40,836 nucleotides of DNA from a virus: IMG/VR virus record IMGVR_UViG_3300020171_000072, positions 1 through 40,836 of that record; one strand, written 5' to 3'. Both the position numbers and the translations under genes were made by a program. This document shows positions 1 through 40,836 of this stretch, piece by piece. The notes beneath the pieces were generated by a model. That model was not told where the DNA came from. It did not search any database and saw only the letters and a program-made list of their open reading frames with translations. Numbering within the stretch: the stretch's first letter is position 1; the number at the start of each line of letters is the position of its first letter.

Positions 1-1
1 G

Positions 2-145
2 GGTGCGGCGGAGAGTGCGGCGTGGAGTGCGGCGAGGAGTGCGGCGAGGAGTGCGGCGGAGAGTGCGGCGAGTGCGATTATTAACAAATGTAATAAATGG
101 ATGAAAAATCATATAAAGAATTTAGAGCCGTACCAAAATGAATGA
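2..145 (+). CDS. C-terminal end of SAA-repeat protein (DUF7666-like), partial at the left edge
   Basis: The frame is open from base 2 and begins with Ser-Ala-Ala-x repeats (x = E, W or R) encoded by a 12-bp unit. It then runs into a unique tail ending PYQNE and stops at 143-145. The same repeat ends the gene at 40357-40836, so this is the 3' end of that gene on a circular map. The literal junction is off by one base, and the last bases of the window are irregular G runs, which suggests assembly error within the repeat. Function is unknown. Confidence 0.8.
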   Translation, partial: GAAESAAWSAARSAARSAAESAASAIINKCNKWMKNHIKNLEPYQNE

Positions 146-157
146 GGAAGGGGAAAA

Positions 158-340
158 ATGAGTGAATTAAAAAAACAAATTGAAGATCAGGCGATGGGAA
201 AAGTTTATTTTGATGCTAATATGCTCGCTATACAGAATAATCAAACAATAGGCGAAAATCGAAATTATTATATTACGCTTGAGCAATTGGAGTTAATTAT
301 TAAAAATACACAGGAACTCTTACCCGAAGTGAAAGAATAA
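158..340 (+). CDS. Small hypothetical protein, 60 aa
   Basis: The product is a short, charged, probably helical protein with no motif I recognise. A strong purine-rich Shine-Dalgarno (AGGAAGGGG) precedes the ATG. The gene ends 4 bp before the exonuclease-like gene, so the two are likely co-transcribed. Its last four codons (EVKE) and the following spacer are shared exactly with the gene at 39955-40131, pointing to recombination or duplication between these small-gene blocks. Confidence 0.7.
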   Translation: MSELKKQIEDQAMGKVYFDANMLAIQNNQTIGENRNYYITLEQLELIIKNTQELLPEVKE

Positions 341-351
341 GAATATGAAAA
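325..351 (+). repeat. 27-bp direct repeat, copy A
   Basis: This 27-bp stretch is identical to 40116-40142. Both copies cover the end of one gene (residues EVKE then TAA), a short spacer, and the first codons of the next gene (ATG AAA). On the circular map the two copies lie about 1.05 kb apart and flank the SAA-repeat gene and two small genes. This suggests cassette duplication or a recombination site. Confidence 0.7.
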
Positions 352-830
352 TATTTTTTGATACAGAATTTACAGGATTAAGAGCAGTTTCAGATATTTT
401 AAGTATTGGTATGGTTGCAGAAGATGGATCTACTTTTTATTCAGAAATTGATAGACCTGAATTATTAAATATTGACGACTGGATAAGAGATAATGTAATT
501 GCTAATTTTACTAAAGAAAAGTTCTTTTCGGATTATCCAGAGCTAAGAAAACAAATTGAAGTCTTTTTATCTCCTTATAAAAAAGTTGAGATGTGGTCGG
601 ACTGCCTTGCATATGATTGGGTATTGTTTTGTGAATTATGGTCGGGAGCTTTAAATGTTCCTGATTATATTTACTATATTCCTTTTGATATTTGTACTCT
701 TATGAAAGCAAAAGGCATTGACCCAGATATTAACAGGGAAGAATTTTCAGGAATAACAGGCATAAAACATAACGCTCTACATGATGCAAAAGTAATTAAA
801 GCTTGTTACGAGAAGCTTTTGAGGGAATAG
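345..830 (+). CDS. DEDDh-type 3'-5' exonuclease-like protein
   Basis: This 161-aa protein has the layout of a DnaQ/RNase T-fold exonuclease. FFDTEFTG at residues 4-11 gives the first two acidic metal ligands (D6, E8). An acidic residue in YDW near residue 91 is a candidate third. HNALHDAK at 142-149 supplies the general-base His and the final Asp. It would hydrolyse RNA or DNA 3' ends with two metal ions. It is close in length and first motif to the small Rv2179c-like exoribonuclease group, but I cannot assign it to that family for certain. It sits in a block of small early genes. A role in host nucleic-acid turnover or repair is inference. Confidence 0.75.
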   Translation: MKIFFDTEFTGLRAVSDILSIGMVAEDGSTFYSEIDRPELLNIDDWIRDNVIANFTKEKFFSDYPELRKQIEVFLSPYKKVEMWSDCLAYDWVLFCELWSGALNVPDYIYYIPFDICTLMKAKGIDPDINREEFSGITGIKHNALHDAKVIKACYEKLLRE

Positions 831-833
831 TAT

Positions 834-1061
834 ATGAACACTGAAAAAAAAGAAAATTGGTTAATAGCGGTGGGTCATGGATGGGGCGTAATTGATGGAA
901 TATGTTCTGAACAAGAAGCGGAAGAGATGAGGGTACACAAAGCTAATTGGGAACAAGCGCCGGCGCTTAAAATAAAATATAAAGATTTTATTTTATTGAA
1001 AGATGAAGAAATTGAGAAGAATTGGGCATACAAAATGATTAGGGATTTTTTACAAATATGA
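834..1061 (+). CDS. Hypothetical protein, 75 aa
   Basis: No family was recognised. The sequence is mixed alpha/beta with a Gly/Trp-rich start (AVGHGWGVIDG) and a charged second half. It begins 3 bp after the exonuclease stop and overlaps the next gene by 4 bp (ATGA), so it belongs to the same tight transcription unit. No clear Shine-Dalgarno is visible, and translational coupling is likely. Confidence 0.65.
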   Translation: MNTEKKENWLIAVGHGWGVIDGICSEQEAEEMRVHKANWEQAPALKIKYKDFILLKDEEIEKNWAYKMIRDFLQI

Positions 1062-1363
1062 CAACTTTTACCGATTACTTAGAGGAAATACACGGCAAGG
1101 AATATGAAAACATGCCTGACTTTAGACTTTATGCTTTTAAAAACTGGCTAAGGAAGTTAAGCGTAAACAACATAATCGAATATGCCGAGCAATACGCAGT
1201 CCTGACACAGAGGGAAGTAATAAAAAGAATTTATATTCCTATAAAAGAATTGCGGGAGCAAAAAGCAAATGTTGGCGAGTTTTGGTTACCTCTATATAAG
1301 GGTGATATACAAAAATTAGATGATATTATAGCTCTCCTGAAAAAACTGGAGGGGAAAGTATGA
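1058..1363 (+). CDS. Hypothetical protein, 101 aa
   Basis: This is a helical, charged protein with no known motif. Its 3' end (1332-1352) is identical over 21 bp to 39439-39459 at the end of another small gene, and both encode LLKKLE. The two genes therefore share a C-terminal piece by duplication or recombination. It overlaps both neighbours by 4 bp. Confidence 0.65.
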   Translation: MTTFTDYLEEIHGKEYENMPDFRLYAFKNWLRKLSVNNIIEYAEQYAVLTQREVIKRIYIPIKELREQKANVGEFWLPLYKGDIQKLDDIIALLKKLEGKV

Positions 1364-1680
1364 AAATAAAATTTACAGATTTTGGCCGTTGTTTAATTTG
1401 CTTACACAATCCTTGTGATTGTAAGCCAAAGAAAAAGAAGGAACTAACTATGCCTAACTCAAAACCTAGATTTCAATTTTCGAATGTAGTAGTTATTGAA
1501 GACGACTTAATCGGGGTTATTCTTAAAACATGGGATAAGCTGACAGGCGACCTGCGGGGATATAATTATGATGTTTATGTTAGAAGTTTCAATAAAATTG
1601 TTAATTATAAGGAAGATCAGATAAAACACTTTGTTTACAGTAAGGAATTAGAAGAAGAAGAAAAAGAATTTTATTTATGA
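1360..1680 (+). CDS. Hypothetical protein with N-terminal Cys cluster, 106 aa
   Basis: The N-terminus holds four cysteines in CLICLHNPCDC (residues 11-21), followed by a Lys-rich stretch. This is consistent with a small metal-binding knuckle. An internal ATG at 1450 (residue 31) would give a shorter form without the Cys cluster. The C-terminus is strongly acidic (EEEEKEF). Function is unknown. Confidence 0.65.
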   Translation: MKIKFTDFGRCLICLHNPCDCKPKKKKELTMPNSKPRFQFSNVVVIEDDLIGVILKTWDKLTGDLRGYNYDVYVRSFNKIVNYKEDQIKHFVYSKELEEEEKEFYL

Positions 1681-1704
1681 ACTCAAAACATACAGAGGGG
1701 AAAT

Positions 1705-1803
1705 ATGAATAATGGATTTTTAAAAGGTACTTACACTCAAAATATTATTACAGCTCTTATTTTTGTGATATTTATTATTCTATCTTTAGTAAAACTAATA
1801 TGA
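1705..1803 (+). CDS. Small single-pass membrane protein, 32 aa
   Basis: The ATG follows a good Shine-Dalgarno (AGAGGGG). After about 12 polar residues, the rest is one hydrophobic segment (TALIFVIFIILSLVKLI), so a single transmembrane helix is expected. It lies in the same run of accessory genes. Its length makes coding status less certain, but start, ribosome site and composition agree. Confidence 0.55.
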   Translation: MNNGFLKGTYTQNIITALIFVIFIILSLVKLI

Positions 1804-1822
1804 AATGCACAGAGGAGAAGAT

Positions 1823-2002
1823 ATGGTAATACATTGTGATTCTTGCTATAAACCATTGGGAGAATATCTCTATGGAAAGGGAGGGATAGAAGAACGGGCA
1901 ATGATATTGGGTAGACAAAGTTCTGTTAGTTTACCAGATATTATTTGTAATGAATGTTGGAAGGCAGACAACGCACGATTGCGATTAAAAAGGGAAGTAT
2001 AA
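1823..2002 (+). CDS. Small zinc-ribbon-like protein, 59 aa
   Basis: Two Cys pairs, CDSC near the N-terminus and CNEC about 35 residues later, form a plausible zinc-binding pair. I chose the ATG at 1823 because AGAGGAG lies just upstream; an in-frame ATG at 1805 would precede that site. Partner and function are unknown. Confidence 0.6.
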   Translation: MVIHCDSCYKPLGEYLYGKGGIEERAMILGRQSSVSLPDIICNECWKADNARLRLKREV

Positions 2003-2006
2003 GTTT

Positions 2007-2669
2007 ATGAAACACTGTGTCGTATCAAAAAGCGGAAAACATAAGTATGGTGTAACAATAAGCCTTAATAAGTGCCTTTATTGCAGTCTTCAAGCCGAAA
2101 CAGAATCTATGCAAAATTCATTAAACTTATGCAAAGCTTGCGGAAAAATGACACATCATACAAGCGAAAATTGCCCAACTACCCCCAAAGAGGGATGGGA
2201 AGAGAAAAAGATAAAAGAGTTCAGAGAAAAATATACCTATCTCGATAGGGATGGCAGGAATTGGTCGTCTATGCCTAGTAATGTTGAGGTCTTTTTAATT
2301 CAGGCGATAAAAGACGCTCGCGCGGAAGAGAGAAGGTTTATCGGGAAGAATAAGAGGGAATGGTATCAGAAAGGAATTAGGGATGGAAAGAGCGAACTTT
2401 TATATAAAATTTCTAAAGATATAGATATTCTTGTAACATTGACGAATAATGACGTACATAATAACGCAGTTTTAAGACTTAAAAATTACATATTAAAAAT
2501 GGATGTTCAAAATAATAAAGATTTTTGGACTGGCGATTTTAATAAACAATTTTGCAGAAAAAGCAAAGGCTTGGAGACAAAAGGAACATATCCCGATGAT
2601 TGGTTTTTAAAAGAAAATATAAAGTCAGGAGATATGAAGGATTTTATTAGAAATCTCCGGAGGATATAA
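2007..2669 (+). CDS. Cys-rich hypothetical protein, 220 aa
   Basis: The N-terminal third contains CLYC, CKACGK and a following His/Cys set (THHTSENC), suggesting one or two zinc knuckles that could bind nucleic acid. The central region carries an acidic/helical segment (VEVFLIQAIKDARAEERR) also seen in looser form in the next gene. The C-terminal third is basic and Asn-rich. No catalytic motif is visible. Confidence 0.65.
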   Translation: MKHCVVSKSGKHKYGVTISLNKCLYCSLQAETESMQNSLNLCKACGKMTHHTSENCPTTPKEGWEEKKIKEFREKYTYLDRDGRNWSSMPSNVEVFLIQAIKDARAEERRFIGKNKREWYQKGIRDGKSELLYKISKDIDILVTLTNNDVHNNAVLRLKNYILKMDVQNNKDFWTGDFNKQFCRKSKGLETKGTYPDDWFLKENIKSGDMKDFIRNLRRI

Positions 2670-2670
2670 A

Positions 2671-2946
2671 ATGAATTTCGAAGAACAAAAACTAGAAGAA
2701 CTTAAAAAGTTATATAAACAGACAGGATGCTTAGATGCTTGCATTGATCTTGATCCGATTGAAGATTTTTTTCTTTTTGCCATGAAAGAAGCTCTTAAGG
2801 AAGGGGCAAGGGAGGCGATTGAACATATTGCAAAAGATCAAGGGTGGGAAGATAGCAGGGATGTATATGCTATTCGCTTTGGTTTCGAGCCTAAATATAA
2901 TAAATCAATAAAAAAAAGATTTAAACAAGAAAAGAAAAAGAGTTGA
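2671..2946 (+). CDS. Hypothetical helical protein, 91 aa
   Basis: The ATG follows a strong GGAGG 7-8 nt upstream. The protein begins with EQKLEELKKLY, has a helical centre (FLFAMKEALKEGAREAIEH) resembling the middle of the preceding protein, and ends in a Lys-rich tail. Similarity to its neighbour suggests a shared module, but function is unknown. Confidence 0.65.
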   Translation: MNFEEQKLEELKKLYKQTGCLDACIDLDPIEDFFLFAMKEALKEGAREAIEHIAKDQGWEDSRDVYAIRFGFEPKYNKSIKKRFKQEKKKS

Positions 2947-2972
2947 CGGGTAATTATAAAAATGGTAAGAGT

Positions 2973-3311
2973 ATGAAAATTAAATACGAAAGAAGAATGA
3001 CAACGGTCGGTACGTGTCCTAGTTGCGGGGGTGAGTTGATCGGTAATGGAAGCTTTGCAAGCCCGTATCAATGTGCGTGTAGCGTATGGCGAAATGAGTG
3101 TATAGAACCGATGGAGTATAAGATTAAAAAGAGGGAAGTAGATATGAAAACTAGAGAAGAATTAACTACAGAATTAGACATACTTATTAAAAGATTTTGT
3201 TATCGAAATGGCAGACATGGGGAGACATATTTATTGGAAAAAGGATTGCGGAGTGGTTTAGCAAATGAAATTATTAATTTAATAGAAAGAGAACTGAAAG
3301 GGGGTGATTAA
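2973..3311 (+). CDS. Zinc-ribbon hypothetical protein, 112 aa
   Basis: CPSCGGE followed about 20 residues later by CAC forms a zinc-ribbon-like N-terminal module. The C-terminal half is helical and charged (MKTREELTTELDILIK) and may start independently at an internal ATG near 3144, preceded by a purine-rich stretch. I place the start at 2973; an upstream TTG at 2943 overlaps the previous gene. Confidence 0.6.
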   Translation: MKIKYERRMTTVGTCPSCGGELIGNGSFASPYQCACSVWRNECIEPMEYKIKKREVDMKTREELTTELDILIKRFCYRNGRHGETYLLEKGLRSGLANEIINLIERELKGGD

Positions 3312-3313
3312 AT

Positions 3314-3499
3314 ATGTCTTTTCAATACATTCAACCAACGGCTGAACAACTAGCAACAATGCAAAAGTTTAGGGATAAATTCCAAGCTCTTGCAGATGAA
3401 ATAAAGCAATTAGCACCAAGTCGCGGACTTTCTAGCGCTCTTACAAAGCTGGAAGAAAGTGCTTTTTGGCTTAATAAAGCAATTACGAAGAACGATTAG
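3314..3499 (+). CDS. Acb2/Tad1-hairpin-like protein, candidate anti-CBASS cyclic-nucleotide sponge
   Basis: This 61-aa protein ends in the pattern SRGLSSALTKLEESAFWLNKA. It matches the recurrent SRE-SLALTKLEEA-W--KAI signature I know from the Acb2/Tad1 hairpin domain. Acb2 proteins assemble into small multimers that bind cyclic di- and trinucleotides and so block CBASS effector activation. The length and two-helix layout fit. A strong GGGGGTGA precedes the ATG. It closes the left accessory block, a common place for anti-defence genes. The family assignment rests on the C-terminal motif only. Confidence 0.65.
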   Translation: MSFQYIQPTAEQLATMQKFRDKFQALADEIKQLAPSRGLSSALTKLEESAFWLNKAITKND

Positions 3500-3518
3500 T
3501 TTTTTGTCCGCAGGATTG

Positions 3519-3640
3519 GATTGAGGGATGCTCTTGGAATAGAATTGAACCTAATTTGCGCTGTCTTAGGTTCATGAATACAAGAGGAATAACTTCTTAG
3601 GAGGTTGTGATCTTAAACTCCCTCAATCTTTTCTTCGGAG
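3519..3640 (+). ncRNA. Candidate structured RNA with closing stem and three inner hairpins
   Basis: There is no convincing gene here. A perfect 10-bp closing stem pairs 3519-3528 with 3619-3628. Nested inside are CTCTTG/CAAGAG (3531-3536 with 3581-3586), a 9-bp stem (3546-3554 with 3566-3574), and AACTTC-TTAG-GAGGTT (3591-3606). A cUUCGg tetraloop hairpin follows directly after the closing stem. The order of helices makes a compact multi-helix RNA likely. I do not recognise the class. The strand is assumed from its neighbours. Confidence 0.5.
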
Positions 3641-3664
3641 AGGGGAGAAGGAAGAGAGGAAGCT

Positions 3665-3787
3665 TTGCAGGAATTGGCGAATATCTGGAAAGACAAAGAC
3701 CCGTTGGATATATTCACAACAAATGTGATAATGCTTGAAATTAACGTGAGACTGAATTTGTTGAAAGGAAAGCATGATAAATATTGA
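3665..3787 (+). CDS. Possible small TTG-start gene, 40 aa
   Basis: The open frame reads LQELANIWKDKDPLDIF and so on, with good amino-acid composition. It has no ATG. A TTG at 3665 sits about 5 nt after AGAGGA. It overlaps the next small gene by 14 bp. The frame is open back to 3617 inside the structured RNA, so it could also be the end of a decayed gene. Confidence 0.35.
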   Translation: MQELANIWKDKDPLDIFTTNVIMLEINVRLNLLKGKHDKY

Positions 3788-3905
3788 ATTGTTAAAAAAA
3801 TCTATAGAATTACATAAAAAATTAATTAAAATGGGAATAAAGAGTCATGGTTATAATTTAGCTTCGCCATTTAAAAAGAGATATAAGAAAGGAAAGCAAC
3901 CATAG
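3774..3905 (+). CDS. Small basic protein, 43 aa
   Basis: The ATG is preceded by GAAAGGAAA. The product is very basic, with a Lys/Arg/Tyr C-terminus (KKRYKKGKQP) compatible with nucleic-acid binding. No family was recognised. It directly precedes the remnant replication-like frame and the repeat-rich spacer. Confidence 0.5.
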   Translation: MINIELLKKSIELHKKLIKMGIKSHGYNLASPFKKRYKKGKQP

Positions 3906-4099
3906 ACGCTATATTCCAGTATCAAATAACCAAAGTAACCGCGGTTATTCCGGTTACATCCGGTCAACCGAGTGTAACCGAAGTAACCTATAAAGATAAA
4001 GATAAAGATAAAGATACTTACGAGTTCTCTCTCTTCTTAAAAGAATTTAATACGTTATTAAAAAAAAACTACCGTGCAGCAACGCCTAGCCATAGTTGA
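3887..4099 (+). pseudogene. Remnant or ATA-start ORF resembling the C-terminal part of a phage replication protein
   Basis: The frame is open from 3887 to a TGA at 4097-4099 but has no ATG, GTG or TTG start that would include its main body. It encodes a Lys-Asp repeat (KDKDKDKD) followed by FSLFLKEFNTLLKKNYR. This matches the linker and start of the C-terminal domain common in phage replication initiators, and it then stops early. An ATA at 3902 after AAAGGAAAG is the only start with a ribosome site. It is most likely a truncated relic of a gene like the one at 4397. Confidence 0.4.
3935..4016. repeat. GTAACC repeats and GATAAA tandem repeat, origin-like cluster
   Basis: GTAACC occurs at 3935, 3974 and 3983, and its complement GGTTAC lies within 3950-3957. 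A perfect 12-bp palindrome (TAACCGCGGTTA) is at 3936-3947. Three GATAAA units plus a partial one follow at 3995-4016. Short iterated sites beside an AT-rich tract upstream of a replication gene resemble an origin or initiator-binding region, but the repeats also encode the Lys-Asp remnant, so coincidence is possible. Confidence 0.4.
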
Positions 4100-4102
4100 G
4101 TC

Positions 4103-4138
4103 CTTAACTACGATAACCATAGGTTAAGAAATGGTTAT
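4103..4138. promoter_or_regulatory. Interlocked inverted repeats
   Basis: ATAACCAT (4113-4120) and ATGGTTAT (4131-4138) form a perfect 8-bp inverted repeat with a 10-bp spacer. CTTAAC (4103-4108) and GTTAAG (4123-4128) form a second one interlocked with it. This lies upstream of a promoter candidate and the replication gene. It could be an operator or an initiator site. Confidence 0.4.
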
Positions 4139-4171
4139 GAAAGATAGCCTCAAAGAGGGTAAAGTGAGGGG

Positions 4172-4200
4172 TTGACACAAGAGGGAGAAAGTATTAAATT
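4172..4200 (+). promoter_or_regulatory. Promoter candidate for the replication genes
   Basis: A consensus -35 TTGACA lies at 4172-4177. A weak -10 (TAAATT) starts at 4195 with 17-bp spacing, and TATTAA at 4192 is an alternative with short spacing. It would transcribe the genes from 4227 onward. Confidence 0.45.
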
Positions 4201-4226
4201 GGATGTAGATAGATAGAACAGAAGAT

Positions 4227-4400
4227 ATGAACCATCAAGAAGAACCAAAAGTAAACGACGTAAAAATTGAAATAAAAAAAGTACCCTTCCGGTGTCCGGT
4301 GTGCGCGGGTTTTGGATCGCTTAAATATGGAACTATAAAATGCCACGGTTGCGAAGGTAAAGGATTTATTGTTGTATCTCAAGAGGAGGTAAAAAAATGA
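4227..4400 (+). CDS. DnaJ-type zinc-finger small protein, 57 aa
   Basis: The second half carries CPVCAGFG and CHGCEGKGF. These are two CxxCxGxG-type half-sites as in the DnaJ central zinc domain, spaced to bind one zinc. The N-terminal half is charged. The stop overlaps the ATG of the replication gene (ATGA), and GAGGAGG near its 3' end serves as the ribosome site of that next gene. It may assist DNA or protein handling at replication. That role is inferred from position only. Confidence 0.6.
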   Translation: MNHQEEPKVNDVKIEIKKVPFRCPVCAGFGSLKYGTIKCHGCEGKGFIVVSQEEVKK

Positions 4401-5020
4401 AAACACGAATCTTGCACACTAAAATATATTCAGATAATTTTTTCATCGAACTTTCTCCACTAGAAAAACTATTATTCATTTATTACCTGACCAATGAGAG
4501 TGTAAACATAATAGCTTGCTATGAATGTCCTAATAAAAAAACCTCTTTTGATACGGGTATAGATACCGCTAAGATACGGGTATTTCAGGAAAAAGCAGAG
4601 AAGGCAGGAAAAATGTATTTTAAAGACGGGTATGTTTTTCTCAAAAATGCCGGCAAATATGAAAATTATACAGGCGAATTAAACGATAAGGCTAAAAAGA
4701 TTCTTATAAGTCAATTATCTATAGATATTAGAAACTGGTATGAAGGGGGTATGAAGGGGGTATATATACCCTCCATAAATCATAAATCAGAAATAATAAA
4801 TCATAATAAGGAGGGTGTGGGGGGAAAAGAGATATTAGATGATGATGTTTTTATATCTCAATTAAAAGAAAAATTCCCTGATAAAAATGTTGAGTTTGAG
4901 ATAGAAAAAATGAAAGACTGGATTGCATCAAGCGGGAAAGTTAAAAAAGACTATAGAGCCTTTGCCCGCAATTGGCTTAGAAGTGGACAAAAAGAGGGTT
5001 TGAGAGTTTTAAAGTTATGA
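4397..5020 (+). CDS. Replisome-organiser / DnaD-like phage replication protein
   Basis: This 207-aa protein has an N-terminal winged-helix-like segment (LSPLEKLLFIYYLTNES) and a long low-complexity linker. It ends with YRAFARNWLRSG, the ending typical of phage replisome organisers that load the host helicase. The DNA 5' to it holds iterated repeats and a promoter. It overlaps the genes on both sides by 4 bp. Family assignment is by general layout and the C-terminal motif; no ATPase motif is present. Confidence 0.55.
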   Translation: MKTRILHTKIYSDNFFIELSPLEKLLFIYYLTNESVNIIACYECPNKKTSFDTGIDTAKIRVFQEKAEKAGKMYFKDGYVFLKNAGKYENYTGELNDKAKKILISQLSIDIRNWYEGGMKGVYIPSINHKSEIINHNKEGVGGKEILDDDVFISQLKEKFPDKNVEFEIEKMKDWIASSGKVKKDYRAFARNWLRSGQKEGLRVLKL

Positions 5021-5541
5021 AAAAATACGAATTACTTTTACAAGGTAATAAAACAATAATTATTACTCAAGAACAAAAAGCCGAAATAGAAAAGGCTATT
5101 AAAATCAATTCAGGAGATGTTGTTTCAATAGGTGATAATTTTATAAAATTAAATTCTGTTAAAGGCATTTTTCCGGTTAAAGAAGAAGTAAGAGATAATA
5201 AAGAAGAGTGGATTCGATCTAACAACGAATGGAATGGAATGTGTTTAATGATGAGTAAGAGAACACCGGAGGAAAAAACCTGTGTAGAAATTGACAATCG
5301 TATCCTTAATGGTTTGAGGCTTGAAAAGGTTGAAATCCCTGAAACTGAAATGGCTGTTATGTATTCTCAAATATTAGACTTTTTTCAGAAAAATCCTATA
5401 TATCCCCGTTGCCCCATGCGTATATGGTGGCCTTTTGTTAAAGATAAAATCAAGAGTAAAAATCCTTTTGTTAGTAAATGGTGGGTTTATGTTACTAGGA
5501 ATGACGGAGCGATAGAGGAGTGGTTGAAATATAATTCTTGA
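5017..5541 (+). CDS. Hypothetical protein, 174 aa
   Basis: The N-terminal ~60 residues are beta-rich (GNKTIIITQEQKAEI, GDNFIKLNSVKGIF), resembling small proteins that follow phage replication genes. The rest is Trp-rich and basic (RIWWPFVKDKIKSKNPF). No motif was recognised. It is translationally coupled to the replication gene. Confidence 0.6.
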   Translation: MKKYELLLQGNKTIIITQEQKAEIEKAIKINSGDVVSIGDNFIKLNSVKGIFPVKEEVRDNKEEWIRSNNEWNGMCLMMSKRTPEEKTCVEIDNRILNGLRLEKVEIPETEMAVMYSQILDFFQKNPIYPRCPMRIWWPFVKDKIKSKNPFVSKWWVYVTRNDGAIEEWLKYNS

Positions 5542-5548
5542 AAGTTTT

Positions 5549-5647
5549 ATGAAAAACATAATAGCAATTCCAACTAAATATAATGGGGTAAATTTTCGAA
5601 GTAGACTTGATAGCCTCAACCTAGCCGCGAATATAAGAATAATGTAA
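5549..5647 (+). pseudogene. Truncated FRSRLE-type phage protein
   Basis: The 32-aa frame begins with IPTKYNGVNFRSRL. This strongly resembles the start of a common phage protein family beginning IPT-Y-G--FRSRLEA-WA, whose members are much longer and look nuclease-like. Here the frame diverges right after the motif and stops. It is most simply a 3'-deleted copy. The promoter at 5665 begins immediately downstream, so a deletion may have fused them. Confidence 0.45.
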
Positions 5648-5664
5648 GAACATTGCAAAACCAC

Positions 5665-5692
5665 TTGACAAATACAATGGATGTGCTACTAT
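5665..5692 (+). promoter_or_regulatory. Promoter with GATGTG-flanked -10 box (copy 1)
   Basis: TTGACA at 5665-5670 is followed after 16 bp by TACTAT (5687-5692) with an upstream TG (extended -10). The -10 is flanked on both sides by GATGTG. The same arrangement recurs at 6794-6823. It would drive the membrane proteins at 5726 and 5824. Confidence 0.6.
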
Positions 5693-5725
5693 AGATGTGT
5701 TCAGAGAGCTGAGGAGCTAAGAAAT

Positions 5726-5827
5726 ATGAGAACCAAACACTACATCGCCATAATACTACTCCCCATCACTTTACCGATATATTACGGAGTGATATGGGTT
5801 GAAAAATTATTTAAAAAAATAATATGA
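5726..5827 (+). CDS. Small membrane protein, 33 aa
   Basis: GAGGAG lies upstream of the ATG. The product has one hydrophobic segment (YIAIILLPITLPIYYGVIW) and a basic C-terminus. It overlaps the muramidase gene by 4 bp (ATGA), so the two are translated together. It could be a holin-like or anchoring partner, which is inference from position. Confidence 0.55.
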   Translation: MRTKHYIAIILLPITLPIYYGVIWVEKLFKKII

Positions 5828-6366
5828 AAAATCTTTTACGCACTAAAAAACAAAAACCTTTAAGTATTCCTCTGGTCTGGAATAGCCGAGGCTACAGGAG
5901 GGGGATAAAATGGGGAACAGCCGGGATGGTCTTATTAATTATTCTTGTTGCTTTCTTTTTTGTTGCCTGGTTTTGGTACGCGGAGCAAGTCAACAAAACA
6001 AATAAACTCTTCGGAAGCTTGGTCTACGCTAAAACCCAGGAATATGTGGCTCCTCACGAATTAACCGAGAGGGAGCAGATTGATAATTATATTCAAGAAG
6101 TATTTGGTTCTAATAGTGATTATGCAAACAGGATTCTTGATTGTGAGAATCACGCAAGGAATCCTAAGGCTGTTAACACTACGGGGAATACCCCTACGGG
6201 ATCAAGGGACATCGGAATTTTCCAAATTAATGAATATTGGCAGAAAACACAAGGTAAGTTCTTGTTGAATTGGAAAATTAATGTGGAGGTAGCTCACCAA
6301 CTCTATGTAGAAAATGGGAATAGCTTTAAATTGTGGAGCTGCGCGAAGAAAGTGGGGGTAAATTAA
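5824..6366 (+). CDS. Membrane-anchored lytic transglycosylase/lysozyme-like protein
   Basis: A basic N-terminus is followed by a transmembrane helix at about residues 33-53 (GMVLLIILVAFFFVAWFW). The outer domain contains ILDCENHARNPKAVN, then GSRDIGIFQINEYW, then AHQLYVENGNSFKLWSC. That order matches small SLT/lysozyme-like domains: a catalytic Glu (CEN), the G-x-x-Q/FQIN motif, and a final W-C segment. It would cut peptidoglycan glycan strands from the outer face of the membrane. Its place in the replication block rather than beside the M23 endolysin suggests a separate role, such as local wall opening. Confidence 0.7.
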   Translation: MKNLLRTKKQKPLSIPLVWNSRGYRRGIKWGTAGMVLLIILVAFFFVAWFWYAEQVNKTNKLFGSLVYAKTQEYVAPHELTEREQIDNYIQEVFGSNSDYANRILDCENHARNPKAVNTTGNTPTGSRDIGIFQINEYWQKTQGKFLLNWKINVEVAHQLYVENGNSFKLWSCAKKVGVN

Positions 6367-6422
6367 TGGACAACTACAGCAATTATCACATTTACGACGA
6401 TTATATTGACGAAGAGGAATAA
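6366..6422 (+). CDS. Possible 18-aa acidic peptide
   Basis: An ATG directly after the muramidase stop opens an 18-codon frame rich in Asp, Glu and Tyr. There is a partial upstream purine stretch (GTGGGGG) inside the preceding gene. It is too short to be sure, and may simply be spacer. Confidence 0.25.
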   Translation: MDNYSNYHIYDDYIDEEE

Positions 6423-6465
6423 AGGGATATTTTCTATTGACAAAGATATTAGAACAGAAATAATT

Positions 6466-6804
6466 ATGAACACCTGCGATCTATGCGGAGAAGACACAAG
6501 AAAATATCCGGTTGAACTTATGACAGATGGAATAATCAGGCTAATGTTGGTATGCGAGGGATGCTATAACATGGTCGGTGCCGGAGAGAAGAAGTCGAAA
6601 GGGCAGTTGAGGAAGAATAACATGACAAACGTACAAACACTCATTAACCTACAAAAAGCCCGCGAGAAACGGCTTACACGCCTCTCTGAGGGTATGCTGC
6701 ATCCGGTTACGGAACTGGCAAAAGTAGACATGCTGATCGCTGACTCACAGAACCTGATGACCGATATTGAGATACAAGACAGATTTTTGAGTATTGACAG
6801 ATAA
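6466..6804 (+). CDS. Zinc-finger hypothetical protein, 112 aa
   Basis: CDLCGED near the N-terminus and CEGC about 29 residues later form a four-Cys zinc site. The C-terminal half is a charged helical region (TLINLQKAREKRLTRL). I start at the ATG at 6466; the TTG at 6406 lacks a ribosome site. The coding end overlaps the promoter at 6794. Confidence 0.55.
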   Translation: MNTCDLCGEDTRKYPVELMTDGIIRLMLVCEGCYNMVGAGEKKSKGQLRKNNMTNVQTLINLQKAREKRLTRLSEGMLHPVTELAKVDMLIADSQNLMTDIEIQDRFLSIDR

Positions 6805-6823
6805 TATATAGATGTGTTAGTAT
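6794..6823 (+). promoter_or_regulatory. Promoter with GATGTG-flanked -10 box (copy 2), upstream of recT
   Basis: TTGACA (6794-6799), an 18-bp spacer, then TAGTAT (6818-6823) with an extended TG. GATGTG flanks the -10 on both sides, as at 5665-5692. The predicted start is near 6830, about 5 nt before the ATG at 6835, so the transcript would be almost leaderless. It drives the recombination genes. Confidence 0.6.
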
Positions 6824-6834
6824 GGATGTGTATT

Positions 6835-6990
6835 ATGATACCTGAAGTTCAAGACATAATCAGAGCAAAGATATACGAAGCGGCTCAATACGGTAGAGGA
6901 ACATTCAGCAGGCAATTCGACAGCATTGAACTTGAAGAATTACAAGACATAGCAGACGAATTACTAGAAGGCATTAAAAAATATGAATAA
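6835..6990 (+). CDS. Small acidic protein preceding recT, 51 aa
   Basis: The product is acidic and helical (IELEELQDIADELLEGIKKYE). The start lies about 11 nt after the -10 box, so translation may be from a nearly leaderless mRNA. Its 3' end overlaps the recT start by 8 bp. Function is unknown. Small acidic partners next to recombinases occur in phages, but no homology is claimed. Confidence 0.5.
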   Translation: MIPEVQDIIRAKIYEAAQYGRGTFSRQFDSIELEELQDIADELLEGIKKYE

Positions 6991-7927
6991 GCAAATTACA
7001 ACCGTAAATGATCTAAAAAAAATGACTCAAAGCGATTACGTCAAAGAAAGATTTAACGACGTACTCGGCAAAAAAGCAAATGGGTTTGTAGCCTCTCTTC
7101 TATCGGTAGTTAGCACCGACAATAAATTATCAACAGCCGAACCAAAAACAATTTTAAATGCCGCGATGATAGCCGCTACTCTTGATCTTCCCATCAACCA
7201 AAATCTTGGCTTTGCTTACATTATCGGTTATAAAAATAAAACCGGAGTTGTGGAGGCTCAATTTCAGCTTGGATACAAGGGTTTTATCCAATTAGCCATG
7301 CGCTCGGGACAATTCCAAACAATCAATACATCTGATGTGCGGGAGGGCGAAATTGAGACACACGACAGACTGACCGGCAGTATTAAATTTTCCTGGAAAG
7401 AAGAGAACCGCGATAAACTTCCGGTCATCGGTTACATCGCTTACTTTGAACTTCTAAACGGGTTTTCAAAGTCTATGTATATGACAACCAAAGAACTCAA
7501 AGCGCATGGTGTCAGATATTCCGCGACAGCTAAAAAAGGCTATGGAATGTGGGTAGATAACTTTGATGCCATGAGTAAGAAAACCGTTTTAAAGCTTCTC
7601 TTATCGAAGTACGCCCCTCTTAGCACACAAATGCAGACAGCGCAACTTGCAGATCAGGCAATTATCAGGGGAGAGAATAATTACGAATATGTTGACAATC
7701 AACCTGTATTGCCGGAAGAGGTGGCAAACAATAAAGAAAGAGGAAGAATAATAACTCACATTAAAGACTCAAAGAATATTGAGGCTCTTGTACAGTGTGA
7801 GGAACATATCGTAGACGACGAAACAAGAAAACTCTTTGAAGCTAAAAAGAAAGAATTGGAAAATAAAGAGGCTGACAAATTAGCAAAAGATGTAGATGAG
7901 GGAATAAAAAAGGAGGCTAAAAAATGA
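6983..7927 (+). CDS. recT: RecT-family single-strand annealing protein
   Basis: This 314-aa protein has the RecT hallmarks: ATLDLPINQNLGFAYIIGY, then EAQFQLGYKGFIQLAMRSG, then MYMTTKELKAHGVRYS and KKTVLKLLLSKYAPLS. RecT anneals complementary single strands produced by a partner exonuclease and supports phage recombination and replication. The partner nuclease lies two genes downstream. The C-terminal ~80 residues are acidic and lysine-rich, as in many RecT tails. It overlaps the next gene by 4 bp. Confidence 0.9.
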   Translation: MNKQITTVNDLKKMTQSDYVKERFNDVLGKKANGFVASLLSVVSTDNKLSTAEPKTILNAAMIAATLDLPINQNLGFAYIIGYKNKTGVVEAQFQLGYKGFIQLAMRSGQFQTINTSDVREGEIETHDRLTGSIKFSWKEENRDKLPVIGYIAYFELLNGFSKSMYMTTKELKAHGVRYSATAKKGYGMWVDNFDAMSKKTVLKLLLSKYAPLSTQMQTAQLADQAIIRGENNYEYVDNQPVLPEEVANNKERGRIITHIKDSKNIEALVQCEEHIVDDETRKLFEAKKKELENKEADKLAKDVDEGIKKEAKK

Positions 7928-8262
7928 ACGAAAATAATCAGTTAATGAGGGGTTGTATTGTAAAAATGAAGCCAAATAGTTGTGTCGGTTGGGGCAACGA
8001 GCAATGTGTTAGTTATGTTAGTGAACCCTTGGGGAGTGAAATTGGGTTATTTGGCCACAATCAAGCATATAAAACTTACGACGTGCAAGAAGTTATAAGT
8101 TTTCCTGATATTAGACAGATTGCTTCGCTAATAAATTCCGTTATTGTTGTAGCTGATAAATTTATAACTAAAGTCCAAGACGGAAGAGCAAGAAGCGTTG
8201 AGACATATAGCGATTTGCAGAAATTAAAAGCAGAAGCGATGTTATTAAAAGCAAATTTATGA
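7924..8262 (+). CDS. Hypothetical protein between recT and exonuclease, 112 aa
   Basis: The N-terminal part is Gly/Cys-containing and beta-like (MRGCIVKMKPNSCVGWG); the C-terminal part is a helix-forming segment (YSDLQKLKAEAMLLK). It overlaps both recT and the exonuclease by 4 bp, so it is expressed as part of the recombination operon. No family was recognised. Confidence 0.6.
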   Translation: MNENNQLMRGCIVKMKPNSCVGWGNEQCVSYVSEPLGSEIGLFGHNQAYKTYDVQEVISFPDIRQIASLINSVIVVADKFITKVQDGRARSVETYSDLQKLKAEAMLLKANL

Positions 8263-8921
8263 ACGACTTTTCAACTTATAAATTCAGAGTATCAAGTTTA
8301 CCGGCGCTGATGACAAACAGCCGTGTAAAATCCGATCCCTTGTCTGAAACAGCCAAAGAGATGATAAGAAAATGTTACATCCAAGAAGTATATAGCCGGG
8401 AAGACTTTATACAAACCGCACCAATGACAAAAGGCATTATGGTTGAATCCGATATACTCGATCTTTTACAGACGGTTACGAAGGAGACATATTTTAAAAA
8501 CAAAACGAGATTCGAGAATGATTATGTTCGTGGTACGCCGGATATTTCCGCGGCGAAAGACAGGGTAATTGACACAAAAGCTAGCTGGACGATATGGACA
8601 TTCGCGGCAGTTACAGAAGATAAAGCGAAGAAAGACTATTTTTGGCAGATAGCGGGATATGCTGAACTGCTTAAAAAAATTAAAGGCGAGCTTGTTTTTG
8701 GTTTAGTCAACACTCCCGAAGAGCTCATTTTGAAGGAACTCTACAAAGCCAATGCAGACGAAGCGAGAGAGGAACAGATCAGGAAAAATCATACCTATGA
8801 TGATATCGCGCCCGAGAAAAAGCTCAAAAGATACACGTTTGATTTTACGCCGGAGGACTTTCAGGCGATAAAGGAGAGGGTTGGAGCGGCAAGAGTATAC
8901 ATGGGAGGGTTGGACTTATGA
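8259..8921 (+). CDS. YqaJ/RecE-like 5'-3' exonuclease, RecT partner
   Basis: This 220-aa protein shows the PD-(D/E)xK order of phage recombination exonucleases: E63 in KGIMVESDILDLL, RGTPDI at 91-96, then VIDTKAS at 103-109 with the Asp and Lys of the active site, and YFWQIAGYAEL at 127-136. It would resect double-stranded ends to give 3' tails for RecT. The operon position beside recT supports this strongly. Confidence 0.85.
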   Translation: MNDFSTYKFRVSSLPALMTNSRVKSDPLSETAKEMIRKCYIQEVYSREDFIQTAPMTKGIMVESDILDLLQTVTKETYFKNKTRFENDYVRGTPDISAAKDRVIDTKASWTIWTFAAVTEDKAKKDYFWQIAGYAELLKKIKGELVFGLVNTPEELILKELYKANADEAREEQIRKNHTYDDIAPEKKLKRYTFDFTPEDFQAIKERVGAARVYMGGLDL

Positions 8922-9211
8922 AACACAACGATGCAAATTGCATACAGAATGAAGATTGTGAGCATATTGGCGATGAGGTTTTGGAAGAAGTGGGTATGCA
9001 AGTTGAAGACTCAATGGGCAGTTATCATATTGCCGATACTCACATTGAAGAAGTGGGAATGGGTGTTGGTGATAAAGATTGCCCCGATTGTTTGCGGAAC
9101 AGAATTATCAGAATGAAAAATAACGATTATCTATATTTTATAGCTATATTTGTTTTCTCGTTTATTGTCGGATTATTTACGCTTGTTTTATTTGATTGGA
9201 TAAAATTATGA
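8918..9211 (+). CDS. Acidic protein with C-terminal membrane helix, 97 aa
   Basis: The first two thirds are very acidic with a repeated EEVGM motif and Cys residues (NEDCEH, CPDC). The last ~25 residues form one hydrophobic helix (YFIAIFVFSFIVGLFTLVLF). This is a tail-anchored layout. The stop overlaps the KGG gene start. No family was recognised. Confidence 0.55.
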   Translation: MKHNDANCIQNEDCEHIGDEVLEEVGMQVEDSMGSYHIADTHIEEVGMGVGDKDCPDCLRNRIIRMKNNDYLYFIAIFVFSFIVGLFTLVLFDWIKL

Positions 9212-9390
9212 ATAACATAGCAAAAAGAGGTTTCGCGAGTATGTCTGTAAAACGCCGGAAAGAAATTGCGGGTATGGGTGGGAAAATGGCGCATAAGCTT
9301 GGCAGGGCGCATAAATTCACATCGGAAGAAGGAAGAATAGCAGGAATAAGAAGCGGGGAAAGTCGCCGGAAGAATAATCCAACTTCATAA
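9208..9390 (+). CDS. KGG-type stress-induced small protein
   Basis: The 60-aa product reads RGFASMSVKRRKEIAGMGG, then HKLGRAHKF, then EEGRIAGIRSGE. This is the pattern of the general stress KGG family (RGFASM, GGKAAH, GTAHEF, EAREAG-KGG). Family members are small, basic and Gly-rich; their biochemical role is not settled. The ATG at 9208 overlaps the preceding stop. An upstream TTG at 9196 is less likely. Confidence 0.75.
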   Translation: MNNIAKRGFASMSVKRRKEIAGMGGKMAHKLGRAHKFTSEEGRIAGIRSGESRRKNNPTS

Positions 9391-9453
9391 AATTCTCTGG
9401 AAAGCCTAACGGTGATCTGGGGAATTCTATAAGGTTAGATACAGGAGTAAGAT

Positions 9454-9996
9454 ATGGAAGAGAAGATAATAAAAGTACGATGTAAAGGTGCGGACTTATG
9501 CACCATAGACACCTTGTCGCAATTTCAGGGTAACCTGAAATCATTAAGCGAGGTAAATTACTCCAAACTCCACGATCTTATAATTACAAAGGGCTTCGAT
9601 TCTCCGATTCAGATATGGATAGACCCTGAAGGCAAAAAACAAATACTGGACGGTACACAACGCTTGCGTGTTTTACTCAAGTTACAAGAAGAAGGCTACG
9701 CCATCCCGGCAATTCCGGTTGACTACATCGAAGCTGATAACAAGAAAGACGCAAAAGAACGCCTCTTAACTAAGGTAAGTATTTATGGGAGGGTGGACGA
9801 GGAAGGATTGTATGAGTACAATAATGAGATTGGATTTGAGATTGAAACGAGCTTTTCTGAATTATTGGACATTCCGGGGATTGATCTGACTGTTGACGAT
9901 GTACAAGTTAAGCCAGAAGAACCGGGCGGAGAGAAGAAAGAAGAATGCCAAGAGTGCAAAAGTTATCACAATGAGGGACACGTCTTGACAAATTAA
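9454..9996 (+). CDS. ParB/Srx-fold domain protein
   Basis: ILDGTQRLRVLLKL at residues 64-77 matches the ParB N-terminal (ParB/sulfiredoxin) signature, where the G-x-R-R/L motif binds nucleotide. The upstream segment (SPIQIWIDPEGKKQ) also fits. The protein is 180 aa and lacks a recognisable HTH centromere-binding domain. It ends in an acidic segment with CQEC. In phages such proteins often act in DNA modification or regulation; a partition role is unlikely without ParA. AGGAG precedes the ATG. Confidence 0.65.
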   Translation: MEEKIIKVRCKGADLCTIDTLSQFQGNLKSLSEVNYSKLHDLIITKGFDSPIQIWIDPEGKKQILDGTQRLRVLLKLQEEGYAIPAIPVDYIEADNKKDAKERLLTKVSIYGRVDEEGLYEYNNEIGFEIETSFSELLDIPGIDLTVDDVQVKPEEPGGEKKEECQECKSYHNEGHVLTN

Positions 9997-10025
9997 AATA
10001 AAGAGATATAATTGAAATAAGAAAT

Positions 10026-10102
10026 CAGTTCTGGGAACAAGACTCTTTTTGTCTTGGTATGGTTTAGCCAGAACTGTACCGTACCGAGACAAAAGGAGTT
10101 TT
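10026..10102 (+). promoter_or_regulatory. 25-bp leader hairpin burying a Shine-Dalgarno
   Basis: Bases 10039-10063 pair with 10078-10102 without a gap (25 pairs, four of them G-U). The 3' arm contains AAAAGGAG, the ribosome site of the gene at 10106, so translation would be blocked when folded. The 14-nt loop contains CCAGAACTG (10068-10076), a perfect complement of CAGTTCTGG at 10026-10034 just upstream. It can therefore form a pseudoknot or an alternative fold. A third alternative is CAAGAC/GTCTTG at 10038-10056. This has the form of a riboregulator. Confidence 0.6.
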
Positions 10103-10105
10103 TTT

Positions 10106-10363
10106 ATGGAGAAAACATACGAACAATACGAAAAACAAGCAAAGAAAATTCTTGAAAAAAGATATGAGGGAAATTGGGTACCTGCCAATTATGATGGTTC
10201 AATAAGATATTCGCGTGAAGAAATCGGCACTACAATTACTCATTTAATAATGCTGGATTTAATAAAAAAACTTAATAGTGTGGATATAGAAAAACCTGTA
10301 TATGACGCTCTTGCTACTGCCTTTCAATTCGATGAGAATGGATTTTTGCATATTGCACATTAA
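10106..10363 (+). CDS. Hypothetical protein under hairpin control, 85 aa
   Basis: The ATG follows AAAAGGAG and a T7 run. An in-frame TTG at 10049 lies inside the leader stem and is rejected. The product is helical and charged (YEQYEKQAKKILEKRY), with a later hydrophobic helix (TITHLIMLDLIKKL). No family was recognised. Its ribosome site is in the stem described at 10026-10102. Confidence 0.6.
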   Translation: MEKTYEQYEKQAKKILEKRYEGNWVPANYDGSIRYSREEIGTTITHLIMLDLIKKLNSVDIEKPVYDALATAFQFDENGFLHIAH

Positions 10364-10375
10364 GGGGATTTTTTT

Positions 10376-10582
10376 ATGAACGATAAACGTGATTGGAAAA
10401 TATATTTTGAATGGATTGAGGGTAAAAACTATAATATATTAGCTTCTGAGTTTAATTTATCGCAAGATCGAATAAAAGAAATCTGCATTTCTAAAGTTCC
10501 CCCAAAGATAAAAACTATGGCTTGGCAAAGAGCCAATCAATACCAGAAATTTAGAGAATGGAAAAGAAATCTCACGGCGTAG
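10376..10582 (+). CDS. Small HTH-like protein, 68 aa
   Basis: The segment NILASEFNLSQDRIKEI has the length and polarity of a helix-turn-helix. The remainder is basic and Trp-rich. AAGGGG plus a T7 run precedes the ATG, copying the start context of the gene before it. It could be a small regulator; this is inference. Confidence 0.5.
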   Translation: MNDKRDWKIYFEWIEGKNYNILASEFNLSQDRIKEICISKVPPKIKTMAWQRANQYQKFREWKRNLTA

Positions 10583-10585
10583 GAA

Positions 10586-10960
10586 AATACCACCAGTAGG
10601 GAACAGGAAGCGTCTATATAATATTTGCCTGATAAACAGAATACTGGAAGGCTGGGGTGCGGTCGCCTCCAAATAGACCGCTGAGGGGAAAGGGTAACAG
10701 ATAGGATAATGGGTTGTTGTTTAACCGCCTGTCAATTAGTGAAACGTAGGAATGAGTCTACATAATCAATAGGCCAGAAACCTAATAAGTAAACAATGCA
10801 GAAGTACGGACAGACAGCCGGGTAAATACTTCCAAGCTAATAACTTAAGGATACATTCCCCATAAAGGAAACCCTATTCAAAGTCTTCACCTGCGTGGCA
10901 ACGGAAACAGTAAGAACTGCAATTCAAAGAAAGAGAATCTTTCCCTGAACTTTTGTCTTA
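10586..10960 (+). ncRNA. 375-nt gene-free stretch with many stems, candidate structured RNA
   Basis: No frame here is convincing. Inverted repeats that could form stems include CCAGTA/TACTGG (10593-10598 with 10642-10647), GCGGTC/GACCGC (10659-10664 with 10676-10681), GGTT/AACC (10712 with 10723), GAAGTA/TACTTC (10801-10806 with 10827-10832), and a long-range GGGAAAG/CTTTCCC (10686-10692 with 10939-10945). Purine-rich joining segments look like an RNA rather than a decayed gene. The class is unknown. It sits at a convergent boundary, so strand is uncertain. Confidence 0.4.
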
Positions 10961-10971
10961 ATGATTCCGTA

Positions 10972-11055
10972 CTACAGCCAAACAAAGAAGAGTAAGGCTT
11001 TTATTAACTTAGGGGATTTACGAAAACGAAATCTTAGTCTGCGTTTACTTATCAT
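10972..11055 (-). CDS. Small basic/hydrophobic peptide, 27 aa
   Basis: A near-perfect AAGGAGGTGA lies just before the ATG, the best ribosome site in the window. The peptide is Arg/Lys-rich at first and then hydrophobic (ALLFFVWL). It overlaps the end of the upstream gene by 11 bp. The short length lowers confidence despite the ribosome site. Confidence 0.4.
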   Translation of the reverse strand: MISKRRLRFRFRKSPKLIKALLFFVWL

Positions 11056-11197
11056 GGTTAATCACCTCCTTCTTTTTATTCCACATAGCAAGAGCTGCTT
11101 TGCTCGCCCTTGCCTTTCTTTGTTCCGGCGTCAAACTATCTGAGTACTTTCGCGCCATATCTGACATATACCTACTGATTGTTTTTTGTTTATTCAT
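11045..11197 (-). CDS. Small basic hypothetical protein, 50 aa
   Basis: The leftward frame encodes SRYMSDMARKYSDSLTPEQR then KARASKAALAMWNKKK. This resembles short phage and plasmid peptides with repeated Ala/Lys helices that may bind nucleic acid. Its ATG overlaps the stop of the preceding leftward gene (ATGA). Confidence 0.5.
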   Translation of the reverse strand: MNKQKTISRYMSDMARKYSDSLTPEQRKARASKAALAMWNKKKEVINHDK

Positions 11198-11361
11198 ATT
11201 ATTTGCTTTAAATCTTTTTTATAAAATCTTCCCAGCTTTTCTATTTTAGGATTTCCCTCAACCGGAGGACTTTTATAGTTTGCTTCGATTTCATGATAAT
11301 TATAATCGTCTTTTAATTTTTTAACATTATATAATTCGTATGTTTTGTAAAAATATTTCAT
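11194..11361 (-). CDS. Hypothetical protein, 55 aa
   Basis: GAGGAG lies upstream of the ATG. The product is polar, Tyr- and Lys-rich (YKTYELYNVKKLKDDYNYH), with no motif recognised. It is part of the leftward operon and overlaps the next leftward gene by 4 bp. Confidence 0.5.
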   Translation of the reverse strand: MKYFYKTYELYNVKKLKDDYNYHEIEANYKSPPVEGNPKIEKLGRFYKKDLKQII

Positions 11362-11380
11362 ATATTTTTTAGCTCCTCAT

Positions 11381-11418
11381 CTCTCCTCCCCCTCGTGCCT
11401 TCACGGCGAGGAGGAGAG
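11381..11418 (-). terminator. GC-rich hairpin inside the leftward operon
   Basis: CTCTCCTC (11381-11388) pairs with GAGGAGAG (11411-11418), and CTCG (11392-11395) with CGAG (11407-11410), leaving a CCC bulge. On the leftward transcript it lies just after the 69-aa gene. A clear U tract is absent, so it may be an mRNA processing or stability element rather than a full terminator. Confidence 0.4.
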
Positions 11419-11425
11419 TAGAAAG

Positions 11426-11635
11426 CTATAAACTATCCAATATTTTCTGCAATTTCGCATTAGGTTTTAACCAATTCGGATATGCTTTGTCAGTTATTTT
11501 TCGGATGTGTTCATAAGTTTGGATCGCCTCATCAACTTCTACATTCATTGAAGAATCATGCAAATAATTTATGATTGTTCGACTCAAAGCTGATCGGACT
11601 ATCCTAATTTCGTCTGAGGTTAAATTTAATTCCAT
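11426..11635 (-). CDS. Hypothetical helical protein, 69 aa
   Basis: The product is helical (LTSDEIRIVRSALSRTIINYL) and resembles small phage proteins with a DUF-type alpha hairpin, but no family was recognised. GGGGGTGA precedes the ATG. It overlaps the end of the RadC-like gene by 32 bp and is probably coupled to it. Confidence 0.6.
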   Translation of the reverse strand: MELNLTSDEIRIVRSALSRTIINYLHDSSMNVEVDEAIQTYEHIRKITDKAYPNWLKPNAKLQKILDSL

Positions 11636-12077
11636 ATTTTTTCACCCCCTCTCTTTTTATATTTTTTTTATTATTTCTGAAACTATAAAAACCTTCATTT
11701 TTGTGCGTGAAAATTACATGATCCAATGTTGTAATACCAATTATTTCTCCGGCTTTAGTTAATTGTTTTGTTATTTTAATATCATCATCGGATGGCTCCG
11801 GATCTCCCGATGGATGATTATGAGCTATCACCAATTGCGCTGATCCCTCTAATATTGCTCTGCGGTATACCTCTCTTGGATGGACTAGGGCAGAGTTGAG
11901 TATCCCCAAAGCTACAAGTTCAACCATTTTAACTTTATTTCGTGTGTCCATGTGCATAACATAAAAATGCTCTTTTTCGATGTCAATATTGTCTTCAAGC
12001 TTTAGTAAGTCTTGAAATACTTTTGCCAGTTGTTTTGGTTCTGATATTGTTATGTTGCTATTTTCGAGGAATTTCAT
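11604..12077 (-). CDS. radC: RadC-like JAB/MPN-domain protein
   Basis: HNHPSGDPEPSDDD at residues 86-99 is the JAMM metal-binding signature of the RadC family. A Glu near residue 35 is the expected upstream catalytic acid, and LDHVIFT follows as usual. The protein is 157 aa, so it has only the JAB domain and lacks the N-terminal helix-hairpin-helix region of chromosomal RadC. Function of RadC proteins is unsettled; stand-alone forms are common on mobile elements. It is transcribed from the leftward promoter at 12155-12183. Confidence 0.85.
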   Translation of the reverse strand: MKFLENSNITISEPKQLAKVFQDLLKLEDNIDIEKEHFYVMHMDTRNKVKMVELVALGILNSALVHPREVYRRAILEGSAQLVIAHNHPSGDPEPSDDDIKITKQLTKAGEIIGITTLDHVIFTHKNEGFYSFRNNKKNIKREGVKKYGIKFNLRRN

Positions 12078-12154
12078 ATTGTTTGTGAAGTCGGGGGGCA
12101 GAGTGTATTATATTCTACCCCTTCCGCTTCTTTATTTCTTCCTGCCTGAGTATT

Positions 12155-12183
12155 AGTATATACTAACGGTTAGCATATGTCAA
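12155..12183 (-). promoter_or_regulatory. Consensus leftward promoter with palindromic operator
   Basis: On the minus strand TTGACA (12178-12183), exactly 17 bp, then TATACT (12155-12160). The spacer contains a perfect palindrome CTAAC-G-GTTAG (12163-12173). A related site, CTAACGGTAG, lies at 12230-12239, and CTAACGGT also occurs at 9406-9413. This looks like an operator of a phage repressor controlling the radC operon. The rest of 12184-12458 holds no convincing gene, only a 16-codon TTG frame at 12337-12387 after AAAGGAG. Confidence 0.7.
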
Positions 12184-12458
12184 GTGGTAATATAAGGCTA
12201 GATAATATTAGTCATACAATTAGATTGTACTAACGGTAGGTGGAATCGTACAGCTCCGTAATCTCAAACGTCTGGAATCGATTTATACCTCATATCAAAC
12301 CGTATATATTTACTTTTCACGGCGAAAGGAGTATATTTGAGGAGGACAGTAGAAAATGTCTTAGTAGCCCGTTTCCGGTGTAAGTAAAATTATCTGAGGA
12401 TATTATCACGAACTAAGGAGAGGAGCGAAAGGACATAGATGCAATAAGCAAGATATGT

Positions 12459-12471
12459 TATAATATGATTA
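12459..12471 (+). promoter_or_regulatory. Extended -10 promoter giving leaderless groES mRNA
   Basis: TGTTATAAT, with TATAAT at 12459-12464, is an extended -10. The expected start, 7 nt beyond the hexamer, falls on the ATG at 12471. No good -35 is visible. The same geometry recurs before several other genes. Confidence 0.55.
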
Positions 12472-12797
12472 TGGACATTACCAACACATATACCCCAATG
12501 CCTGGATTTATTCTAATACTACCCTTTGACACCGATACCAATTCAGATTTCAAAGTTGTTGATAATTTTGGTAAGACTTATAAAGGCGAAGTGATCGCAG
12601 TAGGTAAGGACAGATTAAACGATTATGGCATTAACGTATCATCACCGGTGAAGGTAGGAAATAAGGTTTTATATTCCATAGCCGGAGCTGAGAAAACTAA
12701 ACTTGAATACAAGGGGAAGAGGACAGAATTCGCCATAGCGCCTTTTGGTAGAATTTTGCTCAAAATTGAGGAAAGCAACAAGGCGAAAAAACAATAA
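12471..12797 (+). CDS. groES: Phage GroES-like co-chaperonin
   Basis: The protein has the Cpn10 layout: MPGFILILPF near the start, GEVIAVGKDRL in the centre, SPVKVGNKVLYS, and FAIAPFGRILLKIEE at the end. It would form the heptameric lid of the downstream GroEL. The mobile loop region is shorter than in E. coli GroES and lacks an obvious Ile-Val-Leu anchor, so lid contacts may be altered. I start at 12471 because the extended -10 ends 6 nt before it; the ATG at 12465 abuts the -10. The groEL gene follows after 9 bp. Confidence 0.85.
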   Translation: MDITNTYTPMPGFILILPFDTDTNSDFKVVDNFGKTYKGEVIAVGKDRLNDYGINVSSPVKVGNKVLYSIAGAEKTKLEYKGKRTEFAIAPFGRILLKIEESNKAKKQ

Positions 12798-12806
12798 ACA
12801 TACTAT

Positions 12807-14387
12807 ATGCCATACACGAAAACAAAAAACAAACAAGAAGCAAGAAGAGAATTAATGAAGGGAGCGGAGGAGTTATATAATCTCGTAGCTACTACGCAGG
12901 GACCTCAAGGACGCAATATTGCGATTAACAAAGGGTTTGATTTTGATGTATTTCATGACGGTTTGAAAGTGTCAAGATTCGTTCAACCTCTTGATCCATT
13001 CCAGGCGCTGGGAGCGGGAATACTCCGCGAAGCAGCAGAAAAGCAGGTATCACGAGTAGGCGATGGAACAACATTGACTGTGGTTCTGGGCTATCAGATT
13101 GCGAAAGAAGCGATGATACTTATTGACGCGGGAATCAATCCCATGTCATTAGTTGCAGGACTAGAGCGGGGACGAGATGTATTAATTTCGGAAATAACCA
13201 AACTAGCAAAACCGATAAAAAACGAAAAGGAGAAAATACAGATTGCTACGGTAGCATCACAAGATAAGATACTAGGTGAGATGATCGGCTCAACATACCA
13301 CAAGATAGGAATTGAGGGGATAATTGTCGCCGACGAAAGTCAGTCTAACGATACCACGCTGGAACACGAAGAGGGTATAAGTATAGACAGAGGGTTTTTA
13401 TCTCCTTACTTTATAACTGATCCAAGAACACTCACGGCCACCGTCAAGAACGCTCGTATCTTATTCTTGGAACGGGAGATAGACGACGCGTACGAGTTTC
13501 TGGCATTTTACGAAAATTGTTTGAAACCTAAAAATATCAGAAACCTAGTTATTATCGCCAGTGATGTGAAGGGCGCAGCTCTTGCTTCTCTTATAGAGAA
13601 TAAGCGCAGGGGATTAATGAATATACTAGCAATCAAAGCGCCGGCATTTGGTAAATATAAACGCGAGTTACTTGAAGACATAGCCATAATGACAGGCGGA
13701 CAAGTGGTTGATGAGGCAAGCGATAAGCAATTAAAAGACGTACCATTTGAGTATCTAGGTTTTGCGGAGACGGTTAAGGCGAGTAAGGACGCAACTACAA
13801 TACTAGGCAATAGGGGGAATCTCAAGGCTATCAATGACAGGCAAGAATCAATCAAAATGTTACTCAAAGACCCGGAGTCAGATTTAGACGCAGAAAAACT
13901 GAAAGAAAGACTATCAAAAATGACGGGCGGGGTTTATGTTATCAAGACCGGTGGGGCGACAGAGGTTGAAATGAACGAACGCAAGGAAAGAGTAGACGAC
14001 GCAATCAGAGCAACAAGAGCGGCAATAGAGGGAGGAATCATGCCGGGGGGAGAGGTATCATTCTTATCAATCCGTAAGCAACTGGAGGCAAATAACACAA
14101 ACGAGGAGTACGCTTTCAGGATACTACACAACGCGCTTGAAAAGCCATTTGAGAAACTACTTGAGAATGCAGGACTTAACGCAGGTTACTATATGGCTAA
14201 GATAGAAGATAAGCCCTACGGTTGGGGTGTTAATGTGGTAAGTAATCAGCTTGAGAATCTTGTTGAATCAGGTATAATTGATCCGGCGCTTGTACTAACC
14301 GAGGCACTAAGATCAGCGGTGTCTGTTGCTATATTACTTATCACATGCGACGGGGTAAGCGTGGTTTGTGAAGATGAGAAAAAATGA
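12807..14387 (+). CDS. groEL: Phage GroEL-like chaperonin
   Basis: The 526-aa protein spans the full chaperonin fold. TTQGPQGRN at residues 29-37 and GDGTT at 85-89 form the nucleotide pocket. The Asp of FHDG (51) and VDDAIRATRAA (396-406, with D398) are the ATPase acids. RGFLSPYFI at 195-203 in the apical domain keeps the aromatic substrate and GroES contacts. The C-terminal Gly-Gly-Met tail is absent; it ends in CEDEKK. Many otherwise fixed residues differ (GLKVSRFVQPLDP), which suggests long phage evolution rather than recent capture. The likely clients are capsid or tail proteins. Confidence 0.95.
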   Translation: MPYTKTKNKQEARRELMKGAEELYNLVATTQGPQGRNIAINKGFDFDVFHDGLKVSRFVQPLDPFQALGAGILREAAEKQVSRVGDGTTLTVVLGYQIAKEAMILIDAGINPMSLVAGLERGRDVLISEITKLAKPIKNEKEKIQIATVASQDKILGEMIGSTYHKIGIEGIIVADESQSNDTTLEHEEGISIDRGFLSPYFITDPRTLTATVKNARILFLEREIDDAYEFLAFYENCLKPKNIRNLVIIASDVKGAALASLIENKRRGLMNILAIKAPAFGKYKRELLEDIAIMTGGQVVDEASDKQLKDVPFEYLGFAETVKASKDATTILGNRGNLKAINDRQESIKMLLKDPESDLDAEKLKERLSKMTGGVYVIKTGGATEVEMNERKERVDDAIRATRAAIEGGIMPGGEVSFLSIRKQLEANNTNEEYAFRILHNALEKPFEKLLENAGLNAGYYMAKIEDKPYGWGVNVVSNQLENLVESGIIDPALVLTEALRSAVSVAILLITCDGVSVVCEDEKK

Positions 14388-14758
14388 AATGCCCGCAGTG
14401 TCAAAATGAAGAGGCGATAATTGACAGGGAATATGGAGTACTGCCCGGGATTAGTTGTCAGTCGGAAAACGAGGGAATACCCAAGCCAAAGAAAGAGAAT
14501 CTGTATGACTTTGCGAGTCCATTGACGAAGTTACACCGTAAGGAATACGGGTCGGACATGTATCAACCGTATGTCAATGGGGTATTATCCAAGGAGTTCG
14601 TAGACACATATGGAACAGATAAACTGGCAGGAGTTAGCGCAAAAGATATTAAAAATGCTAAGTATGTATACTCGGGTTTTACCCGACATCACAAGATGTT
14701 GGAAAACGCAAAAATAAAAAAACAAGACATAAGTAAGAAATTTATGACTAAAAAATGA
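14384..14758 (+). CDS. Hypothetical zinc-ribbon protein, 124 aa
   Basis: CPQCQNEE at the N-terminus and a later Cys (ISCQ) suggest a partial zinc ribbon. The central segment KLHRKEYGSDMYQPYVNG resembles a recurrent phage protein motif, but I cannot name the family. It overlaps the groEL stop (ATGA) and the HNH gene start (ATGA). Confidence 0.6.
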   Translation: MKCPQCQNEEAIIDREYGVLPGISCQSENEGIPKPKKENLYDFASPLTKLHRKEYGSDMYQPYVNGVLSKEFVDTYGTDKLAGVSAKDIKNAKYVYSGFTRHHKMLENAKIKKQDISKKFMTKK

Positions 14759-15204
14759 TACATCCTAGAAATAGTTCTTTGAGATTCAAAAGCTGTAAGA
14801 ATTGTAAAATTCAATTCAAAAAGCCTTCTAAATGGGGATAGACTGTGTGGCTATTGACAGAACATTGTTCACGAAGTTGTGCTAGAATTACCGATTGGGG
14901 TGAAGGTAAATATACAGAAGAATGGCACAAAAAAGTATCAGAAGCCAAAAAAGGCAAAAATCATCCATTATGGAAAGGTGAAGACGTTGGCTATAATGCA
15001 TTACATGCTTGGATACATAGGAATATAGAATTAGATAATAAATGCTTTAATTGTGGAACAACTGAAAGTAAATTGGAATTAGCTAATAAAACAGGTATTT
15101 ATGATAGGAATTTTGAGAATTGGTTTATTCTGTGTATAGACTGTCACAGGAAATATGATGGTAAATATAATAGGGGTAATCGCTCAAAATATTATTTTAT
15201 ATGA
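14755..15204 (+). pseudogene. HNH-type endonuclease gene interrupted by an in-frame amber codon
   Basis: One frame runs from ATG 14755 to 15204 with a single internal TAG at 14839-14841. Before it lies CKNCKIQF; after it lie HCSRSCAR, WKGEDVGYNALHAW, CFNCG and CIDCHRKYDG. The last elements match the intact paralogue at 34778-35203 on the other strand (WKGDEVGYGALHNW, CPSCNKMDG). The Cys pairs on both sides of the TAG belong together as a zinc knuckle, so this is one gene with a nonsense codon. TAG ends other genes here, so general recoding is unlikely. A fragment starting at GTG 14845 could still be made. Confidence 0.65.
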
Positions 15205-15464
15205 AGAAGACAAGGACAACAAAATTGACAGTATTGGATGTAGTCGCTAAGATAGTAGATAGTGATTTGCCAATTTCTACGCGTAATGAGATAACAAGGC
15301 ATTACATGTTACCGAAGTTGGGATACACTCAAGCAATAGTGGAGTTGAATAAATCACCTATTAGTAGCGTAGAGAGGCCAGATGTAGATGAGATTAGAAT
15401 TGAAAATAATCCTAGATTAAAAGCGGAAGACGAGGAAACAGAAAAATTACTGAGTAAATTATGA
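15201..15464 (+). CDS. Hypothetical protein, 87 aa
   Basis: The product has an N-terminal helical segment (LDVVAKIVDSDLPISTR) and an acidic C-terminus. No motif was recognised. It overlaps both neighbours by 4 bp and lies just upstream of the packaging genes. Confidence 0.6.
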   Translation: MKKTRTTKLTVLDVVAKIVDSDLPISTRNEITRHYMLPKLGYTQAIVELNKSPISSVERPDVDEIRIENNPRLKAEDEETEKLLSKL

Positions 15465-15709
15465 ATTTAACAACGGAAAAAATAATCAGATCAGAGAAGC
15501 TAGTTAAGAGCGGTAATATATCGGTGGAGGTCTCGATTAAAGATAATCAAGTGGACAAGTATCATATAGGACACATGAGACAGGTAAACAATGGGACTAC
15601 TTACAATAATTCTTATAATGGATCATTTGACGAGTTGAAACAAGAGTTTACGGACATGATTGACGTTATTGACGAAATAAATACAAGCATAAAAAAAGAG
15701 AAATTATGA
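15461..15709 (+). CDS. Hypothetical protein, 82 aa
   Basis: A beta-rich sequence (NISVEVSIKDNQVDKYHIG) is followed by a helix-forming C-terminus. No family was recognised. It is translationally coupled by ATGA overlaps to both neighbours. Confidence 0.6.
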   Translation: MNLTTEKIIRSEKLVKSGNISVEVSIKDNQVDKYHIGHMRQVNNGTTYNNSYNGSFDELKQEFTDMIDVIDEINTSIKKEKL

Positions 15710-15798
15710 AAAATATATTTGAATACATAAAGCAATTATTTACTACCGTACCCGATAAAACAGATGAGGGATGGGATAAAAATATACAAGAAGAGTAA
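15706..15798 (+). CDS. Small hypothetical protein, 30 aa
   Basis: The ATG overlaps the preceding stop. The peptide is amphipathic at the N-terminus (FEYIKQLF) and acidic at the end. The same frame stays open after its TAA into the zinc-finger-like frame below, so the stop may separate two parts of one ancestral gene. Confidence 0.45.
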   Translation: MKNIFEYIKQLFTTVPDKTDEGWDKNIQEE

Positions 15799-15804
15799 GA
15801 CGCT

Positions 15805-15909
15805 ATTAACTCAGCGAACAAATTAAAAACATATTGCAAGGAATGTAATAGATATTTCAAGAATTACGCCGGAGCGCAAGCGCATAAATATCATAAACAT
15901 AAAAAATAA
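15805..15909 (+). CDS. Possible C2H2 zinc-finger peptide without standard start codon
   Basis: The frame encodes CKECNRYFKNYAGAQAH followed by KYHKH, a clear C-x2-C-x12-H-x2/4-H finger. No ATG, GTG or TTG precedes the finger; ATT at 15805 after AAGAGTAAG is the only likely start. The frame is continuous with the gene at 15706 except for its TAA, so readthrough or a recent nonsense change is the alternative. Confidence 0.4.
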   Translation: MNSANKLKTYCKECNRYFKNYAGAQAHKYHKHKK

Positions 15910-15910
15910 T

Positions 15911-16468
15911 ATGGATAACCAAACGGAACAACCGACAGTTATTACAGATCAGTCTGCAGTCACAGTGCCACTACAGTCTGACAATATAGTTAATCCACAA
16001 GTAATACCACAACCAGCAACAGAGCCGACGCCGCTTGGAGCGCCATCAAAATATAAACCAGAATACTGCGAGAAACTAATTGAGCATATGAGTAAGGGAT
16101 ATAGCTTTGATTCATTCGGAGCAGTTGTTGATGTATGCGAAGATACACTATACGAATGGAAGAAGGTTCACCTTAATTTTTCCGACTCCTATAAAAAAGG
16201 CAGGACATTAAGTTTATATGAATGGGAGAAGATGGGCATACACGCAACGCAGGGTAAACCATTTTTATACAAGCGTAAAATAGCCAGTAAAGACCAAGCC
16301 GGCAATGCCGTAGTGAAAGAAGTAGAAGAACAAGGATCGTTCAATGCAACCACATGGATATTCAACATGAAAAATAGGTTTGGTTGGAAAGACAGAACAG
16401 ACCACACAAGCGGTGATGAGAAGATAGCCAGTCCGTGGCCATACTTACCATCGAAGGATAATGAATGA
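15911..16468 (+). CDS. terS: Terminase small subunit
   Basis: A Pro/Gln/Thr-rich first 45 residues are followed by APSKYKPEYCEKLIEHMSKG, then a helix-turn-helix-like segment (SFGAVVDVCEDTLYEWKK) typical of small terminases that read the packaging site. The C-terminal part (ATTWIFNMKNRFGWKDR) is the usual ending of this group. It overlaps the large subunit by 8 bp. Confidence 0.75.
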   Translation: MDNQTEQPTVITDQSAVTVPLQSDNIVNPQVIPQPATEPTPLGAPSKYKPEYCEKLIEHMSKGYSFDSFGAVVDVCEDTLYEWKKVHLNFSDSYKKGRTLSLYEWEKMGIHATQGKPFLYKRKIASKDQAGNAVVKEVEEQGSFNATTWIFNMKNRFGWKDRTDHTSGDEKIASPWPYLPSKDNE

Positions 16469-17882
16469 TGGTAAATGGATTCCATTCCCCAAGCAAGCAC
16501 TAGCCTTGTCATATTCAGCAGAAACAGTATTTGAGATCTTATTTGGCGGAGCCCGCGGTCCCGGTAAAACAGATGCGGGCATACAATGGCTACATGGAGA
16601 GAAGATAGGTAAATTTGATGATGGACGTGATAAATATTATATACACCACCCACGCTACAGGGCGTTAGTTTTAAGAAAAAGTTATGAGGATTTAGTTGAT
16701 TGGATTGATAGAGCAAGCTATTTATTTAAGTACGCAGGGGCGGAAATAGTAGGAAAACCCGCAGAAATACGCTGGCCTAGTGGTGCAAAGTTTAGGCTAG
16801 GACACTTGAAGGATAGATCATCTTATGAAAAATATTTAGGCCATGAGTATCAAAGGCTGTTAATTGAAGAATTAACATTAATACCACAAAAAAAATATTA
16901 CACACAAATACTAGGATCAATTAGAACCTCACATCCTGAATTAGTGCCGCAAGTATTCAATACCACTAACCCCGGAAGTGTAGGCCATCATTGGGTATAT
17001 GATAGGTTTGTAAAACCTGCCAGACATGGACAGGTATTTCTAGGGAATGATGGAAGAAGTAGGATATATATACCTGCAACAATAGAAGATAACCCGATTC
17101 TACTTAGAGATAAGGGATATATGTTATATCTCAACGGACTCAAGAAGACAGAGCCTAATCTTTATAGAGCGTGGAGGCATGGAGATTGGAACGTATTTGA
17201 GGGACAATTTTTTGACGACTTTGATCCATATGTTAATGTTACAAGCGATTTTATCCCCAAAGATGATATTACGTTTGTCGGTGCTTCTGATTGGGGATAT
17301 TCACCCCGCCCCTTTGTGCTTCTACTTGGAGGCATGAAAAGCATCCCGTGGCAAGGATCATATTTTTATCGTCTATGGTTATACGATGAGATACGTTTTA
17401 CCAAGAAAACACCACAAGAACTGGCGGCAATAATCAAGCAACGCGAGGAAAGAATAGGCGAGTTTGCAATGCTTAAAATAGACCCATCAACTAACACCAA
17501 AGCGAAGGACGGATCGCTTTCAATATTAGATCAATTTACAAGTGAAGGTATACATTTTACTCCCGCGAATAACAACAGGCCAAACGGCTGGCAAGCAGTT
17601 AGAAAATGGTTATCTCTTGCCCCTGATGGATTGCCTTACATGATTATTTCAGATAAATGTAACTTCTTGATTAAGAATTTACCTATGCTGGTATACGACG
17701 AGTTAAAAAAAGATGATCTTGATACTGATGGTCCAGATGATGAAGCAGACGCATTGCGTTACTTGTGTACACATCTTAAATGGATAGACGGTAAAATCTC
17801 CGCTGTCAATTATGATAAAATACAAGAAGCAAAGACAACAATACAAGAGGACAAGGATATTTTCGGAGAAGAAGACGATTAA
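16461..17882 (+). CDS. terL: Terminase large subunit
   Basis: The 473-aa protein has Walker A GGARGPGKTD at 29-38, Walker B LLIEEL at 133-138, and coupling motif TTNPGS at 168-173. A C-terminal RNase H-like nuclease follows with acidic residues in ASDWGY (near 277), KIDPS, and DDEADALRY close to the end. It powers DNA translocation through the portal and cuts the concatemer. All motors are present, so it should be active. Confidence 0.95.
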   Translation: MNDGKWIPFPKQALALSYSAETVFEILFGGARGPGKTDAGIQWLHGEKIGKFDDGRDKYYIHHPRYRALVLRKSYEDLVDWIDRASYLFKYAGAEIVGKPAEIRWPSGAKFRLGHLKDRSSYEKYLGHEYQRLLIEELTLIPQKKYYTQILGSIRTSHPELVPQVFNTTNPGSVGHHWVYDRFVKPARHGQVFLGNDGRSRIYIPATIEDNPILLRDKGYMLYLNGLKKTEPNLYRAWRHGDWNVFEGQFFDDFDPYVNVTSDFIPKDDITFVGASDWGYSPRPFVLLLGGMKSIPWQGSYFYRLWLYDEIRFTKKTPQELAAIIKQREERIGEFAMLKIDPSTNTKAKDGSLSILDQFTSEGIHFTPANNNRPNGWQAVRKWLSLAPDGLPYMIISDKCNFLIKNLPMLVYDELKKDDLDTDGPDDEADALRYLCTHLKWIDGKISAVNYDKIQEAKTTIQEDKDIFGEEDD

Positions 17883-17884
17883 AT

Positions 17885-18361
17885 ATGAGATCAATAGTAG
17901 GCGAAAACGTGTTGACCATTTTGTTAGCTGGAACACAAGAGCAAGGCGTTAAAATGTTTTTCTGTCCGTACACGCAAAATAAAACGCTTCAATATCAAGG
18001 AGAAGTTAAAGCCATCCTACCCGGATTCGACGCAGAAGAAAGCCCGCAAGTGATTCTCAAACCACAGCGCACACCGGAAAATATACACTATACATTTACC
18101 AAGGTACCGCAAAACATAAATAATACCGTAGACTTTTGGATTCAAGATCAGTATTTTATAGATACACACATAAAAACATATTTTTGTTTTAATTGTCAGA
18201 TCAGTCAACTATACTTTTCAAGCAATAAGGTGGTACATTTCGATAGTAAAGCAGAGGTAAAAAGAGGGGAAAAATATACTTGTCGCAATCCTAATTGTAA
18301 GCAGGAATTAATTTATCAGGGTATAGTAAAAATACAAGAAGTTACACATTCTTATATTTAG
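17885..18361 (+). CDS. Zinc-binding hypothetical protein, 158 aa
   Basis: The C-terminal part has CFNC and CRNPNC about 35 residues apart, a probable zinc ribbon. The N-terminal half is beta-like (MFFCPYTQNKTLQYQG). It sits between terminase and portal. An accessory packaging or virion role is possible but not shown. Confidence 0.6.
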   Translation: MRSIVGENVLTILLAGTQEQGVKMFFCPYTQNKTLQYQGEVKAILPGFDAEESPQVILKPQRTPENIHYTFTKVPQNINNTVDFWIQDQYFIDTHIKTYFCFNCQISQLYFSSNKVVHFDSKAEVKRGEKYTCRNPNCKQELIYQGIVKIQEVTHSYI

Positions 18362-18364
18362 TGT

Positions 18365-18370
18365 TATAAT
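18365..18370 (+). promoter_or_regulatory. Extended -10 box before the portal gene
   Basis: TGTTATAAT ends 8 nt before the portal ATG, so the transcript would start about 2-3 nt upstream of the ATG. There is no Shine-Dalgarno. It belongs to the leaderless promoter set in this genome. Confidence 0.55.
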
Positions 18371-18378
18371 TTAGCAAC

Positions 18379-20421
18379 ATGAGCAATATAGTAGATCCAA
18401 CGAATAGATTTGAACCAACCACAGGGGTTATTAACACCTTATCCCCATTAAATGTGGATATCGAAGAAAAAAAACTATTGACCTATCTCAATCATCTTGA
18501 AACAGAAGCAAAATCACACTGGGATAAGCCTATTGCCGATGGTGGATCAAATCTCACTGCCAGACGCAAACAAAACCTCAAGTATTTATTCGGTAGGCAG
18601 TTACTAGGCCAAAACCTCAAAAAGTATGAATCAGAGTTTTTAGATAACGTGATTTATGAGTTTGAGGCAATATTAAAATCCCTTGCAGTTTCTAAAATGC
18701 CGGATATTACCGTTAAAGCCGGAGGGGTTTCAATGGATGAAGCGCGAAAGAAGACAGCAGAGTTATTGACTAAGTTTTTTGATATAGACATTAACAGCGA
18801 TACGAATAAAAATATTCTTTCCATGATGTTTAAGCATATGCCTGTTTATTTGATTGCGGCTAAAAAGTACAGATGGGACGCGAATAAAAAGGAAATAGGC
18901 GAATATGTAGAAGAAGTCATCAATCCTGAGCACATCTTACTAGATCATACAGCCTTATCCTCTAACCCTGATGAGATGATGTTTGTTATTCATTATGTAG
19001 AGAAAACAGCTAAAGAATGGGCGATGTTATTTCCCAAGAAAGAAGAAGAGATAAAAAAATATGTTGAGAGCGCGCACCCTTTGTTGATGGGTCAGGATAA
19101 AGAAGAGGTGTTGCTTGCGCAAAAAATAAGAGTAGCGGAAACTTGGTATGACTGGTTTGATAAAGCGGAAGATTACGACCCTGGAAAAAACCCCAAGTTT
19201 AAATTTATGTCGGGTGTTTGTTGGAAACTGGGTAAGAAAACAATACTTGATAACATGAAGAATCCAAACTGGGATTATGAGGGACACGATGTAACCATGA
19301 TAAACGGACAGCCCGTATCGCCTGAGATGATGGAGCAAGTTGTCTTAACCGGACAACAACCGCAGGGATATGAAGTAAAGCGGATATTTAATAATTATTT
19401 TAAGTACCCTAAGAAGCCCTTTATTTTTATGACATTTGATCAATTCCTAAGAAGCGCGGTAGATGAAACCTCACGCATAGAACAAGCAATACCGCTTCAA
19501 AAATCAATGGATAGTGTAGAGCGTCAAACAGATTACTTTGTTGTGAATCACAAAGGTAAGCATATGTGGTCTAAGGATTCAGGAATGACGAAGAAAGACA
19601 TTAAAAAGATAGATATGGATGATCCAAACTCCGATATTTGCGATGTCAATGGAGACTTAAATAATGTTCATAAATTTATTCAACCGGAAATGCCGCCGGC
19701 AGAAATGTTTGTACATATCAGGGAACGCAGGGATAGAATGTTTTCAAAAGTTGGTACGCATGGAGCTACAAGAGGAGAAGTTACAAGCGATGTCGCAACA
19801 ACTAACCAAATCTCAAGAGAGGCGGATTTCACTAAAAATGATGATCTAGTCAATAGTACAATCCTTTATGTATCAACCGAATCAATAAAAGCAAGACTTC
19901 ACATGATGAAGTTGAGATATACAGAGGAACATTTTAAACAACTGGCAGGGATTGAAGAAGGAAAATACCTTTATTTAAGAATCAATAATGATTCCATAGA
20001 TGATGGGATGGAAGTTGTAGTTAAAGCCTCAACAACTGATAAGCTAAGAGCGGAAAGGAACGCCCAGAACATGGCAGCCACTAAATTTATTGAGCCATTT
20101 TATTATTATAAAGATATGGGAATACCAGACCCGGAAGGCAGAGCGGAAGCATTATATCTATTCAACACAAACCCCGATATGTGGTATCAACAGATAGTCA
20201 AAGGGAAGAGCATACAGCAAATAGCGGACACAGTTATACAAGGATCAGTTGTGCCGCAAGAAGAACCAGCACAAGGTATGCAACCACCCCCACCTCAAGC
20301 ACCACAACAGCCAACACCTGCAAATACTTCTCAAGTACCAACACAACCTCCGGCCACCCCGCAAGGCTCACCAAGAGGAGGAATAGGCGGTATGCTTCAA
20401 AAAATGGGATTGATTAAATAA
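18379..20421 (+). CDS. Portal protein
   Basis: This 680-aa protein follows terminase and precedes scaffold and capsid. The layout is that of large portals: an N-terminal helical part (RRKQNLKYLFGRQLLG), a central stem region (DQFLRSAVDETSRIEQAIPLQKS), EVTSDVATTNQISREADFTKN in the crown-side helices, and a Pro/Gln-rich tail of about 60 residues. It forms the dodecameric DNA entry ring. The length is closer to short-tailed phage portals (about 700 aa) than to the ~450-aa siphovirus type. Confidence 0.8.
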   Translation: MSNIVDPTNRFEPTTGVINTLSPLNVDIEEKKLLTYLNHLETEAKSHWDKPIADGGSNLTARRKQNLKYLFGRQLLGQNLKKYESEFLDNVIYEFEAILKSLAVSKMPDITVKAGGVSMDEARKKTAELLTKFFDIDINSDTNKNILSMMFKHMPVYLIAAKKYRWDANKKEIGEYVEEVINPEHILLDHTALSSNPDEMMFVIHYVEKTAKEWAMLFPKKEEEIKKYVESAHPLLMGQDKEEVLLAQKIRVAETWYDWFDKAEDYDPGKNPKFKFMSGVCWKLGKKTILDNMKNPNWDYEGHDVTMINGQPVSPEMMEQVVLTGQQPQGYEVKRIFNNYFKYPKKPFIFMTFDQFLRSAVDETSRIEQAIPLQKSMDSVERQTDYFVVNHKGKHMWSKDSGMTKKDIKKIDMDDPNSDICDVNGDLNNVHKFIQPEMPPAEMFVHIRERRDRMFSKVGTHGATRGEVTSDVATTNQISREADFTKNDDLVNSTILYVSTESIKARLHMMKLRYTEEHFKQLAGIEEGKYLYLRINNDSIDDGMEVVVKASTTDKLRAERNAQNMAATKFIEPFYYYKDMGIPDPEGRAEALYLFNTNPDMWYQQIVKGKSIQQIADTVIQGSVVPQEEPAQGMQPPPPQAPQQPTPANTSQVPTQPPATPQGSPRGGIGGMLQKMGLIK

Positions 20422-20445
20422 TACACTATTATCTATATTAGGTAG

Positions 20446-20474
20446 TTGAAAAAAGAATTAAAATAGAGTAATAT
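20446..20474 (+). promoter_or_regulatory. Promoter before the scaffold gene
   Basis: TTGAAA (20446-20451), 17 bp, then TAATAT (20469-20474). The predicted start falls on the ATG at 20481, another leaderless geometry. Confidence 0.4.
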
Positions 20475-20480
20475 ATACAT

Positions 20481-21191
20481 ATGCCTGAGCCATTAGTAAG
20501 CAATCAAATCACTCCTCCAATAGAAACTCCACCAGTTAAACCAGTTGAGCAAGCAACCCCTGTACAAGAACCAGCACAACCAACCCATCAAGAACCAACT
20601 CAACAGCAACCGGACATCAAAGATATTGAGGAAAAGGTATCAAAGTCGGTATTGACTAAGATAGCGGAAGCTCTAGGACTTAATAAAAAAGAAGAGGCAA
20701 AATTGCCAACTGATCCAAACGAGTTAGCAAAATTTATTCAGGAAAATGCGAGAAAGGGAACAGAGGAAGTATTAACCCAAAGAGAACAGGCGGAACAAAA
20801 GGCAAGACAGGATCAGGAAGCACAAACCACTGAAGGAGCAACGCGCTTTCAGAATTTATGGAAGACTCAATTTGAACAACTAGCAGAAGCGGGTAAAGTA
20901 CCAAAAATAGTAAACGCCGAAGATAAAAACGATCAGGGGAATATCGCAAAAGTCAGACTACTTACCCAACTTAAAAAAATGATTGATGAAAACGCCGCAA
21001 AGGGTATCGATTATGTACCAACACTCAAAGAAGTATTTTATGAACACCCTGAAGTATTAACTACCGCGACCACTATCGGAACGACCGCGCCAATATCCGG
21101 CGGCGGACGGGCAACCATCAATAATCAGGGCGGATTATCATATAAAGAATTACACAATACTAATATAGAAGATTTAATCAAAGTTAAATAG
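20481..21191 (+). CDS. Scaffold-like protein
   Basis: The 236-aa protein starts with about 55 Pro/Gln/Thr-rich residues. A helical charged centre follows (IEEKVSKSVLTKIAEALGL, then ENARKGTEEVLTQREQAEQ), and the C-terminus is Gly/Thr-rich. Position directly before the major capsid gene and this composition fit a capsid scaffold. A protease function is not seen. Confidence 0.65.
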   Translation: MPEPLVSNQITPPIETPPVKPVEQATPVQEPAQPTHQEPTQQQPDIKDIEEKVSKSVLTKIAEALGLNKKEEAKLPTDPNELAKFIQENARKGTEEVLTQREQAEQKARQDQEAQTTEGATRFQNLWKTQFEQLAEAGKVPKIVNAEDKNDQGNIAKVRLLTQLKKMIDENAAKGIDYVPTLKEVFYEHPEVLTTATTIGTTAPISGGGRATINNQGGLSYKELHNTNIEDLIKVK

Positions 21192-21206
21192 TAATAAAAT
21201 TGCCTA

Positions 21207-21236
21207 TTGACAAGCAAGAATTAAGTATTTTATAAT
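21207..21236 (+). promoter_or_regulatory. Strong promoter for the capsid gene
   Basis: TTGACA (21207-21212), 18 bp, then TATAAT (21231-21236), both full consensus. Transcription would start near 21243, just before the AAAGGAC leader element and hairpin at 21250-21280. Confidence 0.75.
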
Positions 21237-21249
21237 TAGCATTAGTTAA

Positions 21250-21280
21250 AAGGACTTTACCGCGCTAGACGCGGTTTTTT
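21250..21280 (+). terminator. Leader element plus terminator-like hairpin before the capsid gene
   Basis: AAAGGACTTTACC leads into the stem ACCGCG/CGCGGT (21259-21264 with 21270-21275) with loop CTAGA and six Ts. It is a textbook intrinsic terminator, yet it lies downstream of the capsid promoter and 14 nt before the ATG. The same element occurs on the minus strand at 35207-35240. It may be an attenuator or a 5' stabilising hairpin. Confidence 0.65.
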
Positions 21281-21293
21281 GTATTTTAAAAAT

Positions 21294-22415
21294 ATGGGAT
21301 CATTTTCAGGTTCATACGACGGAATATCATTAAGCAATCGAGTTGAAAATTTTAGTCAACGCGATTTATATCGTAAAGTAATTGATAACGTATTAGTTGC
21401 TACCACATTCGGCTCTCGTGTCTTCTCAATGGGTAAGTCTTTCTCCGGTAAATATAAAACCTTCACAATCACACACTCTAGGGATAGTCAGTTTAGATGG
21501 TTGGGTGGCGGCGGAGAAGAATTATCAGCGTCAGCAATCAATAACACTATTGAATTAAACTATGCCCGCGTAATGGGAGTACAACCTAAGGTACAAATTG
21601 ACTTTGAAGATTTCGCAAATGATGGAGATTCAGGAGTTATTGATCTTGAATCATTTAAGTACAAAGAAGCAGCAGCGGTTGTTACCCAAGAACTTGGAGA
21701 TGTTATCTTTGACGCGGGAGTAGGCGATCAACCGGAAGGGCTTGACTCATTTGCAGATAACGGAACTCTTAAAACTTCAATAGGCGGACAGAGTAAAACT
21801 ACTTATTCAGTACTTAAAGGAACTTATACAGACGCTTCCAGTGTAATAACTATTGCTAAGCAAACCACGATGATTGATACCATTTCCGCCTCCGGATCAA
21901 AAGAAGGATCACCCACCATCGGAGTTACTACAAAAACCATCTGGGGATATGAAGAGGAATTAATGACACCATTCTTACAAGCACAATACAGTGCTAATTC
22001 TCTGCCTAAATTACCACTCAAAGGACTTGAAGTATTAGCTCCGGGCGAATTTGGAGGACGCGCAGGCTTTACTACGTTATTCATTCGTAACATTCCTATC
22101 ATCAAAGATGATATGGCAAAAGCGGAAAGCCTCTATTTCCTTAACGAAAGAACATTCGGTTGGTTCGGAAATGATCGAGTACCTTCAAGACTTAAAGACA
22201 GATATGAGAAAGTCAGTCTTGGACAGGGTGAAGGGTACGAATCGACCGCAGCTATGATTGATATGCCTCCTTCTCCGGCGGGATGGTTCTACCGATCAGA
22301 TGAATCGCTTGTTACACAACTCGGGACAGTAGCCTACTTTGCAATCATAGGAAACGTTTGTGCATACGAACCAAGAAGGAACGGACAATTATATAATATT
22401 GACGGAATTGAGTAG
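21294..22415 (+). CDS. Major capsid protein
   Basis: The 373-aa protein follows portal and scaffold, has its own strong promoter, and has the size and mixed alpha/beta composition of HK97-fold capsids. Internal segments such as RVMGVQPKVQIDFEDFAND and AAMIDMPPSPAGWFYRSD fit the E-loop and P/A-domain layout loosely. There is no Shine-Dalgarno. I start at ATG 21294; a TTG at 21279 lies in the terminator T tract. Identification rests mainly on context. Confidence 0.75.
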   Translation: MGSFSGSYDGISLSNRVENFSQRDLYRKVIDNVLVATTFGSRVFSMGKSFSGKYKTFTITHSRDSQFRWLGGGGEELSASAINNTIELNYARVMGVQPKVQIDFEDFANDGDSGVIDLESFKYKEAAAVVTQELGDVIFDAGVGDQPEGLDSFADNGTLKTSIGGQSKTTYSVLKGTYTDASSVITIAKQTTMIDTISASGSKEGSPTIGVTTKTIWGYEEELMTPFLQAQYSANSLPKLPLKGLEVLAPGEFGGRAGFTTLFIRNIPIIKDDMAKAESLYFLNERTFGWFGNDRVPSRLKDRYEKVSLGQGEGYESTAAMIDMPPSPAGWFYRSDESLVTQLGTVAYFAIIGNVCAYEPRRNGQLYNIDGIE

Positions 22416-22431
22416 AGAATAGAATAAAAAT

Positions 22432-23151
22432 ATGACACCATTATCACCATCATTAGTAACAGAAATAAGCTCAACAAGGTTGATTCAACTTGGGTCGGTA
22501 CTACGTGAAGACTCAACGGGTAGATCATGGAGATATTCCCTAGCCGGAGGATCAACACTCGGTCGGGGTAAACTTGCGGTAGCGGCAACAGTAGACGCGC
22601 AAAGAATTAATCTCAGTTTTGCAACAGCGCCGGCAGCCGGAGATAAAGATGTAAGTGTAACTATCGGAACAGGAGCAGCAACAGCGAATGATTATCAGGA
22701 TGGATGGTTGGTAGTGCAAGACGGAACAGGTGAGGGTAGAGCATATCAAATCGAAGGACATGGAGCAATCACTGCCTCAACAGCCGGAACATTCAAGCTA
22801 AAAGAGGCTATTGATACAGCCGGAGCACTCGCGGAAACAAATGTTGATCTTATCAAAAACTTCTACTCTGGACTTGTTATCTCGGTAACAGATCAGGATG
22901 ATCTAAATGCCGGAGTGCCAAACGTAGCCATCACTAATGCTTATTATGGCTGGGTACAAACATATGGCCCATGCGCTGTCTGGATGGATGAGGCTGTAAC
23001 TAATGGCAATATGGTAGCAGCAGGTACGAGCGTTGCCGGATCACTTGAGCAATATGACTATGACAGCGGGGAAGCAATCGTCGGAGTAATCGCAGGAACG
23101 GCGGGAGTAGACACAGAATATCAGTTAGTTGATTTGTTAATTAAATACTAA
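22432..23151 (+). CDS. Capsid decoration/stabilising-like protein
   Basis: The 239-aa protein is Gly/Ala/Thr-rich and beta-structured (AAGDKDVSVTIGTGAA, GWLVVQDGTGEGRAYQIEGH). It sits directly after the capsid gene with a 16-bp gap and is followed by a terminator. Such genes usually encode head decoration proteins. No specific family is claimed. Confidence 0.6.
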   Translation: MTPLSPSLVTEISSTRLIQLGSVLREDSTGRSWRYSLAGGSTLGRGKLAVAATVDAQRINLSFATAPAAGDKDVSVTIGTGAATANDYQDGWLVVQDGTGEGRAYQIEGHGAITASTAGTFKLKEAIDTAGALAETNVDLIKNFYSGLVISVTDQDDLNAGVPNVAITNAYYGWVQTYGPCAVWMDEAVTNGNMVAAGTSVAGSLEQYDYDSGEAIVGVIAGTAGVDTEYQLVDLLIKY

Positions 23152-23166
23152 TTAAGGTTTTGTTTG

Positions 23167-23210
23167 CCTCGCCTATAATAGAAAACTAGAAAGAGGCGGG
23201 GTTTTATTTT
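23167..23210 (+). terminator. Intrinsic terminator abutting the next start codon
   Basis: CCTCGCCT (23167-23174) pairs with AGGCGGGG (23194-23201), with one G-U, followed by a T-rich tract to 23210. The next gene starts at 23211, the very next base. The loop contains TATAAT. Confidence 0.65.
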
Positions 23211-24173
23211 ATGAACGCATCAAATTATATACCGGCATTTGGATTTGGAGCTAAAGTTTTTCCACAAAACGTAGCTTTTTCTAATGGTATTCCTGTTGTT
23301 AATAGGGTTTTTTATGTTGACGCTAATTCTGGCAGCGATACTCTAAAAAGCGGTAGAGCATATAAAAGTGCCGTTAAAACATTGGGTAAGGCGGAAGATT
23401 TATCTCTTACTTTCAACTATGATATGATTATCGTAGCGCCAAGCGCTAATTCTATTACCACAGAAGCCTCGATTACTTGGGATAAAAGTTATATCAGTAT
23501 CGTTGGAGCGCCTGCCCCTGTTCAGTTAGGCCAAAGAGCAAGGATAGGTTTTGGTTCAGGCGCAACCTCACCATGTATTACTATTTCAGGAACGGGAAAC
23601 AGATTTGTAAATTTCAAAATGGCGGTTGAGGAAGATATTAATGTTATGATTAGCGTGACAGGAAATCGTAATTATTTTGGAAATTGTGAGTTAGCCGGTA
23701 TATTAAATTCAACTACCGGAGATGATACGGCGGCCAGAGTTGTTTCTATGTCAGGAGCGGAAGAGAATTTGTTTGAGAATTGTTGGATAGGAGCTGATAC
23801 TATTGCAAGATCAACAACCAATGCTACGCTTGAACTGGCAAGCGCGTCAACTAGGAATATTTTCAGAAATTGCATGTTTCCCGTGCTCGCTGATAACGCG
23901 GGTGCGCTATTTTTCAAAGCGGCAAGCGCGGCGGATGTGGATAGATATGTCTTATTCCAGAATTGCATGTTCCATAATGCCGTTAATTCAACCGCTACAA
24001 CAATGACAACAGGATTCAGTCTTAGCGCTACACTGGGGGGAACAGTTATTCTTGATGCGTGTTCAATACTGGGCGCAACCGATTGGTCAACTGACTATAC
24101 AGTCCTAAGAGGTTGCAATATGCCTGATATTACAGCCGGAAACGCTGGATTCATGGAACAGATAGCAACGTAA
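23211..24173 (+). CDS. Right-handed beta-helix virion protein
   Basis: The 320-aa protein starts its repeat region with FYVDANSGSDTLKSGRAYKS, a common opening of phage and bacterial beta-helix (pectate-lyase-like) domains. Repeated short strands follow with regular Asn/Cys ladders (NRFVNFKM, NYFGNCEL, NLFENCWI, NIFRNCMF, VLFQNCMF). Such proteins act as tailspikes or capsid spikes that bind or cut glycans. No catalytic acid pair is evident, so binding is more likely. The ATG sits directly on the preceding T tract. Confidence 0.75.
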   Translation: MNASNYIPAFGFGAKVFPQNVAFSNGIPVVNRVFYVDANSGSDTLKSGRAYKSAVKTLGKAEDLSLTFNYDMIIVAPSANSITTEASITWDKSYISIVGAPAPVQLGQRARIGFGSGATSPCITISGTGNRFVNFKMAVEEDINVMISVTGNRNYFGNCELAGILNSTTGDDTAARVVSMSGAEENLFENCWIGADTIARSTTNATLELASASTRNIFRNCMFPVLADNAGALFFKAASAADVDRYVLFQNCMFHNAVNSTATTMTTGFSLSATLGGTVILDACSILGATDWSTDYTVLRGCNMPDITAGNAGFMEQIAT

Positions 24174-24191
24174 TCTTAACAATCTATTTTC

Positions 24192-24235
24192 AAGCCATAC
24201 TTGGCTTACACGGCTTCCGGTATGGGAGCTTTTTT
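24192..24235 (+). terminator. Intrinsic terminator just before the next gene
   Basis: AAGC-CATAC (24192-24200) pairs with GTATG-G-GAGCTT (24220-24231), followed by six Ts. A smaller hairpin AAGCC/GGCTT overlaps its 5' arm. The ATG of the next gene is 6 bp beyond the T tract. Confidence 0.65.
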
Positions 24236-24240
24236 AATAT

Positions 24241-24828
24241 ATGGGTAAAGCAACATCATTAGCTGGACAACCAGCACGATATAATTCAGTAGCTCCAACG
24301 ATTACGGATGGGGCAGCAGTGGGATTACAGGTAGACGTTAATGGTAATTTAAAGACAATTCCTTCGGGTGCAGTCGCTTCTGGCGCAGCAGACTCAGGTA
24401 ATCCGGTTAAGGTAGGGCTTAAATATAACGCTACTCCTCCAACTCTTGATGATGGAGATAGAGGAGATTTACAGGGGGATGGCAATTCAAATCTGAAAGT
24501 AACGCCAGCCACCACTCTCGACAGAGTCAATGACGCAATTACTAACTATCCCGTCGGGTGCAATATGGCTGTAGTAGACTTAGCCACAGATGCTGATGTC
24601 GTTGTGTCAGCGACTCCCGCCGTATTGGTGGGAATTTATGTGAATACTGATTTTTCCGCCCATGCAGTTAATATTTTGGATGGGGCTGTCACGAAATTGA
24701 TTCTTCCAGCTTCAACTGTCGCAGGGACAGAGAAAGATATGAGGCGTGCAATTTTTGCTACCAGTTTAATAGTAAATTCAGACGATCTGGCGACGGGTTC
24801 GCTGGTTTTGTTCTGGAGGCCATTATAA
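24241..24828 (+). CDS. Virion structural protein, 195 aa
   Basis: Two copies of a beta-type repeat are visible: RYNSVAPTITDGAAVGLQVDVNG and a second, KYNATPPTLDDGDRGDLQGDGN. Each contains a run of the form YN--P-T--DG---LQ-D-NGNL. I have seen such repeats in phage tail or head-fibre proteins. The C-terminal half is a beta domain ending VLFWRPL. It lies between the spike and the DGR target, so tail or fibre assembly is likely. Confidence 0.6.
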   Translation: MGKATSLAGQPARYNSVAPTITDGAAVGLQVDVNGNLKTIPSGAVASGAADSGNPVKVGLKYNATPPTLDDGDRGDLQGDGNSNLKVTPATTLDRVNDAITNYPVGCNMAVVDLATDADVVVSATPAVLVGIYVNTDFSAHAVNILDGAVTKLILPASTVAGTEKDMRRAIFATSLIVNSDDLATGSLVLFWRPL

Positions 24829-24852
24829 TCAACACATTAACCTATATGTATT

Positions 24853-26235
24853 ATGAGTCGAACAGCACTAAACAGAACCACAGCTACAAATAGAGCAACT
24901 GCAACAGCAAGAAATACCTCTGTGAGCAGAACATCAAGGGCTTCCCCAATTTATGGTGTTTCCTGGCTCAAAGGTTCAAGCCCTACGCTAACCAGGATAG
25001 GCGACTCTGTGAATATGGTAGCCGCCGCGGGAGTTGGAATGACTCCGGTCACTAATAATTTTGATTTGGCTGATATTTATAAAGATATTACAGAAGTGAC
25101 GGATGTTTTAGGTAATGTGTTTATTCGTATTCCTAAATTCTATATTAAGAAATGCGATGGAATCTTATATAAAACTTGGGAGATTTCAAAGCAATCTTTT
25201 GCTGGTTCATACTTACCTTGGTGCTTCTGGGATTTCACAAATAGCGTAGAACTTCCATATATTGATGTAGGGAAATACACCGCAGGCCCGCTTGCTACTG
25301 GCAATAAATTGACCTCAGTTGCTGACACCTACCCCCTAATTAATAAAAACATAGTTGATTTCAGGACCTACGCCCAAAACAACGGAGCTGGCTACCAGCA
25401 ACTTGATATTCATGTCATTGATGTTCTCCAGACCCTTTTTATAATCGAATTTGCGACGCTTAATTCGCAATCCATAATGAACGGGTTCGTAAGCGGGCAC
25501 ATAAATGCCGCCCATACTGCGACTGTTGCCGAAACCGGTGTGAATAGGATTATTGTTACAAATGCAGTTGCGGCCAATTATGTTGTCGGTCAACCTATAG
25601 CTATAGGAAGTATTGCCTGGAATTTTTCAGTATTTTACGGTAGAACCATAACCGCGATTGATGTCTATGACGCAAGTAATAAAGCGATTTCTTTTGATGG
25701 CGCGGCGGCTAATATTTCTATAGGTGATATTCTGTGCAATATTGGCTGGAAAAATGGATTTTCAAGCGGTATCGTGGCTTCAAGCGGATCACTCACAAGC
25801 AATAGTGATGGCAAAAATCCCTTCAAATACCGAGGCATTGAAAATCTATTTGGCAACATCTGGCAATTTGTTGACGGCGTAAATATCAATGAATACCAGG
25901 CGTGGATTTGCAAGAATGCGGCGGATTATGTAAGTAATGTTTTTGCCTCGCCATATTTGCAGTTGAGCTATGTAAATGCGAACACAGACGGAAATCCGAT
26001 CGAGATGGGGTTTGACGCCAATAATCCCTTTGCCGCTTTACCAAAAACAAACGGAGGAAGTTCATCTACATATTATAGTGATTATTATTGGAGAAATACC
26101 GGTCAGGGGATCGCCCTTTTCGGCGCGCACTGGTACTACGGGGTCAATGCGGGGCTGTTCTCTTGGGATCTGTACTACGGCTCGGGTCACACGAACATCA
26201 ACGTCTCCTGCCGGCTTCTTAAAAAAGCTCTTTGA
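24853..26235 (+). CDS. Receptor-binding-type protein with C-type-lectin/FGE-like C-terminal domain (DGR target)
   Basis: The 460-aa protein has a Thr/Arg/Ala-rich N-terminal stretch and a tail-fibre-like region (YGVSWLKGSSPTLTRIGD). A C-terminal FGE-sulfatase/C-lectin-type domain follows: YRGIENLFGNIWQFVDG from residue 326, then ALFGAHWYYGVNAGLF at 421-436 and SCRLL near the end. This is the layout of DGR variable proteins. The variable stretch (420-436) has His/Tyr/Val where the downstream template has Asn and Asp codons. It probably binds a host surface receptor whose recognition can be diversified. Confidence 0.8.
   Translation: MSRTALNRTTATNRATATARNTSVSRTSRASPIYGVSWLKGSSPTLTRIGDSVNMVAAAGVGMTPVTNNFDLADIYKDITEVTDVLGNVFIRIPKFYIKKCDGILYKTWEISKQSFAGSYLPWCFWDFTNSVELPYIDVGKYTAGPLATGNKLTSVADTYPLINKNIVDFRTYAQNNGAGYQQLDIHVIDVLQTLFIIEFATLNSQSIMNGFVSGHINAAHTATVAETGVNRIIVTNAVAANYVVGQPIAIGSIAWNFSVFYGRTITAIDVYDASNKAISFDGAAANISIGDILCNIGWKNGFSSGIVASSGSLTSNSDGKNPFKYRGIENLFGNIWQFVDGVNINEYQAWICKNAADYVSNVFASPYLQLSYVNANTDGNPIEMGFDANNPFAALPKTNGGSSSTYYSDYYWRNTGQGIALFGAHWYYGVNAGLFSWDLYYGSGHTNINVSCRLLKKAL
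26111..26160 (+). repeat. DGR variable repeat (VR)
   Basis: This 50-bp stretch in the 3' part of the receptor-binding gene matches 26325-26374 at 42 positions. All 8 differences (offsets 8, 15, 18, 24, 27, 30, 34, 45) lie where the downstream copy has A; here they are T (4), G (2) or C (2). None of the 37 non-A positions differs. This is the adenine-specific signature of DGR mutagenic homing. Confidence 0.85.
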
Positions 26236-26243
26236 GAGGGATG

Positions 26244-26267
26244 TTAAGGGGGAATCCTCCCCCTTAA
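26244..26267 (+). terminator. Perfect 10-bp hairpin 9 nt after the DGR target stop
   Basis: TTAAGGGGGA (26244-26253) and TCCCCCTTAA (26258-26267) form a perfect stem with tetraloop ATCC. It may be a terminator, but position and size also match the hairpin/cruciform that lies just downstream of the variable region in the Bordetella phage DGR and aids homing. Confidence 0.65.
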
Positions 26268-26324
26268 AAATATATGAAATATAAATTAATAATTATAAAA
26301 AACATAGGGACTTGAGATGCGCTT

Positions 26325-26374
26325 TCGCCCTATTCGGCACGAACTGGAACAACAGGGACAATGCGGGGATGTTC
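26325..26374 (+). repeat. DGR template repeat (TR) or TR fragment
   Basis: This copy has AAC codons where the variable repeat has His or Tyr codons, and 13 adenines in 50 bp, 8 of which differ in the VR. Homology stops sharply at both ends, so the part matching the last ~24 VR-protein codons is missing. It lies in a 226-bp spacer (26236-26461) with no convincing gene; a 55-codon ATG frame from 26317 crosses it in a different frame and is probably chance. Confidence 0.8.
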
Positions 26375-26461
26375 AAAAACGAAGTAACAGCTATAATTTC
26401 TTCAACGAAGTATTTTTATCACCTGCATTTATTCTATATGCAAGAAAGGCGGTGAGTTATT

Positions 26462-26704
26462 ATGGAAAAAAACACATTCGGTAAAATAACAGACGGATTA
26501 TTGATAACAAGTCCAACGCAACGAGAGGGCTATAAACCATTGGTTTATGCTGCCATTCCTGAAGGGTTTGACCAGGAGACACAATTTATTGTGCAGTTGG
26601 ACGCGGTAGACCAGGGGAAGGATATTTATTTAGGGGTTGAGGTAAAGGAGTTGCCTGTTGAAGATCCAAAGCAGACGGAGAGGATGATGGAAGGAATCCT
26701 CTAA
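26462..26704 (+). CDS. Hypothetical protein, 80 aa
   Basis: AAGGCGGTGA precedes the ATG. The product is beta-like, with PLVYAAIPEGFDQETQFIV and an acidic C-terminus. No match to the DGR accessory four-helix protein (Avd) is evident: it lacks that family's helical composition. It may be a small virion or assembly protein. Confidence 0.6.
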   Translation: MEKNTFGKITDGLLITSPTQREGYKPLVYAAIPEGFDQETQFIVQLDAVDQGKDIYLGVEVKELPVEDPKQTERMMEGIL

Positions 26705-26775
26705 CCCTCTTCTATAGCTCTTGGGGAATTATCTAATAGTTAATATATTTTAATTTTATCTTGAAGAGCAACCTC

Positions 26776-26823
26776 TTGCATTTGCATTTTTAATATATTA
26801 GAATATATCTAACAAGGACTTTA
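26776..26823 (+). promoter_or_regulatory. Promoter with AAGGACTTTAC leader
   Basis: TTGCAT (26776-26781), 17 bp, then TAGAAT (26799-26804). The leader holds AAGGACTTTAC (26813-26823), shared with the capsid leader at 21250, but here it is followed at once by the ATG with no hairpin. AAGGA acts as the Shine-Dalgarno. Confidence 0.5.
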
Positions 26824-26825
26824 CT

Positions 26826-27041
26826 ATGGAAGATAGAAAACCAACACCACCCGCACGAGAACCCGCACAAAACAAACTCAATCAATTTCTCAGGGAAAAT
26901 GATATATTAATTGGTACAGATAGACCGGATATTGATTTTACCGGAAAAGGTCAACTCATAGTCAGCGCTCCCCGTATTGTTGCAGTTTATAGGGATGAGG
27001 TACAAACTAAAGAAGCAGAAACCAATTCGAAGGTTAATTAA
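26826..27041 (+). CDS. Hypothetical protein, 71 aa
   Basis: A Pro-rich start (KPTPPAREPAQNKLNQFL) is followed by a beta-type end. No family was recognised. It begins the second late operon, with AAGGAC as its ribosome site, and the next gene starts 1 bp after it. Confidence 0.6.
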   Translation: MEDRKPTPPAREPAQNKLNQFLRENDILIGTDRPDIDFTGKGQLIVSAPRIVAVYRDEVQTKEAETNSKVN

Positions 27042-27042
27042 T

Positions 27043-27705
27043 ATGGATCAATTTCAGGAGCCAAACGTACAGTTGAAAACCCGCAAAAGCGCGGATATAT
27101 TAAAAGCAGAACTTGAAAGAAAATCCAAAGACCTCTACAAAGTGTACAATCCCACTAATCAGCCATTTCAAGTAATGCTTAACGCTAAAATATCCCCGGA
27201 AGTATGGACAGTCGAAGCAAAAGGCGAGGCGGTAGTACCGGCATATGTAAGAGAAAAGTATTTTGAAGAAATGACACAAAGAATCATAACCGCAAAATCA
27301 GACAAAGCGATAATTGAAGAGAACGAAAAGCGAGAATCTAAAGGGCTGGAAAAATTAAGTCTTCACACAGACCAACCAAGAATTGAACAACGTATGCTAA
27401 AAACACTATTTAGCAAAAGAGATCAGATCATAAAAGTGCTGGATCGGGGACTTTATAAAGAATACGGACTGGGTGCTGGAACGCCAAAACAAGATATTTC
27501 AAGAGAAGATATACAAAAACTTGATATAAGCGAGGTTTTTGAACCAAAACCCATGCCTGCGAAGACACCTATTGCCCCACAACCAACGATTATACCCCAA
27601 CCAGTACAAACGCCTGTTAATACTCCTGTTATCCCTGAAACCAAACCCGTAATAATCGAAGAGCCTGCTAAAATAGTCGAAGAACCCGACGAACCGGAAG
27701 TATGA
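27043..27705 (+). CDS. Hypothetical virion-associated protein, 220 aa
   Basis: The N-terminal half has a beta module (VYNPTNQPFQVMLNAKISPE, then EAVVPAYVREKYFEEM) resembling that in the protein at 27883. The C-terminal third is Pro/Thr/Glu-rich with PVIIEEPAKIVEEPDEPEV. Mixed fold and low-complexity tail suggest a structural or assembly protein. I start at ATG 27043. Confidence 0.6.
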   Translation: MDQFQEPNVQLKTRKSADILKAELERKSKDLYKVYNPTNQPFQVMLNAKISPEVWTVEAKGEAVVPAYVREKYFEEMTQRIITAKSDKAIIEENEKRESKGLEKLSLHTDQPRIEQRMLKTLFSKRDQIIKVLDRGLYKEYGLGAGTPKQDISREDIQKLDISEVFEPKPMPAKTPIAPQPTIIPQPVQTPVNTPVIPETKPVIIEEPAKIVEEPDEPEV

Positions 27706-27920
27706 CAACAACAGAAAATCTATTTTTATCAATATCTAAAATTCTTAATATCAGGGTAACGCCTGATAATCTCCGTACCAACATGGACGCGGTTGCTTCT
27801 AATGGCGGGATTACTGGAAAAGTTAAAACTGACATTTTGAGAGAGCTACTTATTGCAGTTGCGGAATTAGAAACCAAAGTTGATGAACTCAAACCCACAA
27901 AAATCACGACAACTCTATAA
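27702..27920 (+). CDS. Hypothetical protein, 72 aa
   Basis: The product is helical (LFLSISKILNIRVTPDNLR, then ILRELLIAVAELETKVDEL). It overlaps the preceding gene by 4 bp and the next by 38 bp in another frame. No family was recognised. Confidence 0.6.
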   Translation: MTTTENLFLSISKILNIRVTPDNLRTNMDAVASNGGITGKVKTDILRELLIAVAELETKVDELKPTKITTTL

Positions 27921-28131
27921 CCCACTGACCGAAGACATTACGACTGATGTTGACAAATTTGGGACTCATCCCCAAACCTTCACCCTCAAAGCCGGAGATG
28001 TAGCGGAATTCCCTGAACACGTTGCTAGTTTGATTGAAACCAAATTAATTGATAAAATCTATTGGCAACATCCGGTAAGAAGGGGAAAAGATACTAAGCT
28101 TGAAGAGATAAAAAAACTGATACGAGTATGA
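27883..28131 (+). CDS. Hypothetical virion-associated protein, 82 aa
   Basis: The segment YNPLTEDITTDVDKFG, then FTLKAGDVAEFPEHVAS, looks like the small beta domain in the protein at 27043 (YNPTNQPF, EAVVPAYV), so the two are probably paralogous modules. It overlaps the preceding gene by 38 bp, which is unusual for this genome. Confidence 0.6.
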   Translation: MNSNPQKSRQLYNPLTEDITTDVDKFGTHPQTFTLKAGDVAEFPEHVASLIETKLIDKIYWQHPVRRGKDTKLEEIKKLIRV

Positions 28132-28592
28132 GTAGTACGTTTGAAAAAATTAAAATATACATGCAGGGATTAAGTAATGAACTTGATAATCTCGTTATTC
28201 TCTCACAAAACCTTGAAACGAAAAACAGGGAGTTAATTGACAAAGAAACGACCTTAAACCATAGGGAAAAAGATATTGTTACCCGTGAGGCTCGCGTGTT
28301 AAATGAAACCCACGCAGTAGAAGAAGCAAAACGTAAAAACGAAAAAGACATAACTGAACTTTTAGCAAAACAAAATAAACTCGCTAATGAGTGGCAAAGG
28401 ATGAATGAGGATAAAGAGAGGTTGGATGTGGAAAAAGAAGAAGCAGCAAGGGAAAGATTAAGATTGACCAACAAAGAAAAAGAGCTTGAAAAGATAAAAC
28501 AAGCATTAACTGACGAATCGTCTGTAATTAACAAAAAAACAGAAGGTATACAGGATTTGTCTCAGATGCTGAAAATTAAAGAAGAGAAGTAA
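28128..28592 (+). CDS. Coiled-coil protein, 154 aa
   Basis: Nearly the whole protein is a charged heptad-like helix (NLETKNRELIDKETTLNHRE through EKELEKIKQALTDESS). No globular domain is apparent. Position between head and tail genes suggests an assembly or internal scaffold role, which is inference. Confidence 0.65.
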   Translation: MSSTFEKIKIYMQGLSNELDNLVILSQNLETKNRELIDKETTLNHREKDIVTREARVLNETHAVEEAKRKNEKDITELLAKQNKLANEWQRMNEDKERLDVEKEEAARERLRLTNKEKELEKIKQALTDESSVINKKTEGIQDLSQMLKIKEEK

Positions 28593-28598
28593 TTGTGA

Positions 28599-28604
28599 TA
28601 TAAT
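28599..28604 (+). promoter_or_regulatory. Extended -10 box before the adaptor-like gene
   Basis: TGATATAAT ends 6 nt before an ATG at 28611 that opens only a 9-codon frame. The real ribosome site AGGAGGG lies just beyond. No good -35 is visible. Confidence 0.45.
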
Positions 28605-28630
28605 AATTTTATGAATAGGAGGGTATTACA

Positions 28631-29599
28631 ATTCGCTTAACATATCTCGATATCATCGCTTCTGCTCAAAACGGATGTAATGACACATCATCAACCATCA
28701 AAACCTTTCTCAAGCAAAGGATAAATGAGAGATACGAGCTTATTACTTCTAAACTCAATACATGGACACAATCATTATCCCGAACCTTTACCACCGGAAC
28801 ATCCGCCGGAGCAGACCAGCAATATTATTATAATCCTCCCAATTTACGGGAGATAGAAAGTATCGTTTTAACTAAGTCTAGTTATGATTATGTACTTACC
28901 CCTGTCTACGATCAGAGAGAATGGGATTTATTAAATGCGGAAACTATATCAAGCGATTTTCCCCGTAGATATTTCAGGCGAGCATCTGATTTTGGTATAT
29001 GGCCGATACCAAATGAGGACGATTACACCGGGACTATAACCTATACCCAAAGAGCGACACCTTTATATTTTGAGGATTATACTACCGGAACAGTAACCGC
29101 TACTGAAAACGACCAAACCATCACAGTTGCTACCGGAAATTTCACGACAGGAGCGATAAAAGCGGGTATGTGGTTTAGTCTTTCTGATAGCACAGGAGAA
29201 CCAAAAGGATCGTGGTATAGGATTGGATCAGTAACAGACGCGTCAAATCTTGAACTTGAATCATACTTTGAAGAAACCACAGTTGCGGGGGCTACATATA
29301 TCATCGGGCAATCACCGGAAATACCGGAAGAAGGTCATACTCTGCTTGCAATAGGCGCTATCTCTGATTTTTATGCTATGAAACAAAAAGACTTGGAAAC
29401 GGCGACAAGATTTGACAACAAATTTTGGACAGGGAATTATAATGTAAGTCCTATGCAAGCAAGGAAAGATAAGGATTATGGCGGACTCCTTGCCCTCATT
29501 GATGCGTATGCGGATAGAGATGGAAGTAAAGTTGTATCCCGCGAACCGGCAATAAGAGAAATACTTGATTTTCGTGTACCAACAACAGTAACCGTATGA
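28631..29599 (+). CDS. Head-tail adaptor/tail-tube-like protein with ATT start, 322 aa
   Basis: The frame is open from 28619 to 29599 but its first ATG is only at 29168, leaving about 180 conserved-looking residues upstream (LTYLDIIASAQNGCNDTSST, then FLKQRINERYELI). A strong AGGAGGG sits 8 nt before ATT 28631, the best start. The N-terminal helix set resembles head-tail adaptor proteins of short-tailed phages, and RRYFRRASDFGIWPIP is a motif I associate with that group. Without the ATT start the gene would be truncated. Confidence 0.65.
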   Translation: MRLTYLDIIASAQNGCNDTSSTIKTFLKQRINERYELITSKLNTWTQSLSRTFTTGTSAGADQQYYYNPPNLREIESIVLTKSSYDYVLTPVYDQREWDLLNAETISSDFPRRYFRRASDFGIWPIPNEDDYTGTITYTQRATPLYFEDYTTGTVTATENDQTITVATGNFTTGAIKAGMWFSLSDSTGEPKGSWYRIGSVTDASNLELESYFEETTVAGATYIIGQSPEIPEEGHTLLAIGAISDFYAMKQKDLETATRFDNKFWTGNYNVSPMQARKDKDYGGLLALIDAYADRDGSKVVSREPAIREILDFRVPTTVTV

Positions 29600-31452
29600 G
29601 TCAGCAATCACTTGTTATAAATGACTTTTCGGGAAATATTGCAACCCTCTCGAAAAAAAAAGATATTCCTTTCTCCGCTCGTTTTGTTAAAGGATTAAAT
29701 CCATTTGAAGACCCCTCGGAGCTTGTGCCATTCGCAAAGCCAACAAATATATCCGGTGAAATTTGCACGTCTTTGCCTAAATGGGGAGTTGATGCCTCAC
29801 CCTGGTCTACTGACAGATATTTTACTGATGAAGAAGGAAATATATTAAAATTAACATCAGGCGGAACTTTTACAGAGGATAGATCGGGAGGGACTATAGC
29901 TAATGGTTGCGCAGGACAAGGACTGTTAGTTTTTAATGATTATTTACATTATGCAACTTCAACAACGATTGGAAGACTAGGCAAATTATCCGGAACGCCC
30001 TCTTATAATGATGATTTCTTAACAGATGGTACACTTAACCTAGATCAATCAGGAGGCGGAACGGGTCAGACCTATACAACAGGAACTTCCATTGTAGAAA
30101 CCGCAACACATAGGCAAACTTTTACTCCTAATAATGATCCACTTAAATCTATAACAATCGACATTAATGATACTGGCGATGATCCCACTTGGACATTAAC
30201 AGTGCATGATGCAAATAATGTCGTAATAGGCTCAAAAACCATTGCCTTTGCCAGTGTTGCCACAGGAGATAATGTTTTTACTTTTACTACGCCTCTAAGA
30301 TTAACTATAGGGAATACTTATCATTTCCATGTTACTACATCTACTACTACCGGCGCGCCTAAAGTTACTAGCAATGTAGCTTCAGATTTAGAAGGTGCGG
30401 AATTTTCCAATATTTTTGGGATTTTGATAGCTGATTCTAATTTTCATCCCATGCTAGATTTTGACGATGGATCAACGGGTATATTGGTTATCGGAAATGA
30501 AAGATATTTGGCTGTTTGGGATGAGGACGCATATGAGCCCAATAAAATTATATTTCCTCCAGGCTATAAATGTTGGTCACTAACAAAAACAGACGAATAT
30601 ATAATTGCGGGTTGTTTTAGAGGGGATGATATTGACGCAGTGGAAGATGCCAGGCTCTTTTTCTGGGATGGCATATCACCGACTCTTAACTTTTCGCGAC
30701 CTCTCTCAATGGGTGCGCCACTTGCGCTAACTAATTATAAGAATAACCTACTTGGTATTTACGGAACACAAGGGGAATTATACAAAGGATCGGAGCAATT
30801 TCAACGCATATCTAAAGTGCCTAAGCTGGCAAGAGGTAAGAAAATTCAAGTACTCCCCGGCGCCATTTCCAGCTGGCAGGGATTAACCGTCATAGGTATA
30901 GGCGCAAATACAGACGATGCAATAGGAGTTGAGCAGGGTGTTTATGTCTGGGGTAATAAGGACGATAAACTACCGGAAGTGTTAGCCTATATGGGTGCTA
31001 TCTCCACAGGGACAACACAGGGAACAGGGCTTGAGATAGGAATGGTGCAGGGATTTGGTAAGGATTTGTGTATAGGGTATAAAGATAGTGCAATTTGTAG
31101 AGTAGATAAAATAATGAGAACGGATAACCCTGTTACCGCCGGATCATGGGAATCAAGAGTATTTGACGGAGGAAATCCCGATAAAGAAAAATTAGCTTTA
31201 AAAGTCAAAATAACATTTGAAGCTCTTGAATCAGGCGAAACAGTAACGCCAAAATATAAAATAGATCGCGCCGCTAGCTTTACAACAGGGGATACGGTAT
31301 CAACAGTAGGGGCAACCTCGGCGGAAGTTACACTTTATTCACGATTTAAAGAGATAGAGTTTGGTTTTAATTTTACAACCTCAACCACATTTATTACAAT
31401 TACAGGGATAGAATTTACTTATGATGACATGTCAAGCGAAAAAGTAGTATGA
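29596..31452 (+). CDS. Large tail protein, 618 aa, propeller-like
   Basis: A long beta-rich protein with repeated blade-like elements (GILVIGNERYLAVWDEDAY, DEYIIAGCFRGDDID, LTVIGIGANTDDAIG). An inserted Thr-rich beta-sandwich lies at about residues 140-280. This fits tail hub or stabilisation proteins of short-tailed phages. It is translationally coupled to both neighbours. Confidence 0.6.
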   Translation: MSQQSLVINDFSGNIATLSKKKDIPFSARFVKGLNPFEDPSELVPFAKPTNISGEICTSLPKWGVDASPWSTDRYFTDEEGNILKLTSGGTFTEDRSGGTIANGCAGQGLLVFNDYLHYATSTTIGRLGKLSGTPSYNDDFLTDGTLNLDQSGGGTGQTYTTGTSIVETATHRQTFTPNNDPLKSITIDINDTGDDPTWTLTVHDANNVVIGSKTIAFASVATGDNVFTFTTPLRLTIGNTYHFHVTTSTTTGAPKVTSNVASDLEGAEFSNIFGILIADSNFHPMLDFDDGSTGILVIGNERYLAVWDEDAYEPNKIIFPPGYKCWSLTKTDEYIIAGCFRGDDIDAVEDARLFFWDGISPTLNFSRPLSMGAPLALTNYKNNLLGIYGTQGELYKGSEQFQRISKVPKLARGKKIQVLPGAISSWQGLTVIGIGANTDDAIGVEQGVYVWGNKDDKLPEVLAYMGAISTGTTQGTGLEIGMVQGFGKDLCIGYKDSAICRVDKIMRTDNPVTAGSWESRVFDGGNPDKEKLALKVKITFEALESGETVTPKYKIDRAASFTTGDTVSTVGATSAEVTLYSRFKEIEFGFNFTTSTTFITITGIEFTYDDMSSEKVV

Positions 31453-31913
31453 GTGAATTTTCCAATATAACAGTATCTAGGAACTCAATCCCTGCAAGGC
31501 GTGTATCGCAAAGAGATTTATTGCCAAGTGCGGTTAAATCCCGCAATCTGGGAAATTTCATTTTTAAAGCCGCTAGATTAACGGCAACAGCGGCTATTGC
31601 AAATGGTGAGCAACTTGTGTTAGAAAGTGTCTTAACCCAAAATAGCGGATATCCCATATTTGCTATTCCGTTTATTTCGATGTATGTTGGCACAGTGGCG
31701 GCGGCTAATCAACTTCCCGGCGGATCGGGTATTGATGAATCACAATGGCAATTTACAGAACCAAGAATGAACCAGGAGGACTGGGAAACTGCCGGATATC
31801 CTCAAGATAGTGAGTATGCAACAATTTATGTACGTAATATCTCCGCCGGATCGGTTAGTATAGTCTTTGTGGTTGAGTGGAAATATTTTAGTCCGAGGGA
31901 GGGAACGGCATGA
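31449..31913 (+). CDS. Tail-associated protein, 154 aa
   Basis: A beta-structured small protein (GNFIFKAARLTATAAIANGE, then ATIYVRNISAGSVSIVFVVE). It is coupled by ATGA overlap to the large tail protein and to the next small gene. A tail or connector role follows from context only. Confidence 0.6.
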   Translation: MSEFSNITVSRNSIPARRVSQRDLLPSAVKSRNLGNFIFKAARLTATAAIANGEQLVLESVLTQNSGYPIFAIPFISMYVGTVAAANQLPGGSGIDESQWQFTEPRMNQEDWETAGYPQDSEYATIYVRNISAGSVSIVFVVEWKYFSPREGTA

Positions 31914-32077
31914 AAATAAAACAAATTACTCATAGTGATGGATCAATCTCTTTCGCGGAAGAGGGGATAACCATTATAAAAAATAAAGAAGATAAAACAA
32001 AACAGGAGATAATAGAGGTTGAAGTTAAATCAATAAAAGAAGCTGTTGACAAACTAAAAAAAAGTGATATACTCTGA
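31910..32077 (+). CDS. Small charged protein, 55 aa
   Basis: The ATG overlaps the preceding stop. The product is charged and ends in a short coiled segment (VEVKSIKEAVDKLKKSDIL). Its 3' end overlaps the promoter at 32046-32073. No family was recognised. Confidence 0.55.
   Translation: MKIKQITHSDGSISFAEEGITIIKNKEDKTKQEIIEVEVKSIKEAVDKLKKSDIL
32046..32073 (+). promoter_or_regulatory. Promoter for a candidate small RNA
   Basis: TTGACA (32046-32051), 16 bp, then TATACT (32068-32073) with an extended TG. It lies inside the end of the preceding gene and faces an intergenic stretch that ends in a terminator. Confidence 0.65.
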
Positions 32078-32079
32078 TC

Positions 32080-32172
32080 TAGTAAGACTTTTGCGTTTGC
32101 AATAGACGTTGCTGACCGCAAATCGGAGGCAACAAAGCTTGAGAGGGAGGCCAGTACAACCTCCCTCTTTTT
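32080..32172 (+). ncRNA. Candidate ~93-nt small RNA with its own promoter and terminator
   Basis: Transcription from the promoter at 32046-32073 would start near 32080. It would end at a perfect terminator: AGAGGGAGG (32142-32150), loop of 9, CCTCCCTCT (32160-32168), then Ts to 32172. Short stems TTTGC/GCAAA and GTTGC/GCAAC can form inside. No ribosome site or frame is present. The arrangement is that of an independent sRNA. Confidence 0.55.
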
Positions 32173-32190
32173 AGTAAACATGATAATAAT

Positions 32191-32337
32191 ATGCTAGAAA
32201 TAATGCTTTTAAGTCTTTTCTGGAATCTTGGTTATAATTTCAATCAATCTGAGAAAAATGAAGAAATTGAAGATTGTTCTGATTTAGAGATGAGTGAAGA
32301 AGAGGAAATAAGACTATTACACGGACTTACTGACTAG
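32191..32337 (+). CDS. Small hydrophobic-acidic protein, 48 aa
   Basis: The N-terminus is hydrophobic (IMLLSLFWNLGYNF) and the rest acidic (DLEMSEEEEI). It follows the small-RNA terminator and its 3' end overlaps the convergent gene at 32327 by 11 bp. No clear Shine-Dalgarno, so moderate confidence only. Confidence 0.4.
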   Translation: MLEIMLLSLFWNLGYNFNQSEKNEEIEDCSDLEMSEEEEIRLLHGLTD

Positions 32338-33865
32338 AACCAATACCAAGCATTTTTGCTAAAGCATAGAGAGCAACCCCGCCAACCGCTGTACCGGCTG
32401 CGCCTTTACCGACAGATTTTAGTAATTCACCACCGGGGGACTTGAGTCCTGATTTTATTCCTTCTTTTTCTAAAGCGGTTCTGATAGTTTTTAGCACCTT
32501 TTCTTTTTCTATTCCCTGCTTAATCATTTTTGTACCTGCTTCAAATCCTCCTGTTGCTTTTTCAAGCAATGATCTTGCTGTATTGCGTAACGCAAGATTA
32601 TATTCAGATGTAATTGTATCTCCTGCTTTTCCTGCTGTACTATATCCTGATTCAGCCGTATCCCAAATTTTCTTTACTGTTTCAGGTGTAAATGTTTTGC
32701 CTTTAAAACGCTTGGCATTTGCAAGAACATCATCAATAGCTGATATCTCCGATGATTTTAGATTTGCTCTCTTTGCCTGTTGTCCCCATTTTATAAGATC
32801 AGTATATATTTTATTTCCTTCAATTTTTTTTCCTGCTTCTTGCGCTGTTTTTATCGCTGCTTCTCTTACTGATCCACCTTTTTTAGCTAAATTTAATCCT
32901 TCTTCTAAAACATCCTTTGCGTATTTTGGTTTGAATAGCTTTGACATTACATTCCCTATGCCTCCGGCTATTTTAGATGTACCAAATTTAGCAAGGCCAG
33001 GACCGCCTATGGTTAATCCTAATTCTACGCCTGCTGGGATTGCTGTCTTAGCAAGTCCTAATGTGTCTTCAAGAGCATATTGAACAGATTTTCCAAGATC
33101 ACCTTTTGACGAACCCCTTGTTTGTAGCCGCTCTTGTTTTCTTTGTTCTTCTTTTGCCATTTTTTCAGGAATTTTTTTAGTTTCAGGAATTAGAAAATCA
33201 GTTAAGGCTTTACCTGCGGACAACATCATTCCTGACGGACCGGATAATCCTTTTTGTTGTTGTGGTGGTTCGGCGGGTTGAGTAGTTGGTATTTCTTTTT
33301 CCTGTTTTTCGGCTATCAGAGCTTTTAGATTATATAGTTTATTTTCTCTTAATTGCTTCGAGTCTGTAATTTTTGGCAATAGCCCTTCTGCTCTATTAAT
33401 ATCTTTATCTGTTAAAACTCCTACCTCACCAGAGATGGTTCTTGCTAATGGTCCGATTAAACTTTTTCTTAACGATTCATAGTCTGCAGCCTCAGGCATT
33501 ATCGCCCCACTTGTTATAGAGCTAAGCATTTGTAATGGTCTTGATAATGGACCGGTTGCCTCAACCTCTGACAAGTTTTTTTCTAACATTCTCGTAGATT
33601 GTTCAACATTACTGTATTTAGTTTTTTGTTTTTTTTCTTCGGCCGACATCGTTAATGATTCAGGATCTGTCTGTATTTTCTTAAGTTCTGTTTCAGCCTT
33701 AACCCTTTCAACTTGTTTTTGCGGAGTTTGCATACCCTGATATTCAGCAACTAGGTTAGGGGATATGGTACCAAGAGAATCAGGGGAAAGATTAGTTTTT
33801 ACTTCTCCTGTTATTTTGTTGTAGATATCTACTGTTCCATCTTGATTAATTTTGCTTATCGGCAC
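32327..33865 (-). CDS. Internal/ejection-type virion protein, 512 aa
   Basis: The protein is helical with a conserved-looking core (SLIGPLARTISGEVGVLTD, then KDINRAEGLLPKITDS), a pattern found in phage proteins annotated as DNA transfer or internal virion proteins. Charged linkers follow (EEQRKQERLQTRGSSKG), then an Ala/Gly-rich C-terminus with a hydrophobic end (TAVGGVALYALAKMLGIG) that could insert in a membrane. Ejection through a short tail fits this design. It is transcribed leftward with the next two genes. Confidence 0.6.
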   Translation of the reverse strand: MPISKINQDGTVDIYNKITGEVKTNLSPDSLGTISPNLVAEYQGMQTPQKQVERVKAETELKKIQTDPESLTMSAEEKKQKTKYSNVEQSTRMLEKNLSEVEATGPLSRPLQMLSSITSGAIMPEAADYESLRKSLIGPLARTISGEVGVLTDKDINRAEGLLPKITDSKQLRENKLYNLKALIAEKQEKEIPTTQPAEPPQQQKGLSGPSGMMLSAGKALTDFLIPETKKIPEKMAKEEQRKQERLQTRGSSKGDLGKSVQYALEDTLGLAKTAIPAGVELGLTIGGPGLAKFGTSKIAGGIGNVMSKLFKPKYAKDVLEEGLNLAKKGGSVREAAIKTAQEAGKKIEGNKIYTDLIKWGQQAKRANLKSSEISAIDDVLANAKRFKGKTFTPETVKKIWDTAESGYSTAGKAGDTITSEYNLALRNTARSLLEKATGGFEAGTKMIKQGIEKEKVLKTIRTALEKEGIKSGLKSPGGELLKSVGKGAAGTAVGGVALYALAKMLGIGSSQ

Positions 33866-33866
33866 A

Positions 33867-34778
33867 TTACCATCCTGACGCGGTTGACCCCGCTGTCGGC
33901 TTTACCCCCTTTCCAAAACTGGAAATTTCTTGTCGGGAAGCAGGATCATAAACTGATAGGCGATTTCCTAGATCAAGATATTCATAATTTGGTTTTGATG
34001 GTTGTAGTTTTAATAATTCTTTTTGTTGTTCAAATTTGGTTTCACTATCAGCTAAAGCATTGGCTCTATTAACCTCCGCCATTGTCAACGCTTGATTATT
34101 TTGTAATTTTTGCAATATCACTGTCAACTCATTTGAATTTTGCTGGGTAAAGCCTGTCATTTCCCTCGCCAATCCCTCCGATAACATACTTGCCTCAAGT
34201 TGGTATGGTTGTGCTTTTTCCTGTAGTCTTTTGGTGTATTCAGTTTCCGCGAATGATTGAGCCGCCCCGGTATCTTCCGCTGCTCTTCTGGCGGTTTCAA
34301 GTGCCGGCTGCATTTCTGATGTTCTTTGCGCTATCCCTCTTGTCAACCTGCTTTGATTAACGCTTGCCGCCCTGCCTGTAGCGGTAAGTGCTTGTGGTAA
34401 ATCCTGCATGGTTCGCGATACATCCCTTGCGGTCTGTCCGGCAACTTGGGTATTTTGTCTAAGTTCTGGCAATCCTAGCTCGGTAGATAAGGCACTTCTA
34501 GCCGTATCCATGCCGGTTGTATACTTATTTAAGAACGCCCCCTGATCGGCTTTTTGCTTTTCAATTAATGCGGTTTGATTTGCCGCTTGGGTTTTGAGGA
34601 GACCGGCTGCGTCTACTTGAGAACGTTCATTTTGTGCTGCTTGTCCGGCAGGAGAAGAAAGCCATTGTTTTTCGGTTACGTTAGCAAAATAGTTATCATC
34701 CCATACTCCCGTATTGGGGTTAATTCCATATTGTTTTCCTGTTGCGGGGTTGATATCTGTCTTTTGTATCCAGGCCAT
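33867..34778 (-). CDS. Helical virion protein, 303 aa
   Basis: After a short N-terminal segment (DINPATGKQYGINPNTGVW), the protein is mostly Gln/Ala-rich helix with no globular motif, typical of internal or ejection proteins. It sits 1 bp upstream of the 512-aa gene on the same strand and shares its stop/start region with the HNH gene. It likely acts with the 512-aa protein. Confidence 0.6.
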   Translation of the reverse strand: MAWIQKTDINPATGKQYGINPNTGVWDDNYFANVTEKQWLSSPAGQAAQNERSQVDAAGLLKTQAANQTALIEKQKADQGAFLNKYTTGMDTARSALSTELGLPELRQNTQVAGQTARDVSRTMQDLPQALTATGRAASVNQSRLTRGIAQRTSEMQPALETARRAAEDTGAAQSFAETEYTKRLQEKAQPYQLEASMLSEGLAREMTGFTQQNSNELTVILQKLQNNQALTMAEVNRANALADSETKFEQQKELLKLQPSKPNYEYLDLGNRLSVYDPASRQEISSFGKGVKPTAGSTASGW

Positions 34779-35203
34779 TAATTTACCCTCCTTATTCTAT
34801 GTCTTTTTTTATCAAAAATTCCTTTTGTGCTTATTCCATCCATTTTATTACAGGAAGGACAAAGACTATCCCAATCATTCAAGTCGCGTTTATATTCACC
34901 TGAAATATTAGCCCAATAGTAAACAGAGGATGTGTGATTTTTATCATTTGCACAAAACCTTGCCTTACCCAATCGTAACTCAACCCAATTATGCAAAGCT
35001 CCATATCCAACCTCATCGCCTTTCCATTTATGATGATTTTTTCCTCGTATCTGTAAATAAGGTTTTCCGGCATTAAATGGAATATGACCTTTTTGAAACT
35101 GAACATTTTTTAGCCATTTTTGAATTTCAGGCCGTTTTTTTCCTTTCCAATAATTACCTCCTCCTTTTATAAACTGACCTTTTGAATTTCTTTCTGGTTG
35201 CAT
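34778..35203 (-). CDS. HNH-type endonuclease (intact paralogue)
   Basis: The 141-aa protein contains a basic N-terminus (NSKGQFIKGGGNYWKGKKRP), HHKWKGDEVGYGALHNW, FCANDKNHTSSVYYWANIS, and CPSCNKMDG. The same motif series occurs in the amber-interrupted gene at 14755-15204. This is a phage homing-type HNH family. It stands first in the leftward virion operon, before structural genes, as homing enzymes often do. Its ATG lies 3 nt after a terminator-like T tract (minus strand). Confidence 0.75.
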   Translation of the reverse strand: MQPERNSKGQFIKGGGNYWKGKKRPEIQKWLKNVQFQKGHIPFNAGKPYLQIRGKNHHKWKGDEVGYGALHNWVELRLGKARFCANDKNHTSSVYYWANISGEYKRDLNDWDSLCPSCNKMDGISTKGIFDKKRHRIRRVN

Positions 35204-35206
35204 AAT

Positions 35207-35276
35207 AAAAAACCACGGTTAAACGTGGTAATGTCCTTTATATTGCTTATTATAGATATTATATACTATAATATCA
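35207..35276 (-). promoter_or_regulatory. Leftward late promoter with AAAGGAC leader and terminator-like hairpin
   Basis: On the minus strand: TTGATA (35271-35276), 17 bp, TATAAT (35248-35253). A leader with AAAGGACATTACC (35228-35240) runs into the hairpin ACCACG/CGTGGT (35224-35229 with 35212-35217) and six Ts. The ATG of the HNH gene follows. The same order of elements precedes the capsid gene at 21207-21280, so this is a repeated late-gene cassette. Confidence 0.65.
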
Positions 35277-35280
35277 AGGA

Positions 35281-35593
35281 TATGGATAGTAATATGGGTA
35301 GTTTTGGTTCAGCCATAGGCGGATCAGGAGCATTGATGGAGGCCATGAAAAGGCGCGGAATGGATGTTGGAATGGGACAGGTACAATCTCCGGCCTCGGC
35401 AGGAGGAGGCGCGCCGGTTGCCCCCATGAATGACATGCAGGCAGCAAGTGCCGCCTTACCTCAAGCACCACAGCAGCCAGCCCCACCGGACAGCGACGTA
35501 ACAATCGCAACCAAAGCACTCGCAACGATGGTAACTAATGATTCAAAGATGAAAAAAGACCTTGCGACAATGAGAACGCAGGGTACTATGTAA
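35281..35593 (+). CDS. Small Gly/Ala/Pro-rich virion protein, 104 aa
   Basis: The product has GSFGSAIGGSGALMEAMKRR, then a Pro/Ala/Gln linker and a helical C-terminus (VTIATKALATMVTNDSKMKK). A + strand TATAAT at 35266-35271 lies 9 nt before the ATG, with a weak TTGCTT at 35242, so the transcript has almost no leader. This promoter overlaps the leftward promoter, so the two operons may compete. Confidence 0.55.
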
Positions 35594-35594
35594 T

Positions 35595-35795
35595 ATGGGA
35601 GCTACAAACTTCACAAAGGAAACTATTAACCCCAGTGGATATACTAAAGAAAGCACTGTAAATAAGGCAGAATTTAGTGAGGTCAATTTTTCAACAGATA
35701 ATTTATTACTTGAGGATGGAACTGACTTGTTGTTAGAAAATGGCGATACCTTCCTTCTGGAAGACGACATGACACGACCTGTAAATTATGGCTAA
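35595..35795 (+). CDS. Small tail protein with LLLEDG-type repeat, 66 aa
   Basis: The C-terminal half reads LLLEDGTDLLLENGDTFLLED, three units of a short Leu/Glu/Asp/Gly repeat often seen in small phage tail proteins ahead of fibre genes. The N-terminus resembles NFTKETINPSGYTKES. It overlaps the fibre gene by 8 bp. Confidence 0.6.
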   Translation: MGATNFTKETINPSGYTKESTVNKAEFSEVNFSTDNLLLEDGTDLLLENGDTFLLEDDMTRPVNYG

Positions 35796-37086
35796 ATTAT
35801 CAGCTTTCACAAATGTTTTAACCTCACCTCAAGCAGGGGACTTACTTTATATTGTCAGATCAGGAGTGTCATATCAAATCTCAGTGACTAATTTTGTCGG
35901 CGGGGCGGATGATATCAATACCGACCTTGTTACTCTAGCCGGAGTACAGACCCTCACCAATAAAACCCTCACTACTCCTAAAATCGTTAATGCTGGATAC
36001 ATAAGCGATGAGAGCGGAAACGAACAAATAAATTTTACAACTACCGCAAGCGCGGTTAATAATATCGGGGTAAAAAATAACACAACGGGTAATAATCCTG
36101 TTCTTTTTGCCGCGGGGGAAGCGGACACCGGGATATCATTCCAAAACAGCGAAGGTGAAAATATGTTCGTTATGGATGCAGTCCCAAGTGGGGTGGGATG
36201 TATCGGAGTACAAAACGCCGCGGCAGGGAATAAACCACAATTGTATACTGCTGGAGCCAATGACCTGGGGCTTAAAATAATTACCATTGAATCGGAAGAA
36301 ATGCTGATACTTGTGCCAACAGCATCAGCGGTTAATGAAATAACAATAACCAGTGCCGCAACCGGTAATGCCCCGCAAATAGCAGCAACCGGAGGCGATA
36401 CAAATATAGATTTATTGTTGAAAGGAAAAGGATCAGGTTCACCGCGATTTTCAGGCAACCATGACGGCTGGATAGACGCAAATGAAACACCAACCTATGC
36501 CTCTGCCTCAACAATGAATGTGCTAACTGGGGCAACAAGTAAATTTCAAAAAGGAGACAGAATAAGATTTAAACAAGGTGGTGGATGGAAATATGCAGTA
36601 TTGACAACAACTGCGGATACTCTTCTAACTATTCTTGTTAATACTGACTACACTATAGCCAATGCGGCGATTACTGATTTCTATTATTCACATGAAGTAA
36701 ATCCGATAGGGTATCCTCACTGGTTTAATTGTGCCGCACCTACTTTTATTGTAGGAACTATTGACAATGGCTCAGGAGGACAACCAACAACTACTTATTA
36801 TCGTCAATCAATTATAGGTAATACCCTTTTTGTTCGCTGTTCAGGTTCGGGCACAAAAGCAACAACTGATAATATTATCGCTTTTACTCTACCGGTATAT
36901 GAAGCGGACAATGCGGGTCAATTTACCAGTATTGGAATAATAATAATAATTTTTACATCCACTAGAATTGTTGGAACTGGCGGAAATATAGACAGTAACC
37001 CCGCTCTTTGTTATTTATTTCTTAATACAAATATAACCGACAATCAAGCTATAGATTTTGGATTCAACTTAGCTTATGAATTTTAA
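35788..37086 (+). CDS. Tail fibre protein, 432 aa
   Basis: The N-terminus (LTSPQAGDLLYIVRSGVSY) is followed by VTLAGVQTLTNKTLTTPKI, a hallmark of phage tail fibre stalks. Three to four repeats of about 45-50 residues follow, each with ASAVN-I-V-N--TGN-P. The C-terminal ~200 residues are a distinct beta domain that could be the receptor-binding tip. It is the second candidate adhesin besides the DGR target and may share receptor functions with it. Confidence 0.75.
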   Translation: MAKLSAFTNVLTSPQAGDLLYIVRSGVSYQISVTNFVGGADDINTDLVTLAGVQTLTNKTLTTPKIVNAGYISDESGNEQINFTTTASAVNNIGVKNNTTGNNPVLFAAGEADTGISFQNSEGENMFVMDAVPSGVGCIGVQNAAAGNKPQLYTAGANDLGLKIITIESEEMLILVPTASAVNEITITSAATGNAPQIAATGGDTNIDLLLKGKGSGSPRFSGNHDGWIDANETPTYASASTMNVLTGATSKFQKGDRIRFKQGGGWKYAVLTTTADTLLTILVNTDYTIANAAITDFYYSHEVNPIGYPHWFNCAAPTFIVGTIDNGSGGQPTTTYYRQSIIGNTLFVRCSGSGTKATTDNIIAFTLPVYEADNAGQFTSIGIIIIIFTSTRIVGTGGNIDSNPALCYLFLNTNITDNQAIDFGFNLAYEF

Positions 37087-37133
37087 CTTATTTATTAATT
37101 ATAACTTATGGACACACACGAACAAATAAACCT

Positions 37134-37202
37134 ATGAATTTTAATTTACTTTCTTTTATTAAAAAACTAATTCAAGACTGGACTGGAAAGAAGACCATAT
37201 GA
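37134..37202 (+). CDS. Possible 22-aa peptide before the holin-like genes
   Basis: The frame encodes NFNLLSFIKKLIQDWTGKK. Its stop overlaps the next ATG (ATGA). No Shine-Dalgarno is visible. It may serve translational coupling. Confidence 0.3.
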   Translation: MNFNLLSFIKKLIQDWTGKKTI

Positions 37203-37450
37203 CAAATCTACTTCAATCGGACGAAATCAAGATAGCGGTGATAGGTACTGATATTTCATACATAAAAAAAGAACTGGAAGAAATCAGTAAAAAACTGGAT
37301 GAGATGGGGACTCAACACCTTACAGTCACAGAATTTTTGATCTTCAAAAAAGGTGAATTTTTGCTTGTCAGAAATATCGTATTTGGTTTGATTTCTTTAA
37401 TTTTAACCTCAGTTGTAGGCGCGGGTTTATTTTTGATGTTGAATAGATGA
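37199..37450 (+). CDS. XhlA-like membrane-associated lysis protein, 83 aa
   Basis: A soluble coiled N-terminal part (DISYIKKELEEISKKLDEMG) is followed by one C-terminal transmembrane helix (VFGLISLILTSVVGAGLFLML). This layout is that of hemolysin XhlA-type phage proteins that help the endolysin. The endolysin gene follows after 27 bp. Confidence 0.6.
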   Translation: MTNLLQSDEIKIAVIGTDISYIKKELEEISKKLDEMGTQHLTVTEFLIFKKGEFLLVRNIVFGLISLILTSVVGAGLFLMLNR

Positions 37451-37465
37451 GGTTTTGAGAGGTGG

Positions 37466-37471
37466 TATAAT
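37466..37471 (+). promoter_or_regulatory. Extended -10 box before the endolysin
   Basis: TGGTATAAT ends 6 nt before the endolysin ATG, so the mRNA should begin at the start codon. No -35 with proper spacing is visible. Confidence 0.55.
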
Positions 37472-37477
37472 ACACTT

Positions 37478-38095
37478 ATGATAAAACCATTTAGAGGTAA
37501 TTTTGGATTAACGCAAGGCTTCGGATTAAACCCCGCTGATTATGCTTGTTTCGGACTCAAGGGACATAATGGATTAGATTATGGACTTCCTACCGGTACT
37601 CAGGTTATTGCTCCCCATGACGGAAAAGTAATAGAAGCGCAAAACGATCCATCAGGTTATGGAAACTATATTAAAATTGAGAATACTAAGGGAGGCTCTG
37701 TGTTGGCTCACCTACAGACTTTTCAGGTCAAAGTAGGTGATATGGTATCTGAAGGTCAACCTATCGCCTTATCGAATAACACAGGCAATTCAACGGGGCC
37801 GCACTTACATTGGGGATATTACTTATTCCCCCGCGATAGAAACAATGGCTTTAATGGATATATAGACCAATTACCGCTTCTAAAACCCACTACAGAGCCA
37901 ATGGCGACTATCACACAAAAAGACCTAAACGCCATTATTGAGGCTAGAAATTCAAACTGGGACAATCTTCAAACCACCAAAAAAGAAAACGAAACGTTAA
38001 TTAAAGAATTTAACAGAAATATCCGTATCTTAGGACGTTATCGCGAGGACTTCCAAACTATTATTGATATAATTGAGAAGCTGAGAAATATTTGA
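37478..38095 (+). CDS. M23-family endolysin (peptidoglycan endopeptidase)
   Basis: Residues 1-125 hold an M23/LytM domain: GHNGLDYG gives the zinc ligands H30 and D34, AHLQ holds H78, and GPHLHWG supplies H109 and the zinc ligand H111. It would cleave peptide crosslinks in the host wall. The C-terminal ~60 residues are a charged coiled region (NAIIEARNSNWDNLQ), maybe for oligomerisation or wall binding. No signal peptide is present, so release would depend on the small holin-like proteins beside it. Start is set by the leaderless promoter geometry. Confidence 0.85.
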   Translation: MIKPFRGNFGLTQGFGLNPADYACFGLKGHNGLDYGLPTGTQVIAPHDGKVIEAQNDPSGYGNYIKIENTKGGSVLAHLQTFQVKVGDMVSEGQPIALSNNTGNSTGPHLHWGYYLFPRDRNNGFNGYIDQLPLLKPTTEPMATITQKDLNAIIEARNSNWDNLQTTKKENETLIKEFNRNIRILGRYREDFQTIIDIIEKLRNI

Positions 38096-38108
38096 GGCGG
38101 TGATACAA

Positions 38109-38261
38109 ATGCTTAAATCGGAAATGCGGAAAATGTGGTTTGAAGCGTGTATGAAGAAGAGAGAAGATAAAGATTTGGAAACACACATAATCAAAATAAC
38201 AGCTTGTATTGTTGTTGTTACGTTTACGATAATTACGTTCATACAAGTGATAGGGAGGTGA
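38109..38261 (+). CDS. Small single-pass membrane protein, 50 aa
   Basis: GGCGGTGA precedes the ATG. The first 28 residues are charged (SEMRKMWFEACMKKREDKD), followed by a hydrophobic helix (ITACIVVVTFTIITFIQVIG). It lies between endolysin and the candidate holin, so it may be a holin partner or spanin-like protein. Confidence 0.6.
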   Translation: MLKSEMRKMWFEACMKKREDKDLETHIIKITACIVVVTFTIITFIQVIGR

Positions 38262-38266
38262 AAAAT

Positions 38267-38440
38267 ATGATAGATCAAGCTGGTGGAAGAAAATTTGTCG
38301 GGTTTATAATTATAGCCATATTATTAACAATTCTTGTGTTGTCAAATAAAGTCAACGCCCAAGAGTTTATAACATTTATCACGCTGAATTATACTGCTTA
38401 TGTAGTAGGAAACGTAAGCGAAAATCTCACAAAAAAATAA
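38267..38440 (+). CDS. Holin-like protein with two membrane helices, 57 aa
   Basis: The product starts with GGRKFVGFIIIAILLTILVL and then has a second hydrophobic stretch (EFITFITLNYTAYVVGN) ending in a Lys/Asn tail. The layout (GGRKF, two helices, NY-AY--GN) recurs in small phage holin-like proteins. AGGGAGGTGA precedes the ATG. It probably makes the pore that releases the endolysin. Confidence 0.65.
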   Translation: MIDQAGGRKFVGFIIIAILLTILVLSNKVNAQEFITFITLNYTAYVVGNVSENLTKK

Positions 38441-38441
38441 T

Positions 38442-38696
38442 ATGTCAATAGAAGCACTGGCAGTCAGGCGATTCATGGCCTGTACAAAAGAAGATTTTAG
38501 AATACAAAACGGCAGGCAACCAACCAAGCCGGAGATTTTTGGCATCGTGGAAGCAAGCGGAATGGTACTTGCAAGCGGGTTGCCAAAGTCTGACAACATA
38601 GTTCTCAAGAATGGCGCCGGAGTGATCAAGTCCTCACAAATCGAAGTAATTAAAAAGACCATATTCGAGCGTAAAAAACAATTAAAACACTTCTGA
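38442..38696 (+). CDS. Hypothetical protein, 84 aa
   Basis: A charged protein (AVRRFMACTKEDFRIQNGR) with a C-terminal helix. No motif was recognised. It starts 1 bp after the holin-like gene and is followed by the operator region of the small regulator. Confidence 0.6.
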   Translation: MSIEALAVRRFMACTKEDFRIQNGRQPTKPEIFGIVEASGMVLASGLPKSDNIVLKNGAGVIKSSQIEVIKKTIFERKKQLKHF

Positions 38697-38709
38697 ACAT
38701 TGTAATGTT

Positions 38710-38747
38710 ATAGGCAACTTGCCTATGATTGCCCGCGTGTTGCCTAT
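38710..38747. promoter_or_regulatory. Operator: perfect palindrome plus extra half-site
   Basis: ATAGGCAA-C-TTGCCTAT (38710-38726) is a perfect inverted repeat. A further TTGCCTAT lies at 38740-38747, exactly 21 bp (two turns) from the first half-site. It sits just upstream of the promoter of the ribbon-helix-helix regulator, suggesting autoregulation. Confidence 0.65.
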
Positions 38748-38768
38748 ATATTGACCTATTTTGATGTA

Positions 38769-38797
38769 TTGACACGTTGTTACCACTATGTTATACT
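38769..38797 (+). promoter_or_regulatory. Near-perfect promoter giving leaderless mRNA of the RHH regulator
   Basis: TTGACA (38769-38774), 17 bp, then TGTTATACT with TATACT at 38792-38797. The start codon follows 6 nt later, where transcription should begin. There is no Shine-Dalgarno. Strong consensus plus leaderless start resembles phage repressor transcripts such as lambda cI from PRM. Confidence 0.7.
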
Positions 38798-38803
38798 TTG
38801 TGC

Positions 38804-38935
38804 ATGGAAAGATTTACGTTCAAGTTACCCACAAAACTACTAGCGAAACTTAAAGCCCAAGCCAAAAAACAAGGTCTATCCGCCAGCGCGTGGATAAGAC
38901 AGTTGATAATTAAGGAGCTGAACGTTGACAGCTAG
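38804..38935 (+). CDS. Ribbon-helix-helix (CopG/Arc-type) regulator, 43 aa
   Basis: The 43-aa product reads ERFTFKLPTKLLAKLKAQAK, then KKQGLSASAWIRQLIIKEL. This is a complete ribbon-helix-helix fold: an N-terminal beta strand for DNA contact (FTFKLP) and two helices with the usual SASAWIRQLI in helix B. It would dimerise and bind the ATAGGCAA operator upstream. It may control late or anti-defence expression, as it precedes the Cas12a-type repeat. Confidence 0.75.
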   Translation: MERFTFKLPTKLLAKLKAQAKKQGLSASAWIRQLIIKELNVDS

Positions 38936-38966
38936 ACATTGATTAAGGTGGAAATGCCATTGTTTA

Positions 38967-39093
38967 TATTTGAGTAAAAAACCGTAGTCTTTATGAGCCT
39001 GTTTCATGTCTATATGAACCTAAAGTCCTTGTTTCGCTTTTTAGCGCAGGTTGCATCTTTAGCTTGTTCTGACAAGAAATAGGCTCTCAAATA
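38967..39093 (+). ncRNA. Candidate structured RNA after the RHH regulator
   Basis: No gene is visible. TATTTGAG (38967-38974) pairs with CTCAAATA (39086-39093). An 11-bp stem pairs 38995-39005 with 39076-39086, including one G-U. Inside are AACCT/AGGTT (39017-39021 with 39048-39052), CGCT-TTTT-AGCG (39035-39046), and CTTGT-TCTG-ACAAG (39063-39076). Helix order resembles the RNA at 3519-3628, and both share GAACCTAA at the base of an inner stem. It lies directly before the solitary Cas12a-type repeat. Confidence 0.5.
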
Positions 39094-39103
39094 CAAATAT
39101 CAC

Positions 39104-39121
39104 ATTTCTACTTTTGTAGAT
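39104..39121 (+). repeat. Solitary Cas12a-type CRISPR repeat handle
   Basis: The 18 bases ATTTCTAC-TTTT-GTAGAT match the conserved 3' handle of type V-A (Cas12a) CRISPR repeats: TCTAC/GTAGA stem with a 4-base loop, flanked by ATT and T. They differ from the AsCas12a handle at one loop base. Only one copy exists and no cas gene is in the window. It could be an RNA anti-CRISPR decoy. The region 39122-39170 holds only the ribosome site AAGGAGA of the next gene. Confidence 0.55.
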
Positions 39122-39170
39122 TAGATAACCTGACTGCGTATATTATGACGATTTTATATAAGGAGATAAA

Positions 39171-39470
39171 ATGAAAAATAATATGAAAGACAAACCAATG
39201 AAAAATGAAATAATTAAAGAACAAATTAAAATAATCCTGGAAGAATCGGGATTACAATGGAAATTCGATTTTGCGTTCAGCGTGATTGAGACATTAGTGG
39301 AGTTCGTTGATGAGCAAGTTGCCCTTTCCCGCCGGGAGTTGGCAGAGGAGATAAAAAAAGAGGTAGAAGAAATGAAAAGGATAGATACAGATCCGCTTCA
39401 TTCTTATATGCCCGACGTTGTTAATGATACTCTGGACACTCTCCTGAAAAAACTGGAGGAAAAAGAATAA
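39171..39470 (+). CDS. Hypothetical helical protein, 99 aa
   Basis: AAGGAGA precedes the ATG. A second in-frame ATG lies at 39183. The protein is helical and charged (IIKEQIKIILEESGLQWKF, then ALSRRELAEEIKKEVEEMKR). Its 3' end shares 21 identical bp with the gene at 1058-1363. Confidence 0.6.
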   Translation: MKNNMKDKPMKNEIIKEQIKIILEESGLQWKFDFAFSVIETLVEFVDEQVALSRRELAEEIKKEVEEMKRIDTDPLHSYMPDVVNDTLDTLLKKLEEKE

Positions 39471-39477
39471 GGAGATT

Positions 39478-39789
39478 ATGAAAACACTTTACAGATACGA
39501 AATTGAATATAGAAACGAAGATGGCGATACTCAGGTTCTCTTGAGAGAGTTTCCAGTACTTCAGGAAACGCAAGCGGCTTACTTCGTGGGATATCCTTAT
39601 CAGGCTTCTGAAGCCTTTGGCAGAAAAGTGAAAAAAGTGAGTAAAACAGCCATGAATACCTACGCCTATGACACTAAAGAAAAAGCAAAAGATCATTTTA
39701 TACGCAGAACACAAAAAAGAATTAAGTGGTTTAATTTTTGGATTGAGGAATGTAAAGAGGGATTGGAGTTAATTGAGTATGCAAACTAA
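39478..39789 (+). CDS. Hypothetical protein, 103 aa
   Basis: AAGGAG precedes the ATG. The N-terminus is beta-like (YRYEIEYRNEDGDTQVLL), and the C-terminal part is basic then acidic (FIRRTQKRIKWFNFWIEE). No family was recognised. It overlaps the next gene by 11 bp. Confidence 0.6.
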   Translation: MKTLYRYEIEYRNEDGDTQVLLREFPVLQETQAAYFVGYPYQASEAFGRKVKKVSKTAMNTYAYDTKEKAKDHFIRRTQKRIKWFNFWIEECKEGLELIEYAN

Positions 39790-39958
39790 ACCAACCGAAT
39801 TATATATTGCACATGGTAACACAACACACAGCTTTGCTTCACGCTTTGATTGTTTGACTTGCATAGATATCGAAATTGACTGGTTATATGAACTGAAAAA
39901 AGCCGGAGGACAGACGAGGTTACTAGAGAAGTTGGAGGAGGATTTGAGGAAGATATGA
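39779..39958 (+). CDS. Hypothetical protein, 59 aa
   Basis: A short beta part with HGNTTHSFASRFDCLTC is followed by a charged helix (RLLEKLEEDLRKI). I start at ATG 39779. A GGGATTGGAG stretch upstream may be the ribosome site. It overlaps the next gene by 4 bp. Confidence 0.55.
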   Translation: MQTKPTELYIAHGNTTHSFASRFDCLTCIDIEIDWLYELKKAGGQTRLLEKLEEDLRKI

Positions 39959-40131
39959 ATATAAAATTTGATTACACAATAGACAATAAACCTTATACAT
40001 GGCAGGATTTAATTAAAAAGGCGAAAGAGTGGGGATGGAATTCTGGCGAAATTAGTACAACTAGCGGGGCAGCGGCTTATTTACGAAAAACAGGGCATAC
40101 AGTTGGAGTTTTCGGCGAAGTGAAAGAATAA
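39955..40131 (+). CDS. Hypothetical protein, 58 aa
   Basis: The product reads FDYTIDNKPYTWQDLIKKAK, then GEISTTSGAAAYLRKTGHTV, a small alpha/beta unit with no known family. GGAGGAGGA lies upstream of the ATG. The last residues EVKE and the spacer are shared with the gene at 158-340. Confidence 0.55.
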   Translation: MNIKFDYTIDNKPYTWQDLIKKAKEWGWNSGEISTTSGAAAYLRKTGHTVGVFGEVKE

Positions 40132-40142
40132 GAATATGAAAA
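40116..40142 (+). repeat. 27-bp direct repeat, copy B
   Basis: Identical to 325-351. See that entry for placement on the circular map. Confidence 0.7.
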
Positions 40143-40321
40143 AGATATTTTATAAAATAAGGCCAATAAAAGATAAAAGTTATTGTGTAGTTAGTGAATG
40201 GCAATTAAAAGAGGCTTTAACTAGTTGGCTTGAAGGAATGGATGAGGGGCAAGAATTAGTAGTAAGCACAATTAAGATGACAGAAAAGCAATTTGATAAA
40301 TTACCTGAATACGAAGGTTGA
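40136..40321 (+). CDS. Hypothetical protein, 61 aa
   Basis: A basic start (KKIFYKIRPIKDKSYCVV) is followed by a helical part with ALTSWLEGMDEGQELVV. No family was recognised. It lies 4 bp after the preceding stop, the same spacing as between the genes at 158 and 345. Confidence 0.6.
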   Translation: MKKIFYKIRPIKDKSYCVVSEWQLKEALTSWLEGMDEGQELVVSTIKMTEKQFDKLPEYEG

Positions 40322-40356
40322 AGCCCTAACTTGGATATGAATAAAAATAAAATAAT

Positions 40357-40836
40357 ATGAAAACAATAAGATACAAATTTTTACGGGAGGGTCTAAAAAG
40401 CCAATCAGGTGGTTTACCGTGGAAAATCGGAGAGTGGAAAAAGCACAAAGGTCAATTATCAATGTGCAATAGCGGCCTCCATTGTTCAAAACAACCATAT
40501 GACGCTTTTTCGTATGTTCAAGGCGAAATACTGGCAGAGGTAGAGGTTAGAGGTAAACACTTAGCGGATGACAACGAAGAATGTTGGGAAGAGATGAGGA
40601 TGGTCAAAACTTGGAAATGGCAGAAAAATGATAGTGTTTTATTTGCGATTTACGCCGCCAGGTTAGTTCTTCACATTTACGAAGATAAATATCCTGGGGA
40701 CAAAAGGCCAAGAGAAGCCATAGAAGCGGCGGAAGCTTATCAGAAATGCCCATGCGAGAAGCATGAGAGTGCGGCGAGGAGTGCGGCGTGGAGTGCGGCG
40801 TGGAGTGCGGCGAGGGGGGCGGCGGAGGGGGGGGCG
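40357..40836 (+). CDS. DUF7666-like protein with Ser-Ala-Ala repeat tail, partial at the right edge
   Basis: The N-terminal domain (about 135 aa) has the pattern LREGLKSQSGGLPWKIGEWK, CNSGLHCSKQPYDAFSYV, EILAEVEVRGKHL, and CWEEMRMVKTWKW. This matches a phage family of unknown function (DUF7666). After CPCEKHE it enters SAA-x repeats and runs off the edge; the remainder is at 2-145. The repeat tail is a 12-bp tandem repeat that can gain or lose units, so length variation between phages is expected. The final ~25 bases (G runs) look like low-quality assembly. Confidence 0.8.
   Translation, partial: MKTIRYKFLREGLKSQSGGLPWKIGEWKKHKGQLSMCNSGLHCSKQPYDAFSYVQGEILAEVEVRGKHLADDNEECWEEMRMVKTWKWQKNDSVLFAIYAARLVLHIYEDKYPGDKRPREAIEAAEAYQKCPCEKHESAARSAAWSAAWSAARGAAEGGA

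Follow-up and report, generated by a model that had tools for sequence, protein, structure and literature searches.

A phage tail gene followed by half a DGR template repeat and the end of a reverse transcriptase: a DGR very probably lost by deletion

The window, meaning the whole 40,836-base stretch of viral DNA analysed here (IMG/VR record IMGVR_UViG_3300020171_000072), contains a tail gene followed by a hairpin, a partial repeat of the 3′ part of that gene, the C-terminal end of a DGR reverse transcriptase (RT) and one further gene (Table 1). The tail gene product has a single match, the phage tail family phrog_5302; the C-lectin/FGE-like fold assigned to it in a preliminary description received no confirmation from Pfam. 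Within the variable region (VR), a template partner survives for positions 26111-26160 only. The recipient half of the locus is undamaged; it comprises the VR with its 3′ end and the hairpin (26244-26267).

Table 1. Features of the tail gene locus, in positions of the window
Feature	Position	Strand	Basis
DGR target gene, 460-aa tail protein (phrog_5302), variable C-terminus	24853..26235	+	PHROG match; relatives share the C-terminal variable block
Variable region (VR)	26111..26221	+	coordinates from the TR/VR match span, gene end -124 to -14, in intact relatives
Probable IMH (homing anchor), 3′ end of VR, intact	26205..26221	+	position of the conserved VR 3′ end of relatives; boundary inferred
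Post-VR hairpin, 10-bp stem, 4-nt loop, intact	26244..26267	+	z = -3.07
Conserved TR leader, AGGGATATRGGGTGCGCGCT-like	26304..26324	+	alignment with 16 relatives
Template repeat (TR) stump, first 50 of about 111 nt	26325..26374	+	repeat search; comparison with TRs of relatives
Presumed scar of the deletion, linking TR nt 50 with RT codon ~315/316; microhomology possible over 0-3 A	26375..26376	+	nucleotide alignment with relatives
C-terminal remnant of DGR reverse transcriptase (model positions 316-346)	26377..26469	+	C-terminal HMM and nucleotide match to intact RT ends
Shine-Dalgarno-like AAAGGCGGTGA of next gene, within RT remnant codons RKAVS	26445..26455	+	sequence; intact relatives arranged alike
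Next gene, 80 aa, not part of the DGR	26462..26704	+	homologues follow RT or RT remnant in relatives

The 50-nt repeat pair formed by 26111-26160 and 26325-26374 has 84% identity and a spacing of 214. The copies are mismatched at 8 of 50 sites, and at all eight the downstream copy has A. As that copy holds 13 A in 50, random placement would produce such a pattern with a probability of C(13,8)/C(50,8) = 2.4e-6, so that chance is not a reasonable explanation. The coordinates and the A-only differences, both already given in the preliminary description, were reproduced exactly by the repeat search, and its odds of about two in a million agree with the recomputed value. The pair is the best repeat match for the 26111-26160 stretch in the window (2.4e-9; runner-up 0.13), and a wider search of both strands for a second template copy gave nothing beyond chance-level matches. 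The downstream copy is template-like, with AAC codons at the variable sites (NWNNRDNAG). With 8/8 differences at template adenines, as in a functional DGR, and the same layout together with an RT in relatives (see below), the pair is, judged by its sequence, a DGR variable/template pair, as had been proposed.

Relatives of the target gene occur in viral contigs and in Bacillota genomes, as prophages. In 10 of the first 23 relatives, an RVT_1 RT lies directly behind the target gene. The intact order is: target gene with VR, hairpin, TR of about 111 nt, spacer, RT and next gene; the TR, located between the gene and the RT, matches the gene end from -124 to -14, and the RT lies about 300 nt behind the gene. 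Differences between TR and VR are nearly all at template A, and the few at other bases are mainly 3′ (CAGACTCTTA versus CGGCTTCTTA), resembling IMH* and IMH; the conserved VR 3′ end carries fixed TR/VR differences, one of them at a non-A. The SQ/TSQ motif and YxDD are the mark of DGR RTs (PMC3521204), and the full-length RTs listed for this family possess TSQ in 31/33 and YxDD in 33/33 cases. Most intact relatives carry, just past the gene stop, a short-looped hairpin rich in GC. An intact homologous cassette is present in relatives at the very place of the window locus. The exact TR pattern of the window, for which a matching template in related phages had been suggested as a check, had no match in viral_contigs. 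A close sister with an intact cassette was sought via the capsid and the gene preceding the target, and none was found; the nearest genomes have different tail modules, and an RT of this family is missing from them.

The template of the window is cut short, as had been noted, and corresponds to the first 50 nt of the ~111-nt TR, whereas a functional DGR has a full TR with an IMH* matching the VR 3′ end. The homing anchor had been placed at the GC-rich end of the 50-nt block; this placement is not supported, as the TR/VR match of intact relatives extends 61 nt further, to CAGACTCTTA in the TR and CGGCTTCTTA in the VR. Since the 3′ half with the homing anchor and the spacer are missing, the residual stump presumably cannot serve as a template. 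Directly behind it, the window from 26377 reads KRSNSYNFFNEVFLSPAFILYARKAVSYYGK and matches the final 31 codons of the RT of relatives. A C-terminal HMM built from 33 intact RTs, run against six frames of the window, found this as the sole above-threshold place (E = 3.7e-5); the full-length RT model gave only E = 0.02, yet with its best place at 26377-26469 too. The nucleotide alignment of the remnant to intact RT ends agrees (AAAACGAAGTAACAGCTATAATTTC and AAAGGCGGTGAGTTATTATG). The remnant is short (31 aa) and diverges after SYNF, and its frame continues to a stop at about 26487. It abuts the TR stump, in the orientation and at the place expected of the RT end of relatives, as in an inactivated DGR.

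The downstream copy might instead have arrived by recombination, as a fragment of some other variable gene. Such an event is known in the family, where in L087 (1996-2250) the 5′ part of the TR is continued by the 3′ end of a different variable gene, while L073, with a 97% identical target gene, is intact. The window copy, in contrast, has AAC codons, the NWNNRDNAG reading and the conserved TR leader, and it continues into RT codons and not into a VR, which makes this origin extremely unlikely.

No RVT_1 RT was found in the 40,836-base window, nor any RT elsewhere in the record by the RVT_1 search and the RT HMM in six frames; in place of the SQ-motif clade RT of a functional DGR, residues ~316-346 alone remain. 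The earlier statement that no RT exists is therefore right for a complete enzyme and overlooked the remnant at 26377-26469. The search for bAvd gave no match in the window, and as control genomes likewise gave none, it is uninformative on Avd absence. The tRNA and Rfam scans gave no matches. No terminal repeat of 8-299 bp was found in the window, and records of this type can be genome fragments; the description "apparently complete" is unproven. An intact system with its RT beyond the assembled contig could be imagined for such a record, but the RT site about 300 nt behind the gene already holds the C-terminal remnant and the TR is truncated, so this reading has hardly any probability.

For a comparison across the family, 82 loci with enough sequence, the window included, were classified, contigs of one population being counted separately: 45 with RT (a few of these RT runs end at a contig edge), 15 broken (a partial TR and/or RT remnant, or a full TR whose RT is lost) and 22 with neither, the latter being an upper bound on traceless loci, as the L061 group and L036 show short RT-end traces by eye. 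The hairpin is present in 34/45 intact loci, 10/15 broken loci and 1/22 loci without DGR trace (intact versus none: Fisher 2e-8, a value too small since relatedness is ignored and several "none" rows are near-copies, with a clear direction). The hairpin of the window resembles the target-recognition hairpin of phage BPP-1, which was shown to matter there (PMC3240598). These counts bear on a non-autonomous DGR, in which the VR would be diversified in trans by a relative, co-infecting or resident, that supplies the RT and a full TR. In favour of it, the window keeps the VR, the probable IMH and the hairpin, and IMH plus hairpin are enough for a target in BPP-1, given a cognate TR (PMC3240598). 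The retention of the hairpin in two-thirds of the broken loci points the same way. Nevertheless, the local stump cannot be the template, the record is without RT, and the kept elements fit a recent loss equally well; diversification in trans is accordingly rated as quite improbable.

The locus is very probably a DGR killed by one deletion. The preliminary description had left a choice between an RT acting in trans and a recently disabled DGR; the second option is favoured because the RT C-terminus persists, fused to the TR stump, and an RT in trans is unneeded to explain the pair. The ancestor would have had the target gene with VR, hairpin, ~111-nt TR, spacer, RT and next gene, and mutagenic retrohoming would have put A-derived changes into the VR. 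A later illegitimate deletion would have joined TR nt 50 to RT codon ~315/316, which is the simplest account of the join between stump and remnant, and would have removed the TR 3′ half with IMH*, the TR-RT spacer and RT residues 1-~315. The receptor-binding tip would now be fixed, with changes arising only through normal mutation or the exchange of modules. Judging from the A-only stump, few mutations seem to have accumulated after the deletion, although the 37 non-A sites of the stump bound the age loosely. The single event, its recency, its selective reason and the loss of function are what we infer from these sequence comparisons; against the disabled-DGR reading stand the divergent 31-aa remnant, the E-value of 0.02 with the full model and the intact sister that was not found. 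In principle, two variants could have been joined during metagenome assembly, and TR/VR repeats and population diversity do hamper the assembly of DGRs. A chimera made from the two ends (TR and RT) of an intact cassette is still very improbable, as the junction shares at most about 3 nt, far under assembly word lengths, with no long shared word at the scar, and relatives have 11 comparable but different scars, some recurring in separate contigs (L015/L022, L092-L094).

The 14 broken relatives represent 11 distinct junctions, all different from that of the window. Scars of the window type, a TR stump joined to an RT C-terminus, are found in L048 (TR 35 nt and RT 268-346) and L065 (TR 47 nt and RT 301-346); in L006 and L092-L094, RT 311-346 lies straight behind the gene, and further scars of the same kind occur in L053, L015/L022, L068 and L013. 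Deletions differ even between near relatives: L015/L022 versus L068 (genes 89% identical) and L094 versus L095 (95% identical). The L068 junction lies within CAGGC, and because CAGGC stands at both ends in the sister L015, the break looks like a short-homology deletion. Recombination between TR and VR is apparently a second route of DGR loss, since the L087 template enters a different variable gene while L073 is intact. On the gene tree (constant part of the target gene, 67 rows), the intact state requires 17 changes, at least 12 of them forced by well-supported branches, and their direction, as given by the remnants, is evidently loss. Distances between RTs correlate with those between the genes (Mantel rho 0.44, 0/2000 permutations), which is what inheritance accompanied by losses should give. 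In five lineages, deletions start within the first ~70 nt of the TR (35, ~43, 47, 50 and ~68 nt); a hotspot there was noticed post hoc and is not claimed.

Several relatives show states of their own. In L015 (6548-6892) and L022, an in-frame internal deletion joins RT residues 1-57 to 278-346 beside a complete TR, possibly making them template-only, RT-dependent elements. The template stump of L095 (4197-4310) looks changed at adenine sites (GGCTGGTACATTGGC), as though it had been given VR-type changes. In L059 and L100, the target reading frame appears to extend beyond its normal stop, up to or into the TR region, and a full RT follows.

The last RT codons of intact relatives (e.g. AAAAAGGCGGTGAGTTATTATGC) contain a stretch resembling a Shine-Dalgarno sequence, and often the next gene starts within them as well; the L095 deletion ends immediately before AAAGGTGGTGAG. 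Because the ribosome-binding site of the next gene lies in these codons, the RT tail may have been spared since longer deletions would hurt the translation start of that gene.

Inactivated DGRs with A-only TR/VR pairs have already been described (Schillinger et al. 2012, PMC3521204, Fig. 4), and A-only repeats with a broken RT were read there as very recent inactivation. Both those cases and the window have a broken RT and repeats differing at template adenines only. However, the former carry a nonsense mutation, frameshift or insertion in the RT and intact repeats, whereas in the window the deletion takes the core of the RT along with half of the TR. The window is thus of a known kind, a disabled DGR, with an unusually clear scar. 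With the DGR of Bordetella phage BPP-1 (mtd/avd/TR/brt) it shares a tail receptor-binding target, a VR at the gene 3′ end, A-directed changes, IMH/IMH*-like fixed differences (seen in the family) and a hairpin right after the VR (PMC3240598). Unlike in BPP-1, the intervals between gene, TR and RT in the family are too short to hold avd, the donor half is deleted in the window, and the hairpin loop of the window is ATCC instead of the GRNA consensus. Close parallels are the tail DGRs of the family itself (L002, L005, L016, L073 and others, in viral contigs and Bacillota prophages), where gene, hairpin, TR leader, TR, the C-terminal codons of the RT and the next gene are arranged as in the window; the 45 classified members have the RT, and the window has the two cassette ends only.

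The disabled-DGR reading explains a puzzling template/variable pair without RT. Schillinger et al. (PMC3521204) put forward repeated loss as a possible explanation for the patchy occurrence of DGRs, and no description of family-wide repeated DGR loss was found in the open literature searched. Absence of a DGR in phage surveys can mean recent, repeated loss and not original absence. A broader, rather doubtful proposal is that phages of this family repeatedly shed the donor half (TR 3′ end, spacer and RT) and keep the recipient half (VR, IMH and hairpin), the tip being locked or diversified only in trans by the RT and template of a relative; if true, the window would be one of many "diversify, then lock" lineages. 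With about 80 related loci that range from intact to erased and include close sister pairs, the worth of keeping a mutation engine can be tested within a single gene family.

The nearest genome relative, L103 (96% MCP identity), carries a different tail module: L103 12554-13635 and window 24241-26704 diverge from residue 37 of the gene preceding the target. As other close capsid relatives likewise carry different genes at this locus, the tail gene and its broken DGR appear to form a module that can be exchanged. The terminase large subunit (16461-17882) is nearest to Manatee Spring phage (38.5%) and TM7 (Saccharibacteria) phage (35.4%), and the cellular relatives of the tail gene are Bacillota prophages, so the host is uncertain. 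A RecT-family single-strand annealing protein is encoded at 6983-7927 (E = 6e-43) and might favour recombination at the tail/DGR locus. The window also encodes a phage chaperonin of the Cpn60/GroEL family at 12807-14387 (Pfam E = 9e-58; PHROG groEL E = 1e-116).
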